This document shows positions 1 through 54,360 of a stretch of 54,360 nucleotides of DNA, one piece after another. Positions within the stretch are counted from its first letter, which is position 1, and each line of letters opens with the position of its first letter. The stretch comes from a bacterium (GTDB lineage: Bacteria > Patescibacteriota > Patescibacteriia > S139-126). The DNA is taken from the NCBI GenBank assembly GCA_030666865.1, contig DAOUWZ010000005.1, positions 1-54,360 of the forward strand. The letters run 5' to 3'. A model generated the notes under the pieces. It was given only the letters and a program-made list of their open reading frames with translations. It searched no databases and had not been told where the DNA came from. Position numbers and translations under genes: made by a program.

Positions 1-156
1 GCAGGAATGACAGTGTGGCAAATAGAAATTTATAAAGAATAAGGGAGTAGGATGTATTAATAACGATTAATTAACATTATTAAACTAACTGTGGTGTGAC
101 GGCTAATACCCCGTCAGCTTGCTGCGGGGATAATTTATTTTATAGCTATGTGGTAT

Positions 157-180
157 TACCTGCCTGCCGGCAGGCAGGTA
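157..180. repeat. Perfect GC-rich palindrome tacctgcctgccggcaggcaggta (dispersed family)
   Basis: Core cctgcctgccggcaggcagg also at 15183-15202 and 50313-50332. Confidence 0.9.
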
Positions 181-207
181 CAAATTTATTAAAGTAATTG
201 AGTATAA

Positions 208-3078
208 ATGCCGAAGGGGAAAACTAAAAAAAAGACAATAAAAAAGGCTGTCTTGAAAAAAGGAACCACAAGTAAGCCAAAAACCAAAAAAGCAGGCTCT
301 TTGAATTCAAGGGGTTGTATTAAGGTTATGAAAAAGAAAACAGCAAAAAAATCTATTACCAAGAAAAAAAGAATTGTAAAAAAATCTGTTATAAAAAATG
401 AAAAAAAGATTGTTCATAAAAAGATCGCTCAAAAAAGAGATAAAATTGTTTTATTCGACGATATAAATGTGGCTACTATTAAGGCTAGACAGGATGAACA
501 TGTTATAGAAAATAGTATTGAGGAAAATGAAAATAATATGGTGATAACAAATGATGTATTAAGTCTAGATCAAGAAAGTCAGTCAAAACAGTTAAATATA
601 AAAATAAGTAATTTAAATACAAAATCTCCTCATTTAGTTGACTTGAAAAAGCGCAGGATTGTTACTTATATAGACCAGGAAAAGGATAGGCCAAAGACTT
701 TAGAAGATAGGTTGGCTAGTTTTGAAGATAAATTTTATAAAACCAAAACAAATTTTATTACTCCTGAGGCAGTTAAATATGCCAGAAAAAATAGACAAAG
801 GAAGACAGGAAAAATAAAGAGAATATTTTTAGTAATAAAAGGAAATATTTCTAATTTTTTTGAAAATCGAATTTCCAAGGTAGGTATTTGGGGAGATGAA
901 TTGGTAACTAATTATTTAGAACAAAAATCTAACAGGGGAACAGAGTCTGACTTATCATCACAAATAATTATAGAACAAGTAAGAAAAAATAAGATTAAGC
1001 GTAAGCACAGTAAATTTTTTTCTTTTCCTCATCCAGTCAGGTGGACATTTAGTAGCGAGTTGAGAGGATCTTTATTTTTGTTTTTAATTTTGGCAATAGT
1101 ATTAGTTTCACCACTTAAGGCATATACTTTTTATGAAAAGGTAAAGAATGAAAAATCGCAAGTTTTAGGAGTATCGTCAACTGTTTATAAAGATTTTTCC
1201 AATGGCGTAGATGCTTTGTCACGATTGAATTTTTCTGAAGCAACAAACAATTTTACTTCTGCTAGTGAAAATTTATTGTCAGTCAGACAAGTTTTAAATG
1301 AATATCCAGCTTTTTTGATGTCGGCAGCTAAAAGTTTGCCTAAGGTAGGAAGCCATGTGTCAGCTGGTGATATTTTAATTGATGTTGGAAATAACATTGC
1401 TAATGCTGGCGCTTTGATGAGTCAGTTATTTGCCGAGGTTTTAACTGAAGATGATAAATTAACAAGCGATAGATTGGTTGAACTTAAAACAGGATTTCAG
1501 GAATTATCAGTTATATTCAAAAATACCAGTAATTTACTGATTAAAATTGATGAGCAGGTGATTCCTGAGGAATATCAGGAAAAAATTAGCTTGTTAAAAC
1601 AATGGATGCCACTATCTAGTAGCATAATTGATAATATAGTGGAAGTTCTTGATATAAGTATTATTTTATTGGGTCATGATCAGCCACAGAGGTATTTGAT
1701 AGTATTTCAAAATTCAAATGAATTAAGGCCGACCGGTGGCTTTATTGGAAGTTTTGCCGAAATTGATGTAGATAAGGCTCAAGTAACAAATATAATCATA
1801 CCAACTGGGGGAATATATGATTTGCAAGGTGATTTAGAGGTTCTGGTAGCCGCTCCAAAGCCACTTCATATGTTGAATGCTAATTGGCAGATTCAAGATT
1901 CAAATTGGTGGTTTGATTTTCCCACTAGTGCTAAAAAAATTCTGTGGTTTTATGAAAAATCTGGCGGACCTACTGTTGATGGTTTAATCGCTGTTAATTC
2001 AAATATTCTTTCCAGTTTAATATCTATTACTGGTCCGATTTATCTTGCCAATTTTGATATAACTCTTGATGAGAATAATATTATAAATGAAATACAAAAA
2101 GAAGTAGAGTTTAATTATGATAAAGAAAATAATGAACCGAAAAAAATAATCTCTGAATTGATGCCAATTATGATAGAAAAACTTCAGAAGTTATCTGGTA
2201 ATCAATTTATGGAAATATTTACGGTCTTTAATTCTGCTTTAACATCAAAGGATATACAGATATATTATCAAAATGATGAGATGCAAAAGAAATTGAAAGA
2301 ATTAGCTTGGACTGGGGATGTAAAATATACCAAGCAGGACTATTTAGCTGTTGTGAATACCAATATTGGCGGAGGCAAGGCTGATAATAAAATTAATCAG
2401 CAAACTCATTTGCAAACTGTTATTAGTGAAGATGGCAGTATTCGGAATAAATTGAAAATCAGGTATGATTATACTGGAGCTTTAGGTGAATTATTTATTG
2501 AACCAGAGTATAATAATTATTTACGAGTTTATGTTCCGCTTGGCAGTAGGATGATTACAACAAACGGATTTTATGTACCGGCTAGTTCAGAGTTTAATAG
2601 TCCGCGAGAAGGATATGAAATTGATGAGTATTTGCACGAAGTAGAAAAATTACCTATAGTTGAGGAAAGTACTAATACCAGGATTACTGAAGAATTTGGT
2701 AAAACTGTTTTTGGAAATTGGGTTAAATTAATTCCCGGTGAGACCAAAGAGGTTTATATAGAGTATGAATTGCCGTTTAAAGTAACTTTCAAAGATACTA
2801 AAGATAAAAATATTATTATTGAATATTTTGATAAGCTTATTGAATATATTGGCATATCATTGCCAGAGGAAAAACAAGTGGCTACTTATACCGCTATGTG
2901 GCAAAAGCAGTCAGGGCAAGTTGCGCCATTTATAACCCATGAATTAAATTATTCCAACAATTGGGATGTAGCTTCTAGTCCGAGTTTATATGATAAAATT
3001 GCCAGGCAAGAAAATAAGGTTTATTATCAGACTGAACTTGATAGAGATATTTTTTGGGGTGTTATTTTGAGTAAATAG
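208..3078 (+). CDS. DUF4012-like membrane protein with long Lys-rich N-terminal tail
   Basis: 956 aa ORF; K-rich tail, TM segment (GSLFLFLILAIVLVSPL), motif NSNELRPTGGFIGSFAEI typical of DUF4012 proteins. Confidence 0.8.
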   Translation: MPKGKTKKKTIKKAVLKKGTTSKPKTKKAGSLNSRGCIKVMKKKTAKKSITKKKRIVKKSVIKNEKKIVHKKIAQKRDKIVLFDDINVATIKARQDEHVIENSIEENENNMVITNDVLSLDQESQSKQLNIKISNLNTKSPHLVDLKKRRIVTYIDQEKDRPKTLEDRLASFEDKFYKTKTNFITPEAVKYARKNRQRKTGKIKRIFLVIKGNISNFFENRISKVGIWGDELVTNYLEQKSNRGTESDLSSQIIIEQVRKNKIKRKHSKFFSFPHPVRWTFSSELRGSLFLFLILAIVLVSPLKAYTFYEKVKNEKSQVLGVSSTVYKDFSNGVDALSRLNFSEATNNFTSASENLLSVRQVLNEYPAFLMSAAKSLPKVGSHVSAGDILIDVGNNIANAGALMSQLFAEVLTEDDKLTSDRLVELKTGFQELSVIFKNTSNLLIKIDEQVIPEEYQEKISLLKQWMPLSSSIIDNIVEVLDISIILLGHDQPQRYLIVFQNSNELRPTGGFIGSFAEIDVDKAQVTNIIIPTGGIYDLQGDLEVLVAAPKPLHMLNANWQIQDSNWWFDFPTSAKKILWFYEKSGGPTVDGLIAVNSNILSSLISITGPIYLANFDITLDENNIINEIQKEVEFNYDKENNEPKKIISELMPIMIEKLQKLSGNQFMEIFTVFNSALTSKDIQIYYQNDEMQKKLKELAWTGDVKYTKQDYLAVVNTNIGGGKADNKINQQTHLQTVISEDGSIRNKLKIRYDYTGALGELFIEPEYNNYLRVYVPLGSRMITTNGFYVPASSEFNSPREGYEIDEYLHEVEKLPIVEESTNTRITEEFGKTVFGNWVKLIPGETKEVYIEYELPFKVTFKDTKDKNIIIEYFDKLIEYIGISLPEEKQVATYTAMWQKQSGQVAPFITHELNYSNNWDVASSPSLYDKIARQENKVYYQTELDRDIFWGVILSK

Positions 3079-3117
3079 ATTTTAGAATCTAGAATAATAA
3101 GAATTTTTATTTAAACC

Positions 3118-3146
3118 GTAGTGACAGAGCACTGCTCTGTCACTAC
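3118..3146. repeat. 29-bp palindrome GTAGTGACAGAGCA-C-TGCTCTGTCACTAC
   Basis: Perfect 14-bp arms; same element at 40482-40510 with a different central base. Confidence 0.9.
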
Positions 3147-3220
3147 ACAATTTATCATAATCAAAAATATAGTAATTATCTAATATTAGCCAAAAAGCTG
3201 ATATTTTTTGATGTCAGGCC

Positions 3221-3248
3221 TTGACAAATTCTATAAAACCTGTATAAT
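3221..3248 (+). promoter_or_regulatory. Sigma70-type promoter TTGACA-16 bp-TATAAT
   Basis: TTGACA 3221-3226, TATAAT 3243-3248; drives the ORF-poor region 3255-4081. Confidence 0.8.
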
Positions 3249-3254
3249 AGATTG

Positions 3255-4081
3255 TTAAACAATTTAACTTTTTGGAGAGAGTTAAAAAGAACAAGCTCCT
3301 CCGGAAAAGGGAGTTTTTTGAAAATATAAATTAGCTGGATTTATTGGAGGGAAAAAGGTGAGTACTAAGGTATGACCCTTTATAAATAATATTATTTAAG
3401 CTTATTATTTGGTGTAAACTAGATATCTGCCTAAATATATTATTTGTTTAATATCCTATTACAGGATCACTTGAACATTTTCCCTCAAATAAATCTAGTT
3501 AATATAAACTTGACGAGGCTGAATGCCTCGCCTATGCGTAATTTTTGAATATCTTATTAATGCGTAGCTGAGGCATTCAGCCTCAGTATAAAGTAAAGGA
3601 TAGAAGAAGATATTGGGGAGAGAGTGACTGAAGAGCTTTAAATAATAATATTGGCTTGTTTCAGCTCGCTCCCAAATACCTTCTTCTATCTCACCTATTA
3701 AATCCTCATTCATGCTAATCTATTGATTGATAAAATTGATACATTAGCTCCTTTCCTTATAGGGCGTTTTCTTAGTAATCTAAGTCAGACGCCTTATAAG
3801 GAGAGGAGAGGATTTACTTAACAAAATTAAGTAAATCATATTTTAAAAATAAAATTTTCAAAAAATACTGATGGCAAATATCCGATAAACAATAATTTTC
3901 AAATAATAGATTAGGAATAATTTGCCCTCAGTAATCTGGGTTTTCAGGCTCGAGGCTAGCCGGTTGCGCTTCAGCATAGCTGTAGCAAAATCTCTCTCCT
4001 CCAGCCGGCCATGCAATTCTAGAGCCTGAAGCCCAGATTACTGAGTAAAAGTAACAAAGTCGCATTGTGCGGCTTTTTTTT
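3255..4081 (+). ncRNA. Candidate large structured ncRNA (~830 nt)
   Basis: Consensus promoter upstream, terminator hairpin + T-run at 4058-4081, no + strand ORF in the track, at least seven long complementary helices (listed in findings). Confidence 0.75.
4058..4081 (+). terminator. Intrinsic terminator agtcgc-attgt-gcggct + T8
   Basis: Hairpin followed by T-run. Confidence 0.8.
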
Positions 4082-4111
4082 GTTTACATAATGTTAAATA
4101 TCTACTGTGTC

Positions 4112-4131
4112 ATTCCTGCGAAGGCAGGAAT
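4112..4131. repeat. attcctgc-gaag-gcaggaat palindromic repeat
   Basis: Inverted repeat; half-copy gcaggaatgac at window start (1-11). Confidence 0.6.
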
Positions 4132-4170
4132 CTAGAAAATAAAAAATAAAAATGAAGAGTAAAATTTTTA

Positions 4171-4194
4171 GGTCGCATTGTGCGACCTTTTTTG
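4171..4194 (+). terminator. Terminator-like hairpin ggtcgcattgtgcgacctttttt
   Basis: Perfect stem + T-run; resembles the hairpin at 4058-4081. Confidence 0.65.
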
Positions 4195-4257
4195 TAATTT
4201 TAAATTTGTATTTTAGTACTTTTTAAAATATCAGAATTATGGTAGAATAATTTTACA

Positions 4258-5856
4258 ATGTTAAAGAAAATTTGGTTCAAATTGAATAATACTGTCACTG
4301 GCGGAGCAATAATAATTGCTTTTTTTTCTGTATTTTCAAAAATAGTCGGGTTATTTCGAGAAAGAATTTTGGCTGCCAATTTTTCTGGTGACAAGATAGA
4401 TGTTTTGGATGCTTATTATGCTGCTTTTAAATTGCCTGATTTGGTATTTAACACTTTAGTGCTTGGGGCGCTGGCTTCCGCTTTTATTCCAGTATTTATA
4501 AAATATTTAAAAAAGAATAAAGAGGAGGCTTTTTTGATCTCCAACTCTATTTTAAATTTGTTACTATTGCTAGTTGGCGGACTGACTATTATTTTTATTT
4601 TTATTGCGCCTTTGGTTATGCATTTAGTAGTACCAGGATTTGATGGAGATAAATTTGATATGACTGTCTCGCTTACTAGGATAATGTTTATATCAATAAT
4701 ATTTTTTACAGTTTCAAATGTTTTTTCCGGGGTACTAAATTCATTTAAAAAGTTTTTAACCTTTTCTTTAGCGCCAATTTTTTATAATTTAGGAATAATA
4801 TTTGGCATCGTATTTTTTACCAAATGGATGGGAGTATCTGGTATTGCTTGGGGTGTGGTACTTGGCGCTTTGCTACATTTACTGATTCAGTTGCCAGAAA
4901 TTTTGAAAACAGGTTGGCGGTATCGGTTACAATTAAACCTTAAACATAAAGGAGTAAGAAAAATTTTAAAATTGATGTTACCGAGAACTTTTGGGTTGGC
5001 AGTAGGGCAGATAAATCAATTAGTAATTGTTATTATAGCCTCTACTTTAGCAGTTGGTAGTGTGGCTTATTTCAACTTAGCTAATAATTTACAGTCTTTT
5101 CCGATTTCAATATTTGGCGTCTCTATAGCTCTGGCTTGTTTTCCGGCGTTTTCGCAGGCTTTTGCGGAAAATGATACTGAAAAGTTTAAACAAAGTTTTA
5201 GTGTAAATTTTCGTCGGATATTATATTTAATTGTGCCATTTTCGATTTTTCTTTTGTTATTAAGAGCGCAAGTAGTTAGGTTGGTTTTAGGTAGTGGTTC
5301 ATTTTCCTGGCACGATACAATTCAGACTGCTCAGACTTTGGGATTTTTTTCTTTATCGTTGTTTGCTCAAAGTTTGATACCGTTGATAGCTAGATCATTT
5401 TATGCTTTGGAAGATACGAAAACCCCGGTAATAATAAGCGTGATGGCAATGATAGTGAATATTGTTGGAGCAATATTGTTGGGGAAATATTTTGGAATAT
5501 TTGGCGTGGCAATTGCATTTTCTATAGCCACTATTATTCAAATGGTATTATTACTTACTATTTTAAGAGGACGGGTGGGCTATCTTGATGATAAAAGATT
5601 AGCTTGGTCGTCAATAAAGATCGGCTGCTTGAGTTTATTGGCTGGATTGGTCGGATATGTAGTTATGCGGATAGTAGCGCCAATGGTTGATATGCAAACA
5701 TTTTTTGGCATTTTGATTCAGACAGTAACAACCGCATTTATTGGCGGTGGAGTTTATATTTTCTTGAGTATTTTATTCAATTTTGAGGAAGTAGAAATAT
5801 TGCAGAAATATTTAGGGAAATATTCTAAAGTGTTAGCAAATAAAAAAAGTAAATAA
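4258..5856 (+). CDS. murJ: Lipid II flippase MurJ (MviN family)
   Basis: 532 aa polytopic protein; FSKIVGLFRERILAANFSG and LVLGALASAFIPVF typical of MurJ. Confidence 0.92.
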   Translation: MLKKIWFKLNNTVTGGAIIIAFFSVFSKIVGLFRERILAANFSGDKIDVLDAYYAAFKLPDLVFNTLVLGALASAFIPVFIKYLKKNKEEAFLISNSILNLLLLLVGGLTIIFIFIAPLVMHLVVPGFDGDKFDMTVSLTRIMFISIIFFTVSNVFSGVLNSFKKFLTFSLAPIFYNLGIIFGIVFFTKWMGVSGIAWGVVLGALLHLLIQLPEILKTGWRYRLQLNLKHKGVRKILKLMLPRTFGLAVGQINQLVIVIIASTLAVGSVAYFNLANNLQSFPISIFGVSIALACFPAFSQAFAENDTEKFKQSFSVNFRRILYLIVPFSIFLLLLRAQVVRLVLGSGSFSWHDTIQTAQTLGFFSLSLFAQSLIPLIARSFYALEDTKTPVIISVMAMIVNIVGAILLGKYFGIFGVAIAFSIATIIQMVLLLTILRGRVGYLDDKRLAWSSIKIGCLSLLAGLVGYVVMRIVAPMVDMQTFFGILIQTVTTAFIGGGVYIFLSILFNFEEVEILQKYLGKYSKVLANKKSK

Positions 5857-6065
5857 TGACTAATATAGATATTAAAAAAATACGTAATTTTTGTATTATC
5901 GCGCATATCGACCACCCCGGCACTAAAGCTCGAAAGTATTTGCAAGAGTTAATTAAAATTTATTGCTCGGAAACGCCTGCGGCTCAGTTATTAAATTATT
6001 TATATTTTTACAGAAGCTTAGTGCGGGGCGCGACTCAGATAATTAATGGATATTATGGATATTAA
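5856..6065 (+). pseudogene. Duplicated lepA 5' end joined to a short insertion
   Basis: KIRNFCIIAHIDH shared with LepA N-terminus; the duplicated DNA lies at 5869-5913 and 6061-6105. Confidence 0.75.
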
Positions 6066-7833
6066 TAAAATACGTAATTTTTGTATTATCGCGCATATCG
6101 ACCATGGTAAGTCTACTTTAGCTGATCGGCTTTTGGAGATTACAAATACAATAGAAGAGCGTAAGATGAAAGCGCAATTGCTTGACCAAATGGATTTAGA
6201 AAGAGAACGAGGGATTACAATCAAACTTGCTCCAGTCAGGATGCAATGGCAGGGTTATGAATTGAATTTGATAGATACTCCCGGTCATGTTGACTTTTCT
6301 TATGAAGTTTCAAGGTCACTTGCTGCAGTTGAAGGAGCTCTTTTATTGGTTGATGCTACTCAAGGTATTGAGGCTCAAACTTTGGCTAATCTGCATTTGG
6401 CGCAAAAACAAGATTTGCAGATCATTCCTATTATAAATAAAATTGATTTACCAGCCGCTGACGCGGAAACAGTGAAAGTTGATTTGGTAAATCTTTTGAA
6501 TTGTGAAGAAAGTGATATTTTATTGGTATCAGCTAAAACAGGTAAAGGAGTAAAAAACATTCTGGATGAAGTTATCAAAAAAATTCCCGCTCCGATTGGT
6601 GATAGAAAGGAGCAAACTCAAAGTTTGATATTTGATTCATTTTTTGATGAGTATCGAGGGGTGGTTAGCTATGTGAGATTGAACAATGGAGTTATTAATA
6701 GTGGCGATACTATCAAATTTATCTCTTCCGGATTTACTACTGAAGCTTTGGAAGTTGGTTTTTTCAATCCTGAAATGAAAAAGCAAAAACAATTGGTTGC
6801 GGGAGAAATTGGCTATGTTGTTACTGGACTCAAAGATGTGTCAGAAGCAAAAATTGGTGATACTATTACTACCAAAAATAATCCATCATTAGTTGCCCTG
6901 TCAGGATATGAAGAAATGAAATCAATGGTTTTTGCTGGAATCTATCCAAAAGAAGGAGATGATTTTGAACAGTTAAGGGAAGCAGTTGAAAAATTGAAAC
7001 TTAATGATTCGTCACTGTCGTATGAACCTGAGTCTTCTATGGCGTTGGGGCATGGTTTTCGTTGTGGTTTTTTAGGGCTTTTGCATTTGGAAATTTTTCA
7101 AGAAAGACTGCATCGTGAATATAATCTAGATATTATTGTTACCACTCCATCAGTAGCTTATCTGGTTTATGATAAAAAAGGGGAAAAACATATAATTCAT
7201 TCTCCAGCCGAATATTCAAAGCCAGAACTAATTTCCAAAGTTAAAGAGCCAATAATGGAAGTGGAAATTGTTACTCCAGCAGAATATATGGGAAATATTA
7301 TGAAATTTGTTGTTGAGAAAAGGGGGATTTATATTGATACCAAATATATAGATGAGCAAAAAGTAATACTACTTTATTATGTGCCTTTAACTTCTCTGTT
7401 AGTTGATTTTTATGATACACTTAAAAGTGTATCAAGCGGATATGCCAGTATGAATTATGAATTTTATAATTATTCCGAATGTACTTTGGTAAAACTTGAT
7501 ATTTTAGTAGCTGAAGAAAAAGTAGAGGCATTTAGCACTTTGGTTTATGAAGATAGGGCTTATTATATTGCTAGAGAAATTGTTGCATCTTTGAAAAAAG
7601 TTTTATCAAAACAGATGTTTGAGATAAAGATTCAGGCGGCTGTTGGCGGAAAAATAATCGCTTCCGAACGATTATCAGCCATGCGCAAAGATGTTACTTC
7701 AAAGTTGTATGGCGGTGATGTTACTAGAAAGAAGAAATTATTAGAAAAACAGAAAAAAGGTAAAAAGAAAATGCAATCAGTCGGCAAAGTGCAAATTCCA
7801 GTTGATGCATTTTTATCAATTTTAAAAAGATAA
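6046..7833 (+). CDS. lepA: Elongation factor 4
   Basis: 595 aa; IAHIDHGKSTLADRLLE, RERGITIKLAPVRM, DTPGHVDFSYEVSRSLAA. Confidence 0.97.
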   Translation: MDIMDINKIRNFCIIAHIDHGKSTLADRLLEITNTIEERKMKAQLLDQMDLERERGITIKLAPVRMQWQGYELNLIDTPGHVDFSYEVSRSLAAVEGALLLVDATQGIEAQTLANLHLAQKQDLQIIPIINKIDLPAADAETVKVDLVNLLNCEESDILLVSAKTGKGVKNILDEVIKKIPAPIGDRKEQTQSLIFDSFFDEYRGVVSYVRLNNGVINSGDTIKFISSGFTTEALEVGFFNPEMKKQKQLVAGEIGYVVTGLKDVSEAKIGDTITTKNNPSLVALSGYEEMKSMVFAGIYPKEGDDFEQLREAVEKLKLNDSSLSYEPESSMALGHGFRCGFLGLLHLEIFQERLHREYNLDIIVTTPSVAYLVYDKKGEKHIIHSPAEYSKPELISKVKEPIMEVEIVTPAEYMGNIMKFVVEKRGIYIDTKYIDEQKVILLYYVPLTSLLVDFYDTLKSVSSGYASMNYEFYNYSECTLVKLDILVAEEKVEAFSTLVYEDRAYYIAREIVASLKKVLSKQMFEIKIQAAVGGKIIASERLSAMRKDVTSKLYGGDVTRKKKLLEKQKKGKKKMQSVGKVQIPVDAFLSILKR

Positions 7834-7835
7834 TC

Positions 7836-9227
7836 ATGCGGACAAAATATAAAAATCATTATTTCACGCAGTCAGATATTTCCACTTTTGACTTAGATCA
7901 AATTTATATGGTGAGCTCGCTGTGGCATGATAATGGCATGAAAAATCATATTGGTACTTTTGATTTAATTATTAGAGATATGCCTAAAAATAGGAATTTT
8001 TTGGTTTTTACCGGATTGGAAGAAATAATAATGGGTATTAAATCGTGGCGTTATACTGATTATGATATTAAATTATTATTGCATGAGCAATTAATCAGCA
8101 AATCATTTGCGAAATATTTGAAAAAATTTAGATTTACCGGCACTATGCATGCCATGCCAGAAGGAACAATATTTTTTCCTGGCGAAACAGTAATCAGAAT
8201 TAAAGCGCCATTAATACAAGCGAATTTATTAACAGCTTTTTTGATAACGTCTTTGTCTTCAAATACAATTTTTTCCACTAAATTTATTCGTAGTGTATTA
8301 GCAGCTAAAGGCAGGAGTGTAATTGGTCCTAGTCCAGTCAGAGCGCATGGTTTTGAATCAGCTTTTAAGGCGCAACGAGCCGCTAGTATTGTTGGTAGTG
8401 ATAATGGTCCCTCGCCAATATTTAGAAGTAAGTTCGGTTTAGACAAGGGCAATCCAGCTACTATTGCTTATCATGCTTATATAAAATCATTTCCATCTGA
8501 ATTTGAAGCTATGAAAAAAGCTAGTGATTTTCTTGAATTTGATTTATCTCTGATGATTGATACTTATGATATTAATCAAGGACTTAAAAATGCGATTAAA
8601 ATAATCAAAGAACGCGAGCAAAAGGGCAAAGGGACAAAAATTGTGATTAATAGTGGTGATTTATCTAAGTTATCAAAGATGGTTAGAAAAAAATTGGATC
8701 AAGCTGGCTGTCAAACTACATCAATTACCGTAGCTAGTAATTTGGATGAGTTTAAAATCAAAAAATTGATTGACCAAAAATCACCAATTGATACATTTAT
8801 AGTTGTTACTGAAGTGGTTACTTCATCAGACGATCCTAGACTGGAAGTGGTGTATAAATTGGCTCAAGTTGATATTGGTAGTAAGAAAGTATATAAAATG
8901 AAATTAGCTGAAGGTAAAATGAGTTATCCAGGCAGTAAACAAATATATCGAGTTGTTAAAAATGGTAAATATAGTAAAGACGTTATTGGGTTAGATGGAG
9001 AAAAATTAGGAATACCGTTGTTGAAAAAATACATAACAAATGGCAAAGTTAATTTTGGTTACCCGTCAGTAAGCAATATAAGAAACTATGTTAGCAGAGA
9101 AATTAATAAATTCCCAGCGAAATATTCGGAAATTGATAAAAACTATATTTATCCGGTAAAATATAGTAAAAGGCTGGAAAAATTGGTAACAGAAGTAAAA
9201 CAAAAGATAATAAATCAATATCATTAA
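7836..9227 (+). CDS. Nicotinate phosphoribosyltransferase-like protein (paralog 1)
   Basis: 463 aa; FTGTMHAMPEGTIFFPGETVIRI and SGDLSKLSKMVRKKLDQAG typical of NAPRTase family. Confidence 0.85.
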   Translation: MRTKYKNHYFTQSDISTFDLDQIYMVSSLWHDNGMKNHIGTFDLIIRDMPKNRNFLVFTGLEEIIMGIKSWRYTDYDIKLLLHEQLISKSFAKYLKKFRFTGTMHAMPEGTIFFPGETVIRIKAPLIQANLLTAFLITSLSSNTIFSTKFIRSVLAAKGRSVIGPSPVRAHGFESAFKAQRAASIVGSDNGPSPIFRSKFGLDKGNPATIAYHAYIKSFPSEFEAMKKASDFLEFDLSLMIDTYDINQGLKNAIKIIKEREQKGKGTKIVINSGDLSKLSKMVRKKLDQAGCQTTSITVASNLDEFKIKKLIDQKSPIDTFIVVTEVVTSSDDPRLEVVYKLAQVDIGSKKVYKMKLAEGKMSYPGSKQIYRVVKNGKYSKDVIGLDGEKLGIPLLKKYITNGKVNFGYPSVSNIRNYVSREINKFPAKYSEIDKNYIYPVKYSKRLEKLVTEVKQKIINQYH

Positions 9228-9228
9228 T

Positions 9229-9339
9229 ATGAGTAGAAAAAAATTGAAAAAAAGATTAGTTAAAGTTGTTTGGATTTTAGTAGCGGCTATGGTTACATTT
9301 ACCATGGTTTTATGGACTTTAGGCGCTTCTTATTTTTAA
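9229..9339 (+). CDS. Small single-TM protein, 36 aa
   Basis: MSRKKLKKRLVKVVWILVAAMVTFTMVLWTLGASYF*, in the gap between flanking genes; not in ORF track. Confidence 0.55.
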   Translation: MSRKKLKKRLVKVVWILVAAMVTFTMVLWTLGASYF

Positions 9340-9344
9340 AATAT

Positions 9345-9986
9345 ATGGAAGAAGTATCATCATATTTTCAAAAAAAATTAAAAGATGACGAAGAAATTAT
9401 TTTATTTGTCCGTCCTTATGGTCTGGTTTATTTTTGGTGGTTTTTGTTATCTTTTGTTTTGATTGGAGGATCTTTGTATTATTTATTTTATTTGTTGGAT
9501 TTTGGTGTTTTTGGAAAAATAATTTTTTTGGCAATTTTTATTTTAGGAATAGCTACTTTGGTTAAGACATTAATAATTTGGCGGTTTTCTGCAGTAATGA
9601 TTACCAATTTCCGAGTAATTGATTTTGACAGACATAGTTTATTTGTTCGGCAAATATCTGAAGCGCCTTTTTATAATATTCAAGATATAACTTTGGAACA
9701 AAAAGGTTTTTGGCCGATGGTGTTGAAATTTGGAACTATAAAGATACAAACTGCTGGTTCAAATAACGTTTTAGAATTACAGCATATAAAAAATCCCAAG
9801 GAAGTCCATGAAGTTTTGGTTGAAATTCATGGAGAGAATAATAGCAGAAAAAAGAGTATAAATAATGATTGGGCAAAAGATGAACGATTGCATGATTTAT
9901 TTAGGATTTTGGAAAAAAAGAAACAAGAAATTGGTAAGGAGAAATTTGCCAATTCTATTGATGAATGGTTAAGGAAGAATAAATAA
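9345..9986 (+). CDS. bPH2/YdbS-like membrane protein
   Basis: Track ORF starts at 9270; ATG 9345 (MEEVSSYFQKKL) fits better; two TM segments then ITNFRVIDFDRHSLFVRQISEAPFYNIQDI. Confidence 0.65.
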   Translation: MEEVSSYFQKKLKDDEEIILFVRPYGLVYFWWFLLSFVLIGGSLYYLFYLLDFGVFGKIIFLAIFILGIATLVKTLIIWRFSAVMITNFRVIDFDRHSLFVRQISEAPFYNIQDITLEQKGFWPMVLKFGTIKIQTAGSNNVLELQHIKNPKEVHEVLVEIHGENNSRKKSINNDWAKDERLHDLFRILEKKKQEIGKEKFANSIDEWLRKNK

Positions 9987-10191
9987 CATAATTTTGTTTA
10001 TCCATTTGGTTTAGGATGATTTTTTTTGTATAATATAATCATGCCTTATAGATTTGATTTGTTATTAATTTGGGTGGCAAATGGAGGAATTTTATACCCC
10101 TTCGCTTTAATAATTTTGCGTATATAAAAAACAGTAAATAGTTTTTTCTAATAGCTTATAATTTGGGATCATATTTAGCTACGGGGTATTA

Positions 10192-10223
10192 CCTGCCCGC
10201 CGTACAAAATTTTGGCAGGCGGG
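10192..10223. repeat. Imperfect palindrome cctgcccgcc-12nt-ggcaggcggg
   Basis: Related to the 157-180 palindrome; flanks also resemble that site. Confidence 0.75.
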
Positions 10224-10263
10224 TACGAATTTATTTAAGCAAAGTTGAGTATAAATATAATTT

Positions 10264-10668
10264 ATGAATAAGAATCAAAAAGAGTTTTGGTTAAAAAAAG
10301 TTTTTCATTCATCGTGGTTTTTTGCAATCATTTTATTTTTTCTAATAATATTTTCCATCTCATTAGTAAATGAAATGATGAGAAAAGTAGAGATTCAAAA
10401 TGAAATTGATAGTTTGGAAAAGCAAGTTCAGGAATTAGAGGATAATAATTCTGAACTTGAAGTCATGATTAACTATTTTCAAACAGAAGAATTTATAGAG
10501 AAAGAAGCTAGAACCAAATTAGGCTACAAAAAAGTCGGTGAATCGGTTGTTTCAGTGCCAAAAGGCCAAAACTATAATTTAGATTATTCAATTGAAGAAA
10601 ATAAAAACTTGTCAGTCAATAAAGAAAATTGGCAATTGTGGTTAGATTATTTTTTTAATAAAAATTAA
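10264..10668 (+). CDS. FtsB/DivIC-like septum formation initiator
   Basis: 134 aa; N-terminal TM, coiled coil (NEIDSLEKQVQELEDNNSELE), FIEKEARTKLGYKKVGE. Confidence 0.75.
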   Translation: MNKNQKEFWLKKVFHSSWFFAIILFFLIIFSISLVNEMMRKVEIQNEIDSLEKQVQELEDNNSELEVMINYFQTEEFIEKEARTKLGYKKVGESVVSVPKGQNYNLDYSIEENKNLSVNKENWQLWLDYFFNKN

Positions 10669-10677
10669 GTAAAACAT

Positions 10678-12003
10678 ATGGATGAAAAAGATATTAAAAA
10701 AGAGGAGGAAAATATTAAGGATAATATAAAGAATAAGGATATTGGTAAAGCAGGAAAGCTGGAAAAAAAATATAATGAGGAGAAATATAAAGAGATAAGA
10801 AAAAATGTTTTAAACGCATTGACTAAAGAAGCAGCCGCAAAAAAGTTGGCTAAAACTAAAATAATAGAAGTAAAAAAGAAAGAATTAAAAAAAGATGATA
10901 AAAGTTTAGAAATCAAAAATATAAAAGATAAATCATTAAAAATAAATATGAATGAAATTATAAATAAATTTAAAAATTTTATCTCTAAAAATACTGCTAA
11001 GAAAGCGGAAGATAAAGATGATAAGAAGGCGATTGAAAAGAGTGATAAGAAAAAAACCCACCCAGTCAGAATGATGGTGCTAAGCGCCTTGGTTGCAATT
11101 GTATTGTTTGTGGCAACTTTAGGAGTAGGTATTTATTTTTTAAATTGGCATAATAGCGGACTAAAAAAATTAGCCGTATACTTGCCATTTCCTGCTGGGG
11201 TAGTTTTTGGGGATATTATTAAAGCTAATGATTATTGGCAAGATATTGATACTTTAACACATTTTTATAATTATCAAGTATCACTGGGTAATTTCAAAGA
11301 AGTGCCATCAGAAAGCGAGATAAAAAATATTGTTTGGGATAGATTGGTTAATGTAAAATTAATGGAACAGCTGGCAATAGGGTATAATATACAGATAACA
11401 AAAGAGCAGGTTGATTTAGAGGTTGATAAATTGGTTAATGAAACTGGTAATCGTGATATGCTGTCTGATAATTTGTATGAATATTATAAGTGGGATATTG
11501 ATACTTTTATTATCAAAGTTATCAAGCCTTATTTGTTGGAACAAAGAGTTGTAGAAAGGTTAAGATCTGAAAATGATTATACTGATCAAGTTAAAGCCAA
11601 AGCTGAAAGTATATTGCAAAAAGCTTTAGCTGATCCAGATAGCTTTGCTGAATTAGCCAAGGAACATAGCGCTGATGTTGTTTCTGCTCAAAGAGGAGGG
11701 GATTTAGGCTATTTTAATAAAGGGGTGATGGAAGAAAATTTCGAAAATGCTGTTTTTTCCATGGAAATTGGTGAAATTAAAGGTTTGGTTGAGTCTAGTT
11801 TTGGCTATCATATTATAAAATTGGAAGATAAAAAAGTTCACGAAGATAATCCAGAAGATATTCAAGTAAAAGCTAGTCATATTTTGATTATGCCGTTATC
11901 AATTAATGAAATTGTTGAATTGAAGAAAAAAGAAATGAAAATTATAAGATTTTTGGACAAGAAAATAGATAATGCAGTTGATAATAATGAATTAGAGGAA
12001 TAA
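10678..12003 (+). CDS. Parvulin-type peptidyl-prolyl isomerase (SurA/PpiC-like), membrane anchored
   Basis: SFAELAKEHSADVVSAQRGGDLGYFNKGVMEENFENAVFSMEIGEI; Lys-rich tail then TM. Confidence 0.88.
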   Translation: MDEKDIKKEEENIKDNIKNKDIGKAGKLEKKYNEEKYKEIRKNVLNALTKEAAAKKLAKTKIIEVKKKELKKDDKSLEIKNIKDKSLKINMNEIINKFKNFISKNTAKKAEDKDDKKAIEKSDKKKTHPVRMMVLSALVAIVLFVATLGVGIYFLNWHNSGLKKLAVYLPFPAGVVFGDIIKANDYWQDIDTLTHFYNYQVSLGNFKEVPSESEIKNIVWDRLVNVKLMEQLAIGYNIQITKEQVDLEVDKLVNETGNRDMLSDNLYEYYKWDIDTFIIKVIKPYLLEQRVVERLRSENDYTDQVKAKAESILQKALADPDSFAELAKEHSADVVSAQRGGDLGYFNKGVMEENFENAVFSMEIGEIKGLVESSFGYHIIKLEDKKVHEDNPEDIQVKASHILIMPLSINEIVELKKKEMKIIRFLDKKIDNAVDNNELEE

Positions 12004-12071
12004 AAAATATTTTCAAAGTATAAGCTATTTAGGTATTATACAATAAGTCTATTATAAAAAATAATTCATAT

Positions 12072-13181
12072 ATGCCAAGAGTATTAATTTTTTCATTTTT
12101 TGTATTTTTTTTCTGGGTAAACGCAGTAAATGCAAGTGACCTCAGCACGTTTGTTTATATTAGTGAGGATGCTTTGCAGTCAGGACAAGTTATTTCATTG
12201 ACTGATTTAGCATATTTGGATATTCCAGCGGGTTCACTCAATCATTCATCTAGAATAAGTTTGGCAAAAAGCGAACAATCATCTGAACTGTCTGAAGATT
12301 TTATTTCAGATGTATTTTCCTGGCAAATTTTAGATGCTGAAATTAATACTTCCTTGTCTCTAGTAATTAATAATAAATTTGTAGAATCTTTCATTTCTGT
12401 TTATAAAAAAGTTGATAATGGCTGGGAAGAGGTGAGTTACGAAAATACAAATAACGGATACAAAATATTAATAACTGACTCTTTTGGCAGTATTGTTATA
12501 GCTGAAAAAAATTTTTTTGAATATAGCATAGTGCTTGATGCTGAAACAGTAGCAAAAGGGTATCCAGTTAAGACTCCAGATGGATATTTTGAGTTTCATA
12601 TTTTATCAGGGGTTTTTTCCAAAGAAATAACTGTTAATATTAAGTCTTTATCCTCGGAAGTGTATTCACCTAATGCTGGTTTATCGGTAAGTTCGCCAAT
12701 TTATTATTTTTATATTGATAGTGATGAAGACATAAATAAAGATTTAGCAATTGATATAAAATTTATTCAAGGTGATGAAAATAACAAAGAAATATATTAT
12801 TGGGATAACCAGAACTTAACTTGGCATATTTCTCCTTCAGAAACTAATTATACTGATGGGGTAGTCAGGACTTTTACACATCAGAAAGAGATGATTATTG
12901 GGGTATTTTCTGGTAAAATAATGGAGGAAGGTGTGGCTAGTTGGTATGCATGGAAAAATGGAGATTTTGCTGCTTCGCCAGATTATCCCAAAGGAACAAA
13001 ATTGAAAGTTACAAATATTGCTAATAGGGAAAGTGTAATAATAACGGTTAATGATTATGGACCAGATCGAAGCATCCATCCAGAAAGAGTTATTGATCTT
13101 GATAAAGTAGCTTTTAATAAAATAGCTAATCCCAGAATGGGTTTAATAGATGTGTCAGTTGAACTGATATATTTTAAATAA
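12072..13181 (+). CDS. RlpA-like double-psi beta-barrel protein
   Basis: C-terminal GVASWYAWKNGDFAASPDYPKGTKLKVTNIANRESVIITVNDYGPD; signal peptide. Confidence 0.8.
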   Translation: MPRVLIFSFFVFFFWVNAVNASDLSTFVYISEDALQSGQVISLTDLAYLDIPAGSLNHSSRISLAKSEQSSELSEDFISDVFSWQILDAEINTSLSLVINNKFVESFISVYKKVDNGWEEVSYENTNNGYKILITDSFGSIVIAEKNFFEYSIVLDAETVAKGYPVKTPDGYFEFHILSGVFSKEITVNIKSLSSEVYSPNAGLSVSSPIYYFYIDSDEDINKDLAIDIKFIQGDENNKEIYYWDNQNLTWHISPSETNYTDGVVRTFTHQKEMIIGVFSGKIMEEGVASWYAWKNGDFAASPDYPKGTKLKVTNIANRESVIITVNDYGPDRSIHPERVIDLDKVAFNKIANPRMGLIDVSVELIYFK

Positions 13182-13182
13182 A

Positions 13183-13863
13183 ATGATAAAATTTAGAAAT
13201 GTTACAAAAAAATATCCACCTGACGTTTGGGCAGTGAAAGATCTGACGTTGCAGATTAATCCCAAAGAGTTTGTTTTTATTGTTGGTCAATCCGGCACAG
13301 GCAAGTCAACTTTGGTGAAGATGATTATTGCTGAGGAAAAGTCCACCAAAGGAAAAATAATAATTGGAGATTGGGATATTACTAATATTAGACAAAGTGA
13401 ATTGCCTTTATTAAGGAGGCAGATTGGCGTAGTTTGGCAGGATTTTAAACTTTTACCGAAAAAAACAGTTTATGAAAATATCTCATTCGCACTAGAAGTC
13501 TGCGATGCTACTCCAGAACGCATTAGGAAAGTTGTACCGCAAGTGATAAAGATAGTAGGATTAAATAACAAAGCAGACAGATTCCCTCATCAATTATCTG
13601 GTGGTGAACAGCAGCGTTTGGTAATTGCCAGAGCCCTAGTGCATAAACCGAAAATTTTGATAGCAGATGAGCCAACTGGTAATTTAGATGCTATTAATAC
13701 CCAGGGAATAATTGAAATATTGAGTAAAATAAATCAACTAGGAACTACTGTTATTTTAGTTACCCACGATCGGGAAATAGTAAATAATCAAAAAAGACGA
13801 GTAATTACCATGGATGGCGGTGAGATTATTTCTGACCAATCTGAGGGTAAGTATATGCTTTAG
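13183..13863 (+). CDS. ftsE: Cell division ATP-binding protein FtsE
   Basis: Walker A GQSGTGKS, LSGGEQQRLVIARAL, FtsX-like gene downstream. Confidence 0.93.
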   Translation: MIKFRNVTKKYPPDVWAVKDLTLQINPKEFVFIVGQSGTGKSTLVKMIIAEEKSTKGKIIIGDWDITNIRQSELPLLRRQIGVVWQDFKLLPKKTVYENISFALEVCDATPERIRKVVPQVIKIVGLNNKADRFPHQLSGGEQQRLVIARALVHKPKILIADEPTGNLDAINTQGIIEILSKINQLGTTVILVTHDREIVNNQKRRVITMDGGEIISDQSEGKYML

Positions 13864-13951
13864 AGAAGTATAAAGTATCATGTATAGATTTGGAAATTAA
13901 AAATATATTTCTATACCTAACAACTTTAACCTTTAACCCATAACCCAAAAA

Positions 13952-14869
13952 ATGATTTTAGTTTCATTTTATAGAGTAATAAAATTTGCAATCAGGAATT
14001 TTTGGCGAAATATTTGGTTAGCAATTGTGACTACAACAATAATTACCATGTCATTATTTGTGGTAACTGTTTTAATATCTCTAAATTTGGTTATTGATCA
14101 AGCTATTCATACTTTACATGAACAGGTTGATGTTAGTATTTATTTCAAGCCAGATATTAGCGAGGATACAGTGAAAGAGTTTCAATCCAGCTTGCAAGAT
14201 ATTAGCGGTATCAAAGAAGTTGTTTACATATCAAAAGGGGAGGCGCTTGATTCTTTCAAAGAAAAATATAAGGACAATAATGTCATTTTAGAATCTCTGG
14301 AAGAATTAACAGATAATCCGCTTGGTGATACTTTGATAATTCAAGCTCAGTCTATTGATGATTATGATATGGTTTTGGCAATACTTGATAGTGAAGAGTT
14401 TTCCAAATTTGTTCAGGAAAGGAATTTTCAGGATTATGATATGATAATTAGCAAAATTAATGAGATTAGCAGCACTATCAATCGGATTGGATTTTTCTTG
14501 AGCATTTTGTTTTTTGCCATAGCTGTTTTGGTTACTTTCAATACTATTCGGATAGCGATCTATACTTATCGGGAAGAGTTGGCAATAATGAGATTGGTTG
14601 GCGCTTCTAAGACTTTTATTGAATGGCCGTTTTTTGTTGAAGGAATTTTTTATGCGTTTTTAGCAGTTATTATTAATATCATGATTATTTATCCTGTTAT
14701 TAACGCTATTCAGCCATTTTTAGGCAGTTTCTTTGGTGAGAGTGCGTTGAATCTTACTAGTTATTTTAATAGCAATTTTATAAAGATATTTGGAACTGAA
14801 TTATTAGTAACGATTTTCATTACTACAGTCAGTTCTTGGTTAGCGGTGAGAAAATATTTGAAAACTTAA
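13952..14869 (+). CDS. ftsX: Cell division permease FtsX
   Basis: 305 aa; VDVSIYFKPDISEDTVKEFQSSL; REELAIMRLVGASKTFIEWPFFVEG. Confidence 0.93.
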   Translation: MILVSFYRVIKFAIRNFWRNIWLAIVTTTIITMSLFVVTVLISLNLVIDQAIHTLHEQVDVSIYFKPDISEDTVKEFQSSLQDISGIKEVVYISKGEALDSFKEKYKDNNVILESLEELTDNPLGDTLIIQAQSIDDYDMVLAILDSEEFSKFVQERNFQDYDMIISKINEISSTINRIGFFLSILFFAIAVLVTFNTIRIAIYTYREELAIMRLVGASKTFIEWPFFVEGIFYAFLAVIINIMIIYPVINAIQPFLGSFFGESALNLTSYFNSNFIKIFGTELLVTIFITTVSSWLAVRKYLKT

Positions 14870-14893
14870 ATTGATTTCGTAATAATAAGAGAG

Positions 14894-14925
14894 CCACATG
14901 GTAAACCACGTGGTAAACCACGTGG
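14894..14925. repeat. 12-bp tandem repeat ccacrtggtaaa, ~2.7 copies
   Basis: ccacatggtaaa ccacgtggtaaa ccacgtgg. Confidence 0.85.
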
Positions 14926-14966
14926 GTATTTGGCGATTGACTTTTTTAAAATTATTAGTTAATATA

Positions 14967-14994
14967 TCAAAAGCGTGAATCTTTGCGCTTTTTA
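14967..14994 (+). terminator. Intrinsic terminator aaaagcg-tgaatcttt-gcgcttttt
   Basis: Hairpin + T-run after ftsX. Confidence 0.6.
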
Positions 14995-15020
14995 TTAATT
15001 AATTATTATTCCTTTTTTTG

Positions 15021-15050
15021 TCCCCCTGATAAGGGGGAATTAAGGGGGTT
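15021..15050. repeat. tccccctgataagggggaattaagggggtt dispersed repeat (uninterrupted copy)
   Basis: Homologous copy at 50292 is interrupted by a palindrome. Confidence 0.75.
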
Positions 15051-15054
15051 ATAT

Positions 15055-15127
15055 TCGGAGATCGTCTAATGGCCCGCCCGCCATCGCAAGTATGAGCTTG
15101 CTTAGGCATTGCGGGCGGGTAGGACAC
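15055..15127 (+). pseudogene. tRNA-Gln 5' fragment interrupted by a 47-nt palindromic insertion
   Basis: tcggagatcgtctaatgg [15073-15119 cccgcccgc...gcgggcggg] taggacac, versus intact 15463-15536. Confidence 0.88.
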
Positions 15128-15148
15128 TAAGTTAAATTTGTTTATTAT

Positions 15149-15209
15149 TCGGAGATCGTCTAATGGTAGGACACCTGGTTTTCCTGCCTGCCGGCAGGCA
15201 GGGGTCCAG
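15149..15209 (+). pseudogene. tRNA-Gln 5' half interrupted in the anticodon loop by a 20-nt palindrome
   Basis: ...cctggtttt [15183-15202] ggtccag, versus intact cctggttttggtccagg. Confidence 0.9.
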
Positions 15210-15216
15210 AAAATAT

Positions 15217-15477
15217 ATGTTATATTATGTTTATATATTAAAAAGTATTTTTAAGGAAAATTGGTCTTATGTAGGTAGCACTGATAATCTTGAGAGAAGA
15301 TTTAAAGAGCATAGTTGTGGTAAAGTAAGATCAACAAAAGGAATGAGGCCATTAAAATTAGTTTTTAGTGAGTCATTTAAAACAAGAGAATTAGTTTTAG
15401 AAAGAGAAAAATATTTAAAATCAGGAATCGGTAGAGAAGAGAAAAACAATATTATAAACCATTCGGAGATCGTCTAA
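15217..15477 (+). CDS. GIY-YIG endonuclease (UPF0213-like)
   Basis: MLYYVYILKS...SYVGSTDNLERRFKEHSCGKVRSTKGMRPLKLVF...REKYLKSG; the track start (15163) reads through the palindrome. Stop codon lies inside the intact tRNA-Gln. Confidence 0.85.
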   Translation: MLYYVYILKSIFKENWSYVGSTDNLERRFKEHSCGKVRSTKGMRPLKLVFSESFKTRELVLEREKYLKSGIGREEKNNIINHSEIV

Positions 15478-15536
15478 TGGTAGGACACCTGGTTTTGGTC
15501 CAGGCAATCGGGGTTCGATTCCCTGTCTCCGAGCCA
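15463..15536 (+). tRNA. tRNA-Gln(TTG)
   Basis: tcggaga/tctccga acceptor, cctgg-ttttggt-ccagg anticodon arm (TTG), ggttcgattcc T-arm, encoded CCA. Confidence 0.95.
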
Positions 15537-15614
15537 TCAACATTTTTTATCGAGCGACCGAGAGGCTTCAGATTATCAACGTCTTAAGGTTCTAGACCGA
15601 GCTCGAATATGAAT

Positions 15615-15647
15615 ACAAAAACGTGAATTTAGGTTCACGTTTTTGTG
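15615..15647 (+). terminator. Terminator acaaaaacgtgaa-tttagg-ttcacgtttttgt
   Basis: Strong hairpin with U-rich 3' arm. Confidence 0.7.
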
Positions 15648-15694
15648 TTTTAAGGTTATACTATAAATAATAAGGTTTAATATAAATTAATTCT

Positions 15695-16363
15695 ATGGAT
15701 GTTAGTACTATAATACTCTCAGTAATAAAAAAGATTTGGCCATTAATATTTTTAGTATCATTGGTTTATTTGTTTACTGAATTATACCCAGTATTACGTA
15801 CTCGTTGGAAAAGAAGTAAGAAATTCAGAGAAGGTGAGAATTGGCGTTCTGATAGGGAACTTTTGCAATGGTTAAGAAAGTTAAGACCATCTGAGTTTGA
15901 GCATTATATATCTAAGCTTTTTTCTAGTTTAGATTATATTACTGAAACAGTAGGAAAGTCTCATGACGGAGGTATAGATGTAATAGCTAAGAAAGATGGT
16001 AAAACTCATTATATTCAATGTAAGAAATTTATAACTTCTGAAGTTACTCTGGGTGATGTACGTGATTTTTATGGCGCATTAGCTGATTATTTAGCTGATG
16101 GACAAGGTTATTTTATTACTACTAATAAATTTACTCTAGAAGCTCGTAAATTTGTTGAAGATAAGCCCATTGAGCTGATTGATGGATTTGAACTAATTCG
16201 TTATATAAAAATGTCTAAAAGCGACGATATAGTCACAGAACCACCTTTGACTAAAAAAACATGCCCTCAATGTAAAGGGCAGTTAGTTGAACGTACTGGT
16301 AAGTACGGTAAGTTTATTGGTTGTGCCAATTATCCTAAGTGTAAATATACTGAAAAGTTATAA
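15695..16363 (+). CDS. Mrr-type restriction endonuclease with N-terminal TM and C-terminal topoisomerase-type Zn finger
   Basis: FEHYISKLFSSLDY...GGIDVIAKKDGKTHYIQCKKF; CPQCKGQLVERTGKYGKFIGCANYPKC. Confidence 0.85.
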   Translation: MDVSTIILSVIKKIWPLIFLVSLVYLFTELYPVLRTRWKRSKKFREGENWRSDRELLQWLRKLRPSEFEHYISKLFSSLDYITETVGKSHDGGIDVIAKKDGKTHYIQCKKFITSEVTLGDVRDFYGALADYLADGQGYFITTNKFTLEARKFVEDKPIELIDGFELIRYIKMSKSDDIVTEPPLTKKTCPQCKGQLVERTGKYGKFIGCANYPKCKYTEKL

Positions 16364-16366
16364 AGA

Positions 16367-17668
16367 TTAGATTAACTTAAGTTTCCTATCAGCTAGTGTT
16401 AATTTACTTCTTAGGCAAGATAGTAGCTCTCGTTTCTCTATGATATTCCCATCAGTCAATATATATTTTGCATACTTCTTCATATCAGTCTCTTTACTGA
16501 GTTTTAGTTTCTCTTTATTAGCTCCAAATACTGTTTGCCTAAATTTATAATATTTTTCAACTTCATTTTCCAGTTTTTGTCTAATACCTAGCTTGTCCAA
16601 ATTGATAGTATCTATAATATTTAGTATTTGTTTGATAAGTTCTTCTTCTCGTATATATTTACCAGAGCATTTTTTATCTCTTGATCTAGTACAGCCATAA
16701 TATATATATTTTTTCTTTGTACCATCTTTTCTGTATTTATATTTTTCTTGTGCGGTTATACCTGATCCACATTTTCTACATTGTATTAGTTTTGTGAAGG
16801 CGAATTCTTTACTACCATAGTTATATTCTCTTTGAATGGTTATTTTTTTCTGTACTTTATCAAATAATTCTTTGGAAACTAGGGGAGTATGCTGAGCAGT
16901 ATACCAATTCCCACTACCATGAGGATATTCAAACACACCATAATAGAAAGTATTCTTTAATATAATATAGATATTACTTAAAGATAAATGCTTTCCATTT
17001 TTTGTTTTAAAATTTATATCATTTTTAAGCCAGAAAAATATTTGTCTACCACTTAAGCCTTCATTGGCTACTTTTTCGTATATTTGTTTTATTACATGTC
17101 CGCGTTCTGGATCTACTATGACATGACATTTTCTATCACTTCGTTTTTCATTTAAATAACCAGTTGGTGCTACTGATGGTCTTAAGCCCATTTCTACTTT
17201 TGCTCTTAAACCACGCTTTACATTGATACCTCGATTATCATTTTCCAGTTTTGCTTGAGATCCTAGGATCATCAGTAAGAATTTTTCATTAGGGGAATTA
17301 GTAAACGTTTGTCCATGCGTTCGTATTTCAAAAAGTAATTTACTATCCATTAGATCTACTACTGCTCCAAGATCGCCAGCATTTCTTGCTAGTCGATCAG
17401 GTGCCCAAGTTAAAATACCATTAAACATTCCTTTACTTATATCTACTAGTAGTTGATTATATACTGGTCTTTGCCCTGACTCTTTGGCTGAATGTGATTC
17501 TTTGCGTATTTCTACTATATTTAGTTTTTCTTTCTCTGCTAGCTCTAACATTTCCTTAATCTGTGAATCAATAGACATTGCTTGTTTTTCATCGCTCTCG
17601 CTCGATTTGCGGGCATATAGGCAGTACTTAATAGTTGGGTAATTATCTTGTGATTGTGTTTGATCCAT
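16367..17668 (-). CDS. Serine site-specific recombinase with zinc ribbon
   Basis: YARKSSESDEKQAMSIDSQIKEM; TWAPDRLARN; CRKCGSGITAQEKYKYR. Confidence 0.93.
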   Translation of the reverse strand: MDQTQSQDNYPTIKYCLYARKSSESDEKQAMSIDSQIKEMLELAEKEKLNIVEIRKESHSAKESGQRPVYNQLLVDISKGMFNGILTWAPDRLARNAGDLGAVVDLMDSKLLFEIRTHGQTFTNSPNEKFLLMILGSQAKLENDNRGINVKRGLRAKVEMGLRPSVAPTGYLNEKRSDRKCHVIVDPERGHVIKQIYEKVANEGLSGRQIFFWLKNDINFKTKNGKHLSLSNIYIILKNTFYYGVFEYPHGSGNWYTAQHTPLVSKELFDKVQKKITIQREYNYGSKEFAFTKLIQCRKCGSGITAQEKYKYRKDGTKKKYIYYGCTRSRDKKCSGKYIREEELIKQILNIIDTINLDKLGIRQKLENEVEKYYKFRQTVFGANKEKLKLSKETDMKKYAKYILTDGNIIEKRELLSCLRSKLTLADRKLKLI

Positions 17669-17760
17669 AGTTTTGGATTAATAATTATATCTCCTTAAAC
17701 TAATGGATGACGCAATCCCTTTAGTGAGTCCAGGACACCTAGTAGACAAATTGTTGGTAA

Positions 17761-18300
17761 CTAATTCTTTTCATCCTCATCATATTTAGCCATTTTTTCT
17801 TCAATTTCATCTTCTTTTTCATATCTTTTATCTCTTTGCATTATAATATCAATATTATTCATTCCTTCTTTTTTGCCTTGTAACAATTCGACATAATCTT
17901 TGCTATTTGCAATTATTTCTTCAATACTTTCATCTTGTGATTCTACCTCATAAGGTCTTGCCCGTTTTTTGGAATAAGTGTGACTATTGTATTTTAGCCA
18001 AAAAATTATTGCTGTTAGATTGTCGGCTTGAATAGATTTAATTAGTTTTGATTCTGCTAAATCATTTATTAATGATTTTCCAGCTCTCAGTGCTCTATCA
18101 GCCGCTTTAGCAAAAATGTGATCATTTTTACGCCACCTATAATATGTGGCTCTAGATACACCAGCTCTTTCACAAGCTAATTGTACAATCGGCGTTTTTT
18201 TCAGTTGACTGATCAATGCTTTTTTCATTTCTTCTGTTCTATTAGCTACTGTTTCAGAAGATTTTTTATCTTTTTTGGTAGTAATAGATTTCTTATTCAT
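17761..18300 (-). CDS. HTH protein, phage terminase small-subunit/phBC6A51-like
   Basis: LACERAGVSRATYYRWRKNDHIFAKAADRALRAGKSLINDLAESKLIKSI. Confidence 0.65.
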   Translation of the reverse strand: MNKKSITTKKDKKSSETVANRTEEMKKALISQLKKTPIVQLACERAGVSRATYYRWRKNDHIFAKAADRALRAGKSLINDLAESKLIKSIQADNLTAIIFWLKYNSHTYSKKRARPYEVESQDESIEEIIANSKDYVELLQGKKEGMNNIDIIMQRDKRYEKEDEIEEKMAKYDEDEKN

Positions 18301-18321
18301 AATATTTACATAGCTATTATA

Positions 18322-19653
18322 TTAATTAACTTTTTTAGCGGTTTTGCCTGTGTATTTTTCCCAGCGTTTTAGTATCACCTCAGTATAAATAGGGGACTTT
18401 TCCATTAAGAAACATCTTCTGCCTAGTTTAAGTGAAGCTATAAGCGTACTCCCCGAACCTCCAAATGGCTCTAGAACAATATCCCCTCGCTTGGTTAGAA
18501 CTTTTATGTAAGGAATAAGAAGCTCTAATGGCTTAGTGCCAAAGATAATGCCTTGACCAGAACTTTTTTTATCAGCGGCAATGTGTTCAATAAAATCAGT
18601 TGGACATATTGCTTTATTCTTTTTATAACCTTCCCAATGTGGGGAGCCAGAAGTGGCAAACAGAGCATTTTCATATTCATTTTGAAATAGCTCATCAGAT
18701 TCAGTTTCAAGATTTAATTCAACATTACCTTTAGTACCTACAATAGCAATGTCAGATTTGTTAAAGAACTTATATTTAGCTGCAAATCCTTGTACTCGGT
18801 TCGGGATATGCCAAATAATTGTATTCCTATAGCGCCAATGTTTTTCCAGCTCTTGCCAAAGGGCCTTTAAATTTTTTGGATTTTCATATATAATAATAGA
18901 GAAGTCGGGTTTTTGCACTTTAGCAACACTGTTCATCCATAATTCTGTAAAGTTATCAGGTAAAATATCTGTTTCTAAATATCTACGATTTTTCTTTACA
19001 CCAAATCCTTCAGTGACTCCGTCTTTATTTCTGGTTTTACCCTTTAAATAATCGAGTAAATATGGAGGATCAGTCAGGCACAGATCTGCCTTATGGTTTT
19101 CCATAAGCGATAACATATCAGCTTCTATGGTAGAGTCCCCGCATTTAACAAATGATCCATCAATTTCATAAATATTTCCTTTTTTGACTTTTATCTCAGT
19201 AATGTTTAGCTTTTCTAATTCCTTTTTTAAATCAAATTGTTCTGGTGTTGTATCTATTTCAAATATTTCATCCATTTCTTCATTAGAAAATCCAACATCA
19301 GTCAAAAGCACTTCATTAAAATCTTGTAAAAGAGATAAATCAAATTCTCCTAAATTCTTATTTAGCCTTAAGTTAAGTTCTTTTTCTCTTTCAATCTCAG
19401 GGATATTTACATAGACAACATCAACTTCTTTAAATCCCATTTCCTTCATCATCTCTAAACGGAAGTGTCCTCCAATCAAAAAATTCATTCTATCAGGATG
19501 ATTGTTACAGATGAGGGGGTCGACTTGTCCAAACCGTTCAAGACTCTGTTTTAAGTCTTCTGCTTGTTGTTTGTCCCACTTACGCGGATTATATTTACTT
19601 TTTTTGATTGCTGTAATGGCAATTTTTTTAATTTGTAAGTTGTTTTCTAACAT
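18322..19653 (-). CDS. DNA methyltransferase with ParB-like N-terminal domain
   Basis: YNPRKWDKQQAEDLKQSLERFGQVDPLICN; LTDPPYLLDY; EPFGGSGSTLIASLKLGRRCFLMEKSPIYTEVILKRWE. Confidence 0.9.
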   Translation of the reverse strand: MLENNLQIKKIAITAIKKSKYNPRKWDKQQAEDLKQSLERFGQVDPLICNNHPDRMNFLIGGHFRLEMMKEMGFKEVDVVYVNIPEIEREKELNLRLNKNLGEFDLSLLQDFNEVLLTDVGFSNEEMDEIFEIDTTPEQFDLKKELEKLNITEIKVKKGNIYEIDGSFVKCGDSTIEADMLSLMENHKADLCLTDPPYLLDYLKGKTRNKDGVTEGFGVKKNRRYLETDILPDNFTELWMNSVAKVQKPDFSIIIYENPKNLKALWQELEKHWRYRNTIIWHIPNRVQGFAAKYKFFNKSDIAIVGTKGNVELNLETESDELFQNEYENALFATSGSPHWEGYKKNKAICPTDFIEHIAADKKSSGQGIIFGTKPLELLIPYIKVLTKRGDIVLEPFGGSGSTLIASLKLGRRCFLMEKSPIYTEVILKRWEKYTGKTAKKVN

Positions 19654-20050
19654 ATAGTTGTTAAGTTAATTTTTAAGTAATAAAAAAATCTTAAGTTGTA
19701 GGCATACTAAACCCAGGTATCATTGGTTTTGGTATTTTTACAATTTAAGATCTCTTTGGGACTTATTTCCCTAAAAGCAGGGAACTAAGGTTTGGTTAAA
19801 AAAAAGAGGTGTAATGAAGGGGTTAATAATTAAATCACTCTTTATGTGTCTCTATGTATCATTGTTTGATGGTTGTTTTTAATTGTTAAGGAACTAATGA
19901 ATTAATTATAGATGGACTGAAAAATAAGTCAATATTATGCCACATAATATAAATAGTGTCAATACTGTAAATAAGTCATTATACTTTTTGGCTAAGATTA
20001 GCTTAAAAATAATAATGAATTTTTAAAACCTTTTAAATATTGGTTATTTT

Positions 20051-20334
20051 GACCTGTTGATAACTCTACTTCGCAAGGTCTGTGGTTAAGCTAGAATGGA
20101 CTAAAGGTCGAAATAAGGGTAAAATTACCTTACAAATTGAATATTCTGGTATAACCAGAGTGCCTAAACCTTATTTATAAGGCATGGCGCTGAAATCCAA
20201 CCATGGTAGAGAACTCCTCGTTCAAGTCTTCCATGGTTGGTCGTATTCCGAAAGGAATATGGGTGTCGCAAGATGCCAGACTTGGCGGGGAGCTTTGTGT
20301 ATTCAAAGTCAACCTGTTACCAAGGTTGGTTTTT
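20051..20334 (+). ncRNA. Candidate structured RNA (~285 nt), GNRA-capped hairpins and intrinsic terminator
   Basis: Hairpins at 20146-20158, 20169-20182, 20197-20240, 20244-20259 (GAAA loop), 20262-20277 (GCAA loop), 20293-20308; terminator 20310-20334. Confidence 0.65.
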
Positions 20335-20360
20335 TGTTTATAATTTATTTTAAAAATAAT

Positions 20361-20747
20361 ATGGAAAATAAAAAAGAAAATATTAGCAAGAAAAATATTA
20401 TTACTTTATTAGTCGTTATCATTATTATCTTGATAAGTGGATTCTTTGTATATCCAGAATATTCAAGATATAGATTTCAAAAAGAAATAGAGCATCAACA
20501 AGCAAGACAGGAGGCTTCAGAAAAGAGCATGCTTATAACAGAAATAGATTTATTGCAGATGGATCTCGGTGAGTTTGAATATACATCTGAAAGACAAAAA
20601 CAAATGAGTTTAGAAGAATTGAGAAATGCTAAACAAGAACTTGAATGGAAAATGGAATTTAATACTCTCAAAAGAAAATGTGGTGATGATTGTCCTGAGA
20701 ACTTAACCTGGGGTAATTTTCTTTTAAGTAAGGTACTTGCAGATTAA
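20361..20747 (+). CDS. Small membrane-anchored hypothetical protein
   Basis: Track ORF 20184 runs through the RNA candidate; ATG 20361 (MENKKENISKKNIITLLVVIIIILISGFFVYPEY) is more likely. Confidence 0.55.
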   Translation: MENKKENISKKNIITLLVVIIIILISGFFVYPEYSRYRFQKEIEHQQARQEASEKSMLITEIDLLQMDLGEFEYTSERQKQMSLEELRNAKQELEWKMEFNTLKRKCGDDCPENLTWGNFLLSKVLAD

Positions 20748-20756
20748 TTTTAAGAT

Positions 20757-21350
20757 ATGTATAAAAGAATTCCTGATAAAAAACTTATTGGAGAAGAGTT
20801 TTTTAAAAATACTAAAGATAAACATTTTTCAATATTAGAATTTTGGCAGTATGGTTTTTCCAATCTAAATTCAAATGTACTCAGAGGTGCATTGGCTGAA
20901 TTTCTAGTTGAAAATGCTTTAAAAGATAAAAATGATATTTTCGTTCGCAATCCTTGGGGTGATTATGATGTTGAAACAAAAGATAATAAAAAAATTGAAG
21001 TGAAATGTAGTTCTTATATTCAAGATTGGGATCAAAATAAATTAAGCACAATACTTTTTTCAGGACTCAAAGCAAAAGAAATTTATTGGTCAGAAGCTGT
21101 GAAAAAGAAAAGTGATTTAAAAAAGAAAGATTATAAAGCAGATATTTATATTTTAGCCTTATTGGATCATCAAGAATCCGAAACCCTTGATATATTGGAT
21201 ATTGACCAATGGAGTTTTTATGTTTTAACAAAAGATAGAATAAAAGAAATAACCAAAGATGGTAAGTCTATATCATTATCTAAACTTAACAAAAACAATA
21301 TTAAGCCTTATCATTTTAATCAATTGGCTAGTATAGTAACTAATATTTGA
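20757..21350 (+). CDS. Putative PD-(D/E)XK restriction endonuclease-like protein
   Basis: RGALAEFLVENALKDKNDIFVRNPWGDYDVETKDNKKIEVKCSSYIQ. Confidence 0.6.
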   Translation: MYKRIPDKKLIGEEFFKNTKDKHFSILEFWQYGFSNLNSNVLRGALAEFLVENALKDKNDIFVRNPWGDYDVETKDNKKIEVKCSSYIQDWDQNKLSTILFSGLKAKEIYWSEAVKKKSDLKKKDYKADIYILALLDHQESETLDILDIDQWSFYVLTKDRIKEITKDGKSISLSKLNKNNIKPYHFNQLASIVTNI

Positions 21351-21468
21351 TATGCCAGAGTTATATTTTAATAAAATGTCTAACATAAGCCATAAATGAT
21401 TGATTTATGGCTTGTTTTGTGGGAGAATAGAATTATTAGAATGTTAGTGTACAGGTAATAAAATAATT

Positions 21469-23994
21469 ATGGTAAATTTCAAAGAAGCACAAGCACGAAT
21501 AAAGATAGACGAATTACTCAAACAAGCTGGTTGGAGATTTTTTGATAATGAGAATGATTCAGCGAATATTCAACTTGAGCCTGGGGTTAAACTTACAAAA
21601 ATAGTACTAGATGCTCTTGGAAACGATTTTGAAAAAGAAGTAAAAGGTTATGTTGATTATTCACTACTCGATGATGACGGAGATCCTATTATTGTGATTG
21701 AAGCCAAAAAAGAGTCAATTCATCCACTGGAAGCTAAAGAGCAAGCACGAAAATACGCAAATGTACAAAGATGTCGTTTTGTAATTCTAACAAATGGTAA
21801 TACTCATTATTTTTGGGATATAGAACATGGTAATCCTCAAATTATAACGGACTTTCCCACGCTCGAATCTTTATATCACCGTAAAAAGTTCAAGCCAGAT
21901 ATGAATGCTCTTGCAGACGAATATGTGGATGATGGTTATATTGCACGAATCAAAGATGAAAATTATTTTGATGATCCAAGATATCAAGATGAAAACACAC
22001 GAACAACATACCTAAAAGATAAAGGTCTTATAATTTTGCGACCGTTTCAGCTTGATGCTATCCATAAACTACAAAGTGCCGCTAAAAATGGACAAGAAAG
22101 ATATTTGTTCGAGATGGCAACAGGGACAGGAAAAACATTAACAACTGCCGCAGTTGCACGCCTATTTTTACGCACAGGAAATGCACGAAGGATTCTCTTT
22201 TTAGTAGATAGAATCGAACTTGAAAATCAAGCAGAGAAAGCACTAAAAAAAGTACTTGGTGACGACTATATAATTAAAACCTTCAAACAAAATAGAGACA
22301 GCTGGAAAAGTGCTCAAATAGTAGTTAGTACAGTACAATCATTGCTTGCTGGTGATAAATATCGTAAAGAATTTTCACCAACAGACTTTGAGTTGGTTAT
22401 TTCTGATGAAGCTCATCGTTCGCTTGGGGGTAACTCGCGCTCTGTATTTGAGTATTTCAACGGTTATAAATTAGGACTTACGGCAACGCCTAAAGATTAT
22501 TTAAAGAATGTTGAGGATAAAGACGATCCGCGCACATCTGAACGTCGTGAGTTGTTAGATACATACAGAACTTTTGGATGTGAATCAGGAGTGCCGACAT
22601 TTCGTTACAATCTATCACAAGGAGCAAAAGACGGTTATCTCGTTCAGCCAAAAGTTTTTGATGCACGTACACAAATTACAACACAATTGTTATCTGATGA
22701 GGGCTATGCAGTACTTGCGGCAAATGAAGATGGTGATGAAGTTGAAGAAACATTTACACATCGAGATTATGAGAGAAAATTTTATAATACAGAAACAAAT
22801 ATTGCATTTTGCAAGACACTTATAGATCATTGTGTAACAGATCCGATTACACAAGAAATCGGCAAAACTTTAGTATTTTGTGTTAGCCAAAAACATGCAC
22901 GTAAAATTACAGAAATTCTTAATTTGATGGCTGATAAAAAATACCCTGGCAAATACAATTCTGATTTTGCTGTGCAAGTCACATCAACCATCAAAGATGC
23001 TCAAGATAAAACAGTAAGATTTGCAAATGATAATCTCAGTGGTAACTCTAAATTTAAAGAGGGCTACAAAACTAGCAAGACGAGAGTTTGTGTAACTGTT
23101 GGCATGATGACAACAGGATATGATGCTCCCAATATCTTAAACTTAGCACTAATGCGTCCAATTTTTTCTCCATCAGATTTTGTGCAGATGAAAGGTCGAG
23201 GGACGCGCAGACATACATTTTCATATGGTGATGATAAATATGAAAAAGAGAATTTCTACCTTTTTGATTTCTTTGGCAACTACGAATATTTTGAAGAGAA
23301 GTTTGACTATGACGAGGTGCTTAAATTGCCAGCATTGCAACATACTGAAACAAATACAGATGATCAAGAAATTAAGAAGAAAATTGAATCTCTAGATTTG
23401 GATCAATTAGATGCGATAAAGCAAATAGATAAAACTGAAGTCGGAGAGGAAGGAATGGTTATAGACAGAGAGCTATATCATGAGACTTTTGAGAAAATCA
23501 TAAAAGAAGATGGTGAGCTTCAAGATATTTATACTCAAAATGGTATAGATGGAGTTAAAGAATATGTAATGTCAGAAATCCTCAATAAACCAAAAGAGTA
23601 CTTTACACCAGAAAAGCTTCGCGAGTCTATAACATCAGATAGATGGATAAGTTTTAAGGAAATCTTACAAAAAGCATTTGGAGAAATTGATACATTTAAA
23701 AACTTAGATGAAAAAACAGAAGAAGAATTTAAGAAGTTCCAAGATATTGAGGAGTTGGATGCAAATGTTGTCCCAGAGGCGCGATGGTTCTTCTCTGCGT
23801 ATTTGCAAGATAAAGATTTGCGCGGAGTTATAGAAAGTGAGCAGTTTGGCAGATTACCAGCAATGGCAGGAGTAGATTTTGACGCTTTCAAAAAATTAGC
23901 AGAAACAAAACGCAATGGTGGTTCGTATGCACAATACATACCAATATACATACATGATTATGTAGACAATCTAAAAACTTTTGAACAAGTATAA
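21469..23994 (+). CDS. hsdR: Type I restriction enzyme R subunit (EcoEI-like)
   Basis: DPIIVIEAKKES nuclease motif, EMATGTGKTLTTAAV, ISDEAHRS, LTATP. Confidence 0.93.
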   Translation: MVNFKEAQARIKIDELLKQAGWRFFDNENDSANIQLEPGVKLTKIVLDALGNDFEKEVKGYVDYSLLDDDGDPIIVIEAKKESIHPLEAKEQARKYANVQRCRFVILTNGNTHYFWDIEHGNPQIITDFPTLESLYHRKKFKPDMNALADEYVDDGYIARIKDENYFDDPRYQDENTRTTYLKDKGLIILRPFQLDAIHKLQSAAKNGQERYLFEMATGTGKTLTTAAVARLFLRTGNARRILFLVDRIELENQAEKALKKVLGDDYIIKTFKQNRDSWKSAQIVVSTVQSLLAGDKYRKEFSPTDFELVISDEAHRSLGGNSRSVFEYFNGYKLGLTATPKDYLKNVEDKDDPRTSERRELLDTYRTFGCESGVPTFRYNLSQGAKDGYLVQPKVFDARTQITTQLLSDEGYAVLAANEDGDEVEETFTHRDYERKFYNTETNIAFCKTLIDHCVTDPITQEIGKTLVFCVSQKHARKITEILNLMADKKYPGKYNSDFAVQVTSTIKDAQDKTVRFANDNLSGNSKFKEGYKTSKTRVCVTVGMMTTGYDAPNILNLALMRPIFSPSDFVQMKGRGTRRHTFSYGDDKYEKENFYLFDFFGNYEYFEEKFDYDEVLKLPALQHTETNTDDQEIKKKIESLDLDQLDAIKQIDKTEVGEEGMVIDRELYHETFEKIIKEDGELQDIYTQNGIDGVKEYVMSEILNKPKEYFTPEKLRESITSDRWISFKEILQKAFGEIDTFKNLDEKTEEEFKKFQDIEELDANVVPEARWFFSAYLQDKDLRGVIESEQFGRLPAMAGVDFDAFKKLAETKRNGGSYAQYIPIYIHDYVDNLKTFEQV

Positions 23995-24005
23995 TAAAAT
24001 ATTTC

Positions 24006-26723
24006 ATGCTTACATCAGAAACAAAACAAAGAATCAGCTCCCTGCGACAAATTCTTGTCGGCAAAGTACCTAATCCAACAGAACAAGTGGATCAAATCAC
24101 CAATGCGCTGATTTATAAATACATGGACGACATGGACCAGCAGGCAATCTCACTTGGCGGTAAGGCTGGTTTTTTTGTTGGTAAATATGAGAAATATGCA
24201 TGGAAAAACTTAATGGACACCAAAATTGGTGCGCAAGATAGAATGAATGTGTACACAGAAGCGCTTGAAAGTATGGGAACAAATAAAAATCTCTCTCCAG
24301 TGTTTCGTGATATCTTAAAAGGTGCTTTTCTGCCATATCGTTCACCAGAAACTTTAAATTTATTTTTACATGAGATAGATAGTTTTTCATACAGTCATAG
24401 CGAGGAATTAGGTAATGCATTTGAATACTTGCTTTCAATTATGGGATCACAAGGTGATGCTGGTATGTTCCGTACACCGCGCCACATTATTAATTTTATT
24501 GTAAAAGTTGTGAACCCGACAAAAGACGATACAGTGCTTGATCCAGCATGTGGTACGGCTGGTTTTCTTATATCTGCTTATAAACATATCAAAGGAGAGC
24601 ATGACGGCATAGATAACAAAACAGGTAAAAAGACAGATAAAGAAAAAACACTCACACCAGCACAAGTTAAAAAGATTCATAAAAACTTTTCTGGTTACGA
24701 TATCTCGCCAAGTATGACGAAGTTATCCCGTGCAAATATGTTTTTACACCAATTCCCAGATCCTCAAATTTACGAATACGATACATTAAGTTCAGAAGAA
24801 AGATGGAACGATAACTTTGATGTTATCCTTGCGAATCCTCCATTTATGAGTCCAAAAGGCGGAATTGTGCCGCACAGCAGATTTAGTATAAAAGCCAATC
24901 GCTCTGAGGTGCTTTTTGTGGACTATATTCTTGAGCACCTTAAACCAAAAGGGCGTGCTGGAATTATTGTACCCGAGGGGGTTGTTTTCCAATCTGGTAA
25001 TGCATATAAACAACTCCGCAAGGCACTCGTTGAGGATGGGCTTTGGGCCGTTGTGAGTTTGCCACAGGGCGTCTTCAATCCATATGCTGGGGTAAAAACC
25101 TCTATTTTACTTTTTGATAATAATGTCACCAAACAATCAGACGAAGTTTTGTTTGTGAAAATTGAGAATGACGGTTTTGACTTGGGTGCGCAACGCAGAT
25201 CGATTGAACAAAATGATTTGCCAAAAGCATTAGAGTTAATGAATAAATATAAAGAAAGTCTAAATAATAAGGATGTTTATTTGACTAGGCGAGATGTTAC
25301 GGAAAATGGCATTTTAATAGTTTCCAAAAAAGAGATTTTTGAAAACGATGACTACAATCTGAGTATTGATAGATATAAAAAAGATCCATTAGAGTATCTG
25401 AAAAATATTGTAAATATAAAAGAAAAAGAAATTCAGAAAAGTTTACAACCAGTTTTGGATTCAGTAAGTAGCTTTGTAAAATCTTCTGCTTTTTTACAAA
25501 TCCAAGATAATTTCAAAAAGATGGTTGAACAATATCAGAAAATATTAGAAGACGGTAAAATCAAAAAGATTATGGAAATACAAAAGAAGATCATCAAAGA
25601 AATAAAAGAACGCCAAAAATGGCCGATGGTGGAGTTGGGAGATGTTGCAACATTAATGACTGGAGGGACGCCAAAATCAACAAAAGAAGAGTATTATGGT
25701 GGTGATGTTAAATGGTTGGTGTCGGGCGATATTCATAAAGGGGAGGTTTTTGACTGTGATGGTCGTATAACAAACTTGGCGTTGCGTGAATCAAATACGA
25801 AGTTATTGCCAATTAACTCCGTACTAATTGCACTCAATGGGCAAGGCAAAACACGTGGAAGTGTTGCAATTTTGCGAGTGAAAGCAGCGTGTAATCAATC
25901 CCTTGTTTCAATAGAACCACAAAAAGAAAAATTGTTGCCAGAATTTCTTTTGTACGCACTAAGAAATATGTACCAAGAAATAAGGGGTATGACAGGTGAT
26001 AATCAGCGTAGTGGGCTAAACATGCCAATAATTCGCTCAATCAAGATTCCACTCCCCCCACTTGAAATCCAAAAACAAATCGTTGCAGAAATTGATGGGT
26101 ATCAAAAAGTTATTGATGGAGCAAAGCAGGTAGTAGAAAATTGGAAGCCAAATATAAAAAATGATCCAGATTGGAAAGTAGTTAAGCTAGAAAAAGTTTG
26201 TAAGTACGCAGGAGGGACACAGCCGCCAAAATCAACGTTCATTTATGAGTCGAAGGATGATTATATTCGTCTTCTTCAAATAAGAGACTATAAAAATGAC
26301 AATAATATTGTATATATACCTAAAAAAGAGAGGCATAAAATGTGTACCGAACAAGACATAATGATTGGAAGATACGGTCCACCAGTATTTCAAATACTAA
26401 AAGGAAAAGCCGGGGCGTACAATGTGGCTCTTATGAAGTGTTTACCAGATGAGTCTAAAATTACTAATGATTGGCTTTACTATTTCCTTTTATCTGAACG
26501 TGTACAGACAAAAATTATTGCCTTGTCTGAAAGAGTTAGGCAAGCTGGTGTCAGACCCGCTGATTTAGATAATTTAGATGTTGCTTTACCAACACTAGAT
26601 GTTCAAGTTCAAGTCGTAGATAAAATTAAAGAAGAGCAGAAAATGGTTGACCAGAACAAAAAATTGATTGGAATATTTGAGCAGAAAATCAAACAAAAAA
26701 TTAGCGAAGTTTGGGGGAAATAA
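24006..26723 (+). CDS. Type I restriction-modification HsdM-HsdS fusion
   Basis: N-terminal DPACGTAGFLISAYKHIKG and ILANPPF; C-terminal two TRD-like halves (MVELGDVATLMTGGTPKSTKEEYYGGDVKWLVSGDI; WKVVKLEKVCKYAGGTQPPKS). Confidence 0.9.
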   Translation: MLTSETKQRISSLRQILVGKVPNPTEQVDQITNALIYKYMDDMDQQAISLGGKAGFFVGKYEKYAWKNLMDTKIGAQDRMNVYTEALESMGTNKNLSPVFRDILKGAFLPYRSPETLNLFLHEIDSFSYSHSEELGNAFEYLLSIMGSQGDAGMFRTPRHIINFIVKVVNPTKDDTVLDPACGTAGFLISAYKHIKGEHDGIDNKTGKKTDKEKTLTPAQVKKIHKNFSGYDISPSMTKLSRANMFLHQFPDPQIYEYDTLSSEERWNDNFDVILANPPFMSPKGGIVPHSRFSIKANRSEVLFVDYILEHLKPKGRAGIIVPEGVVFQSGNAYKQLRKALVEDGLWAVVSLPQGVFNPYAGVKTSILLFDNNVTKQSDEVLFVKIENDGFDLGAQRRSIEQNDLPKALELMNKYKESLNNKDVYLTRRDVTENGILIVSKKEIFENDDYNLSIDRYKKDPLEYLKNIVNIKEKEIQKSLQPVLDSVSSFVKSSAFLQIQDNFKKMVEQYQKILEDGKIKKIMEIQKKIIKEIKERQKWPMVELGDVATLMTGGTPKSTKEEYYGGDVKWLVSGDIHKGEVFDCDGRITNLALRESNTKLLPINSVLIALNGQGKTRGSVAILRVKAACNQSLVSIEPQKEKLLPEFLLYALRNMYQEIRGMTGDNQRSGLNMPIIRSIKIPLPPLEIQKQIVAEIDGYQKVIDGAKQVVENWKPNIKNDPDWKVVKLEKVCKYAGGTQPPKSTFIYESKDDYIRLLQIRDYKNDNNIVYIPKKERHKMCTEQDIMIGRYGPPVFQILKGKAGAYNVALMKCLPDESKITNDWLYYFLLSERVQTKIIALSERVRQAGVRPADLDNLDVALPTLDVQVQVVDKIKEEQKMVDQNKKLIGIFEQKIKQKISEVWGK

Positions 26724-26735
26724 TTATTATGAGCT

Positions 26736-27770
26736 ATGAACCAAAATCTTGCAGAAAAAATAGAAAATCTTTGTTTGTATGTTTGTAATGCAAAAAAGTT
26801 TGGCTACGAGCAGAAGTTAAAAAAGGCTACAGAACATGAGCTTTACGACGCTGCGATTATTTACGCATGGAGCATTTTCATGCTTTTCATTTTTGAGAAA
26901 GTTTGGCAACTACGAGAGATTGAAAGATGTGAAGACGGAGACAGTTTTCTCACTGATGGAATTTTTCTGCAGCTGATAAACAAAGGAAAGCCGAGCGACA
27001 AACCAGCAGACTACTTTGATGGTAGTTTATTTTCACTCAATAAGCTGCAGGAAAATAATCAAGGAGAGGATAAAATAATAGGTAAATTGAAAGACGTTTT
27101 CAGGGGTGTAGATCAACAGTTTTTTAAAGAGGCTCAACAGATACTACAAAAAAGACATACTTCCGCACATGTTAATTCAGTAAATTTGTCTATTGATGAA
27201 TTAAATTATGTACTCGGAAAACTTATTGGCATAGCACAGGAAATACAAAATGATCACGAAAGGAAAATGCCAAAAGTATTTGAGTATTTAGATACTGTAA
27301 ATGAGTGGCACTTATCGGAATTTGATATGGTAAAAGTCCATGAGTTATTTGACCAAGACCAAACAGACGATATTTGTAAATACAGAAGTGTAACAAGATT
27401 GGTAAAAATACAAGATTTTTCTAGTGCCTCCGTTGATGAGATTAAAGAGCGGGCTATAAAGTATTTTTTAAAATCGTATAGTTATCAATCCGCATATGAT
27501 AATGGTGTGGAAATGATACTGCCCATTTTGCAATTTCTAGATGAAGATGATATAAAGCAAATTCTTACTGGAGTTTTTGAGAATGTACGAAATCAAATTT
27601 TAGATGCACGAAAAATTGAAGATATTTTTTGGGAGCTTTATCAACTTTCATCAAATAGCTTCCCTGATTTGCAGAGCAATTGGGAAGAGTTTATAAATAA
27701 GTTAGAGGCTGAAGAATGCACAGGCAATTTCCCAAAATTAATACCAGAGATAAAAAAAACTGAAGAATAA
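26736..27770 (+). CDS. Uncharacterised protein in the type I R-M operon, possibly HEPN-like
   Basis: Starts 13 bp after hsdMS; ILQKRHTSAHV motif. Confidence 0.55.
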   Translation: MNQNLAEKIENLCLYVCNAKKFGYEQKLKKATEHELYDAAIIYAWSIFMLFIFEKVWQLREIERCEDGDSFLTDGIFLQLINKGKPSDKPADYFDGSLFSLNKLQENNQGEDKIIGKLKDVFRGVDQQFFKEAQQILQKRHTSAHVNSVNLSIDELNYVLGKLIGIAQEIQNDHERKMPKVFEYLDTVNEWHLSEFDMVKVHELFDQDQTDDICKYRSVTRLVKIQDFSSASVDEIKERAIKYFLKSYSYQSAYDNGVEMILPILQFLDEDDIKQILTGVFENVRNQILDARKIEDIFWELYQLSSNSFPDLQSNWEEFINKLEAEECTGNFPKLIPEIKKTEE

Positions 27771-27771
27771 A

Positions 27772-28638
27772 ATGAAACTACAACAGAAAACAATTACAAA
27801 ATTTCGAGAATTGATTAACGAGGAAACAGAATATAGGAGCGGACCAGCGCTAGTGGCGTTTTTTAATGATCTTGGCTCCAGTGACTCATACGGACAAGGA
27901 TTCCCTTCAAGATGGGTGTACACAGAAGACAGGTTGAAGGCTTTCAACGGAACTTCAAAAATGAACGAATGTATAAAAAGAATCTTTGCACCGATAAATT
28001 TTGTTGGTGATTTTAAAACTTTAGATAAGCATATTACTGATTTTAATCAGTATCTTGCGTTTGACGGATACAAAATTACAAGAAAAGGTCAGGTTGTAGT
28101 AGTTGGCAAATGCTCTGAATCGGATTTTGATAACGAAGTTGATGACAGTGAATCTGAGAATGAATTTATCGCGAAGGAGTTTAAAAAAGTAGCACTTAAC
28201 AAATTATGTTTAGATTCTGCGGTCACAAATGTATTACAACAACGTTTGAATGAGATTGAAAAATGCCTTAGCAAAAAAGCGGCTCTATCAGTAGTGATTT
28301 TATGTGGGGGTACATTAGAGGGTATTCTGATTGGAATGGCAAGTAAATATTCAAAAGAATTTAATAAATCAAAATGTGCATGTAAGAAGAAGGGTAAAGT
28401 TTTGCCGTTTTCAGATTGGAACTTGTCAGGTCTTATCGATACTGCTAAAGATGTCGGGTTGTTAGGTGAAGATGTGAAAAAATATAGTCATGCATTGCGT
28501 GATTTTAGGAATTACATACATCCGTATCAACAAGTGGCAAGTAGTTTTAGTCCACATAATCATACTGCAAAAATTAGTTGGCAGGTGTTGCAAGCAGCTA
28601 TATATGAAATATTTGAATATGAAAACAATAAAGAATGA
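27772..28638 (+). CDS. Uncharacterised protein, possible C-terminal HEPN-like domain
   Basis: Starts right after the preceding stop; RDFRNYIHPYQ (Rx6H). Confidence 0.55.
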   Translation: MKLQQKTITKFRELINEETEYRSGPALVAFFNDLGSSDSYGQGFPSRWVYTEDRLKAFNGTSKMNECIKRIFAPINFVGDFKTLDKHITDFNQYLAFDGYKITRKGQVVVVGKCSESDFDNEVDDSESENEFIAKEFKKVALNKLCLDSAVTNVLQQRLNEIEKCLSKKAALSVVILCGGTLEGILIGMASKYSKEFNKSKCACKKKGKVLPFSDWNLSGLIDTAKDVGLLGEDVKKYSHALRDFRNYIHPYQQVASSFSPHNHTAKISWQVLQAAIYEIFEYENNKE

Positions 28639-28713
28639 GGGGATAAATTTGCATGTACATTGGGCATATTGAGTAAACTCAATATTACTTACTTCAGTAA
28701 TTAATTTAAATTT

Positions 28714-29466
28714 ATGTCCCAATACTACAATCCAATCAGAACCAGAAACATCTATGATCCTAAATCAGAAGATATTTTTAAGCTATCTCGTAGCAAAATA
28801 GATTTATTTATAGAATGTCCAAAATGTTTCTATATTGACCGACGACTTGGAACTGGGAGACCACCTGGATTTCCTTTTAACTTAAATAGTGCTGTAGATA
28901 CACTACTTAAGAAAGAATTTGATATTCATCGCGCTAACGATACTCAGCATCCATTGATAGAGAAATACGGAGTAGATGCTAAACCAGTAGCACATGAAGA
29001 TTTAGATATCTGGCGAGAGAATTTTAAAGGTGTGCAGTTTTATCATAAAAAAACTAATTTTATTATCACTGGTGCTATTGATGATCTTTGGATTAACTCA
29101 AAAGACGAATACATAGTGGTAGATTATAAAGCAACTAGCAAGAATGCAAAGATTGAAGCACTAGATCAAGATTGGCAGATTGGTTATAAAAGACAGATGG
29201 AGATATATCAGTGGTTATTGAGACAAAATGGATATAAAGTTTCTAATACTGGATATTTTGTGTATTGTAATGGTGATACTGATAAAAAAGCTTTTGATGC
29301 CAAACTTGAATTTGATATTACTTTAATTTCATATACTGGTAATGATGCATGGATAGAAGATACTATCATCAAAGCACATAAATGTTTGCAATCAAATAAA
29401 ATCCCACAATCAGGGAATGATTGTGATTATTGTGCTTATGTGGAGGCGAGGGGTAAAGTGAATTAA
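28714..29466 (+). CDS. PD-(D/E)XK superfamily nuclease (RecB/Cas4-like)
   Basis: LSRSKIDLFIECPKCFYIDRRL; ITGAIDDLWINSKDEYIVVDYKATSK; C-terminal CDYCAYVEA. Confidence 0.8.
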   Translation: MSQYYNPIRTRNIYDPKSEDIFKLSRSKIDLFIECPKCFYIDRRLGTGRPPGFPFNLNSAVDTLLKKEFDIHRANDTQHPLIEKYGVDAKPVAHEDLDIWRENFKGVQFYHKKTNFIITGAIDDLWINSKDEYIVVDYKATSKNAKIEALDQDWQIGYKRQMEIYQWLLRQNGYKVSNTGYFVYCNGDTDKKAFDAKLEFDITLISYTGNDAWIEDTIIKAHKCLQSNKIPQSGNDCDYCAYVEARGKVN

Positions 29467-29475
29467 TATTTTTAT

Positions 29476-29988
29476 ATGTCAGAATTAGATTTAAGACATC
29501 CTTCTATACAAGGTTATCCAAAAGAAGAGATGGTGTTGTTAATAGATTTGTATAGATTGATTTCTATATTTGGATCTAGTGAGTATATTTCAACTTTTCG
29601 TAGTGATAGAGATGATATTTCGCATTATAGTATTAATGCAATATTTCGTAATTTTGAATATACTGAGATTTCAAGGTTACTAATTTCATTAGCAGCTCAA
29701 TTACGAAATATACTAGATAATAATTGTGATATAGATGAAAAACAAGAATTTATTGTTGGAGAAATTAAACATCAAAAGAAAGAAGAAAAAGAAGATTTAT
29801 TACTTAGAGATGCGTGTAATAAAATATTACATGCTGAAAATATTAATTTTGATTTAAGTGAAAATAATACTATATATAGTGGTTATTTAAATCCAATAAT
29901 ATATTTATATTCTAATAATTCTGAATATAATTGGAAGGCAAAATTAGATATAAAAAGTTTCACAAAGTGTATTTTTAAAAATATTTAG
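29476..29988 (+). CDS. Hypothetical protein, possibly HEPN-like
   Basis: 170 aa; LLLRDACNKILHAEN. Confidence 0.45.
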   Translation: MSELDLRHPSIQGYPKEEMVLLIDLYRLISIFGSSEYISTFRSDRDDISHYSINAIFRNFEYTEISRLLISLAAQLRNILDNNCDIDEKQEFIVGEIKHQKKEEKEDLLLRDACNKILHAENINFDLSENNTIYSGYLNPIIYLYSNNSEYNWKAKLDIKSFTKCIFKNI

Positions 29989-30033
29989 TGTTATTAGTTA
30001 AGTCGAAAATAAAGCATTCATTAGAATAGTATT

Positions 30034-30405
30034 ATGGTTAAAAAACAAAATGAACTTAAAAGTAAATTTACTAAATTGATCAAAAGTAATAATTTTAGTT
30101 TCGACGATTTATCACAAATATCGACAGAACAAGGAGTGTATATTATTTATAGTAATAGGAATAAAGTTTTACATGTAGGTAGAACTGTTAGAGCAAGAAA
30201 TGGATTAAAGCAGAGATTGACAGATCATAAACGAGGGCAATCTAGTTTTGTTAAAAAAGGGTTGAAAGGTGATAGAGATAGATTAAGAAATTGTCATTTT
30301 AAATATATAGTAGAAGATAATAATAGAATTAGAGCATTATTAGAATGCTATACAATTGGAGGGTTATACCCTGAACATATTGGCTTAGGAAAAAGAAAAA
30401 AATAG
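30034..30405 (+). CDS. GIY-YIG domain protein
   Basis: EQGVYIIYSNRNKVLHVGRTVRARNGLKQRLTDH. Confidence 0.75.
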   Translation: MVKKQNELKSKFTKLIKSNNFSFDDLSQISTEQGVYIIYSNRNKVLHVGRTVRARNGLKQRLTDHKRGQSSFVKKGLKGDRDRLRNCHFKYIVEDNNRIRALLECYTIGGLYPEHIGLGKRKK

Positions 30406-30570
30406 TTCTAGACCGAGGTTTGAATAAGACACCAAGACACCCCTTTTTATAGTGTCTCATTTGTCTCATTCACTCCGACCGAGAGGGGTTGTACTAGTCT
30501 ATGAATGAGTGCTAGAATACCTCTAAGGTTACCACACTACATTGGTACTAGACCGTGTGTGTGAGCCATG

Positions 30571-30604
30571 AAAAAATCAACATCTCACGATGTTGGTTTT
30601 TTTA
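30571..30604 (+). terminator. Intrinsic terminator tcaacatctcacgatgttggttttttt
   Basis: Hairpin + T-run after a gagccat sequence resembling the tRNA-Gln 3' end. Confidence 0.75.
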
Positions 30605-30620
30605 TAGTTCTGAAATAGAT

Positions 30621-30829
30621 AGGGAATCGAACGGGTACGAGAGAGGCAATCCCGCGTTAGCGGGAGTAGACGAGCGACAAATAATCCGAGCTGACGCAGG
30701 ATTATTTGGTACCCCGGGCAACGAAGCCCTGAAAGGGCAAGGCGAAATTCCCTGCCTGCTCCTCGAGTCTGAGCACGAGGCTCACCTTAGAGCGATGACC
30801 GGCAGGCAGGTCGTCCGACTGTGAGGCTT
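30621..30829. repeat. GC-rich hairpin-rich noncoding element
   Basis: Stems at 30651-30664, 30679-30707, 30726-30738; interrupted palindrome 30751-30810 related to the cctgcctgcc family. Confidence 0.55.
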
Positions 30830-30840
30830 TAATAAAAAGC

Positions 30841-30870
30841 AAGCCCGGAAAATTAAAAGTTCCGGGCTTT
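30841..30870. terminator. Bidirectional terminator aagcccggaa...ttccgggctt
   Basis: Perfect 10-bp stem, precedes the 3' end of a minus-strand gene. Confidence 0.7.
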
Positions 30871-30900
30871 ACTATTAAAGATGAAATGGCTTGCTTGTTT

Positions 30901-31860
30901 TTACAAGAGAGTGGAGATAATTTCTCTAAATGACAAGCCTTTTTTAAATGCCTCTACGGCATTTTTTTTATAAAAAACATTAGCGATATCTTCCCAGTCA
31001 TTAAAAGAGAAGAAATTTTTAAGTGAACCATTCGTATTTTGGTTAGGGTTAAACCAACCAAAAGGTACGCCGGCAACTTCTGCCAATTTACCGTCTTTGA
31101 TCGGATCATCACCGAAATAGATCATCCTTTGGCGGCTTTCCATGAGGAATCTAACTAGTTGGAGTTGATTGGTCATTGCACCATGAATGACGGAAAACCA
31201 CATGAGGTGAATTAAATCAAATAAAGTAACAGATGGTTTAATTCGCATTGCTTGTTTTTTTGGATATGCTCGTCCTCTCATTTCATCATCAGTTAGAAGT
31301 ATTGGTGGACAAGGAAGCCCCCATACTTTGAAAGTCTCTTGAATAAACTTCTCATGGCCAGATGAAAGAATGGCTAACTGGATGTTTACTGAGTTATTAT
31401 TTATCTTTTTTATCATTTTCAGGAATTCCAGAATTCCTTTACAGGGACGAGGCCAAGTTTCTCTAATTTCTTTTGCTAGATATTCCAGCTTAGAGCGGAC
31501 TAACATTTCTGTGATAACACCATTTGGATTCCAAGAATTGGCTTGAGGCCATTCAAGTGGATGTCCTTTACCTTCAGGAACCAACCCATTAAGAAGTTCG
31601 TGGTTTTTTACAAAGAATTGCTTGGCTGCTTGGATTAAACTTTCTTTGTTTCCTTTCGAGAGAATTGCCTCAACCAGTTCTCCTGGAGCTCTATTTTCAA
31701 GTCGACCAATTTTGTTGAATACACTCAGTCCCGTATTTCCAAAGACTGATTTAACAGCATGTGTATATGCTTCATTGACGCCGATGCCATTAGGGCTCAG
31801 CTCGAAAGTATTTGCAACACATCCGTCAAAATCACAAATAACTAGATATTCTTGTATCAT
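30901..31860 (-). CDS. HAD-superfamily hydrolase-like protein
   Basis: VICDFDGCVANTFE; LAILSSGHEKFIQETF; MIYFGDDPIKDGKLAEVAGV. Confidence 0.7.
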   Translation of the reverse strand: MIQEYLVICDFDGCVANTFELSPNGIGVNEAYTHAVKSVFGNTGLSVFNKIGRLENRAPGELVEAILSKGNKESLIQAAKQFFVKNHELLNGLVPEGKGHPLEWPQANSWNPNGVITEMLVRSKLEYLAKEIRETWPRPCKGILEFLKMIKKINNNSVNIQLAILSSGHEKFIQETFKVWGLPCPPILLTDDEMRGRAYPKKQAMRIKPSVTLFDLIHLMWFSVIHGAMTNQLQLVRFLMESRQRMIYFGDDPIKDGKLAEVAGVPFGWFNPNQNTNGSLKNFFSFNDWEDIANVFYKKNAVEAFKKGLSFREIISTLL

Positions 31861-32092
31861 GATATTGCCCTCCTATATGGCTTATCAAAAAGTTTATTGT
31901 TAGCAAATATTTATTATTTATATTGAAAAGAACCAAGTGTTATTATTAGTCTTTTATCCTTACTTTTTAGGATTTTTTATTATAGAATAAAATATTATTA
32001 AAAGCAACTTTTTATTAAAATTAGATAAAAATCAACTTGAAAGCATTTATTAAAAATGTTAAATTAAATAAAAGTAGCTTATTAAATATTTT

Positions 32093-32623
32093 ATGGATCC
32101 AAACAATTGGTATGTAATTACAGGCGCTCCTTCAGCTGGTAAAACTACTTTGATTAAATTATTAGAGGAAAGGGGCTACGATGTTGTTCATGAAGTGGCT
32201 AGAGTTTATATCGATCAAGAAATAGAGAAAGGAAAAACTATTGATCACATACGTCGTGATGAATTTTTGTTTCAAAATATTGTATTAAAAATGAAAATCG
32301 AGATAGAAAATAATTTACCAAAGGGGAAAATTATTTTTTTTGACAGAGGTATTCCTGACACCGAGGCTTATTATAAATTATATGGAAAAGAAAATGATGA
32401 ATTTTTAAAAGAGGCTATCGATAATTGTTTATATAAAAAGATTTTTTTACTTGATTTTTTCAATATGCATAAGGATTATGCCAGAACGGAAAACAGCGAA
32501 AAACAAATAAAAATTCATGATTTGTTAGAAAAAAGTTATCTGAAAACAAATATTCCTATTGTTAAAGTGCCAAAAATGAAATCAAAAGAGGATAGATTAA
32601 ATTTTGTTTTGGATAATTTATAG
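32093..32623 (+). CDS. P-loop ATPase/kinase (AAA_28, NadR C-terminal-like)
   Basis: YVITGAPSAGKTTLIKLLEERGYDVVHEVARVYIDQE; FFDRGIPDTEAYYKLYG. Confidence 0.75.
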   Translation: MDPNNWYVITGAPSAGKTTLIKLLEERGYDVVHEVARVYIDQEIEKGKTIDHIRRDEFLFQNIVLKMKIEIENNLPKGKIIFFDRGIPDTEAYYKLYGKENDEFLKEAIDNCLYKKIFLLDFFNMHKDYARTENSEKQIKIHDLLEKSYLKTNIPIVKVPKMKSKEDRLNFVLDNL

Positions 32624-32790
32624 TTTGAAAATAACCATACATCCAGAATGCATTGAACTAATACAATAATTTGTAATGTCAAGATAGTTGATATATAATC
32701 AATAATAGCTATGTATTTGAGATTTCTAATGATCAGATTAGTTTTTTTTATATAAAAAAAATAATAAAAATATTTAATTAAAAAAAATGT

Positions 32791-34248
32791 ATGCCCAGTA
32801 AAAAAATTATTTTGTTAGTAAGTGTAGTTTTTATTTTTGCTATTAGTTTTTTTAATACTCCTACAGAGGTGAAAGCGCAGGATAATACTATTTGCGCGGT
32901 ATATTTTACAGGTATTGGTTGTCCACATTGTTCCAAAACAGATCCTGTATTATTTGAAGAATTGTTAGATCAATATCCAAATTTATTTATCATTGAATAT
33001 GAAATTTATAATCAGCAAGAGAATGGCACACTTTTGTATTCATATAATCAAGAATATAATTCTGGTTTAGGTATTCCATTAGTGATTTTTAATAAAGAAA
33101 CTAATTTTAAAGGTGATAGACCTATTTTGAATAACGCAAATAAATTTTTGAATAAAAATAGCAATAATAAATGCCTTTTACTTGACGGTTCAGCTGTTGA
33201 TTTTGCTTCTTTGGATATTGCTGCTTTACATGGTTTGCCAAAAATATGGCATCAAAATAAAATTTTAATTAAGCAAAAACAAGGTGCTAATGACAGTCAA
33301 TTGTTGAGAGATTTATTAATTAATAATAATATAGATAAGGTTTTAGATAATAAGAATTACAATCAGGTAGAATCTATATCGGTTCATCTTTCTGGAAAGA
33401 GTTTATCTTTTGACCATGCTATTAATTTAGGTAATTGGTTATTTCAATGGAATGGGGAGTCTTCAGATAAAGTAATACAAACAGATGTTTTTTCTGATAA
33501 TATAAATCAAAAAAATAGTTTTTCATCTGATTCAGCTGATGAAACCAATAAGTTGAATCTTACTTGGACTAAAATAATTTCTTTAGCAGTTGTAGACGCG
33601 GTAAATCCATGCGCTTTAGCAGTATTAGTTTTGATGTTGACTGCAATCTTGGCTTACAATCCGAGTAATCGTAAAAACATTATTTTAGCCGGATTAGCTT
33701 TTATATTTTCAATTTATATTATGTATTTATTTTATGGTTTGGTTATTATTAAATTTTTTAAGGTAGTCCAGGCTTTAACTGTTGTACGTTTATGGCTTTA
33801 TAAAATTTTAGGAATAATTGCAATCATTTTAGCTATTTTGAATATTAGAGACTTTTTGAAATATAAGCCCGGTCAAGTAGGCACTGAAATGCCATTATTC
33901 TTAAGACCAAAAGTACAAAAAATAATTAGTGGCGTTACTTCTATCAAGGGAGCCTTTGGTGTGGGTATTTTTGTAACCTTATTTTTATTACCATGCACTA
34001 TTGGACCATATATTATTGCTGGAGGTATTTTATCAGCTTTAGAAGTATTACAGACACTTCCGCCGTTATTTTTGTATAATTTGATTTTCATCAGTCCAAT
34101 GCTTATTATTGTGGCAATTGTTTATATTGGGTTTCGTAAAGTGGAAGATATTAATAATTGGAAAGAAAAGAATATCACAAAGTTACATTTAGTAGCTGGC
34201 ATAATTATGTTATTTTTAGGATTAGTAATGATTATGGGATGGGTATAA
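32791..34248 (+). CDS. Thioredoxin-like domain fused to CcdA/DsbD-like membrane domain
   Basis: CAVYFTGIGCPHCSKTDPVL; AVVDAVNPCALAVLVLMLTAIL; LFLLPCTIGPYIIAGGIL. Confidence 0.75.
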   Translation: MPSKKIILLVSVVFIFAISFFNTPTEVKAQDNTICAVYFTGIGCPHCSKTDPVLFEELLDQYPNLFIIEYEIYNQQENGTLLYSYNQEYNSGLGIPLVIFNKETNFKGDRPILNNANKFLNKNSNNKCLLLDGSAVDFASLDIAALHGLPKIWHQNKILIKQKQGANDSQLLRDLLINNNIDKVLDNKNYNQVESISVHLSGKSLSFDHAINLGNWLFQWNGESSDKVIQTDVFSDNINQKNSFSSDSADETNKLNLTWTKIISLAVVDAVNPCALAVLVLMLTAILAYNPSNRKNIILAGLAFIFSIYIMYLFYGLVIIKFFKVVQALTVVRLWLYKILGIIAIILAILNIRDFLKYKPGQVGTEMPLFLRPKVQKIISGVTSIKGAFGVGIFVTLFLLPCTIGPYIIAGGILSALEVLQTLPPLFLYNLIFISPMLIIVAIVYIGFRKVEDINNWKEKNITKLHLVAGIIMLFLGLVMIMGWV

Positions 34249-34296
34249 GGAAGTTTATAATAGCCATTTTGACATAAAAAGATTTTAAAATAAGTT

Positions 34297-34905
34297 ATGG
34301 ATAAATTATCAAATTCAAAAGTCAAAATAGAATCAGAATTAAAAGAAATTAAAAATGAAATATTAAATTGCCAGAAGTGTTCATTGTATAAAACCAGAAA
34401 ATACCCGGTTATTGGCCAGGGCAATCATCAGCCGAGAATTATATTGATTGCTGAAGCGCCTGGTAGTTGTGAAGATAAAACTGGGAGACCATTTTGTGGT
34501 CAGTCTGGTAAAATATTAGATGAATTATTATATGCGGTTAATATTGCCAGAGAGGATATATACATTACAAATATTTTAAAATGCCGGCCGCCAGGCAATC
34601 GCGATCCTTTAGCAGATGAAATTAATTCATGTGGTGGTTATTTGTTAAGGCAGATAAGCATTTTAAAGCCGCAAGTGATATGTTCTTTAGGTAATTTCGC
34701 AACCAAATATATTATGGAAAAGTTTGATTTATTAGCTGAATTTAAAGGAATTAGTAAAATACATGGACAAGAGTTTTCTGTTAAAAATGCTGATTATGGT
34801 CAATTTAAAATTATTCCCTTTTACCACCCAGCTGTAGCATCTTATCGTATAAATATGAAAGAATTATTATTAGCAGATTTTAAAATTTTGCAAAAATTTA
34901 TTTGA
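34297..34905 (+). CDS. Uracil-DNA glycosylase, family 4-like
   Basis: CQKCSLYKTRKYPVIGQGNHQPRIILIAEAPGSCEDKTGRPFCGQSGKILD; FYHPAVASYR. Confidence 0.9.
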   Translation: MDKLSNSKVKIESELKEIKNEILNCQKCSLYKTRKYPVIGQGNHQPRIILIAEAPGSCEDKTGRPFCGQSGKILDELLYAVNIAREDIYITNILKCRPPGNRDPLADEINSCGGYLLRQISILKPQVICSLGNFATKYIMEKFDLLAEFKGISKIHGQEFSVKNADYGQFKIIPFYHPAVASYRINMKELLLADFKILQKFI

Positions 34906-34948
34906 TAATTTTTTACTAAAGTAATGATAAATAAAGTTTTATAAAAAA

Positions 34949-36334
34949 ATGGGAATAAATCAAAAACTAATAAATCAATTATTTAATTTATCAGATTTGC
35001 CTTTGACGCAGCTTTCTCATACTTTTGCCCAAGCCTCTATCTGGTATGAAGAGGGTATGAAAGATCAGATCGCTACTTTTGATTTGGTAGTTAGAGATAT
35101 GCCCAAGCATCGGAATTATTTAGTGGCTGGGGGCTTGGAAGAAGTAATAGGTTATTTACTTAAGTATAAATATTCAGATGAGGATATAAAATACTTATTA
35201 GATGGAGGGTTGATTACTAAAAATTTTGTAAAATATTTAAAGCAATTAAGATTTACTGGAGATGTTTATGCCATGCCAGAAGGGACAATACTTTTTCCCG
35301 GTGAACCAATTATTAGAATAACTGCGCCATTGATTCAGGCTGCTTTGATAGAGATATTTTTATTAACAGTCGGAGTTTCAAATATTATTTTTTTGAGTAA
35401 AGCTGCTAGATTACGATCAGCTTCACCGAATAATGTTCCATCATTGGGTATGCAGCGAGCTTATTCTTTTGAATCTGGCATGAAAGCACTTAGAAGCGGA
35501 TATATTTGTGGTTCCAAAATGAATGTGTGGTCTAGTTTTGTAAAAAAATTTGGATTGAAACAATCTGATTACATTATTAATGGACAGCATTTATTTATTA
35601 AATCGTTTAATAATGAATTGACGGCTTTTCGGAAAATGGCTAAATATTTTCCTGATAATACATCAGTAATGATTGATACTTATGATTTTGATCAGGGTTT
35701 AGCTAATGCTATTACTGTCGCTAAGGAATTAAAACAACAAGGATATAATTTGGAATATGTCACTATTGATTCTGGAAATTTGGAAAAACTTAGTAAACAG
35801 GTCAGGAAAGAGCTTGATCAGAATGGATTGAAAAAAGTAAAGATTATTACTGCTACAAATTTGGATGAATATAAAGTTAAAAAATTGGTACAAAACCGGG
35901 CACCAATAGATATATTTGTGGTAGCAACCGAGTATGTCACTATGGCTGATTCATCAAAACTAGAAGTAGTCTACAAAATGGCAGAATTAAAAGATGGCAA
36001 AAATATTCAATATACTGCCAAACTATCACCTGGTAAGGAAAGTTATCCTGGCCGGAAACAAGTATTTAGAAAATATAGAAACGGCAAAATAGTTGAAGAT
36101 ATTATTGGTTTGGAAAATGAAAAATTAGGCGCGCCTTTACTAAAGCAATATATGTCTAAGGGACGAATTATAAGAAAAATTCCAGATATTAAAGAAATTA
36201 GAAAATATTTTGATAAACAATTTGCGACTATTCCGCAGAGGTTATTATCAATAGATAAAGATATAGAGTTTAAAGTGAAAGTAAGTAGGGAGATTAAAAA
36301 AATATTCAACCAAATAAAGAAAGAACATAAATAA
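34949..36334 (+). CDS. Nicotinate phosphoribosyltransferase-like protein (paralog 2)
   Basis: YEEGMKDQIATFDLVVRDMPKHRNYLVAGGLEEVI; FTGDVYAMPEGTILFPGEPIIRI. Confidence 0.85.
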   Translation: MGINQKLINQLFNLSDLPLTQLSHTFAQASIWYEEGMKDQIATFDLVVRDMPKHRNYLVAGGLEEVIGYLLKYKYSDEDIKYLLDGGLITKNFVKYLKQLRFTGDVYAMPEGTILFPGEPIIRITAPLIQAALIEIFLLTVGVSNIIFLSKAARLRSASPNNVPSLGMQRAYSFESGMKALRSGYICGSKMNVWSSFVKKFGLKQSDYIINGQHLFIKSFNNELTAFRKMAKYFPDNTSVMIDTYDFDQGLANAITVAKELKQQGYNLEYVTIDSGNLEKLSKQVRKELDQNGLKKVKIITATNLDEYKVKKLVQNRAPIDIFVVATEYVTMADSSKLEVVYKMAELKDGKNIQYTAKLSPGKESYPGRKQVFRKYRNGKIVEDIIGLENEKLGAPLLKQYMSKGRIIRKIPDIKEIRKYFDKQFATIPQRLLSIDKDIEFKVKVSREIKKIFNQIKKEHK

Positions 36335-36398
36335 TATTTTTATTTGATTTTACTTTACAGCATGTTTTTATGACAAATAAAGATAATAAAATAAATAA

Positions 36399-37457
36399 AT
36401 GAATAATTTTTTAGAACTTAATTTAGAAAATATTCCAGATTACTATCGACGAATTTTGAGTAAATATTTATTCAAGGCTGATTTATTAAAAGTAGATGAA
36501 GTGCATAATGGTTTTAATAATTATTTATTTAGATTAATTGTAAATTTTAAAGGTAAGCATAAAGTTTATTATTTAAAACAAGCACAGAAATATAATAAAA
36601 GAAGTTATTTACAAGGAAAGCCTATTTATCTAAGTCCAACTAGAATTATTGGAGAAGTAGATCTAATATCTAGATTGGAAAAAATATGGCCTATTGGAAC
36701 TGTGCCTAAAATTATTTATTTTGATAAAAAAAATTATATTTTTTTAATGAATGATATTTCTGGAAATGCTAAATTTTTACCTAAAGAATTTGATAGAAAT
36801 AAAGTGCATCCAGAAGCTGGCAGTACTTTAGGTAGGTTATTAGCGAAACTCCATTCTTCTACTTGGAAAAAGAGTGTTTATCCCAAATCAAAAATTTCAT
36901 ATCAAAATAAATTGAAAAAAGAATTATTTGAAAAAAATTGGTCTAAAGGTATAAAAAAGGTGGTTGATTCAAAATTAGTTAATAGTTTATTTAAACCTAA
37001 TAAGTATATTTCCACTTCATTGATTTGGGGTGATCCAATATATAGAAATATTTTTGTAAAACCTAATGGAAAAGTGAGTTTAGTTGATTTTGATCACACT
37101 TTAAAATTCAATCCCTTATTAGATTCAGGTATTTTACTTTCACATTGGACATGGATGTGGTTGAAGCCAAATAAAAAATTAAAAAAAGATTGTGAAAAAT
37201 TTATAAAAAATTATATCAGTAATTATTATAAAGCATGGTTTAAGCATCCTAATTTTGATAGAAAAATTAAAGACGAATTTGATTATTGGCTACCTTGTTG
37301 GATTGGTTGGTATATGCTATCAAGAACAGAAGGAAAATCTGGTTCTTATTTTGAAAAATATCCAACTTGGGAAAAAAAGATTAAGCAATTAGGAATTGAT
37401 TTGATTGAAGGAAATTTATCAGAGCATAGTAGAAAAATAGTAGATTTATTAAAATAA
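36399..37457 (+). CDS. Phosphotransferase (APH/choline kinase-like)
   Basis: LIWGDPIYRNIFVKPNGKVSLVDFDHTLKFNPLLD. Confidence 0.7.
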   Translation: MNNFLELNLENIPDYYRRILSKYLFKADLLKVDEVHNGFNNYLFRLIVNFKGKHKVYYLKQAQKYNKRSYLQGKPIYLSPTRIIGEVDLISRLEKIWPIGTVPKIIYFDKKNYIFLMNDISGNAKFLPKEFDRNKVHPEAGSTLGRLLAKLHSSTWKKSVYPKSKISYQNKLKKELFEKNWSKGIKKVVDSKLVNSLFKPNKYISTSLIWGDPIYRNIFVKPNGKVSLVDFDHTLKFNPLLDSGILLSHWTWMWLKPNKKLKKDCEKFIKNYISNYYKAWFKHPNFDRKIKDEFDYWLPCWIGWYMLSRTEGKSGSYFEKYPTWEKKIKQLGIDLIEGNLSEHSRKIVDLLK

Positions 37458-37479
37458 GATAATTATTAATAAAAAATAT

Positions 37480-38151
37480 ATGAAAAAATTATATAAGCCT
37501 AATCATGAGGATTACACATTTATTCAAGGGGATAGAGATCCTGATGAAAATATGCGTAATATAGCTTCACAATTAGGTGAGGAATTATCCAAGAGAGATG
37601 TCAAAGTAAATGTAGGTTCTTATGGTGGTTTTGTTAAAGTATTGCAGGAGTCAGGTGTTGAAATTTATCCTCATGTAATGGTGTGGGAAGGTAAAGAATT
37701 ACAATTTAACCAGGATGAAGTAGAATCAATCAATTGTATAGAAATAGCTGAGCAGATGTTGCAGAATGAAAAAATAGATGAAGAAGAGAAAAAAAATAGA
37801 ATCAAAGATGTTTCATGGGCTTTACGAATGGGGTTGTTTTTATCAAATTCTAGCTCTTTTGCATTTTTTCCTGGCACTAGAGGAACGAGATCTCATTTAT
37901 TATCTGCTTTAGCATTCAATTTAACATCTGACAAGCCTAAACCTGTGGCTTTAATAGGATGGGATGAAGATGATTTGAATTTGCAAAATCATTCAGAATA
38001 TCCAGAACTTAAAGACAGAGAAGATGCTTGGCTTAAAAGTTTTGCTTCAGAGTTGAGAGAAGAATTTCCGTCATGGCTAAAAAATTTTGATAAAGAAGAT
38101 ATTGATGGAATAGTTGAATTTCTTACAAATAAAACAGAAAATAATGATTAA
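37480..38151 (+). CDS. Uncharacterised protein, possibly SLOG/LOG-like Rossmannoid
   Basis: NVGSYGGFVKVLQESGVEI; FFPGTRGTRSHLLSAL. Confidence 0.45.
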   Translation: MKKLYKPNHEDYTFIQGDRDPDENMRNIASQLGEELSKRDVKVNVGSYGGFVKVLQESGVEIYPHVMVWEGKELQFNQDEVESINCIEIAEQMLQNEKIDEEEKKNRIKDVSWALRMGLFLSNSSSFAFFPGTRGTRSHLLSALAFNLTSDKPKPVALIGWDEDDLNLQNHSEYPELKDREDAWLKSFASELREEFPSWLKNFDKEDIDGIVEFLTNKTENND

Positions 38152-38159
38152 TATATTAT

Positions 38160-39542
38160 ATGATAAATGATTTAGTCACCAAAGAAGATTTGATTTTATT
38201 TACTTCCGGGACCAGGTTTACTTTGAGAAGCGTTTACTATGAAGAAGGTTTTGCCGACACAATAGCAAGTTTTGATTTATTTGTTAGAGAATTGCCAGAC
38301 AAAAGAAACTATTTGGTATTTGCTGGATTGGAACATATTTTGGATTTTTTATTAAATTTAAAATTTACTGACCGGCAACTTAAGTGGTTGAAAAAAACAT
38401 ATGGCTTTTCTGATGAAGTAATGAAGTATTATAAAAAATTTAAATTTACTGGTGATGTTTATGCTATGCCTGAGGGTAGTATATTTTTTGCAAATGAGCC
38501 GGTGATTAGAATAGTTGCGCCGATTATTGAAGCGCAAATGGTAGAGATTTATTTGACCAATACAATTTTTTTACAAACAATTTTAGCATCAAAAATTTCC
38601 CGGTTTGTCTGCGCAGCCAAGAATAAAAAATCAATATTTGGATTTAATCGGAGTTATGGTCTGGATACGGCGATGAAATTGGATCGGGTAGGGAAGATTG
38701 TTGGGTCTAGTCAATCAGTTGTGCCGATTAATAGTTTTAGAAATCCCGGGCTCGCTACTTTTTCAAATCATATGTTTCATCATTTTGTTACAGCATTTGA
38801 TAGTGAAATTGAGGCGTTTGAAGCTCATCTAAAACGTTATCCTGATAAAGCGACTGTTTTGGTGGATACTTATGACACTATTAAGGGAGTTAAAAATTTT
38901 ATTAAGGTGGCGGTCCGAGTAAAGGAGAAAACCGGCAAACAGCCTAAACATATCATGCTTGATAGCGGTGATATATATTCATTAAGCGTTCGCGCCAGGA
39001 AAATGCTTGATGATGCTGGACTTGATAGGGTTGGCATTATGGGAGTCAGTAATTTGGATGAGTATAAAGTAGATAAGATGGTCAAAAAAAATGCGCCGAT
39101 TGATCTTTATAGCGGTACCACTAATATTTTGACGCCGATTGACGCGCCAGTATTGGAGTTGGTTTATAAGTTGAATGAAATTAGAAAAGACGGCAGGGTA
39201 TATCCGAAGATGAAATTATCCAGTCAGAAAATATCTTTGCCTGGTAGAAAACAGGTATTTAGACAAGAAAAAAATGGTAGATATATAGGAGATGTTATTG
39301 GGCTTAGTTCAGAGAAAATTAGCGGCCGGAAAATGCTGATTAAATATATTAGCCAAGGAAAATTAGCAAGGAAGTTGCCTGACTTAGCATCAATAAAGAA
39401 ATATTATGAGAAAGAAAAAAATAAATTTAAACAGTCTTTATTAGAAGTAAGTAAAAAAGTGGAATACAAGGTGTCAATTAGTAAAGATTTGAAAAAGTTA
39501 ATGAAAAAAACCAGAAAAGAAATTGAACAGAAGAATTATTAG
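38160..39542 (+). CDS. Nicotinate phosphoribosyltransferase-like protein (paralog 3)
   Basis: YYEEGFADTIASFDLFVRELPDKRNYLVFAGLEHIL; FTGDVYAMPEGSIFFANEPVIRI. Confidence 0.85.
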   Translation: MINDLVTKEDLILFTSGTRFTLRSVYYEEGFADTIASFDLFVRELPDKRNYLVFAGLEHILDFLLNLKFTDRQLKWLKKTYGFSDEVMKYYKKFKFTGDVYAMPEGSIFFANEPVIRIVAPIIEAQMVEIYLTNTIFLQTILASKISRFVCAAKNKKSIFGFNRSYGLDTAMKLDRVGKIVGSSQSVVPINSFRNPGLATFSNHMFHHFVTAFDSEIEAFEAHLKRYPDKATVLVDTYDTIKGVKNFIKVAVRVKEKTGKQPKHIMLDSGDIYSLSVRARKMLDDAGLDRVGIMGVSNLDEYKVDKMVKKNAPIDLYSGTTNILTPIDAPVLELVYKLNEIRKDGRVYPKMKLSSQKISLPGRKQVFRQEKNGRYIGDVIGLSSEKISGRKMLIKYISQGKLARKLPDLASIKKYYEKEKNKFKQSLLEVSKKVEYKVSISKDLKKLMKKTRKEIEQKNY

Positions 39543-39802
39543 TAGATTATTCGCACCACTATGTCACTTTGTACAGGGATAACATACCCCACTCTCTTGA
39601 TATGTACATTGATAGAGGGGATGTGCTAATAATGTTTTTATTTGTAGAAATGTTAAAAGTTAAATTTTTTTTGCCCGCCGTATTGGAGAGAGAGGGGAAT
39701 TTCCGCTCGAGGCGGATCAGCCTTGGCTGAAAAAGGTCTACTTACTGGCAGGTAGGGGGTGGGTAGTATTAATGTTTAGAAAGGGTTTATAAATTGGGAT
39801 GA

Positions 39803-39827
39803 AAAAAGAGCTATCAAAGCTCTTTTT
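39803..39827. terminator. Bidirectional terminator aaaaagagctatcaaagctcttttt
   Basis: Between convergent genes. Confidence 0.75.
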
Positions 39828-40383
39828 AGATTGAAAAATCTATTTCATTAATTTCCTCGGCCGTGTTTATATGATAAATATTTATTTTCATATAGGGAGG
39901 TATAATACCAAGAGAAAATTCTTTTATCAATCCGACCCAATTAAAAAAACTGTTATTAAAAAAAACTATTTTTTTTAATTTTTTTTCTGGCTGAATTTGA
40001 TACTGAACATTTCTTATTTGCATTACAGTTTGTAATTCAAATAATGTTCCTTCGTTACCTGGCATAAAAATATAAGCATCAGCGGCCATCAAGCGTTTGA
40101 CGCGCCAGAGAAATTGTTGTTCTAAGTTATTTCCCCGAGCTATTATTTTTTTTGTTAAAAATTTATTAGCTTTTAATTTAACGGGAAGAGGAAATAATAC
40201 CCCAGTAATATTAATGGTTTTATTATTTGCATTATTAGCGCCTTCAGAGATAGCCGTCATAATTCCTGAATACCCTCCAGAAATAATTGAAAGATTTTTT
40301 CTGGCTAAAGCCAGACCTAAATTATAGGCTGACTGATAAAAATTATGAGTAGTTTTACTACCACCAAATACTGCGATTTCCAT
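39826..40383 (-). CDS. LOG family (lysine decarboxylase-like) protein
   Basis: VFGGSKTTHNFYQSAYNLGLALARKNLSIISGGYSGIMTAISEGA; FMPGNEGTLFELQTVMQIR. Confidence 0.8.
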   Translation of the reverse strand: MEIAVFGGSKTTHNFYQSAYNLGLALARKNLSIISGGYSGIMTAISEGANNANNKTINITGVLFPLPVKLKANKFLTKKIIARGNNLEQQFLWRVKRLMAADAYIFMPGNEGTLFELQTVMQIRNVQYQIQPEKKLKKIVFFNNSFFNWVGLIKEFSLGIIPPYMKINIYHINTAEEINEIDFSI

Positions 40384-40481
40384 TTTAGCTCCTTTCTGAT
40401 TGATTTAATGAACAAATTAATTTAGAAAATATAGCATTTTATTATTGGGATGTCAATATTAGTATTAAAAATAAGATAGGT

Positions 40482-40510
40482 GTAGTGACAGAGCATTGCT
40501 CTGTCACTAC
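40482..40510. repeat. Second copy of the 29-bp palindrome GTAGTGACAGAGCA-T-TGCTCTGTCACTAC
   Basis: Identical to 3118-3146 except the central base. Confidence 0.9.
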
Positions 40511-40580
40511 GATCTAAAGATGTTATACATAAAAATGATATTGTATTTTATAGTAAAATTTACTATACTCTAAACTAGAG

Positions 40581-42236
40581 TTGAATAAACTCTTTATTTA
40601 TTTAAATATAAATATGAATGAATTAAATTCACAAGATCAGAAGGTTTATACGCTTTTTTCACCAATCGTGAAACTTGTTAAAGTATTTAAAGATACTGAA
40701 AATAAGGTATTGCCACCAGAAGATTCACGCATAAAATTAAATACAGTCGTTTCCAAAATGTCCTTATTTTATGAAAAAATAAGGAATGCTGTTGATTATG
40801 AAGAAGAACATTTATTAAGAGAAAGGGCAATTCGGAGGAATTTGAAACGAACCATGACTTTGCCAAATAGATCAGGAAAAATTATTGCTAAACCTTTGGT
40901 GCTTGATATGGTTAGGTCTGGTTATTTGCCCAATAATGAGTTATCAGAAGATATTGTTACTAAGGGTGAGATAATTATTGATAAGTATTTGGGGTTAATT
41001 GATCGAATAGGAAAATACAAAGAAAAGAAAGAGAAAGTAGAACTTTTTGAATGGCTGGTAAATATTTTATCTATAGAACTTGATGATTTATTTGAAACAA
41101 AATCAAAAGAGGATTCTTTGGTAGAGTGCATGTATCAAGTTGTCAGCAAGGATATTGTAGTTACAGATTCAAAATATAGTGAATCCGATATTAAAATCCA
41201 ATTATATATAGCAATTTTAAGATCATTGATTAAGGCTGATATTGCCAGAGTGGGATATTATCTATGGCAATTGTATGTTCCAAATTGGCGTGAAGCAGAG
41301 GAAATTGATTTGACAGATGTTGCTCAGAAGATCGGCAGCATATACCAAAAAATTCAAATGCAGATAAAGCATCCTTTAGGGGATCTTTATATGAGGATTT
41401 TGAGAAAGTATAATGTTATTTTTTTAATAATTCAAGATATTATCAAAGATGAGCCGGCTGCTGCTATTGATGTGTGGAAAAATCCCGCATTATTGGAAGA
41501 GAAGATTCGCAATGCCACTAAGAAACGTTATAAAATTTCTAAAGTTAAATTGAGAAGAAGCATAGTCAGAAGTATTATTTATCTTTTGATTACTAAAATG
41601 GTTTTGGCCGTCTTGTTGGAATTACCATTAGACTGGTTAATAGAAAGAGAGTTGAATATTATTAGTATCGTTATTAATGTTTTATTTCCACCGGCTTTAA
41701 TGTTTTTGATCGGATTGTTTATTCGTGTTCCTAGTATGAAAAATACCGACAAGATTGTTCAAGGTATTAAAGAAATTTCATATCAATTTGATGAAAGACA
41801 AGTTTTACATAAGATTAAGAAGCAGTTAAAGCGCAGTGTATTCATGACCAGAGCTTTTAGAGTTGTTTATACAATTATTTTTACATTTACATTTGGTATG
41901 ATTTTTTATGGATTGCATAATTTGAGTTTCAATATTGCTAGCATGGTAATATTTATATTTTTTCTATCTCTGGTTTCATTTTTTAGTATTCGCATATCTC
42001 AGTCAGCTCGGGAACTCCATATTATAGAAAAAAAGGCTAATGTGTTTACGTTTTTTAAGGATTTTTTTTCATTGCCAATTTTACATTTTGGCCGCTGGCT
42101 TTCTAATAATTTAAATAAAATTAATTTTTTTGTAATTTTGTTTGATTTTGTGATTGAAGCGCCGTTTAAAGTTTTGGTTGATATTATTGATGAATGGACC
42201 ACTTATGTTGAAGAAAAAAAAGAAGAATTGTATTAG
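40581..42236 (+). CDS. Hypothetical multi-TM protein
   Basis: 551 aa ORF with four hydrophobic segments; start uncertain (ATG 40614 also possible). Confidence 0.6.
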   Translation: MNKLFIYLNINMNELNSQDQKVYTLFSPIVKLVKVFKDTENKVLPPEDSRIKLNTVVSKMSLFYEKIRNAVDYEEEHLLRERAIRRNLKRTMTLPNRSGKIIAKPLVLDMVRSGYLPNNELSEDIVTKGEIIIDKYLGLIDRIGKYKEKKEKVELFEWLVNILSIELDDLFETKSKEDSLVECMYQVVSKDIVVTDSKYSESDIKIQLYIAILRSLIKADIARVGYYLWQLYVPNWREAEEIDLTDVAQKIGSIYQKIQMQIKHPLGDLYMRILRKYNVIFLIIQDIIKDEPAAAIDVWKNPALLEEKIRNATKKRYKISKVKLRRSIVRSIIYLLITKMVLAVLLELPLDWLIERELNIISIVINVLFPPALMFLIGLFIRVPSMKNTDKIVQGIKEISYQFDERQVLHKIKKQLKRSVFMTRAFRVVYTIIFTFTFGMIFYGLHNLSFNIASMVIFIFFLSLVSFFSIRISQSARELHIIEKKANVFTFFKDFFSLPILHFGRWLSNNLNKINFFVILFDFVIEAPFKVLVDIIDEWTTYVEEKKEELY

Positions 42237-42263
42237 GATTTTGATAAAATTAATTTTTTGAAT

Positions 42264-42289
42264 AAATTTGTCTAATATTAGACAAATTT
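42264..42289. terminator. Palindromic terminator aaatttgtctaat/attagacaaattt
   Basis: Perfect 26-bp palindrome followed by tttt. Confidence 0.6.
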
Positions 42290-42301
42290 TTAGATAAACA
42301 C

Positions 42302-42330
42302 TTGACAAAATCGTTAAAATTTGCTATTAT
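42302..42330 (+). promoter_or_regulatory. Promoter TTGACA-17 bp-TATTAT
   Basis: Upstream of the CAP gene. Confidence 0.7.
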
Positions 42331-42365
42331 TTAATGATTTAAAATAATATGATATAATTAAAATA

Positions 42366-43760
42366 ATGGATAAAGATAGGAGAAAAAAAATTGATAATAA
42401 TAAATCCAAAAAAACATTTTGGGGAATTTTGTGTTTATTAGCTGGAATGTTTATTTTTTTATATCCAAAGAGGAAAAGAATAAAAAAGATAGCCCTAAAT
42501 GAAAAAGATAAGTGTGTGAGTGCTATAGAAAAAGAGTATGGAGTATTAAAACATGGAGTCAAAAAATTTCCCCACAGGGTTTTAATGACATTGAAAGATG
42601 TTTTTGTACCTCATGAGGGCAATAATCATAAACCAAAAGCATTGCATCCAAAGTCGTTGAAAGCATATGTTATTTTGTTAGTTTTGATAAAAATATTTGT
42701 AACAGGTTTTATATTCTTTACATATCCAAATCCAGCTAGGCTTTCAGAAAAGATCGCTAATGAAGTTTTTTCATTAACCAATCAGTCAAGGCAATCAGAG
42801 GGTGTAGATATAGTTACTTGGAATGATTCATTAACTAGAGCGGCTCAGAATAAAGCTCAAGATATGATAAATAATAATTATTTTTCTCATGTAAGTCCAG
42901 ATGGCACTCAGCCGTGGCAATGGATCAATAAAGGAGAATATAGTTATGTTTATATGGGTGAAAATTTAGCGATGGATTTCAGTTCAGCTGAGATAGCGCA
43001 TTCAGCATTTAAAAAATCTCCCACTCATTGGAAAAATATTATGAACAGTAAATACAGTGATATGGGGATTGGCGTTGCTGTTGGGGAAATTGATAACAGA
43101 CAAACGATTGTTTTGGTTGAATTTTTTGGTACTGCTAAGGCGCCGGCTCCACAATTAGTCAAAGCAGCTGAAGCAGCAGAAACTGAAAAGCAAGATATTG
43201 TACCTATTCAGGAAGAACAGCCAAAACAAGAAATTGAAGAGATTCCAGTGGTTAAGGATGTTGTTAAGTCAGAAGAAAATAAGTCAGAATTAGATGATAT
43301 TAAAGAAGATATAATCGAACCGTCTGTTATTGGTGAAATTTATGTTGAAGAGGATGTTGTTGATCAAGTTGCAGAAGATCAAAAAATTATTGCCAATCAA
43401 GATAAAGTGGCAGCTGAATCTGATACAAAGATAGCTTATGAACCAATTGCTCAAAAATTGGTTCCAGAAATAACAGTACCAAAAGTATTTTCTGCTTCCC
43501 AGCAATTAAAAGTGGTACCGATAGAGCAAAGAAATATTAGTAAAGGTATGGTTGATTATGTGATATTGTATGGTAGATATATAATGCTTTTGTTCTTATT
43601 GGTTTTGATGGCTATTTTATTGGTTAATATTTTGATAAAGCCTCATATTCAGCATAGCGGTCTGATATTGCAGACAGTAGCCTTAATAATTGTTGTTTCG
43701 GCTTTTTTATTTGTCAGATTTCATTTTATAGAAGATTTAAGCGCTGTAATCATATATTAA
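42366..43760 (+). CDS. CAP (SCP/PR1)-domain protein with acidic linker and C-terminal TM segments
   Basis: NQSRQSEGVDIVTWNDSLTRAAQNKAQDMINNNYFSHVSPDGTQPWQWI. Confidence 0.85.
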   Translation: MDKDRRKKIDNNKSKKTFWGILCLLAGMFIFLYPKRKRIKKIALNEKDKCVSAIEKEYGVLKHGVKKFPHRVLMTLKDVFVPHEGNNHKPKALHPKSLKAYVILLVLIKIFVTGFIFFTYPNPARLSEKIANEVFSLTNQSRQSEGVDIVTWNDSLTRAAQNKAQDMINNNYFSHVSPDGTQPWQWINKGEYSYVYMGENLAMDFSSAEIAHSAFKKSPTHWKNIMNSKYSDMGIGVAVGEIDNRQTIVLVEFFGTAKAPAPQLVKAAEAAETEKQDIVPIQEEQPKQEIEEIPVVKDVVKSEENKSELDDIKEDIIEPSVIGEIYVEEDVVDQVAEDQKIIANQDKVAAESDTKIAYEPIAQKLVPEITVPKVFSASQQLKVVPIEQRNISKGMVDYVILYGRYIMLLFLLVLMAILLVNILIKPHIQHSGLILQTVALIIVVSAFLFVRFHFIEDLSAVIIY

Positions 43761-43769
43761 AATAATACA

Positions 43770-43803
43770 AAAACAGTCTCGCGAACGCGGGACTGTTTTT
43801 TTG
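43770..43803 (+). terminator. Terminator acagtctcgcgaacgcgggactgtttttttt
   Basis: Hairpin + T-run. Confidence 0.8.
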
Positions 43804-43855
43804 ATTTCAAGTATTTAATATGATATAATTTGATCAGTATTATTAAATATTTATT

Positions 43856-44881
43856 ATGTTAGAAGAAAATTTATCATTGGAGTCAAATGCTAAAAAAAAT
43901 ATATTAGTTAGTGGCGGAGCTGGGTTTATTGGCTCTCATTTATGTGATGAATTAGTCAAACAAGGTCATAATGTAGTTTGCATAGATAATTTTGTCAGTG
44001 GTACTAGGTCAAATATAGAATTTTTATTACAAATGCCTAATTTCAAGTTTATCAATCATAATATTGTTGAACCTTTTGACTTGGAAAGCTTGTCGGAATT
44101 ATCTGTTTTCAATATTATTACCAAAGGTATTGACGAAATGTATAATTTGGCTTGTCCAACATCTTATAAAGAATACAAAGAATTGCCATTGGAGACTATT
44201 TTGACTAATTCACATGGATCTAGGAATATGCTTGAAGTTGCGGTGAAATATAAAGCCAAATTTTTACACGCCTCAACATCATCGGTTTATGGAGCGCCTT
44301 TGAAAAATGTGAAATTTTTCAAAGAAGATTATTGGGGGTTTGTAAATCCAATTGGTCCTAGAAGTTGTTACAATGAAGGCAAAAGATTTGCTGAAAGTTT
44401 AGTTGATAATTATAAAGATAAATATAAGCTAAAAACAAAAATTGCTCGCATCTTTCAAACTTATGGTCCGCGAATGAGATTTGATGATGCCAGATTGATT
44501 CCCGATATGATTCGTTCCGCTTTAAAAGGTGACAATTTGATTATTTATGGTGGTGAAGAAAAAAGCACTTCATTCTTATATGTATCTGATTTGGTTGAAG
44601 GTTTATTGAAATTAATGAATTCTGATAATAATGAAGTTTTCAATTTTGGCTATCCACAAGAGATAAAAATAGAAGATGCAGCTAGGATAATTATAAAAAC
44701 AACTGATTCAAAGTCAAAAGTAAAATATGAAGATGAATTGCCATTTATTATGACTCACGGTTTGCCTGACACAAAGAAGGCTAAAGAATTGCTCGGATGG
44801 TTTCCTTTAGTGGGGCTTGAGGATGGTTTAATAAAAACAGTTGAGTATATGAAAGCTCAAAAAGGAGTTTTGAAGTTTTAA
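43856..44881 (+). CDS. NAD-dependent epimerase/dehydratase (UDP-glucuronate decarboxylase-like)
   Basis: VSGGAGFIGSHLCDELVKQGHNVVCIDNFVSG; YNEGKRFAESL. Confidence 0.88.
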   Translation: MLEENLSLESNAKKNILVSGGAGFIGSHLCDELVKQGHNVVCIDNFVSGTRSNIEFLLQMPNFKFINHNIVEPFDLESLSELSVFNIITKGIDEMYNLACPTSYKEYKELPLETILTNSHGSRNMLEVAVKYKAKFLHASTSSVYGAPLKNVKFFKEDYWGFVNPIGPRSCYNEGKRFAESLVDNYKDKYKLKTKIARIFQTYGPRMRFDDARLIPDMIRSALKGDNLIIYGGEEKSTSFLYVSDLVEGLLKLMNSDNNEVFNFGYPQEIKIEDAARIIIKTTDSKSKVKYEDELPFIMTHGLPDTKKAKELLGWFPLVGLEDGLIKTVEYMKAQKGVLKF

Positions 44882-44909
44882 TAAATCTAATTTTTAAAGA
44901 AGAATAAAG

Positions 44910-46067
44910 ATGGAAAAAAATATTTTTACTTCCGAGTCTGTTACTGAGGGACATCCTGATAAAGTTTGTGACCAAATTTCAGATGCAATTTTAGATGAGC
45001 TATTGAAGCAAGATCCAAATTCACATACTGCTATTGAATGTCTGGCTACAACTGGTTTAGTGGTAGTGGCTGGAGAAATAAGAACTAAGGCATACGTTGA
45101 TATTGCTGGAGTTACTAGAAAAACTATCAATGAGATTGGCTATAATAATTCTAGTTCAGGTTTTAAAGGTGATGATTGCGGGATTTTGATAAGTATTGAT
45201 GAACAATCTCCTGACATTTCTCAAGGCGTTGATAAAGGTAAAGGCAAACACAAAGAGCAAGGAGCAGGAGATCAAGGTTTAATGTTCGGTTATGCTTGTG
45301 ATGAAACACCTGAATTGATGCCATTGCCTATTATGTTAGCTCATAAAATGGCAAAAAGATTGGCTACTGTTAGAAAGAGTAAAACTTTGTCTTATTTAGA
45401 GCCTGATGGAAAAACAGAAGTAGCAGTTGAATATGTGAATGGCAAGCCAACCAGAATTGATACTGTAGTAGTAGCAACGCAACACAATGAAAAAGTAGCA
45501 CAGGCAACTTTGGAAAAAGATATCAAAAAGCAGGTGATTGATTATGTTGGTAAAAAATATATTGATAATAAAACCAGAATATTTATAAATGCTACCGGTA
45601 AATTTATAAAAGGAGGACCTCCAGCTGATGCTGGGCTTACCGGACGAAAAATAATTGTTGATACTTATGGCGGGTATGCTCCGCACGGTGGCGGCGCGTT
45701 CTCTGGAAAAGATCCGTCTAAGGTTGACCGCAGTGCTACTTATATGGCCAGGTATATTGCCAAGAATATAGTGGCAGCAAAACTGGCAAAAAAATGTTTA
45801 GTGCAATTATCATATGTTATTGGAGTTGCTGACCCAGTTAGTGTTATGGTTGATACGTATGGAACTAGCAAGCTCACCAATACTAAGATTGAAAAAATAG
45901 TTAGAAAAGAATTTGAATTGAAGCCGGCAGGTATTATTAAGCAATTAAAATTGAAGAAACCAATTTATCGGAAAACAGCAGCTTATGGGCATTTTGGCAG
46001 AAATGAACAAGGGTTTGCTTGGGAAAAAACAGATAAATTAAATTCATTAAAGAAATATAATAAATAG
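44910..46067 (+). CDS. metK: S-adenosylmethionine synthetase
   Basis: [51 protein letters not shown]. Confidence 0.97.
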
Positions 46068-46069
46068 TC

Positions 46070-46987
46070 ATGAAAATAATTGTTACTGGAGGAGCAGGAT
46101 TTATTGGTTCCAATTTAGTTGATTTATTGATTGCAGATGGTCATCAGGTTTTAGTAGTGGATAATTTATCTACCGGCAGGCAAGAGTATATCAATGCTCG
46201 GGCTGAATTTAAAGATATTGATATTGTTGATGAGAAATTGCCAGAAATATTCAAAGATTTTAAACCAGAGGCAGTATATCATTTAGCTGCTCAGAAAAAT
46301 GTTCGAGTATCATTAGAAGATCCTTTGTTTGATGCCAGGATAAATATAATGGGTTCTTTAAATGTAATAGAATCAACTCATCAGGCTGGAGGAAATAAAT
46401 TAATATTCGCATCATCAGGCGGTGCTATATATGATGCCAATCAAGCCATGCCTTTGACTGAAAATTCTAAAGCCAAACCTTTATCACCTTATGGTATTAG
46501 TAAATATACTATTGATCAGTATTTAGAGTTTTATTACCATAATTATCAATTGAATTATGTTAGTTTGCGGTTTGCTAATGTTTATGGGCCACGTCAAGAT
46601 CCTTTGGGTGAAGCTGGGGTAGTAGCGATATTTTTTGATAAATTAATAAACGAAGAACAAGCTAAAATTTTTGGTTCAGGCAAGCAAACACGTGATTATG
46701 TTTATGTCGGCGATATAGTTGAATCTCTTAAAGCAACTTTAAACCCATCTGCAAATGGTACTTATAATATTGGTACTGGCAAGGAAGTAGATGTAAATGA
46801 GCTTTATCAGATGCAAACAAATATCGCAGATAAAGCTATTTCGGCAGAACACATTCAGGCAATTGTCGGTGAGTTAATGCGAAATGCTTTAAATAGTGAT
46901 AAAGCTAAGCAGGATCTAGGTTGGCAACCGCAAATAGAGTTAGTTCAAGGTTTAAAATTAACTTATGAATGGTTTAAATCCAAATAA
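46070..46987 (+). CDS. NAD-dependent epimerase (UDP-glucose 4-epimerase-like)
   Basis: IVTGGAGFIGSNLVDLLIADGHQVLVVDNLSTG. Confidence 0.88.
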   Translation: MKIIVTGGAGFIGSNLVDLLIADGHQVLVVDNLSTGRQEYINARAEFKDIDIVDEKLPEIFKDFKPEAVYHLAAQKNVRVSLEDPLFDARINIMGSLNVIESTHQAGGNKLIFASSGGAIYDANQAMPLTENSKAKPLSPYGISKYTIDQYLEFYYHNYQLNYVSLRFANVYGPRQDPLGEAGVVAIFFDKLINEEQAKIFGSGKQTRDYVYVGDIVESLKATLNPSANGTYNIGTGKEVDVNELYQMQTNIADKAISAEHIQAIVGELMRNALNSDKAKQDLGWQPQIELVQGLKLTYEWFKSK

Positions 46988-47651
46988 AAAAATATTTATT
47001 ATTATCCCTGCATGGAATGAAAAAGAAAGAATAGTTCAAGTAATAGCTAATTTGAAAAAGCATGGTTATGATAGAATTGTGGTAGTTGATGATAGCTCTT
47101 GTGATAATACTGGAAAGCTCGCGAAAGAGAATGGAGCAATTGTTTTGTCGCATATTATCAATCGCGGTCAGGGAGCAGCTTTGCAAACTGGTAATACATA
47201 TGCAGTAAAAAATGGTGCTGATATTATTGTGCATTTTGATGCTGATGGTCAGATGAGACCTGAAGATATTTCCAAAATGATAGAACCGATTATTAATGGC
47301 AAAGCAGAAATTACCTTAGGATCAAGATTTTTGGGACAAACTAAAAATATACCTTTTACTAAACGTTATATATTATTGCCAGTATCAAGGTTGATTAATT
47401 ATTTGTTTACTGGTCTTTGGCTTAGTGATGTGCATAATGGTTTTCGGGCATTATCAAAAGAAGCTTGCTTGAAAATAAATATCAAGCAAGATGAGTTTTC
47501 CCATGCTACTGAAATTATTGAACAAATAAAAATTAATAATCTTAGATATGAAGAAGTGCCAGTAACAATAATTTACCATGAATATGGTATGAATTTGTTT
47601 GGCGCTTTTCGTATTTTAAAAGAATTATTAATCGGCAAGTTAATTAGATAA
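46965..47651 (+). CDS. Family 2 glycosyltransferase
   Basis: IIPAWNEKERIVQVIANL; VVVDDSSCDNT; HFDADGQMRPEDI. Confidence 0.88.
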   Translation: MNGLNPNKKIFIIIPAWNEKERIVQVIANLKKHGYDRIVVVDDSSCDNTGKLAKENGAIVLSHIINRGQGAALQTGNTYAVKNGADIIVHFDADGQMRPEDISKMIEPIINGKAEITLGSRFLGQTKNIPFTKRYILLPVSRLINYLFTGLWLSDVHNGFRALSKEACLKINIKQDEFSHATEIIEQIKINNLRYEEVPVTIIYHEYGMNLFGAFRILKELLIGKLIR

Positions 47652-47655
47652 TTAT

Positions 47656-48012
47656 ATGGATTTTAATATTTTACAAATAGCACTTTTGATTTTTATTGTT
47701 TTTGTTTTACTTAGAGTATTAAAAAGATTTAGAAATAATGATGTTACATTTAAAGAGTGGCTACTTTGGTCATTATTTTGGCTAGTTGTTCTGGTAGCTA
47801 CATTTCTGCCGCAAAGTACTGATTTTTTAGCCAAAAAAATAGGATTGGAAACTGGTCGTGGTGTAGACTTGGCTGTTTATGCCTCTATACCAATTTTATT
47901 CTATTTGATTTTTAAAGTGATAGCTAAATTGGATAAAATTCAGCAGAATCAAACAAAAATAGTTAGACATTTAGCTATAAAAAATTTTTCAGAAAAAGAA
48001 AAAAAAGAATGA
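47656..48012 (+). CDS. DUF2304-like small membrane protein
   Basis: 118 aa; TM-rich, between glycosyltransferases. Confidence 0.65.
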   Translation: MDFNILQIALLIFIVFVLLRVLKRFRNNDVTFKEWLLWSLFWLVVLVATFLPQSTDFLAKKIGLETGRGVDLAVYASIPILFYLIFKVIAKLDKIQQNQTKIVRHLAIKNFSEKEKKE

Positions 48013-49046
48013 AATCAACTGTTATAATAATTTTAACTTATAATAGCAGGGGTGATATTGGCCCTTGTCTTAATTCTGTTTTAAGTCAAAGCTATAAACA
48101 GGATTATGATGTGGTGGTAGTTGATAATAATTCCGACGATGACACAGTAAAATTTGTAAAAGAAAAATATCCAAGTATAAAATTGATTGCCAATAAAAAA
48201 AATACCGGATATGCTGGCGGAAATAATATTGGTTTGAATTATGCTTTGGAAAAAGATTATCAAAATTATATTTTATTGAATCCGGACATGATTGTTGATA
48301 TTGATTGGCTGAAGTATTTGATTGCTGTAGCGGATAGTAGAGAAGATGCTGGCATTATTCAATCTAAAGTTCTATTTTTTCACGAAAAGTTTAGAATTAA
48401 TACTATTGGTAATCCGATTCATTATTTGGCTTTTTCTTGGTCTGGAGGGTATAAAAAATTAAGCAGTGCTTATCAGGAAATTATTGACATTCCTTTGGCA
48501 TCTGGCAGCTGTTTGCTGGTTAAAAAAGAAGTACTAAAACAAATAGGCGTATTGGATGAGAAATTATTTATGTACCATGAAGATGTTGATTTTTCCCTGC
48601 GAGCGAAATTGGCTGGCTACAATATTATTCTCGCGCCTGATTCAAAAGCATTTCATAATTATTCATTTTCTTTTGGCACAAGAAAGTTTTATTTTTGCGA
48701 AAGAAATCGTTTATTTGTATTTTTTTCCTATTATTCATTGTTTAGTATTATTTTGTTTTTTCCATTTTTTTTACTAACAGAAATTCTGATGATAATTTAT
48801 GCATTTTTTACTGGTTGGGGTAAATATAAGCTAAAAGCTTATGTCGGCTTGATTATTTTGGTGCCGCATATTTTGAAAAAGAAATTTGAATTAAGAAAAA
48901 TTCGTCAAATAACTGATAGACAGATGATGGATTTTATGAGTGCTAAATTTGAATTTGATGATGTGAATAATATAGGTATAAAATATATTTATAATCCCGT
49001 CTCAACAGTTTATTTTTTGTTGATGAAAAAGATTATTTTTTGGTAA
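48009..49046 (+). CDS. Family 2 glycosyltransferase (rhamnosyltransferase-like)
   Basis: VVVDNNSDDDTVKFV; KKNTGYAGGNNIGLNYAL; LFMYHEDVDFSLRAKLAGY. Confidence 0.9.
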   Translation: MKSTVIIILTYNSRGDIGPCLNSVLSQSYKQDYDVVVVDNNSDDDTVKFVKEKYPSIKLIANKKNTGYAGGNNIGLNYALEKDYQNYILLNPDMIVDIDWLKYLIAVADSREDAGIIQSKVLFFHEKFRINTIGNPIHYLAFSWSGGYKKLSSAYQEIIDIPLASGSCLLVKKEVLKQIGVLDEKLFMYHEDVDFSLRAKLAGYNIILAPDSKAFHNYSFSFGTRKFYFCERNRLFVFFSYYSLFSIILFFPFFLLTEILMIIYAFFTGWGKYKLKAYVGLIILVPHILKKKFELRKIRQITDRQMMDFMSAKFEFDDVNNIGIKYIYNPVSTVYFLLMKKIIFW

Positions 49047-49049
49047 TCT

Positions 49050-50183
49050 ATGAAGATCGCTCAAATAACCTCAGTTTTTCCGCCTTATAAAGGCGGTATT
49101 GGACAAGTAGCATATCATTATGCGCGTTTATTTTATCAGAAAGGTGAAGATCCAACAGTATATACAGTTGATTATGACGCCCGAGAAAGTTTTGATTTTA
49201 AGGTAAAATATTTAAAAACATTTTTAAAATGGGGGAAAGCAGGGTTTTGCCCGCAATTGTTTTGGGAATTGAAAAAGTTTGATGTGATTGGATTGCATTA
49301 TCCCAGTTTTGGATTGGCGGAAGTTGTTTGGTTATGGAAAAAAATTTTTAAATCAAAAACAAAATTGATAATTTTTTATCACCACGATGTGGTTGGTTCT
49401 AGATTTTTGGGAAAAATATTCCGTTGGCATAAAAAATATCTAATGCCTCGAATTATCAAATCAGCTGACTTGGTCATGGTATCTTCTTTTGATTATGCAA
49501 AAAATTCTTATATTAAAAATATTTATGCCAATGCGCCGGAAAAATTTATTGAATTGCCATTTGGAATAACTCATAATTTTTATCCAGCTGAGAAAAATTT
49601 GGATTTATTGAATAAATACAATATTCCAGCAGATAAAAAAATTATTATGAATTTAGGCGGACTTGATAGAAATCATTATTTTAAGGGAGTGAATAATTTG
49701 ATATCTGCTTGCGCGAAAATAAAAAGTGATGACTGGCACTTGTTATTGGTTGGCAGTGGTGATTTGATTTCAAATTTAAAAGAACAAGCAAAAAATTTAA
49801 ATATCGCCGATAAAATTACATTTGCTGGCAGGGCTCGTGATGAAGAATTGCCTGATTTTTACCGTTTAGCCGAGGTGTTTGTATTACCTAGTATAGATAA
49901 AAGCGAGGCGTTTGGGATTGTTTTGATAGAGGCAATGGCTTGCGGTATTCCAATAATCGCATCAAATTTACATGGGGTTAGAACAGTAGTAGATGAAAAT
50001 AAAACAGGGTTTTTAGTAACACCTGGTGATGTTGATGATTTGCATAATAAAATTGAGAAAATAATTTCAAATCCGGAGTTAAGAGATAAATTTTCTATTC
50101 AAGCGCGAAAACGGGTTGAAGAAAATTATTTTTGGGATGATATTGGTGATCAATTAATAAAAATATATCAAAGTGTAATATAG
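49050..50183 (+). CDS. Family 4 glycosyltransferase
   Basis: FPPYKGGIGQVAYHYARLF; SEAFGIVLIEAMACGIPIIASNLHGVRTVV. Confidence 0.92.
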   Translation: MKIAQITSVFPPYKGGIGQVAYHYARLFYQKGEDPTVYTVDYDARESFDFKVKYLKTFLKWGKAGFCPQLFWELKKFDVIGLHYPSFGLAEVVWLWKKIFKSKTKLIIFYHHDVVGSRFLGKIFRWHKKYLMPRIIKSADLVMVSSFDYAKNSYIKNIYANAPEKFIELPFGITHNFYPAEKNLDLLNKYNIPADKKIIMNLGGLDRNHYFKGVNNLISACAKIKSDDWHLLLVGSGDLISNLKEQAKNLNIADKITFAGRARDEELPDFYRLAEVFVLPSIDKSEAFGIVLIEAMACGIPIIASNLHGVRTVVDENKTGFLVTPGDVDDLHNKIEKIISNPELRDKFSIQARKRVEENYFWDDIGDQLIKIYQSVI

Positions 50184-50291
50184 AATTAAGATTTATGATT
50201 CAAGATTTAAGAGATAAATAGATTAAAATAAATTAAACTTCAAAAATCAAAATTTAAAATTTTATAAAAAGGTGAATAGCGCCACTTTCTA

Positions 50292-50343
50292 TCCCCCTGA
50301 CAAGGGGGAACTCCTGCCTGCCGGCAGGCAGGAAAGGGGGTTT
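50292..50343. repeat. tccccctgacaagggggaa...agggggttt repeat interrupted by the cctgcctgccggcaggcagg palindrome (50313-50332)
   Basis: Compare the uninterrupted copy at 15021-15050. Confidence 0.8.
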
Positions 50344-50446
50344 TGAATAGAATTTTTAATTATTCTAATTTCCCCGTTCGCAATAGCTTGTTAGGATTAG
50401 GCTTGTGTGGCGAATAGGTAAACAAATCCCAAATTCAAGATATTAA

Positions 50447-52681
50447 ATGAAATTTATAATTGATTATTTAAATAATAAAACACTATTAATAACATTTTGG
50501 ATAAATGCTTTTTTATTGATACTGAATTTTTTATTTTTCAAAATATATTTTTTTGATATTCTTTTTTTCTTGTTATTTTTTGCTTTAATCGGAATATATT
50601 TGGCAAAAATAATTAAAAATATTTTAAAATGGTCAAGCGCTTGGTCGTTAGTTTTTTCATATTTTTCTCTTTTATATTTGTTGAGTTTTATTGTCGCGAT
50701 ATTTATAGATTTCTATAAGATAAATGATTTGTTGTTATTGCTAAGTTTATTAATTCCTGGGTTAATAATATTTGGTATAGCAAATCAAAAGAGATATAAG
50801 CAGGAAAAACTTAATTTTAATTGGCAAAGTAATAATAAAAATAGCGATAGCATATCAATAAATAAATATTTAATAATCATTCTGCCGGCTCTTTTTGCTT
50901 TAGGGGCGTTTTTTCTTTTTATAGCCAGAACAGGGGAGTATATTCTGACACCTTGGGCGAGCATCTCAAAATTGTATGTTTATGTATTTTTATTAATTAC
51001 TTTTATTGTTGCTTTATTTGTTTTTTCTAGGGCCAGAGTAAAAATAATTTTATTATTTATTATTTTGCATTCATTTTTATTGCATGCTTACCTGCCGGTA
51101 GTTTACGAAACTGGTTTTGGTGGAGATAAATGGAGACACCTGGCTTCGGAAAAATATTTACAACAGGAAAAAGTTTATTCGCCTTCACTTTTTGGCGAAC
51201 CCTTGCGAACAGTTGAGATTGGTCCATTGCAAGTTCCTGAAGTTCTGATTGCCGGAAATAAAACATCTTATGGCAATCAATGGGGGATTACTATATTACT
51301 GGCTAGATTTTTACATATTGATATTTTTTGGATTGATTATTTATTTTTGTTTGTTCTTTGGTCGCTTATTTTACCTTTATTATTATTTAAGTTTGGCAAG
51401 CTGATTTATAATAATATTCATTTTCGATTGTTACTCGCGTTTTTGCCTAGTATTTTTTATACTTTTCAAGTATTTGGTTCAATTACCATTCCAGTTGCGA
51501 TAGGCAGTTTATTTTTTTTCTGGGCTTTGTATTTATGGCTGTTGTATTTGCGTGATGATAATAAGCAGGTCAGGAATATTGCTATAATTTTTTCAATTTT
51601 GATGTACCTTGGGTATGTACTTCATTTTATTGTTATTTTTGAAATAGGCTTATTGATACTGGTCATCAAGTTACTAAAACGGCCTGTTTGGCGAAAGACT
51701 GTCGTTTTTGGGCTAATTATACTATTTATTCTATTTATCCCATTTTTAGAGATATTTATGGGTTATGGGAGCTTTAAAACAGGAGTTTTCAGTTTCAATG
51801 GCGCATTAAGTGGATTGGCCAATGCTTTTGGCGCATTAACAGGAATAATAGCTTTTATTCCGCGGCCGACTCATATTGATCAAGGTAATTGGCTTTTCAA
51901 TCAAACCAGATTGACTCAAACCGAAGCATCATTATTTACTTTGCGCCAGTTGCCATTTTTTATAACTTCGTTTATTTGGTTGTTGGTAGTTTTTGGATTT
52001 TACAAAATAAGAAAAATGAAATTTGATAAAGTTGCCAAATTTATTTGCGGCGGCTTAATTGTTTTAATCTGTAATTATATCATCTCTTGGTATTTTATGG
52101 ACGGTAATCACATTTTAGCTAGACGGCTTGATTTGTTGATTGTGTTTTTAATGATGGTGATGGTGGCTTTGGGAATTTATTTTTTTATTGAAAATATTTT
52201 TAATCATTTAACAAAAAAACAAAAAATATATTTAGTAGCTATGGCTATTGCAATTACTGCTACAGCTACTTATACATCAGGGCCGTTTTTAGAAGTAGTT
52301 ACCAAAGATGAAGTGAGAGCGGCCGAATATATCTGGCAGGAAATTGATAAAACAGACGAGAAGTATTGTGTAGTGGCTAACACTTGGCCGTTGTTGGGAT
52401 TGGAAGCAGCATCGTCCAGAGAAATAATTGCCGGTGGATTTCCAGTTTATTTGGAATATGCCCAACCAGAGAGAGTGAAAATATTTGAAGGTATGCTGAA
52501 GAAACCAAACAAAAAAGATTGGTTCAAAGACGCTTTCCGAGTAACTCACGCGAATGAATGCTGGTATATGCTGGAAAAACGCTGGGTGTCAGATAAAATT
52601 TTTGAACAAATTTTGCAAAAAATTGGCAGCCCTGGCATGGAAATAGGCAATGTGATGATTTGGAAGTTTGACAAAAAGTGA
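50447..52681 (+). CDS. Large polytopic membrane protein, possibly glycosyltransferase-like
   Basis: 744 aa with many TM segments, after the glycosyltransferase genes. Confidence 0.65.
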   Translation: MKFIIDYLNNKTLLITFWINAFLLILNFLFFKIYFFDILFFLLFFALIGIYLAKIIKNILKWSSAWSLVFSYFSLLYLLSFIVAIFIDFYKINDLLLLLSLLIPGLIIFGIANQKRYKQEKLNFNWQSNNKNSDSISINKYLIIILPALFALGAFFLFIARTGEYILTPWASISKLYVYVFLLITFIVALFVFSRARVKIILLFIILHSFLLHAYLPVVYETGFGGDKWRHLASEKYLQQEKVYSPSLFGEPLRTVEIGPLQVPEVLIAGNKTSYGNQWGITILLARFLHIDIFWIDYLFLFVLWSLILPLLLFKFGKLIYNNIHFRLLLAFLPSIFYTFQVFGSITIPVAIGSLFFFWALYLWLLYLRDDNKQVRNIAIIFSILMYLGYVLHFIVIFEIGLLILVIKLLKRPVWRKTVVFGLIILFILFIPFLEIFMGYGSFKTGVFSFNGALSGLANAFGALTGIIAFIPRPTHIDQGNWLFNQTRLTQTEASLFTLRQLPFFITSFIWLLVVFGFYKIRKMKFDKVAKFICGGLIVLICNYIISWYFMDGNHILARRLDLLIVFLMMVMVALGIYFFIENIFNHLTKKQKIYLVAMAIAITATATYTSGPFLEVVTKDEVRAAEYIWQEIDKTDEKYCVVANTWPLLGLEAASSREIIAGGFPVYLEYAQPERVKIFEGMLKKPNKKDWFKDAFRVTHANECWYMLEKRWVSDKIFEQILQKIGSPGMEIGNVMIWKFDKK

Positions 52682-52812
52682 TATTATTAATCTGATAAAG
52701 GTTTATTTATTATAAGTAAGTTCGCATAACATACAATATTCGTTTTTATCCAAACAAAATATTTGTATAAAAACCAATTATGTGAAATAACAAAAAAAAT
52801 TTTCTAATTTAT

Positions 52813-53410
52813 AATTTTGGCAATTTAACTACATATGACTTATCCATTCAACTGTATTACAAATTTTATATTCGTTGAGCATAAACCATCAAAAGCTGAT
52901 GTGATTTTGATTCCTGGTGGAAGTCGTCCACAACTTATAGAAAAAGCTGTTGAATTATACAAAGAGGGATATGCTTCTCATATTTTACCTTCTGGCGGAG
53001 CTAATCCTAAACTTACCGAATATAAAACTGAATGGGAATATCTCCAAAATATTGCCCTTTCATTAGGTGTGCCCGAAAACACTATCCTGAAAGAAGACCA
53101 AGCAAAACACACCTTCGATAATGCAAATTTATCTTGGCAAGTTCTACAAAACAGCAATTTAAAAACCAATAAAGTAATATTTGTTTGTAAAACACATCAC
53201 GCAAGAAGAGCTTTGTTGACATATCAAACAGCTTTTCCAACGAACATTGAATTTGTGGTTTGTCCAATAGTTGATGAAAGAGATGTGCGCAAAGATAATT
53301 GGTTTTTAGATCAAGATAAAATAGACATCATCATGAAAGAAGTCGAAAAAATCGGGCAATATTTTGGAAAGCATATCCCTAACTGGCTGAACCGTTAAAT
53401 TGCCAAAATT
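52813..53410. repeat. 17-bp inverted repeat pair flanking the YdcF-like gene
   Basis: aattttggcaatttaac 52813-52829 and gttaaattgccaaaatt 53394-53410. Confidence 0.9.
52835..53398 (+). CDS. YdcF/DUF218 (SanA/ElyC-like) protein
   Basis: ADVILIPGGSRPQLIEKAVELYKEGYASHILPSGG; HHARRALLTY. Confidence 0.85.
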   Translation: MTYPFNCITNFIFVEHKPSKADVILIPGGSRPQLIEKAVELYKEGYASHILPSGGANPKLTEYKTEWEYLQNIALSLGVPENTILKEDQAKHTFDNANLSWQVLQNSNLKTNKVIFVCKTHHARRALLTYQTAFPTNIEFVVCPIVDERDVRKDNWFLDQDKIDIIMKEVEKIGQYFGKHIPNWLNR

Positions 53411-53451
53411 TCTTTTAACAAGGTAGAATTTTTTTGTTACATCACATAATA

Positions 53452-53578
53452 GCGTGTATCTGGTTCGGAAGATTTGACGCAATTAGATTCAAAAGGAATG
53501 TCAAATCAGCCTCTCCCAAATTTCGCAAAAAAACAATTAGATTTTTAGAGAAATTTTTGCGAAACTTCAGATACACGC
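53452..53578. repeat. Three-way-junction-like inverted-repeat element
   Basis: gcgtgtatctg/cagatacacgc outer; gatttgac/gtcaaatc and tttcgcaaaaa/tttttgcgaaa inner. Confidence 0.8.
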
Positions 53579-53647
53579 GAACATTAGACGAAATGGAAAG
53601 TCATCCCTATCGAAATGTTTTTAATATCTAACTGAAATCAAATTACT

Positions 53648-54163
53648 ATGGCACATATAAATATTGAAATCAAAGCTAAATCTAATAATCAAGATGAGAT
53701 AAGAGAAATCTTAAAATCAAAGAACGCTAACTTTAAAGGTGTTGACCACCAAATTGATACGTACTTTAAAGTCAATAATGGTAGATTGAAATTAAGAGAA
53801 GGAAAAATTGAAAATCATCTTATTCATTATCAAAGAGAAAACAAAGAAGGTCCTAAACAATCTGATGTTACTTTGTTTAAATCAGACCCTAAATCTTCAT
53901 TGAAAGAAATTTTAACTAAATCTCTTGGTGTTTTAGTCGTTGTTGATAAAAAGAGAGAAATTTATTTTATTGATAATGTAAAATTTCATATTGATATAGT
54001 TGAAGATTTAGGGACTTTTGTTGAAATTGAAGCTATTGATAATGATGGTACATTTGGAAAAGATAAATTACTTGAACAATGTCAATTTTTCCTTGATTTA
54101 TTTAAGATTTCTCAAGAAGATTTGATTTCAGTTTCTTATAGTGATTTATTATTACAGAAGTAA
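53648..54163 (+). CDS. CYTH-domain protein (class IV adenylate cyclase-like)
   Basis: NIEIKAKSNNQDEIREILKSKNANFKGVDHQIDTYFKVNNGRLKLREG; FVEIEAID. Confidence 0.85.
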   Translation: MAHINIEIKAKSNNQDEIREILKSKNANFKGVDHQIDTYFKVNNGRLKLREGKIENHLIHYQRENKEGPKQSDVTLFKSDPKSSLKEILTKSLGVLVVVDKKREIYFIDNVKFHIDIVEDLGTFVEIEAIDNDGTFGKDKLLEQCQFFLDLFKISQEDLISVSYSDLLLQK

Positions 54164-54237
54164 CGGGCTGACTTTCAACTCAAGGGGACGCTGCGCTTTC
54201 GCTTCACTACGTTACGCTCACCCTCGTATATCCCTGA

Positions 54238-54342
54238 CGTTATTATAAATTCCGCTTCGCTTCATTTAGAATAACGCGCGCGGATACCTCCGCTGTCATA
54301 CTCCATTCCGCTCCGCGGAACTTCGTATAACAGCGGATATCC
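54238..54342. repeat. GC-rich hairpin array after the CYTH gene
   Basis: cgttatt/aataacg (54238-54276); ggatacctccgctgtcata/tataacagcggatatcc (54282-54342). Confidence 0.65.
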
Positions 54343-54360
54343 AAAATTTCTTTACGCAAA

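Follow-up and report, generated by a model that had tools for sequence, protein, structure and literature searches.

Does the intergenic region between the DUF4012 and murJ genes of a patescibacterial genome (G000; 1.09 Mb in 55 contigs) contain an RNA gene in its own right? Inspection of the sequence had suggested an unlisted large structured RNA that carries a promoter and a terminator of its own. The present analysis supports this original prediction and adds several features that are missing from it, namely a conserved 3' module of ~125 nt, complementary G strands and a 5' attenuator. Coordinates are positions in the window, i.e., the entire stretch of 54,360 nucleotides that was analysed; G000 is the host genome, and other genomes and loci are labelled Gnnn and Lnnn, respectively.

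A non-coding RNA gene outside Rfam

The region contains a genuine non-coding RNA gene of Patescibacteria, which is strongly conserved and belongs to a family outside Rfam. The gene is ~830 nt long and is located between DUF4012 (208-3078) and murJ (4258-5856), both assigned with Pfam. The predicted sigma-70 promoter, TTGACA-16-TATAAT (3221-3248, +), was found again as a 12/12 consensus match, the only one within 3080-4260, and the terminator scan places the intrinsic terminator at 4056-4081 (+), two nucleotides upstream of the start originally given (4058-4081). No + strand ORF of at least 50 aa exists between DUF4012 and murJ, as had been claimed, which rules out a coding gene; the minus strand contains only ORFs of 72 aa and 52 aa. 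A near-copy of the terminator is present at 4170-4188. The two near-identical tandem terminators (GTCGCATTGTGCG; 4056-4076 and 4170-4188) ahead of murJ are separated by a dispersed repeat (TCATTCCTGCGAAGGCAGGAATC).

The minimum free energy (MFE) fold of the RNA is -313.1 kcal/mol compared to -183 +/- 7 for 20 shuffled sequences (z = -18.7), and the homologous regions of G001 and G002 similarly fold well below their shuffles (z = -15.7 and -16.3). These homologues represent a second genus, where a DNA search detected the same kind of unit between DUF4012 and murJ (G001), and a third genus, where the unit is found at a non-syntenic locus, at a contig end after a regulator gene (G002); both show compensatory changes and both have TTGACA/TATAAT promoters and terminators. 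An equivalent 12/12 promoter is present in L011, and a TTGACA...TATAAT promoter was seen by eye in L012. In G002, murJ has a divergent gene upstream and no such RNA there, and the location of the RNA away from murJ rules out that it is only a 5' UTR or cis-regulator of that gene.

In a scan of Rfam 15, including the OLE, GOLLD, ROOL, RNase P, tmRNA, SRP and LOOT models, no family reached the gathering threshold for this RNA, and the same holds for homologous RNAs in 20 further loci; the best sub-threshold matches are to short hairpin families, at about half their threshold or less. A known RNA family is ruled out by these scans, and the reported lack of RNase P, tmRNA and SRP signatures is borne out, with those models below threshold. 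None of the outcomes named in advance as refuting the gene materialized: there is no Rfam match, covariation is strong, and relatives carry the RNA both in synteny and away from murJ. In a library of open-access papers, to which the search was limited, no description of such RNAs in Patescibacteria was found. A narrow test for viral origin, a viral_contigs scan with one motif variant of family f49, gave no match.

Architecture of the RNA

The helices originally listed were recovered both as inverted repeats and in the MFE fold; one of them, 3515-3529/3570-3584, proved to be a dispersed repeat rather than part of the conserved RNA. All features of the RNA listed in this section are on the + strand, except for this repeat, which is given without a strand. 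The 5' structured domain (3333-3500) is closed by the helix 3333-3355/3478-3500 and contains a conserved 3' block (GGATCACTTGAACATTTTCCCTC, 3464-3486) that has a similar counterpart in L011 and L053. The palindromic genomic repeat follows at 3514-3584. At least six further copies of this repeat (GAGGCTRAATGCCTCGCCTAYGCG...) are scattered in the host genome (L002-L006, L008). Because of these six further copies and its absence from both G001 and G002, the 3514-3584 helix is considered an insertion. The next hairpin (3599-3690) contains G strand 2 (GGGGAGAGAGT, 3615-3625) paired to GCTCGCTCCC, and the G strand 2 stretch is invariant across all three genomes of family f1. The hairpin at 3748-3810 is conserved in position and carries G strand 3 (GAGGAGAG, 3803-3810) in its 3' arm, and a short helix of 7 pairs, 3873-3879/3920-3926 (feature 3873-3926), leads into the 3' domain; this helix is largely kept in all three sequences (alignment columns 686-692/744-750). 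In the three-sequence alignment of the whole RNA, which is rough outside the 3' domain, 47 of the 139 predicted pairs are doubly changed in one or more of the sequences. The most conserved part of the RNA is the 3' domain, 3923-4048.

The C module and its displayed motif

This domain, hereafter the C module (3923-4048, +; covariance models R1-R3), consists of a long closing stem, an internal loop, an inner helix and an apical hairpin. It is a family of its own that is absent from Rfam, in which an ultraconserved 14-mer, AAAUCUCUCUCCUC, is unpaired between covarying helices. In the window, the displayed single-stranded motif is AAATCTCTCTCCTC (3988-4001, +). The C module scores E 1.2e-27 in its own genome, with the reservation that covariance-model E-values are rough and genome sampling within the class is partial. 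The first model matched a further member within the taxonomic order (G004) and members in distant families (G314, G338 and G052), and these early members all share an unpaired AAAAUCUCUCUCCUC beside the apical hairpin. Of 390 class genomes, 67 contain the pattern AAANCTCTCTCCTC, nearly always as a single copy, compared to ~10 for the reversed control. The final covariance model finds exactly one copy per genome in 58 of 381 class genomes and also matched four sampled genomes outside the class. Nearly all members that lack the exact pattern retain CUCUCUCCU, the variation being outside it. The stems around the motif are unrelated in sequence between loci while the motif is the same, and a second layout, with the hairpin 3' of the motif, is known among the C-module loci.

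Among 21 aligned sequences, all 42 pairs show double changes, and 90.8% of the cells are paired compared to 50.6% in shuffled and ~40% in slid alignments; for 51 sequences, the corresponding values are 88.5% and 48.3% in shuffles. The covariance-model alignment was chosen because MAFFT misaligned the helices of seven divergent cores. Such alignments are fitted to the structure, so the pair counts are inflated, and an independent measure, unconstrained folding, therefore matters. In unconstrained folding of 44 loci, the 14-mer is unpaired with p 0.91 compared to a segment mean of 0.35, and the fold z is -6.65; pattern matches rejected by the covariance model have a fold z of only -1.05.

Genomic context of the C module

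Most lineages encode the C module as a separate small RNA of ~130-170 nt; in family f1, the C module and the G strands are joined in one molecule of 580-830 nt. At least 13 genomes have the module immediately 5' of murJ. In three genomes (G011, G034 and G042), it precedes ftsK, a gene identified by eye from its sequence; in G004, it lies between DUF4012 and lepA; and in G052 and G008, it follows greA. Since the C module persists without murJ, it is best regarded as an independent gene. A role confined to murJ was rejected on the same grounds: the G004 genome, in which murJ gave no match, retains the RNA between DUF4012 and lepA, and in other lineages the RNA is followed by ftsK or preceded by greA or lepA.

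Several loci encode additional elements next to the C module. In G004 (L053), a 122-aa ORF without a known Pfam family separates the structured 5' part from the C module. For cargo ORFs between G and C elements in general, Pfam yields only a weak DUF6116 match. The ~2.2 kb between DUF4012 and murJ in G016 (L205 521-2718, -) have a G strand near the start, a 62-aa ORF and several hairpins ahead of the C module, and a tRNA-like stretch, recognized by eye, that ends in a TTCGACTC-type T arm. In G101 (L266), the C module is preceded, at a distance of several hundred bases, by a sequence that by eye resembles RNase P RNA.

G strands in cis and in other RNAs

Perfect complements of the displayed motif sit upstream in the unit and in other long structured RNAs. 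The G strand GAGGAGAGAG is exactly complementary to CUCUCUCCUC; the window contains GGAGAGAG at 3274 and 3617, and GAGGAGAG at 3803. Complements of at least 8 nt are present within 1.4 kb upstream of the C module in 23 of 55 loci, compared to 1/55 downstream (where flanks are often shorter), 7/55 for the reversed word and 3/55 on the antisense strand. The host genome contains 24 copies of GGAGAGAG versus 7 of the reversed control; in two other genomes, the excess is modest or absent (26 versus 23 and 17 versus 13), and many genomes have no strong G strand near the C module.

Outside the C-module locus, five G strands of G002 lie downstream of a gatB-like gene, in a region that is structured (z = -10.3), and G136, G314, G338 and G004 each have a second G-strand unit before small hypothetical genes (fold z = -6.8 for that of G314). 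Contig C27 of the host (L167 3890-2470, -) carries an ORF-poor structured leader of ~1.4 kb with its own promoter and four G strands. This leader includes a 15-codon ORF behind a GGAGAGAG Shine-Dalgarno (SD) sequence, and the operon that follows contains a ThiF-family gene, along with genes of 370 aa and 246 aa. The fold z of the C27 G-strand RNA is -6.2. In G048, two similar copies of an element (L199 ~1500-1720 and L200 ~1390-1610) contain paired GAGGAGAGAG sites ~206 bp apart.

Because the pairing between the C module and the G strands (C:G pairing) hardly varies, covariation offers no proof of it. Two motif variants that end in CCUU have AAGG instead of GAGG in their upstream complements, but these are weak compensatory cases and the only two seen. 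The pairing itself is inferred from perfect complementarity and distribution, with no binding data.

A predicted termination switch in the 5' leader

G strand 1 (GGAGAGAG, 3274-3281, +), which has the same position in L011, is the putative antiterminator strand of the 5' leader. In the window, it is predicted to pair with the 5' arm of a weak attenuator-type terminator (AAGCTCCTCCGGAAAAGGGAGTTTTTT, 3293-3319, +), so that the two structures would be mutually exclusive; a stricter consensus terminator scan did not pick up 3293-3319. The arrangement in G001 is a textbook one, with GGAGAGAG/CUCUCC set against CUCUCC/GGAGAG + U6. An intrinsic terminator is located within 190 nt after the upstream G strand in 14 of 36 cases and in 0 of 7 controls, and typically a promoter is followed by a hairpin-borne G strand and then by a terminator with CUCUCC or a near variant in the loop or 5' arm.

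Masking of the G strand raises the predicted terminator probability from 0.19 to 0.83 in G000, from 0.11 to 0.99 in G001, and from 0.07 to 0.73 in the second (trans) leader of G338. In nine other leaders (e.g., G265, G368, G373, G075, G136 and G314), the terminator is predicted to be stable or little affected. Since the terminator is stable regardless of the G strand in most leaders, a simple antiterminator switch is not general, and a universal model of this kind is unsupported. For the window RNA and its nearest relative, the switch is well predicted; this does not extend to the family as a whole.

Proposed mechanism and alternatives

The perfect complementarity of the displayed motif to sequences in other RNAs and at the start of its own RNA suggests an RNA-only control circuit. 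We lean toward the view that the region encodes an autonomous regulatory RNA in which the C module base-pairs to G strands and switches attenuators including its own, although both regulation and its direction are inferred, in the absence of transcript, binding or expression data. The C module would offer the same CUCUCC as the terminators, on a separate or 3'-terminal platform, and would compete for the G strands. Pairing on the nascent window RNA, in cis or by another copy, might pull G strand 1 off the 5' arm of the terminator; the freed 3293-3319 terminator would form and transcription would stop, resulting in negative autoregulation through premature termination. In trans, termination or translation of other leaders might be altered through binding of the C module to their G strands; one such leader would be the C27 RNA, upstream of the operon with the ThiF-family gene. 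Only tentatively, and with less confidence than we attach to the autonomous regulatory RNA itself, can this be extended to a lineage-wide RNA-only system, whereby one C-module RNA per genome would recognize the GAGGAGAGAG handle in several long leaders, and in some families in its own molecule, would control termination of fast-changing small genes, and possibly would assemble multi-RNA complexes.

It cannot be dismissed, but seems doubtful, that C:G pairing is purely intramolecular, a long-range pseudoknot of a large structural or scaffolding RNA in the style of OLE, ROOL or GOLLD, without termination control. The co-occurrence of C and G strands in one transcript-like unit (G000, G001, G002, G151, G314 and G338), the minimal version in G052, where GAGGAGAGAG 5' of the C module has a pseudoknot layout, and the strong ornate folding are all compatible with this possibility. 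However, most members are only ~130-170 nt long and keep the motif without a nearby G strand, and G strands are found in separate RNAs too. We also regard as unlikely that the C module is a Yfr1/cuckoo-like sRNA with CUCUCUCC as an anti-SD seed acting on many mRNAs, the attenuators and cis G strands being secondary. The motif is CU-rich, and SD-like GGAGAGAG is found near the starts of a ruvA-like gene and the C27 15-codon ORF in the host and in G145 leaders, but only ~2 of the host's 21 non-self GGAGAGAG sites occupy an SD position, and several clustered G strands have no downstream start codon. A site for a CU-rich RNA-binding protein, with incidental purine-rich complementarity, would fit a near-invariant unpaired motif amid variable helices but is quite improbable given that exact complements are enriched specifically upstream on the same strand and that terminator loops repeat CUCUCC beside the G strands. 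Finally, the absence of any RNA gene, with palindromic repeats and terminators merely clustered in an intergenic region, is virtually excluded: one helix is a dispersed repeat and other dispersed repeats flank the RNA region, but covariation, synteny, the non-syntenic copy, the promoter and motif conservation contradict this explanation.

Relation to known RNAs

For the regulatory RNA proposed here, the best functional analogy appears to be with Yfr1 and Yfr2 of cyanobacteria, which have nearly complementary conserved motifs and interact (PMC6778093). Shared with Yfr1, Yfr2 and Yfr10 are a CU-rich motif that is single-stranded between stem-loops, near-universal presence in one lineage, and complementary partner RNAs. 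In particular, an ultraconserved unpaired motif flanked by stem-loops is found here (p 0.91, 44 loci), and partner RNAs with a complementary motif are represented by cis and trans G strands, in the absence of binding data. In contrast to the Yfr RNAs, sequence, size and lineage are different, C and G can share one 0.6-0.8-kb RNA, and the G strands are in promoter-proximal leaders beside terminators. Membership in the Yfr1 family proper is ruled out: the hosts are patescibacterial and the motif is AAAUCUCUCUCCUC.

In the plasmid pT181 system, the regulator is an antisense RNA to the leader, from the opposite strand of the same plasmid locus. Here a separate chromosomal gene or the 3' terminal part of the RNA itself would act as the regulator, with the direction of regulation only predicted; an antisense relationship to the leader is not met, the C module being on the same strand or at another locus. 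The likeness lies in RNA binding to a nascent leader, proposed to let the terminator hairpin form, as in pT181, where a leader terminator is triggered by the antisense RNA (PMC3753616). Mutually exclusive terminator and antiterminator structures are predicted in G000, G001 and the second leader of G338, but not in most others.

OLE, ROOL and GOLLD are large ornate RNAs that form homo-oligomers (PMC12286853). The general likeness consists of large size, many helices, possible kissing interactions and a standalone RNA gene; the present RNA differs in the lack of an Rfam match, in its chromosomal location by murJ, ftsK or lepA rather than in a prophage, and in its small conserved core. Of the resemblance to these classes that was originally suspected, the size stands and nothing beyond it.

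The covariance model now defines the family and a precise 14-nt motif, the functional role being inferred. The hosts, Patescibacteria, are tiny and form a huge uncultured group, and testable predictions on partners (the G strands) and mechanism (the termination switch) become available for organisms with very few known regulators. The findings further suggest a route by which a small display RNA can expand, through fusion to the RNAs it targets, to an ornate RNA of 0.8 kb, a point relevant to how large bacterial RNAs arose. The window contains another structured RNA at a separate locus: the LOOT model (RF03000), unmatched in 3080-4260, identifies a LOOT RNA at 20161-20277 (+) with 82 bits compared to a gathering score of 46.4.

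Follow-up and report, generated by a model that had tools for sequence, protein, structure and literature searches.

A candidate new family of large structured RNAs in Paceibacteria, with conserved ends and a variable middle

The window, by which we mean the whole stretch of 54,360 nt that was analysed, contains near its start an intergenic region (3079-4257) separating a DUF4012-type gene (208-3078) from a murJ-type gene (4258-5856). These and the other gene names used here (lepA and so on) are readings of translations, made either in a sequence-only reading that preceded this work or by ourselves. Within the intergenic region lies a candidate RNA gene of about 830 nt (3255-4081, + strand) with its own promoter and terminator. 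The earlier proposal of an independently transcribed noncoding RNA at this place relied on three outer features, all of which are borne out: the promoter is exact, with TTGACA at 3221-3226 and TATAAT at 3243-3248, and is the top-scoring site within 3000-4400; the terminator, previously placed at 4058-4081, is present as a hairpin at 4056-4076 plus a T-run; and the + strand has no ORF of at least 40 aa between 3078 and 4258. In the window, then, the unit has the promoter, the terminator and the lack of an ORF by which a stand-alone large structured RNA is recognized. Further along, a short ORF (5856-6065) repeats the start of the lepA-like protein (IKKIRNFCIIAHIDHPGTK...), whose full gene follows at 6046, and is a partial duplication of the start of that gene. 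The features of the locus, all on the + strand, are as follows.

3221-3248, +, sigma-70 type promoter TTGACA-16-TATAAT, 12/12 consensus match
3263-3286, +, 5' hairpin SL1 (3263-3271/3278-3286 or 3263-3269/3280-3286)
3274-3281, +, donor word GGAGAGAG in or beside the SL1 loop, from the sequence
3296-3319, +, SL2, a terminator-like hairpin (CTCC 3296-3299 / GGAG 3310-3313, then TTTTTT 3314-3319)
3314-3332, +, 5' arm of the closing helix, partner 3847-3865 (repeat finder, fold)
3322-3511, +, domain M1, stem 3322-3355/3478-3511 with inner hairpins (fold; compensatory changes against G001)
3446-3476, +, conserved GTTTAATATCCT..AGGATCACTTGAAC hairpin inside M1 (fold, G001 comparison)
3515-3584, +, dispersed palindromic repeat, REP-like, inserted and not core (helix 3515-3537/3562-3584; copies in genome, no G001 counterpart)
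3599-3690, +, hairpin M2 (helix 3599-3624/3665-3690; fold, with similar hairpins in G001 and G002)
3617-3624, +, second copy of GGAGAGAG, in the M2 stem, from the sequence
3748-3808, +, hairpin M3 (helix 3748-3767/3789-3808; fold, kept with changes in G001)
3811-3837, +, hairpin adjoining M3 (3811-3820/3828-3837; fold)
3847-3865, +, 3' arm of the closing helix (repeat finder, fold)
3873-3926, +, hairpin 3873-3879/3920-3926 (fold, G001 comparison)
3927-4045, +, conserved 3' domain: long stem (3927-3943/4029-4045), inner stem (3943-3954/4019-4030) and apical hairpin (covariation, six genomes)
3987-4001, +, motif AAAAUCUCUCUCCUC, unpaired in the MFE structure and complementary to GGAGAGAG (fold; exact recurrence across the class)
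4056-4081, +, intrinsic terminator ending the RNA (hairpin 4056-4076 and T-run)
4170-4193, +, second terminator between the RNA and murJ, a near-copy of the first, from the sequence

The + strand of 3255-4081 folds with an MFE of -310 kcal/mol, compared with -181 +/- 6.7 for 20 dinucleotide shuffles (z -19.2), and the fold of the minus strand is weaker (-267, z -13.5), which agrees with the earlier observation that the differences between helix arms are mostly G-U wobbles suited to a + strand RNA. The seven helices originally listed were all recovered (7/7) by a repeat finder and/or the fold, and the structure could be extended in two places: the first helix of M1 is longer than had been given (3322-3355/3478-3511), and a long-range helix that had been overlooked (3314-3332/3847-3865), found by both the repeat finder and the fold, closes the central part. 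SL2 is weak in the window and stronger in relatives, where its loop carries CUCUCC, and M3-like hairpins were seen by eye in genomes G004 and G002.

The sequence-only reading had looked to homologous DUF4012-murJ intergenic regions for comparison, and such regions were found; far from being absent in relatives, the RNA is present in five related genomes, in four of them beside DUF4012, murJ or lepA and in one relocated. In G001, from another genus of the same family, it occupies the equivalent place with its own TTGACA..TATAAT promoter and terminator, and in G002 it sits with a promoter at a different locus. A covariance model of the 3' domain (R1), built from three sequences and run on 390 genomes of the class with E-values that are rough, found three further members: G004, in which the RNA follows a DUF4012-type gene and precedes a lepA-like gene in the same order; G314, from another family, in which it lies before murJ; and G338, from the family of G314, in which it lies between a DUF4012-type gene and murJ. 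A pattern scan of genome contigs gave 15 matches besides G001 and G002, none of which fits the model (0), and a phylum-wide model search gave one weak match outside the class, in G532, which carries the exact motif described below. Near-perfect promoters stand at the equivalent position in G001, G002, G004 and G314, so that a promoter is evident in four of the five homologues. Judged from the neighbour orders and promoters of these five, synteny and, in four of them, the promoter are retained over large distances, and the RNA gene, present once in each genome, has mostly been passed down without leaving its place next to DUF4012, murJ or lepA.

Since the RNA is directly upstream of murJ in the window, G001, G314 and G338, it could be read as a cis-regulatory leader of that gene. 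This we consider very unlikely, and rejected, because RNA and murJ are apart in G002, where the RNA lies far from murJ and the region upstream of murJ has no such RNA; moreover two terminators stand between RNA and murJ in the window, in G004 the RNA stands before a lepA-like gene and no murJ was found, and other members follow lepA-, recA-, greA- or cinA-like genes, as judged by their translations. The RNA does lie beside murJ and DUF4012 here; the conserved modules extend far past murJ neighbours.

Support for the structure itself comes from covariation, in an approximation of the check that had been suggested (R-scape itself was not used). In a three-sequence alignment of the 3' domain built without structure, 13 of 43 pairs have a double-sided change. 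Across six genomes, in an alignment that was fitted to the model and so leans towards it, 29 of 42 pairs have a double-sided compensatory change and 92.3% of cells are paired, compared with 35-44% for slid partners; none of the shuffles equals these values. The full RNA, with the repeat at 3515-3584 removed, was compared with its G001 orthologue at 60% identity, giving a consensus energy of -139.8 kcal/mol versus -43.2 +/- 5.0 kcal/mol for column-shuffled alignments (z -19) and 33 compensatory pairs, with 1 of 130 pairs broken or gapped; because the best folds of the shuffled alignments themselves contain 17 compensatory pairs on average and up to 30, the energy is stronger evidence than this count taken by itself. 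Compensatory change, a further mark of a stand-alone large structured RNA, is therefore present, and as far as sequence comparison can tell it shows a secondary structure under selection.

One of the seven helices must be set apart from this structure. The segment 3515-3584 matches six other sites in the genome (contigs C43, C49, C15, C9, C32 and C23) and nothing corresponds to it in the G001 orthologue, from which it follows that this helix is an insertion, mobile-repeat-like and tolerated by the RNA, and not core structure; all the listed helices are present, but this one does not belong to the core. Two more dispersed repeats, the palindromes 3103-3150 and 4108-4140, lie outside the RNA: the former is a near-perfect palindrome that recurs at 40480-40518 (GTAGTGACAGAGCA/TGCTCTGTCACTAC) and on several contigs of the genome, the latter a CATTCCTGCGAAGGCAGGAATC repeat shared with other genomes of the class, and both are REP-like. 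With three dispersed palindromic repeats in and around it, the locus might be thought a cluster of REP or MITE palindromes that merely resembles an RNA gene. That holds for 3515-3584 only, the one dispersed element inside the RNA; no further copies of the remaining helices turned up in the genome, and in other genera these helices keep their synteny, covary and come with a conserved promoter. For the core this explanation was rejected on covariation and is in our judgement highly improbable.

Comparison with catalogued RNAs returned no known family. An Rfam 15 scan, as the sequence-only reading had advised, gave no family reaching cut-off in the window, the loci of 40 relatives gave only tRNAs at gathering score, a permissive search of 3080-4257 (E up to 10) gave chance-like matches only, and six relatives searched at E up to 0.5 gave nothing convincing. 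The earlier view that RNase P and tmRNA signatures are missing here agrees with their location elsewhere: the RNase P RNA match of the genome (RF00010) is C20:6840-7151 and the tmRNA match over cut-off (RF00023) is C52:1039-1428, neither being the candidate RNA. That the candidate is a diverged housekeeping RNA (RNase P, tmRNA, SRP or 6S) could still be argued from the small bacterial SRP RNA model (RF00169), which has no match in the genome (G000, rated 99.6% complete; control genomes match in 11 of 14). With RNase P and tmRNA on other contigs, and SRP, 6S and the like not suggested at E up to 10 in the candidate region nor at E up to 0.5 in the six relatives, this was rejected and is hardly credible. 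A second structured RNA does occur in the same window, a LOOT RNA (RF03000, 82 bits) at 20161-20277 overlapping the start of the ORF 20184-20747; it is likewise structured but differs from the candidate in length (about 120 nt), sequence and fold, and is unrelated.

A resemblance to the OLE, GOLLD and ROOL classes had also been suggested, and this stands as a matter of style only, for a match to any of their Rfam models is absent: the OLE, ROOL, GOLLD and HEARO models fall short of the gathering cut-off in the window, in 3080-4257 (E<=10) and in the 40 relatives' loci. OLE RNA is a dimer kept together in part by a kissing loop (PMC12286853), and like OLE the candidate is a chromosomal RNA of similar size with many helices and conserved unpaired motifs; it differs in having no Rfam match, in occurring in other bacteria and in its nearly invariant AAAAUCUCUCUCCUC/GGAGAGAG pair, and no gene for an OLE partner was noticed among its neighbours. 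ROOL and GOLLD are large RNAs whose assembly proceeds via kissing loops (PMC12286853). The candidate differs from them in the lack of an Rfam match, in that a tRNA or prophage neighbourhood was not seen at the locus, in its synteny with chromosomal housekeeping genes and in having optional ORFs between its end modules. With HEARO and OMEGA RNAs some relatives of the candidate share the joining of a structured RNA and an ORF as one unit, but their ORFs, by eye for small membrane proteins or CxxC proteins, vary by lineage and are absent in the branch of the window, and there is again no Rfam match. A phage origin was tried and dropped: the longer pattern had no match among viral contigs, and the 15-mer alone matched many, as expected by chance in a large collection, none of them scoring well with the structure model. 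Among open-licence papers, none was found that describes an RNA of this kind in these bacteria.

The 3' domain carries a 15-nt motif, AAAAUCUCUCUCCUC or AAAAACUCUCUCCUC (fifth letter U or A). Of 381 genomes of the class, 44 have an exact copy, a count that rests on the exact 15-mer and so leaves out divergent members and may include a few chance matches; the reversed control gave 1 match. The motif is nearly always single per genome. At 31 of the 44 loci it adjoins a hairpin and is enclosed by a stem, versus 16% of random positions. The window escapes this simple hairpin and stem test owing to an interruption in its apical hairpin, but the fold does show the hairpin, and the 3' domain there has AAAAWCUCUCUCCUC beside a hairpin and closed by a stem, as in the family at large.

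The 5' end carries the complement of this motif, GGAGAGAG. A promoter followed by GGAGAGAG within about 60 nt was found at 17 of the 44 loci, compared with an average of 0.36 loci for 55 permuted words, although two control words much like GGAGAGAG also score (5 and 4 loci); in the window the word follows the promoter at 3274-3281. In family f49 it lies in the loop CUGGAGAGAGU, with closing arms that differ in sequence between genera, and over all members single SL1 hairpins are only modestly above chance. In G002 the exact GGAGAGAG is not near the 5' end, one copy being at M2, and G235, G008, G050 and G062 have the 3' element but no GGAGAGAG within about 2-4 kb. Among members whose 5' end was located, most have a second, terminator-like hairpin next, with a CUCUCC-type word in its loop; the paired pattern GGAGAGAG-N30-60-TCTCTCC is too unspecific to test the 5' module alone.

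Between these ends the unit varies from about 110 nt (G052) to about 4.9 kb (G245). The middle is structured RNA in the window, G001, G002, G314, G151 and G075, while by eye it consists of lineage-differing ORFs in others, encoding membrane proteins (G145, G373, G016) or CxxC proteins (G308, G343, G154), and in G004 it includes a 122-aa ORF. The description of the RNA as noncoding accordingly holds for the branch of the window but not for distant members, whose end modules flank ORFs, which suggests that some family members are mRNAs. As the end modules enclose ORFs in distant Paceibacteria, they are probably the functional core, with a lineage-specific middle. Two members have unusual forms. 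The smallest, at locus L128 (G052, 2138-2310), consists of a promoter, GAGGAGAGAG and a 3' domain doubling as terminator, in about 110 nt; at locus L106 (G151) two nearly identical hairpins in tandem, containing AAGGAGAGAGTAGCC or AAGGGAGAGAGTAGCC, stand at -525 and -408 before the motif and are an internal duplication of an M2-like hairpin.

The complementarity of two nearly invariant words leads us to infer that 5' GGAGAGAG would dock onto the 3' AAAAUCUCUCUCCUC loop through about 8 bp, as a long-range kissing interaction or pseudoknot. Such docking would join the two ends of the RNA, either within one molecule or between copies, with the intervening helices as the body of a compact particle that may serve as an RNA or RNA-protein scaffold, or as a regulator; the ends together would make up the core, and the middle a body that differs by lineage. 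This end-to-end loop pairing is likely, although the GGAGAGAG:CUCUCUCC pairing is one of complementarity between nearly invariant words, with no covariation. By analogy with OLE, ROOL and GOLLD, whose homo-oligomers use kissing loops (PMC12286853), formation of an oligomer is a reasonable idea.

A two-partner switch (the SL2 loop versus the 3' domain) or action in trans is possible as well, and leads to a different account of the whole, in which the 5' module (SL1 with GGAGAGAG, then SL2) is a short RNA or attenuator, trans-acting or multi-state. In such a riboregulator GGAGAGAG would alternate between a near partner in SL2 and a far partner in the 3' domain, and would govern whether transcription reads on into the long RNA or ORF, or would act on mRNAs with GGAGAGAG-type ribosome sites. 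This account is favoured by the SL2 hairpins, which carry a CUCUCC-type word ahead of a U-run in most members whose 5' end was located, by the SL2 of G245, standing 4.9 kb before the 3' element, and by a few genes of the window genome with taaGGAGAGAG before ATG. Against it, SL2 is weak in the window, the 3' element is made hundreds to thousands of bases later, too late for termination of the same transcript, and GGAGAGAG is only mildly enriched genome-wide (24 versus 7 for the reversed word), with several copies in apparent tRNA genes or inside genes. Targeting of mRNAs across the genome was rejected for its few ribosome-site matches, and the riboregulator as a whole we regard as unlikely.

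The preferred explanation is that 3255-4081 is a stand-alone structured RNA gene whose ends dock to give a scaffold or regulator particle, and to this explanation taken whole we give a probability of roughly 60%. Weighing against it are the genomes that lack GGAGAGAG near the 5' end or the 3' element, the modest excess of SL1 hairpins, the ORF-bearing relatives and the two control words that also score. The earlier idea of a novel large multi-helix RNA is supported by the fold (z -19), the covariation and the lack of an Rfam match; most of the computational checks suggested for it were run or approximated, and none contradicted it. The sequences argue that it is a real, new family of large structured RNA that is not OLE, ROOL or GOLLD. 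The kind, a large structured RNA, is familiar, and it is the family and its architecture of conserved ends around a replaceable middle that appear new. With its conserved 5' and 3' parts recurring in many related bacteria, it looks like a new, widespread class. We put forward more tentatively, as a conjecture that may well prove wrong, the fuller description of a Paceibacteria (Patescibacteria) class with end modules paired through GGAGAGAG/CUCUCUCC, a middle of about 0.1 to 5 kb of ornate RNA or ORFs, and an ornate form that makes a compact or multimeric particle.

To our knowledge few classes of large structured bacterial RNA are known, and most of these are without known function. The nearly invariant 15-nt loop and its complementary 5' word provide simple, testable handles on the present one, and its range of sizes, starting at about 110 nt in G052 and going up to 830 nt and beyond, with an ORF in some forms and none in others, makes a natural series for studying the role of the core. 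If the fuller description is true, a compact or multimeric RNA particle would exist in cells with otherwise very reduced genomes. The retention of the RNA at fixed places in genomes of about 1 Mb, belonging to presumed symbionts, suggests that it has an important job.
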